NCBI GenBank assembly: GCA_021780545.1
Contig: JAJXYP010000036.1
Coordinates: forward strand, 1-12,421
Direction: 5' to 3'
Source of the DNA: a bacterium
GTDB taxonomy: Bacteria; Patescibacteriota; Minisyncoccia; UBA6257; 2-01-FULL-56-20
Length of the DNA: 12,421 nt
Shown here: in pieces, positions 1-12,421 of the stretch
Position numbering within the stretch: the first letter of the stretch is position 1
Layout of the letters: each line of letters begins with the position of its first letter
Program-made: the position numbers and the translations under genes
The notes under the pieces: model-generated
Told to the model about the DNA's origin: nothing
The model's database searches: none
The model's input: the letters and a program-made list of their open reading frames with translations, nothing else

Positions 1-28
1 GATCTTGCCGAGTAGCTATGTATGGAAG

Positions 29-61
<33 letters not shown>

Positions 62-80
62 CACCCCAAGATTAGGTGTA

Positions 81-139
81 GTGCCGAACGAACTAATGAC
101 ACAAGGATAGGGGCCTTGCGGCATTAGTTCGTTCGGCAC
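81..139 (+). other. Extended helix 98 hairpin within 23S rRNA
   Basis: Positions 81-98 and 122-139 are perfect reverse complements (18 bp). Inside the loop, caagg (102-106) pairs with ccttg (114-118) around a 7-nt loop. The location corresponds to helix 98 of domain VI, which is about 33 nt in E. coli and about 71 nt here (76-146). Helix 98 is a variable, surface-exposed helix, so a long version is tolerated. An excised intervening sequence or an insertion remnant is possible, but position and pairing favour a simple helix extension. Confidence 0.8.
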
Positions 140-164
140 AGGTCTCGTGGAAGACTACCACGTA

Positions 165-245
165 AAAGTTTGTCTTTGTGCTTGATTGGAACTGATTTTC
201 GGGAGCAATCCTGAAGTGAGGCGATGATCAGGCGCTGAGGCGGCG
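165..245 (+). other. ~81-nt structured insertion in 23S rRNA domain VI
   Basis: Alignment by eye to E. coli is continuous up to about position 163 and resumes at about 246 (AATAGG), leaving roughly 81 extra nt. The insert folds on its own. Positions 178-187 pair with 226-235 (10 bp including three G-U pairs). Positions 198-204 pair with 209-215 (7 bp, one G-U) and are closed by GCAA at 205-208, a GNRA tetraloop. This looks like an rRNA expansion segment. It is too short for a self-splicing intron and holds no reading frame. Whether it is retained or excised in the mature rRNA cannot be told from DNA. Confidence 0.7.
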
Positions 246-324
246 AATAGGTCTCAGGTATAAGCCTCGCAAGGGGTTCAGCCGAGAGATACTAATGACC
301 CGCCAACCATCCCAATGCTGACTT

Positions 325-347
325 ACTTCGCGTCACAAACGCGAAGT
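325..347 (+). other. Hairpin just downstream of 23S rRNA
   Basis: Positions 325-332 (acttcgcg) and 340-347 (cgcgaagt) form a perfect 8-bp stem with a 7-nt loop, about 10 nt past the estimated 23S 3' end. Only a broken T-run follows (tttcatt), so I read it as a possible processing or stabilising hairpin rather than a terminator. Read-through into 5S is expected here. Confidence 0.5.
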
Positions 348-362
348 TTCATTCTGAACGAT

Positions 363-472
363 GCTGTTGATTTATCCTTTGAGGGGACGGCGTTCCGGCC
401 TGCTGGCCGGCCGCCTCTCGTTCGGGGCCCTTCGGCCCCTGCGCGATGCCCCGCGAAGGATAAATCAACAGC
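363..472 (+). other. Structured multi-stem element in the 23S-5S spacer
   Basis: Positions 363-379 pair perfectly with 456-472 (17 bp), extended by a T-G and a G-C pair (380-381 with 454-455). The enclosed GC-rich region holds two more perfect hairpins: 395-400/405-410 (6 bp, loop tgct) and 424-429/434-439 (6 bp, loop cttc). The whole spacer segment therefore folds as a closing stem with two inner arms. It may serve pre-rRNA processing, for example as a double-stranded cleavage site. A short mobile palindromic element or an independent structured RNA are alternatives. No coding potential is evident. Confidence 0.7.
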
Positions 473-480
473 TCGCGCAG

Positions 481-623
481 AACGGCTTTTTCATGTCGGT
501 GCTTTATTCGGGCGTGCCCCACCTCATCCCATTCCGAACTGAGAAGTGAAAGCGCCCCAATCCGATGATACTCGCGTTTTTCGCGGGGAAAGTAGGATGT
601 GCCGACATGAAAGTGCCGTTTTT
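481..623 (+). terminator. rRNA operon terminator formed by the 5S precursor stem plus T-tract
   Basis: Beyond mature 5S helix I, flanking sequences keep pairing: the T-run just before 491 can pair with the aaa at 610-612, and aacggc (481-486) pairs perfectly with gccgtt (615-620). The right arm ends in five T residues (619-623). The extended 5S stem can thus act as both precursor processing stem and intrinsic terminator. A new promoter begins within 50 nt downstream, which supports an end of transcription here. Confidence 0.55.
491..610 (+). rRNA. rrf: 5S ribosomal RNA
   Basis: A 120-nt unit bounded by helix I: 491-499 pairs with 602-610, with a T-G pair at 500/601. The interior carries the conserved 5S core, including CCCATTCCGAACTGAGAAGTGAAA (positions 528-551), the equivalent of CCCATGCCGAACTCAGAAGTGAAA in E. 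coli. The loop E and helix IV/V region ends with GGGGAAAGTAGGATGTGCCGAC. Length matches typical bacterial 5S. It lies about 175 nt downstream of 23S on the same strand, so it is part of the same rRNA operon. Confidence 0.95.
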
Positions 624-667
624 ATTCTCTTGCCGCCGGCCGTCTTGATCGGTTGTCCAGTTTCGGG

Positions 668-676
668 TGATATAAT
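668..676 (+). promoter_or_regulatory. Extended -10 promoter for the FxLYD-like protein / rodA unit
   Basis: A perfect TATAAT at 671-676 is preceded by TG at 668-669, one base away, giving an extended -10 (TGnTATAAT). No -35 has ideal spacing: TTGATC at 645-650 would need 20 nt. An extended -10 can work without one. The expected start of transcription is about 683, one base before the ATG at 684, so the mRNA would be essentially leaderless. Confidence 0.65.
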
Positions 677-683
677 AAACAAT

Positions 684-1391
684 ATGCCGATACGACTTGC
701 CAAGCGTCTCATTTACGGAGCATTCTACGTCATCCTATGGGGCGCTTTTTTGGGTCTCGCGTGGCTGCTTTTCCGTTCCGCGCCTCCTCCTCCCGCCCCG
801 CCCGAACCCGCGCCGGTCGCCGTGCTCGGCGTGGCAAACTTCCCGGTGCCGGGCGAACCTGGGTATGAAACCCTGCTTGCCAAGATTGCGAATCAGAATC
901 AGAATGTCGCTTCGCCGGGATTCGATTATGCGTTCGATGCATACGGAGCGTCAGGGACTCTCCTCGCGGCGTTTCCGGGTCAGTCGTTCCTGTACGGGAG
1001 TGAGGTTAAATACATAGTTTTGGTCAATCAGGAGGTTCCCTCCGGCACGCTCGCTTTTGATTTATCAGTGCCTACTTCGACCACGCAATGGACGGCGACG
1101 TCGACTTTCGGCCCGCCGCCGACGTTTACGACGCAGAATATTTCAACGACAATCGGCTCGTCGTCGGTTGCGGCAACCGGTCAGATATTCGACGGCGACA
1201 CGGCGTCTTTCTCGAACGTGCTGATTGTGGCAATCTTCAAGGATGCCTCCGGCGTGCCGGTTGCCGTATCGCAGACGGAGCTTGGTTCGATCGCGCCCGG
1301 CCAAACGGAAAACTTTTCGGCTTCCTATCCCGCGCTCGCCGGCGTTAATCCGGCGGCGACGGAGGTGGACGCCTATGCCGTGCGGGAGTAG
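684..1391 (+). CDS. Membrane-anchored protein with FxLYD-like extracellular domain
   Basis: A 235-residue protein of unproven function. A basic N-terminus (RLAKR) leads into a single transmembrane segment at about residues 9-30, then a proline-rich stalk (34-45) and an exported region. Residues about 165-215 (the segment around GQIFDGDTASFSNVLIVAIF and the following GxxxAxxxxxLGSIAPGQTENF) resemble the FxLYD fold found in envelope proteins. An earlier, weaker beta-rich repeat lies near 78-130. The start is placed at 684 because the frame upstream overlaps 5S rRNA and a promoter -10 lies 7 bases before this ATG. The stop is 15 nt before rodA, so the two are probably co-transcribed. A role in the cell envelope alongside RodA is inference from context; no catalytic motif is visible. 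Confidence 0.8.
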   Translation: MPIRLAKRLIYGAFYVILWGAFLGLAWLLFRSAPPPPAPPEPAPVAVLGVANFPVPGEPGYETLLAKIANQNQNVASPGFDYAFDAYGASGTLLAAFPGQSFLYGSEVKYIVLVNQEVPSGTLAFDLSVPTSTTQWTATSTFGPPPTFTTQNISTTIGSSSVAATGQIFDGDTASFSNVLIVAIFKDASGVPVAVSQTELGSIAPGQTENFSASYPALAGVNPAATEVDAYAVRE

Positions 1392-1406
1392 AATGGGCAT
1401 CTGGCT

Positions 1407-2453
1407 ATGCTTTCTCTTTTCCTGCCGCTCGGCATTCTGATTGTCGCGGGGCTTACGACGCTCTCCGCCGTGTCGCCGCACGCGTTCCATCTCCAGCTGA
1501 TTTGGGTTGCGCTCGGCATACTCGCCGTCGCCGCATTTACGGTTTTTGACTGGCGCTCGGTTTTTAATCACCGTTGGATGATTTGGGGGTTTTACGGTCT
1601 TTCGCTCGTCCTGATGCTTTTTGCCTATCTAAAGGGCCCAACCATCCGCAACACGCATAGCTGGATCGTGCTTGGGCCGATCACCCTCCAGCCGGTCGAG
1701 TTTATGAAAGTCGCGCTCATTTTCCTCTACGCGAATTATTTCAGCCGGCGGCATCTCGCGGTTGCGCGCTGGCGGACGATTCTGACGTCGTTTTTGTTTT
1801 TCTTTGTTCCGGCGGCGATCGCCGTGCGATTGCCCGATCTCGGTTCGGCGGTCATCTTTTTCAGCATCTGGTTTGGATTTCTCGTCCTGCTTGGTCTGCC
1901 GTTCCGCCGTCTCGCCGTCGCCGCTGTGGCATTCGCCGTCGCCGCCGGTTTTATCTGGATCTATGTCATGAAGGATTATCAGCGGGCGCGCATCATCGGA
2001 TTTCTCTACCCTCAGGAACATTCGCTGAGCATTAACTACAGTTCGGCCCAGGCCCGCATCGCGGTCGGTTCCGCGGGCTGGCTTGGCAAAGGCTACGGAC
2101 AGGGAACGCAGGCCCAGCTCGGCTTCCTTTCCGAACCGACCGAGGATTTCATTTTCGCCGCCATCATCGAGGAATGGGGCGTGCTCGGAGGCCTTGTGGT
2201 GATTGCGGCATTCCTGTTTTTGATCTACCGGATTCTCGCGATCGGCGCGCTTGCCGATGAAAATTTTGAAAAATTCATCTGTCTTGGCGCGGTGATGATG
2301 CTCGGCGTGCAATTTTTTTTAAATGGAGGATCATCCACCGGCCTTACGCCGGTCGTCGGCGTGACATTTCCGTTTGTCAGCTACGGAGGATCGAGCATGC
2401 TGGTGGATATGTTTTTAATCGCGATCGTGAATTCAATCCGGACGCGATCGTAA
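1407..2453 (+). CDS. rodA: Peptidoglycan glycosyltransferase RodA (SEDS family)
   Basis: A 348-residue multi-spanning membrane protein of the SEDS family, which polymerises lipid II into glycan strands during cell elongation with a class B PBP partner. The signature segments are present in order. NTHSWIVLGPITLQPVEFMK (82-101) carries the conserved Trp (W86). LPDLGSA lies at 142-148. GKGYGQGTQAQLGFLSEPTEDFIFA (227-251) includes D247, the position of the catalytic Asp in characterised RodA proteins. PVVGVTFPFVSYGGSS lies at 315-330. The GTQxQLxFLxExxxDFIFA form points to RodA rather than FtsW. It is slightly shorter than typical (about 370-400). The canonical QPSE is QPVE here. No strong Shine-Dalgarno sits at 5-9 nt; ATG 1407 is the first start after the in-frame stop at 1389-1391, and the preceding gene ends 15 nt upstream. 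Confidence 0.95.
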   Translation: MLSLFLPLGILIVAGLTTLSAVSPHAFHLQLIWVALGILAVAAFTVFDWRSVFNHRWMIWGFYGLSLVLMLFAYLKGPTIRNTHSWIVLGPITLQPVEFMKVALIFLYANYFSRRHLAVARWRTILTSFLFFFVPAAIAVRLPDLGSAVIFFSIWFGFLVLLGLPFRRLAVAAVAFAVAAGFIWIYVMKDYQRARIIGFLYPQEHSLSINYSSAQARIAVGSAGWLGKGYGQGTQAQLGFLSEPTEDFIFAAIIEEWGVLGGLVVIAAFLFLIYRILAIGALADENFEKFICLGAVMMLGVQFFLNGGSSTGLTPVVGVTFPFVSYGGSSMLVDMFLIAIVNSIRTRS

Positions 2454-2502
2454 AGGATTTTTCGCCGCGGGTGAACGATTTCCCGCGCAGTCCCGATTTC
2501 CG

Positions 2503-2531
2503 TTGCCGCCATATTCGCAATCGGTTACACT
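2503..2531 (+). promoter_or_regulatory. Promoter for mltG (leaderless)
   Basis: TTGCCG (2503-2508) and TACACT (2526-2531) are separated by 17 nt, ideal spacing for a sigma-70 type promoter. The predicted +1 falls on the G of the GTG start codon at 2538. The 84-nt gap after rodA and this site suggest mltG has its own start of transcription, with possible read-through from rodA. Confidence 0.55.
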
Positions 2532-2537
2532 GGAACC

Positions 2538-3329
2538 GTGAAGCGAAACGCGGTTTTCCCGGTGTTTGTGCTGGCCGTCTTGCTTGCGGCCGGATTTTTT
2601 ATTATCCGGCATCGCCGCGACGCTCCGCCGCGACCCGTGATTTTGGTGACGATCCCCGAGGGATCAACCGTATACGAAATAGACCGTATTTTGAGCGCCG
2701 CATCGGTGATTGGCAGGGGGCAGCTCATCGCGGCTGCCGCGGCCAATCCGGCGCTTGAGGGAACGTTATTCCCGGATACGTATTATTTTTACGCCAGTTC
2801 TTCCGTTGCGGCGGTGGTTGATAAGATGACCGGGAATTTCGCAGCGAAAGCCGCGCCGCTCCTCATCGATCCGGTGGTGTATGAATCGTCAACTGCATCG
2901 TCATCCGGCGCCATCGCGCCGGCAGAACAGGATTTGATTGTCGCTTCGATGCTTCAAAAAGAAGTTGCCAGTTCGACAGATCAGGAAATGGTCGCGGGGA
3001 TTATTGAAAAGCGGCTCAAGGCAGGTATGCCCCTCGATATCGATGCGACCATCTGCTATGCCAAACAGCAGGCGGCGCCGACGTCAACCGAAGGATGTTA
3101 TCCGTTGAAGCCAGCTGATTTTGCGGCGTCTTCGTCGTATAACACGTATTTGCGGAAGGGCCTCCCGCCCGGTCCGATCGGAAACCCCGGGCTTTCGGCC
3201 ATCGAGGCGGCGCTTCATCCGGCCGCTTCGCCGTACTGGTATTATCTGAGCGATCCCAAAACCCAGCAGACGATCTATGCCGTTTCGCTGGCTCAGCAAA
3301 CCGCGAACGAAACAAAATATTTGCGGTAA
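2538..3329 (+). CDS. mltG: Endolytic transglycosylase MltG (YceG-like)
   Basis: A 263-residue protein with an N-terminal membrane anchor (about residues 6-23). MltG proteins cut nascent peptidoglycan glycan strands outside the membrane. A LysM-like segment (VTIPEGSTVYEIDRILS, 37-53) precedes the family hallmarks: LEGTLFPDTYYF (73-84), IVASMLQKEVAS (134-145) with E142 at the catalytic Glu position, GIIEKRLKAGMPLDIDATICYA (154-175) and YNTYLRKGLPPGPIGNPG (201-218). It is clearly shorter than the ~340-residue E. coli enzyme because the N-terminal domain is reduced. The usual Glu-His near the C-terminus (FSxTxxEHNxxV) is replaced by LAQQTANETKYL. The start is GTG 2538, the first start in frame, and it coincides with the predicted transcription start. 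It lies downstream of rodA, consistent with a peptidoglycan-synthesis cluster. Confidence 0.92.
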   Translation: MKRNAVFPVFVLAVLLAAGFFIIRHRRDAPPRPVILVTIPEGSTVYEIDRILSAASVIGRGQLIAAAAANPALEGTLFPDTYYFYASSSVAAVVDKMTGNFAAKAAPLLIDPVVYESSTASSSGAIAPAEQDLIVASMLQKEVASSTDQEMVAGIIEKRLKAGMPLDIDATICYAKQQAAPTSTEGCYPLKPADFAASSSYNTYLRKGLPPGPIGNPGLSAIEAALHPAASPYWYYLSDPKTQQTIYAVSLAQQTANETKYLR

Positions 3330-3395
3330 AAAATTTGAACCAAGCGGTTGCTTATCGCCGATATTTTTGTCTTTGGTTATCCGTCGGTTTTTCCG

Positions 3396-3680
3396 TCAAC
3401 GGGGGTTCTTTTTAAAGCGCCTACAAGCAGGGCATGAAATCTCGCTTTCATAAAGACGCCCGCAATTCGGACATTCATCTCTCGGTGCGAAATTATATTC
3501 GTGAGCTTGCTCGGTCGGTTTTTCGGATTGTTGCGGCGGCTCTTTGGTTGGTTCCTGAATAGACCCCTCCGCTGATTTTTTGGCGGACTCCTCCGGTGGT
3601 TTCCGTCGGAGTTTTTCAATAGGTTCCTTTTGTGATTCCTCCTGCGGCTCTTCGAAAATAAACGGGAGTTGTTCGGCCAT
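3396..3680 (-). CDS. Small zinc-ribbon protein with acidic/Pro-rich N-terminal tail
   Basis: A 94-residue protein not assigned to a named family. Residues 1-65 are low-complexity and charged (Glu, Lys, Pro, Gln, Ser), probably disordered. The C-terminus holds a four-cysteine zinc ribbon, CPNCGRLYESEISCPACRR, with C70, C73, C83 and C86 as likely metal ligands, then a basic end (FKKNPR). This frame is preferred over overlapping ones because of the intact Cys pairs and the promoter exactly abutting its ATG. It is convergent with mltG (66-nt gap) and divergent from rpoBC. There is no signal peptide, so it is probably cytoplasmic. A nucleic-acid or RNA-polymerase/ribosome-associated role would fit zinc ribbons generally but is not shown. 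Confidence 0.75.
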   Translation of the reverse strand: MAEQLPFIFEEPQEESQKEPIEKLRRKPPEESAKKSAEGSIQEPTKEPPQQSEKPTEQAHEYNFAPRDECPNCGRLYESEISCPACRRFKKNPR

Positions 3681-3686
3681 AGTTTA

Positions 3687-3715
3687 AATTTATCGCCAAA
3701 AGCCTTTTCTTTCAA
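3687..3715 (-). promoter_or_regulatory. Promoter for the zinc-ribbon gene (leaderless)
   Basis: On the minus strand, TTGAAA (3715-3710) is a 5/6 match to the -35 consensus and TAAATT (3692-3687) a 4/6 match to the -10, with 17-nt spacing. The predicted +1 is 3680, the A of the ATG. This pair both supports the start choice and implies a leaderless mRNA. Confidence 0.6.
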
Positions 3716-3785
3716 GCGTATGTAATGGGGCGCCCGATTAAACCTCTTTATTTAGCGCTGGAGTTGCGGCGATAAGCGGGGGGGC

Positions 3786-3813
3786 TTGACACGGTTTCAG
3801 GCTTGAATATAAT
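3786..3813 (+). promoter_or_regulatory. Strong sigma-70 type promoter of rpoBC
   Basis: A perfect TTGACA (3786-3791) and a perfect TATAAT (3808-3813) are separated by 16 nt, the best promoter in the window. Predicted transcription start is about 3820, giving a leader of about 196 nt to the ATG at 4016. The 335-base gap between the zinc-ribbon gene and rpoBC (3681-4015) holds the two divergent promoters, the leader hairpin, and a possible short leader frame. I see nothing else firm in 3716-3785. A second isolated TATAAT at 3873-3878 lacks a -35. Confidence 0.85.
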
Positions 3814-3830
3814 TAACATTAAGGAAAGTT

Positions 3831-3864
3831 AAAACGGTCCCTTGGCGTAGGGGAGTCCGTTTTT
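3831..3864 (+). terminator. Terminator-like hairpin in the rpoBC leader (possible attenuator)
   Basis: aaaacgg (3831-3837) pairs with ccgtttt (3857-3863), and tccct (3838-3842) pairs with ggggа-type bases at 3850-3854 (one T-G pair), with a GT bulge (3855-3856) and a 7-nt loop. The stem ends in five T residues (3860-3864). It begins about 11 nt after the predicted start, so transcripts could end after about 45 nt. It could attenuate rpoBC transcription or produce a short RNA. The function is inferred from shape only; no alternative antiterminator pairing was worked out. Confidence 0.55.
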
Positions 3865-3900
3865 GCATTTTGTATAATATTGTGTAATGTTTTGGAGATA

Positions 3901-3954
3901 ATGGGAAGGGGAAGACCGAAAACGAGCGATCGCAAAGGTCCACTCGTGCCATAA
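3901..3954 (+). CDS. Possible 17-residue leader peptide upstream of rpoBC
   Basis: A short frame with ATG at 3901 and TAA at 3952-3954 encodes MGRGRPKTSDRKGPLVP. A GGAG (3894-3897) lies 3 nt upstream, closer than the usual Shine-Dalgarno spacing. The GRGRP core resembles an AT-hook, but 17 residues are too few to argue function. A four-codon frame (ATG 3887) ends with TAA at 3899-3901, overlapping this ATG. It sits after the leader hairpin and 61 nt before rpoBC. It may simply be chance. Confidence 0.2.
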   Translation: MGRGRPKTSDRKGPLVP

Positions 3955-4015
3955 AATACGGCACTTGCTGCGAAAATTGAATCAAAATAAATTTTATAAA
4001 AAATTAATCAACCGC

Positions 4016-7000
4016 ATGCCAAAATTCTCGTCGGTTAAGGACTTTTCAAAATCAAAACCCCTTATCGCTCCTTTTAATCTGAACGAGGCGCAGCTCAAAT
4101 CGTACCAATGGTTCCTGGATAAGGGTCTGCGCGAGATCTTCGGCGAAATTTCCCCGATCAAAGACCATACCGGCAAGGAATTCGAGTTGCATTTCATCGG
4201 GTATCGCTTCGATGAGCCGAAGCATGATGAGGCGACGGCGCGTTATAAGGAAGCGACGTACGAAGCGCCGTTGCGCTGCACGTTGCGCCTGGTGAACAAG
4301 GTGACGGGCCATGAGCAGGAACAGGAGGTGTACTTCGGCGATTTTCCGATTATGACGAGCCGGGGCACGTTCATCGTGAACGGCGTCGAGCGCGTCGTCG
4401 TTTCGCAGCTGGTTCGTTCGGCGGGCGTTTATTTCACCGCAAACTCCCACCGTGGCCGCCAGCTCTTTGGCGCCAAGATTATTCCAAACCGCGGCGCGTG
4501 GCTTGAGTTCGAAACGGATGCGAACGGAGACATTGGCGTCAAGATTGACCGACGCCGCAAAGTTGCGGTGACCGACATGCTCCGTATTTTTGGACTCGAC
4601 AACGAAAAGATCGCCGAGGCGTTCAAGGACGTCGACAACGGCCCGGTTAGCTACCTCGACGCGACCTTAAAGAAGGACGCCGCCAAGGATGCGGCGGAGT
4701 CGTACATCGAAATCTATCGGCGGCTGCGGCCGGGTGATCCCGCAAGCGCGGAAACCGCCAAGAACCTCATCGACGGCATGTTCCACCGCCCGGACCGTTA
4801 CGATCTTTCGGAGGTCGGCCGGTATAAGATGAACCAGCGCCTCGACCTCGACCGGAAAAAGGATTCGAAATTGCTCGATGCCGAGGATTTGATCGCCATC
4901 GTCCGCCAGGTTATTGTTTTAAACAATGCTTCGGATGCCGAACCCGATGACATCGACCATCTCGGCAATCGGCGCCTGAAGGCAGTCGGCGAACTGCTCC
5001 AGGGGCGGCTGCGGATCGGCCTTGCGCGTCTGCGCCGCATCATCCAGGACAAGATGTCGACCGAGAACAAAGATAGCCTGACGCCCGGCCAGCTCGTGAA
5101 TTTCCGTCCGATCGCCGCGGTTATCAAAGAGTTTTTCGCATCATCGCAGCTTTCGCAGTTTATGGATCAGGTGAATCCGCTGGCGGAGCTCGAGCATAAG
5201 CGCCGCATTTCAGCCCTCGGTCCCGGCGGTCTCACCCGCGAGCGGGCATCGTTCGAGGTGCGCGACGTGCATCGCTCCCACTACGGCCGCATCTGTCCGA
5301 TTCAGACGCCGGAGGGATCGAACATCGGTCTCATCAACTATCTGGCAAGCTATACGCGGGTCAACGATTTCGGATTTCTCGAAGCGCCGTACGTTAAAGT
5401 GAAAGACGGCCGCGTGACGGACGAAGTGGTTTGGCTCGATGCCTCGGAAGAGGAAAAATATAAAATTACGCACGCCGGCAGTCCGCGGGACGCTTCGGGG
5501 CGGTTCCTGGAGCCGGTGCTTGAGGCGCGCATTAAGGGCGAGCCAGGCACGGTAACGCCGGAGGAAGTCGAGCTGATGGATGTCGCTCCGAACGAATTCA
5601 TTTCGGTTGCGACGTCGCTCATCCCGTTCCTCCAGCACGACGATGCGAACCGCGCCCTCATGGGTTCGAACATGCAGCGGCAGGCCGTCGTTTCCGTCAA
5701 TCCGGACGCGCCGTACGTTTCGACCGGACAGGAAGAAAAAGTGGCGCTCGATTCGGGATATGTGATCGCCGCGGAGGATAATGGCGTCGTGCTCGAATCC
5801 GACGGCAGCCACGTCAAGGTGCAGTATCATCAGAAGAGCGGTTCGAACAAGAACGGGATCAAAACCTATCAACTCGAAAAATTCAAGAGGTCCAACCAGT
5901 TCACTTGCATCTCCCAGCGGCCGCTCGTTGTTGCCGGAGAAGCGGTGAAGAAGGGTCAGATTCTGGTCGACGGTCCGTCGATTGAAAACGGCGTCCTGGC
6001 GCTCGGCCAGAATTTGCTGGTTTCATTCGTTTCCTGGGAGGGTGCCAATTTCGAAGATGCCATCATTCTTTCGGAGCGGGTCGTGCAGGAAGATCGGTTT
6101 ACCTCGATCCATATCGAGGAATATCCGATTGATGTCCGCGATACGAAGCTCGGACCTGAAGTTACGACATACGACATCCCAAACGTTTCGGAGGATAAAC
6201 TGAAGAATCTGGACGAAGAGGGTATTATCCGCATCGGCGCCGAAGTCAAAGCCGGCGATATTTTGGTCGGAAAAATTTCCCCCAAAGGCGAATCGGAACT
6301 GACGTCGGAAGAGCGGCTTTTGCGGGCCATATTCGGCGAGAAAGCTCGCGATGTCAAAGACACGTCGCTTACGGTGCCGCACGGCAAAATCGGCCGCGTG
6401 GTGAATGTGAAAGTGTTTGATCGCGAGCGGGGTGACAAGCTGGAGCCGGGCGTCATCCGCCGCATTCAGGTGGAAATTGCGGAGCTTCGCAAAGTGCAGG
6501 CCGGCGACAAATTGGCCGGCCGCCACGGCAACAAGGGCGTCATTTCCCAAGTCCGCGCCGTCGAAGACATGCCGTACCTGCCGGATGGAACGCCGGTGGA
6601 TATCATACTCAATCCGCTCGGTGTCATTTCCCGTATGAACCTCGGGCAAATCCTCGAAACTCATCTTGGCTGGGCGGCTTCGAAACTCGGTTATCGCGCC
6701 ATTACGCCGGGCCTCGATTCCGCTACGGAAGCCGATATCCGCGAAGAACTCAAGAAGGCCGGTTTGCCGGAGGACGGCAAGACGGTGCTCTACGACGGCC
6801 GCAGCGGTCAGGCGTTCGACAACCGCGTGATGGTCGGCCAGATTTACATGCTGAAACTCAACCACCTGGTCGAAGACAAAGCGCACATGCGTTCAATCGG
6901 TCCTTACTCGCTCATTACGCAGCAGCCCTTGGGCGGCAAGGCCCAGTTCGGCGGCCAGCGATTCGGGGAAATGGAGGTGTGGGCTCTCGAAGGATATGGA

Positions 7001-10000
7001 GCGCGGCACACGTTGCAGGAAATGCTCACCATCAAGTCGGACGACGTGATGGGCCGCGCCGCCGCATACGAGTCCATTATCCGCGGCGAACCAATCAAAG
7101 AGCCGAATGTGCCGGCGTCTTTCAACGTGCTGGTGAACGAGCTCAAGTCGCTTGCGTTTAACATCCAGCCGCTCTACGAAACCGACACGGATCGCAAAGA
7201 TAATTTTTCCGCGCTCAAGATCAGTGTCGCGTCGCCGGAGGATATTCTGCGGTGGTCGCATGGCGAGGTGACGAAGCCGGAAACCATTAACTATCGCACC
7301 CAGCGGCCGGAAAAGGACGGTCTCTTTTCCGAGCGTATTTTCGGCCCGACAAAAGATTACGAATGCTACTGCGGCAAATACCGCCGTATCCGGTACAAGG
7401 GTGTCGTCTGCGACAAATGCGGCGTCGAAGTTACCAAGGCGTCGGTTCGCCGCGAGCGGATCGGCCATATAACGCTCGCCGCGCCGGTGTCGCACATCTG
7501 GTTCCTGAAGAGCATTCCGTCGCGGTTGTCGCTCGCGCTCGATGCGCCGACGCAGAAGCTGGAGCGCGTGATTTACTATTCAGCGTACATCATCACCGAC
7601 ATCAAAGAGGAAAACCGTAAGGCGGCGCTCGAGGATCTTGAGCGGGAGCTGCGCGGCAAACTGAAGACCGTCGGCAATAAGGATAAGGCGGTGAAAGGGG
7701 AAATCCTTGAGGCCGCGGATACGACAAAGGAATACCTCGAGGACCTTCGCATAGGCCAGATTTTGAGCGAGAATGAATACTTCGCCCTGTCGCGGAAGTT
7801 CGGCAATATCTTCAAAGCCGGGAGCGGCGCCGAGGCGGTCCACGAGATTCTTTTGAAGATGGATCTTCGCAAGGAGACGCAGAAAGTGGAGGCCGAACTG
7901 CAGGATGCCCGCGATCCGCTGTCTCAGAGCAAACTGTTGCGCCGACTGAAGATGTTTAAGGCCATGGTTCGCAACGGAACGCGGCCCGAATGGATGATTA
8001 TGAATATCTTGCCGGTTTTGCCGCCCGATTTGCGGCCGATGGTCGCGCTTGACGGCGGCCGCTATGCGACATCCGACTTGAACGATCTTTACCGTCGCGT
8101 CATCAACCGGAACAACCGGCTGAAGAAACTTCTCGAGCTCAAGGCGCCGGACGTCATTGTCCGCAACGAGAAGCGCATGCTCCAGGAAGCGGTGGACGCC
8201 CTAATCGACAATTCCGCCCGGTTCGGCACCCAGCAGATGTCCGCTCAGCGTCGCCCGCTCCGTTCGCTCGCCGACATGCTGAAGGGCAAGCAGGGGCGTT
8301 TCCGGCAGAACTTGCTTGGCAAGCGCGTTGATTATTCCGGCCGGTCGGTGATCGTCGTCGGTCCCAAGCTGAAACTCGACGAGTGCGGCATTCCGAAGCG
8401 GATGGCACTCGAACTCTTCCGGCCGTTCGTCATTTCGGAAATCATCCGTCGCGGCCTTTCGCATAATATCCGTTCCGCGGGACGGTTTATGGAAGAGCAC
8501 ACGCCAGAAGTTCTCGCAATACTCGAAGAGGTGATCCAGAACAAGCGGGTGCTCCTGAACCGCGCTCCGACGCTCCACCGGCTTTCGGTGCAGGCCTTCA
8601 AGCCGATACTCATCGAAGGGCTCGCGGTGAAGATCCCGCCGCTCGTCTGTCCGGCTTTTAACGCGGACTTTGACGGCGACCAGATGGCCATCCACCTGCC
8701 GCTTTCCGACTACGCGCAGAAGGAAGCGGCCGAGATCATGGCATCCGGAAAAAATCTCCTGAAGCCGGCGACCGGCGATCTTATCACGGCTCCAATCAAC
8801 GATGTCGTGCTGGGCTGCTATTATCTGACTCGCCAGGACAAACTGCCGGAAGGTGCGGCGGCAAAAGGATTCCCCGGCATGAACGAGGCGCTTTTGGCCT
8901 ACCATTTTGACGGCATCAAGTTGCATACGCCGATCCGGGTCGCGGGTTACGCGGACGGGGCCGAGACGACCGTCGGCCGCCTTATCTTCAACGAAGCGCT
9001 AGACGGAAAAATCGGGTTCGTGAACGATACGATGACGAAAAAGAAGCTGAATAAAATGCTGGGTGTCATGTTCAACGATCACGGCGCCGAGGTTACGCGG
9101 GATGTCATCGACCGGGTCAAGCTGCTCGGCTTCGAGATGGCGACGGTTTCCGGCATCACGTGGGCGATGGCGGATCTCGTGATTCCGTCCGAGAAGCGGG
9201 ACATCATCGCCCGTTCGGAGCGCGAAGTGGAACTCGTCCACGAGCAGTTCGCGGAAGGATTGCTGGCGCAGGCCGAACGCCGCGCCCGGGTCATCTCGAT
9301 CTGGGACAAGACGAAGGCCGATATCGCTAAGGTGGTTTCGGGCATACTGCCGCCGACCAATTCCGTCTACCAGATCGTCGATTCCGGATCCCGCGGTTCG
9401 TGGGCTCAGCCGATCCAGATGATGGGCATGAAGGGACTCGTGCAGAATCCGAAAGGCGAAACGATCGAACTGCCGGTCAAATCATCGCTCAAAGAAGGCC
9501 TGTCCGTCCTCGAATACTTCATTTCGACCCACGGCGCCCGGAAGGGAACGACCGACACGGCGCTCAAGACCGCGCAGGCGGGGTATCTTACCCGCCGGCT
9601 GGTTGACGTCGCCCAGGACATCACGGTTTCCGAGGAGGACTGCCGCTCGAAGGACGGCGTCGATCTCCGCCGCGAAGACGGAAAAGAATTCAATCAGAGT
9701 TTCGCGTCAAAGCTGTTCTCCCGCACGTCGGTCGAGGATATCCGGATCGACCGGAAAATCGTCGTCCACGCGGGCGAGGTGATCGACAAAGTGGTCGCCG
9801 AAGCGATCGAACAGTCGAAGATCGATGTCGTGAAGGTGCGGTCGCCGCTCACGTGCCGGACGCTCTACGGCGTCTGCTCGAAATGCTACGGGTACGATCT
9901 CGGCACCAATCAGCCGGTCCGTCCGGGAACGGCGGTCGGCGTCCTTGCGGCGCAATCGATCGGCGAGCCGGGCACGCAGCTCACGATGCGTACCTTCCAT

Positions 10001-10804
10001 CACGGCGGCGTCGCGCAGGCCGACATCACGCACGGTCTGCCGCGTGTCGAGGAAATTTTCGAAACCCGTTCGCCGAAGGGCCGCGCGATCATCGCGCCAT
10101 TTGAGGGTGTCGTGGAAAAGATAGAAGAGCACGGATCGCAGAAAACAATCCGGCTGGTTCCCGAAAAGAAGACGGTGAAGCCGCAGGAGGTGACCGTATC
10201 GCGTGCGACGATGCTTTTTGTGAAGTCCGGCGATCGCGTCCAGGAAGGAGACCGGCTCTCCGAAGGAAATATCGACATTCACGAACTCTATGAACATAAG
10301 GGGTCCGTGGAAGTCGCGCGGTACATCGTGAACGAAGTGCAGAAGATTTACATGTCGGAAGGCGCATCGATCAACAACAAACATATCGAAATGATTGTCC
10401 GGCAGATGTTCTCGCGCGTGAAGATCACGGAAGGCGGCGACGCGCCGGATTTCGTGATGGGCGAGGTGGTGGAAAAAGCGCGGTTCCTCGAGATAAACAA
10501 GCAGATTAAAAAGGATGGCGGGACGCTGGCGAAGGCGGAGGAGATTCTTCTCGGCATTACCCGCATCGCGCTTTCAGCGGAGTCATTCCTTTCAGCGGCT
10601 TCCTTCCAGGATACATCCCGCGTGCTCGTGAAGGCGGCCATCGAAGCTAAAGTCGACAAACTGCGCGGCCTCAAGGAAAATGTTATCATCGGCCGCCTTA
10701 TCCCGGCGGGCGACCGGCGGGTTGCGGCGGAAGAGATGCTCGACGAATCGGAGGAGGAAGCCGCGGAAGCAGTTTCTGCGCCGGCGGCGGCTGCGGGAGA
10801 ATAA
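4016..10804 (+). CDS. rpoBC: DNA-directed RNA polymerase, fused beta-beta' subunit (RpoBC)
   Basis: One uninterrupted frame of 2262 residues carries complete RpoB followed by complete RpoC, the two catalytic subunits of RNA polymerase. Beta: [10 protein letters not shown]...[12 protein letters not shown] (rifampicin pocket, from Q378), CPIQTPEG (427-434), and [13 protein letters not shown] with K832 and K840 at the conserved active-site Lys positions. Beta homology ends near residue 1054, and beta' starts near 1064 ([12 protein letters not shown]), leaving about 9 linker residues (nt 7178-7204) and no stop or start. Beta': zinc site 1 C1117, C1119, C1132, C1135; catalytic NADFDGDQM with D1551, D1553, D1555; zinc site 2 C1876, C1947, C1954, C1957; bridge helix/trigger loop from about 1975. 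It lacks the large E. coli lineage inserts. The acidic Ala/Glu tail (last ~25 residues) is extra. ATG 4016 is preferred over TTG 3965, which would add 17 non-conserved residues. Confidence 0.97.
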
Positions 10805-10836
10805 TACGGCGAAAAAATCGCGGCCGGCTTGGCTGG

Positions 10837-10864
10837 TTGCAATTTTCAGCCGTTGTGGTACGAT
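10837..10864 (+). promoter_or_regulatory. Promoter for rpsF (near-leaderless)
   Basis: TTGCAA (10837-10842), 16 nt, then TACGAT (10859-10864), with TG one base upstream of the -10 (10856-10857), an extended -10. Predicted +1 is 10871 and the ATG is at 10872. The same nine bases, TGGTACGAT, recur upstream of ssb. Read-through from rpoBC, which ends 67 nt earlier, is also likely since no terminator is seen between them. Confidence 0.55.
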
Positions 10865-10871
10865 AGCCACC

Positions 10872-11303
10872 ATGGATGAAATAGAGAAAAAAGAGTACGA
10901 ACTGGCGGTTCTCGTGAAAAACGAGGAGGATTTGGCTGCTCTTGCGTCGCTGGTCCGCCAGCATAACGTCGATACGGCTGTCGAATTGCGGCCGAAGCGG
11001 CTGACGCTTGCGTACGAAATAAAAAAGCAAAAAGAAGCTGTTTTTGCCTACGGCATGTTCCGTGCGGCTCCGGCCGATGCGAAGAATCTGGAGCAGGACC
11101 TTCAGGCCCGGGGTGATGTGCTGCGGTTTATGATTATGAAAGCTTCTCCTGTGGCGGCGATGCCCGCTATCGTGACCGACGGTTCGGCTCCGGCCCGCCG
11201 GCGCCCGCGCGTGGGTTATCCGGCTCCGGAAGTAAAACCAGCGGCTCCCAAGGCGCTTTCAAATGAGGCGCTCGAAAAGAAGATTGAAGAAATTCTCAAA
11301 TAA
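10872..11303 (+). CDS. rpsF: 30S ribosomal protein S6
   Basis: A 143-residue protein. Residues 8-95 match the S6 ferredoxin-like fold: the opening EYELAVLV strand, PKRLTLAYEIKKQKEAVFAYGMF (41-63, the family's R-LAY-I motif) and the ALEQDL/GDVLRFMIMK helix-strand end (73-90). S6 binds 16S rRNA with S18 in the small-subunit platform. The C-terminal extension (about 95-143, Ala/Pro/Arg-rich, ending in a charged helix EALEKKIEEILK) makes it longer than the usual 95-135 residues. Tails of this kind are common in S6 and are probably flexible. The start is fixed by homology and by the promoter one base upstream. It is followed by ssb after a 97-nt gap, the classical rpsF-ssb pairing. Confidence 0.95.
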   Translation: MDEIEKKEYELAVLVKNEEDLAALASLVRQHNVDTAVELRPKRLTLAYEIKKQKEAVFAYGMFRAAPADAKNLEQDLQARGDVLRFMIMKASPVAAMPAIVTDGSAPARRRPRVGYPAPEVKPAAPKALSNEALEKKIEEILK

Positions 11304-11353
11304 TCTGTCCGAAACGCCCCGCCGCCATCCATTAGATTTTTTTAATCCCGGTT

Positions 11354-11362
11354 TGGTACGAT
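11354..11362 (+). promoter_or_regulatory. Extended -10 promoter for ssb
   Basis: TGGTACGAT at 11354-11362 is identical to the rpsF extended -10. No good -35 is seen at 16-18 nt upstream, only a T-rich run (11337-11343). Predicted +1 is about 11369, leaving a leader of about 32 nt. An AAGGAG (11364-11369) lies too far from ATG 11401 to act as its ribosome site. Confidence 0.45.
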
Positions 11363-11400
11363 GAAGGAGTCGAAACAAACCATAAGAATCACTTCAATCA

Positions 11401-11895
11401 ATGGACCTCAATAAAGTAATGCTGGTGGGGCGGGTGACGGCGGACCCGCAGGTTCGCTCGACGCCCGGCGGCCAGTCGGTCGTAACGATTGGCGTTGCGA
11501 CGAACCGCGTTTGGACGGATAAAAACAATCAGCGGCAGGAGGAAACGGAGTTTCACAACGTCGTTCTCTGGGGGCGCCAGGCGGAAATCGCCGGCCAGTA
11601 CCTCCGGAAGGGGGCGATGGTGCTTATCGAAGGCCGCTTGCGGACGCGGAGCTGGACCGATAAGACCGGCCAGCAGCGCCGGACGACCGAGGTGATGGCC
11701 GAACGGATGCAGCTGGGTCCGCGTCCGGCGGGTGCGGGCGGCGGAGGATTTGGCGCGGGGTCCGCGCCGGCGGGTGCCTCCGGCGGAGCGTCAGCCGCAG
11801 GCGCGGCACCGGCGACGCCGTCGGCCGATGAAGAGATTCCGGTGATCAGCTTGGACGAAGAAGCCGAGATCAAGCCGGAAGACATTCCGTTCTAG
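11401..11895 (+). CDS. ssb: Single-stranded DNA-binding protein
   Basis: A 164-residue SSB. The N-terminal OB fold (residues 1-110) has the family pattern: [19 protein letters not shown], then [20 protein letters not shown] and [15 protein letters not shown]. It coats single-stranded DNA as a tetramer in replication, repair and recombination. A Gly/Ala/Pro/Ser-rich linker (about 110-140) leads to an acidic tail ending EDIPF, the classical tip that recruits partner proteins such as helicases and exonucleases. The N-terminal [10 protein letters not shown] matches the usual SSB start, fixing ATG 11401; no convincing Shine-Dalgarno is visible. Unlike the common rpsF-ssb-rpsR order, rpsR does not follow; rplK comes next. 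Confidence 0.96.
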
Positions 11896-11930
11896 GAATC
11901 GGATTCCGGCCCTGCCGCATCCGCCGTCCC

Positions 11931-11959
11931 TTGCGGTTTTCCCTTATTTCGGGTACTAT
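11931..11959 (+). promoter_or_regulatory. Promoter for rplK
   Basis: TTGCGG (11931-11936) and TACTAT (11954-11959) are separated by 17 nt. Predicted +1 is about 11966, giving a leader of only about 9 nt before ATG 11975, too short to hold a normal Shine-Dalgarno. It lies in the 79-nt gap after ssb. Confidence 0.55.
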
Positions 11960-11974
11960 CCTTACGTTCCATCC

Positions 11975-12400
11975 ATGGCAAAGAAAATTAAAACCATTCT
12001 TAAATTACAGTTGCAAGCCGCAGCCGCAACGCCGGCGCCGCCGGTCGGAACCGCTCTCGGCCCGCAGGGCATCAACATTCAGGATTTCTGCAAGCAGTTC
12101 AACGATGCCACGAAGGACATGCGGGGCGACGTTGTCCCGGCGGAAATAACGATTTATGAGGATCGGAGCTTTACGTTCGTCCTCAAGACGCCGCCCGCTT
12201 CCGCGCTTCTTAAGAAAGCAGCCGGCGTCGAAAAGGGAGCTGGGAATCCGCTGACGCAGAAAGTCGGCAAGGTGACCCGGGCCCAGATTCGGGAAATCGC
12301 CGAACGCAAGATGCCCGATCTGAACGCCAACGACCTCGCCGCTGCCGAAAAAATCATCATGGGCACGGCGAAGAATATGGGAATCACCGTTGAGGGATAG
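11975..12400 (+). CDS. rplK: 50S ribosomal protein L11
   Basis: A complete 141-residue L11, the normal family length. The N-terminal domain shows [34 protein letters not shown] (residues 9-42), including the conserved Pro-rich turn and GxALGPxGxN motif. The C-terminal rRNA-binding domain has [14 protein letters not shown] (70-83), [20 protein letters not shown] (97-116) and the terminal [13 protein letters not shown]11 binds the 23S GTPase-associated centre and supports factor-dependent steps of translation. In most bacteria rplK sits upstream in nusG-rplK-rplA-rplJ-rplL-rpoB-rpoC; here it lies downstream of rpoBC after rpsF and ssb. The next gene is outside the window. Confidence 0.97.
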
Positions 12401-12421
12401 TGATAATTGAGCCGGACCTTT

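Follow-up and report, generated by a model that had tools for sequence, protein, structure and literature searches.

A fused rpoBC gene joining the beta and beta' subunits of RNA polymerase in one family of Patescibacteria

The window, i.e., the whole stretch of 12,421 nucleotides analysed here, contains a single gene for both large subunits of RNA polymerase (fused rpoBC, 4016..10804, +; 2262 aa, 252 kDa), recognised by NCBIfam and Pfam models and by motif reading. The reading frame (3965..10804, +) is open throughout; translation from the ATG at 4016 to the TAA stop at 10802–10804 gives the 2262 residues. The RpoB (beta) half (4034..7168, +; residues 7–1051) matches NCBIfam model NF001616 with 1535 bits (cut-off 896), and the curated cut-off of the ordinary RpoB model TIGR02013 is passed as well (1523 bits versus 801). 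The RpoC (beta') half (7214..10711, +; residues 1067–2232) matches NCBIfam model TIGR02386 (1530 bits versus 963.5). Pfam places the Rpb2 domains and then the Rpb1 domains in the fused frame, all in the expected order. The two NCBIfam equivalogs for fused beta/beta', NF007172 (PRK09603) and NF011417 (PRK14844), which we take to be the Helicobacter-type and Wolbachia-type models, remain below their cut-offs (2202 bits versus 5372 and 2119 bits versus 4632, respectively).

Motif reading finds the N-terminal zinc-binding cysteines of beta' at 7361..7423 (+; a 21-residue motif), the catalytic NADFDGD motif of beta' at 8660..8680 (+) and the second zinc site of beta' at 9851..9892 (+; a 14-residue motif, with the first cysteine in EEDCRS at 9632–9649). 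These and the other hallmark motifs are intact in the fused protein (the catalytic, zinc and hallmark assignments are presumed). As read from the gene itself, the frame is uninterrupted and both halves are complete by the NCBIfam and Pfam models, with the catalytic and zinc motifs in place. The initial annotation, which described rpoB and rpoC as joined in one frame and not decayed, was right on both counts, and the fusion is genuine. The genome of the window, a MAG of 675 kb (83% complete, 92 contigs), has one rpoBC place, and no separate rpoB or rpoC copy was found in this 83% complete assembly. A single rpoBC copy unaccompanied by separate copies was found in six of six genomes checked (that of the window and five others).

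The beginning of the window is occupied by the 3' end of a 23S rRNA gene (1–315), in which two stretches of about 42 and 82 nt are inserted compared with the consensus of the bacterial model; it is followed by a 5S rRNA gene (494–608). An ORF of 94 residues on the reverse strand (3396–3680) has a zinc-ribbon-like end (CPNCG...CPAC) and no Pfam match. Upstream of rpoBC lies a promoter-like site of the sigma-70 type, TTGACA-16-TATAAT (3786..3813, +), with 12 of 12 consensus matches. It is a consensus match only, as four promoter-like sites were found in the region versus 3.8 in shuffles, i.e., no excess. The same region scan found no promoter-like site on the forward strand near the junction.

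The junction consists of 16 residues (7172..7219, +), flanked by NIQP, the last conserved strand of RpoB, and by ISVASP, the first strand of RpoC. Because FSALK resembles the RpoC start of split relatives, the free part of the linker is about nine residues, ETDTDRKDN (7178–7204), in line with the earlier estimate of roughly nine. The fused frame has no ATG, GTG or TTG between 7136 and 7267, and the linker of the window contains no Shine-Dalgarno-like motif, the nearest one being located downstream, inside RpoC; the junction was thus correctly described as having neither stop, start nor ribosome site. The junction was modelled twice with AlphaFold2, in pieces of 500 and 210 residues (pTM 0.41 and 0.45), and both models give strand-loop-strand, with a mean pLDDT of about 73–81 around the linker. 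The models are too weak to be read beyond this arrangement, and the PDB structure search covered almost solely the RpoB part. As weak evidence, strand-loop-strand would fit a kept contact between the end of beta and the start of beta'.

The family to which the window belongs (f1) was represented by 38 genomes, 35 of which gave a match. The junction is crossed without a stop in 33 of these 35, which answers the suggestion that rpoBC length and junction be checked in related genomes. One fused genome of the family (G023) is a single 841-kb contig; in one of the two genomes outside the 33 (G004) the frame runs open through the junction until the contig ends. Three genomes gave no match in the first search; pieces away from the junction were later found in two of them (G002 and G037) and none in the third (G015). 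The other (G007), assigned to the family but with split genes, was set aside: the contig is only 57–58% identical and groups with a class outgroup, and is probably misbinned.

The linker is conserved in length and partly in composition. All of the nearest 120 protein clusters run across the junction; these are the nearest ones, not a random draw, from at least 8000 scored protein candidates in several databases, and their source names include Candidatus Liptonbacteria, Ryanbacteria and Paceibacterota. The linker has 16 residues in 115 clusters, 17 in four and 15 in one. In the 115 clusters with 16 residues, Y2 (107), R8 (109), D/E10 (115) and F12 (115) are almost invariant. Direct reading of 33 family loci gave a linker of 16 residues in 26 and of 17–27 in seven, measured between match ends, which vary by up to 2 residues. 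A codon-position test was performed on 26 gap-free loci (25 of the family and one f1-like locus, L154, discussed below). In 21 nearest-neighbour pairs the differences at codon positions 1/2/3 were 55/46/137 in the linker and 206/75/991 and 249/109/1038 in the flanks. Since linker differences fall mostly at third positions, as in the flanks, the linker is translated in the fused frame; by these counts it is under looser constraint than the flanks. An in-frame ATG, GTG or TTG occurs within the 16 residues in seven of the 26 loci. A Shine-Dalgarno-like motif is present near such a codon in three loci, but not at the usual spacing upstream of one, and no well-placed motif precedes the in-frame start codons of the seven.

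The closest relatives with separate genes belong to families f14 and f10. They have the same domains, and over the compared parts their identity to the window is 74–77% for RpoB and 68–71% for RpoC. They differ in having separate frames: in three of four loci an ATG follows the rpoB stop by 2–25 nt, and in the fourth (L132) no ATG was found in the rpoC frame. Trees were built from 1576 RpoB+RpoC columns with 95, 72 and 43 rows. In the 43-row tree the fused f1 rows form one clade (100/100), sister to split f14 (97/94); the 95- and 72-row trees resolve the branching among f1, f14 and f10 weakly. The phylogenetic placement proposed earlier for the beta and beta' sequences therefore puts f1 among split relatives, beside f14. 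This nesting among split Patescibacteria agrees with the CPR lineage and the independent fusion suspected in the initial annotation, as does identity (68–78% to nearby split families versus 45–50% to three fused Helicobacter loci).

Split pairs of the order are tightly packed. They were studied in 63 hand-picked loci, those in the same frame being chosen partly because an earlier search had shown them. In the 62 with an ATG, the median distance from the rpoB stop to the nearest rpoC ATG is 14 nt; the spacer is 20 nt or less in 40 of 62 and the genes overlap in six of 62. Both genes lie in the same frame in 14 of the 63. The gap from anchor to anchor is 48 nt in the window versus 86–139 nt in the four f10/f14 loci. 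The shorter gap of the window would fit a deletion in which the end of RpoB was lost together with its stop, the spacer and the start of RpoC.

The omega subunit is described in passages of PMC9973325 as critical for beta' folding and core assembly. The Pfam omega model matched in none of 101 relatives and none of 141 phylum genomes, with positive controls in 14 of 14. With the NCBIfam omega model nothing exceeded the cut-off in 61 relatives (five sub-threshold matches); this model brought only seven of 14 controls over the cut-off. Models of this kind can miss a divergent omega, as PMC9973325 reports for Chlamydia, and one in Patescibacteria may be missed too. Split relatives also lack a detected omega, so its loss alone does not predict fusion.

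Taken as a whole, the locus is very probably explained by a vertically inherited rpoB–rpoC fusion of one family of Patescibacteria (Parcubacteria group), the product being made as one chain. The direct observations behind this explanation are the open frame and its conservation, coding selection that acts in frame through the linker, the position of the family within split relatives, the absence of second copies in the genomes checked and the absence of an omega match. In the ancestor of f1 a tightly spaced rpoB/rpoC pair would have been joined in frame, most simply by a deletion running from the variable end of RpoB through the stop and the short spacer up to and including the start of RpoC. 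The fused gene would be transcribed from one promoter region, presumably that upstream of it, and translated into one chain of about 252 kDa, with no proteolytic cutting expected. Since the beta C-terminus should adjoin the beta' N-terminus, this chain could fold as a normal core enzyme, the linker forming a loop that joins two strands. The tether would fix a 1:1 stoichiometry and could spare one assembly step in an enzyme with no detectable omega. The fused product is most likely a normal core enzyme with tethered beta and beta', judging from the sequence.

As for the benefit of the tether, two close genes could by chance have been fused, and the tether tolerated and then kept by drift, with no gain in assembly or stoichiometry. 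This neutral course, to which we give slightly less than an even chance, bears on the benefit alone and leaves the remainder of the explanation intact. The very short spacers of the hand-picked split relatives (at most 20 nt in 40 of 62, overlap in six of 62, a shared frame in 14 of 63) speak for it, as does the small number of fused lineages although omega was found in none. Because the split relatives show no omega either, a tightly packed pair is almost as likely to have fused neutrally as with a benefit. However, the f1 linker hardly varies in length and is almost invariant at several positions, so that the joined form is under constraint today; this reflects constraint after fusion, not an advantage of fusing.

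The tether could replace part of the job of omega. In a wider and rather doubtful version of this idea, the beta–beta' tether of an omega-less phylum would have arisen at least twice (in f1 and f25) to stand in for omega in assembly and would have become fixed together with a conserved linker element of its own; genome G073, considered below, may be a third and recent step.

Cleavage of the product was also considered, i.e., a polyprotein cut in the linker into normal beta and beta'. All sequence evidence is compatible with it, but a passage of PMC9696931 describes the fused Helicobacter pylori protein as a single polypeptide. The linker, moreover, is short and modelled as a loop between two strands. 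Such processing is accordingly regarded as improbable, and a single uncut chain is preferred.

Among known fusions, those of Helicobacter and Wolinella are reportedly the subject of Zakharova et al. 1998 and 1999, and the title of the 1999 work is said to name both fused and overlapping genes; this contrast parallels that between f1 and some split relatives here. Three Helicobacter loci (L094, L103 and L108) were fused by the same reading and, like the window, have one open frame in the order RpoB–linker–RpoC. They differ in the linker, which has 31–33 residues between match ends (these vary by up to 2 residues) versus 16 in the window, and come from another phylum, with 45–50% identity to the halves of the window. 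The linker of the window is indeed tighter than in these three loci, as the initial annotation had thought possible, although 12 residues are found in an unrelated MAG (L109). Helicobacter RNA polymerases have omega. A shared fused ancestor with Helicobacter is not supported; this statement rests on trees built without Helicobacter and on identity for the three loci.

Wolbachia is an alphaproteobacterial lineage. For both Helicobacteraceae and Wolbachia the rpoBC fusion is treated as established in passages of PMC7483510 and PMC9696931, which cite Zakharova (1998, 1999) together with a sequence analysis of multi-subunit RNA polymerases from 2010. Wolbachia resembles f1 in that the same two genes, rpoB and rpoC, are fused (stated in PMC7483510), but it has an omega subunit according to a passage of PMC9973325, in contrast to the Patescibacteria sampled, which gave no omega match. 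The nesting of f1 among split Patescibacteria would argue against a shared fused ancestor with Wolbachia. Two further loci have an open frame through the junction, each in a single MAG: Bryobacterales RHO3_bin_37 (L106), with 62 residues between match ends, and the unplaced bacterium CSMAG_1505 (L109), with 12 residues and its 5' end cut. The scan of named genomes covered, among the matches listed, mainly distant phyla and favoured same-frame pairs, so the frame was not used as a statistic. A collection of phage sequences also gave 39 unannotated records with rpoBC-like matches; the five looked at (H1–H5, from Staphylococcus, Listeria, Enterococcus and a faecal sample) are possibly mislabelled bacterial contigs. 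In the open-access literature no earlier report of an rpoBC fusion in Patescibacteria, Parcubacteria or the Candidate Phyla Radiation was found; one may exist elsewhere.

Beyond f1, the order was surveyed with an RpoC-only probe, which matched in 136 of 146 genomes; genomes that gave no usable match (e.g., G092, G104, G128, G141 and G164) were left unscored, and frames ending at contig ends were left unjudged in the order, class and phylum tables. A frame too long for RpoC alone was found in 15 genomes: 11 of f1, G139 (family f21), G061 and G080 (f25) and G073 (f15). No further fusion was found in the class sample (130 of 137 matched) or in the phylum sample (136 of 141 matched), the sole fused frame in each being that of the window's own genome. 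Apparent extra fusions, e.g., in f3, f5, f12 and f13, were two matches joined across a stop; the RpoC-only search and reading of the loci assigned them to split pairs. In four genomes of family f26 in the same order (G062, G081, G097 and G111; L167), in-frame TGA codons occur within rpoC in all four, and this suggests that TGA may be reassigned in the family.

Two of the 15 cases require caution. In addition to its own split pair, G139 carries on contig C3 an f1-like fused rpoBC (L154; 88% identity over the RpoC probe), which is probably a binning contaminant in an f21 genome. L154 is part of the 95-row tree, of the count of 15 fused genomes and of the set of 26 loci in the codon test, and was left out of the 72- and 43-row trees. 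The fusion of G073 (L134) is doubtful because its linker keeps an out-of-frame ATG preceded by AGGAGG; it may represent a very recent fusion or a base-call error. No such trace is present in the linkers of the window, G023 and the two f25 loci.

Fused f25 groups as the sister of f15 (100/99); within f15, G073 is the earliest branch, and the other seven members included have split genes. Uniting all fused rows in one clade was rejected (AU test, p 4.85e-06), as was a fused clade of f25 and G073 (p 0.001); both topology tests were done under LG+G4, with no mixture model, when the first trees were already known. Rejection of a common fused clade implies a minimum of two origins, one in f1 and one or more in the region of f25 and f15. 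Should the fusion of G073 be real, the latter region could be accounted for just as well by two fusions as by one fusion with one fission. An ancient fusion in the order with many later losses would agree with the confinement of fused lineages to one order within the phylum samples. It would, however, require many separate fissions against a rejected single clade and a 43-row tree that forces three changes of state, and the linkers of f1, f25 and G073 show no mutual resemblance by eye; we consider it very improbable and retain separate origins. A sequencing or assembly artefact at the junction, conceivable for one contig of a 92-contig MAG, has a negligible probability and is practically refuted for f1 by the number of independent genomes, because the open junction recurs in 33 of 35 family genomes, one of them a single contig, and in all 120 nearest listed protein clusters.

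Named records among these 120 clusters include proteins of about 2250 residues labelled "subunit beta", "subunit beta'" or "hypothetical protein". Misleading labels of this kind can distort gene counts and marker-gene pipelines.

The f1 fusion belongs to the kind already described in Helicobacter/Wolinella and Wolbachia; it is an independent case that extends through its clade and has a linker both short and conserved. Since split, overlapping, possibly just-fused and long-fused forms coexist in one order with no detected omega, the question of whether a tether can stand in for omega becomes testable there. Nearly all bacteria keep rpoB and rpoC apart; in Patescibacteria this split has been closed on more than one occasion, and in one family the closed form has been retained.
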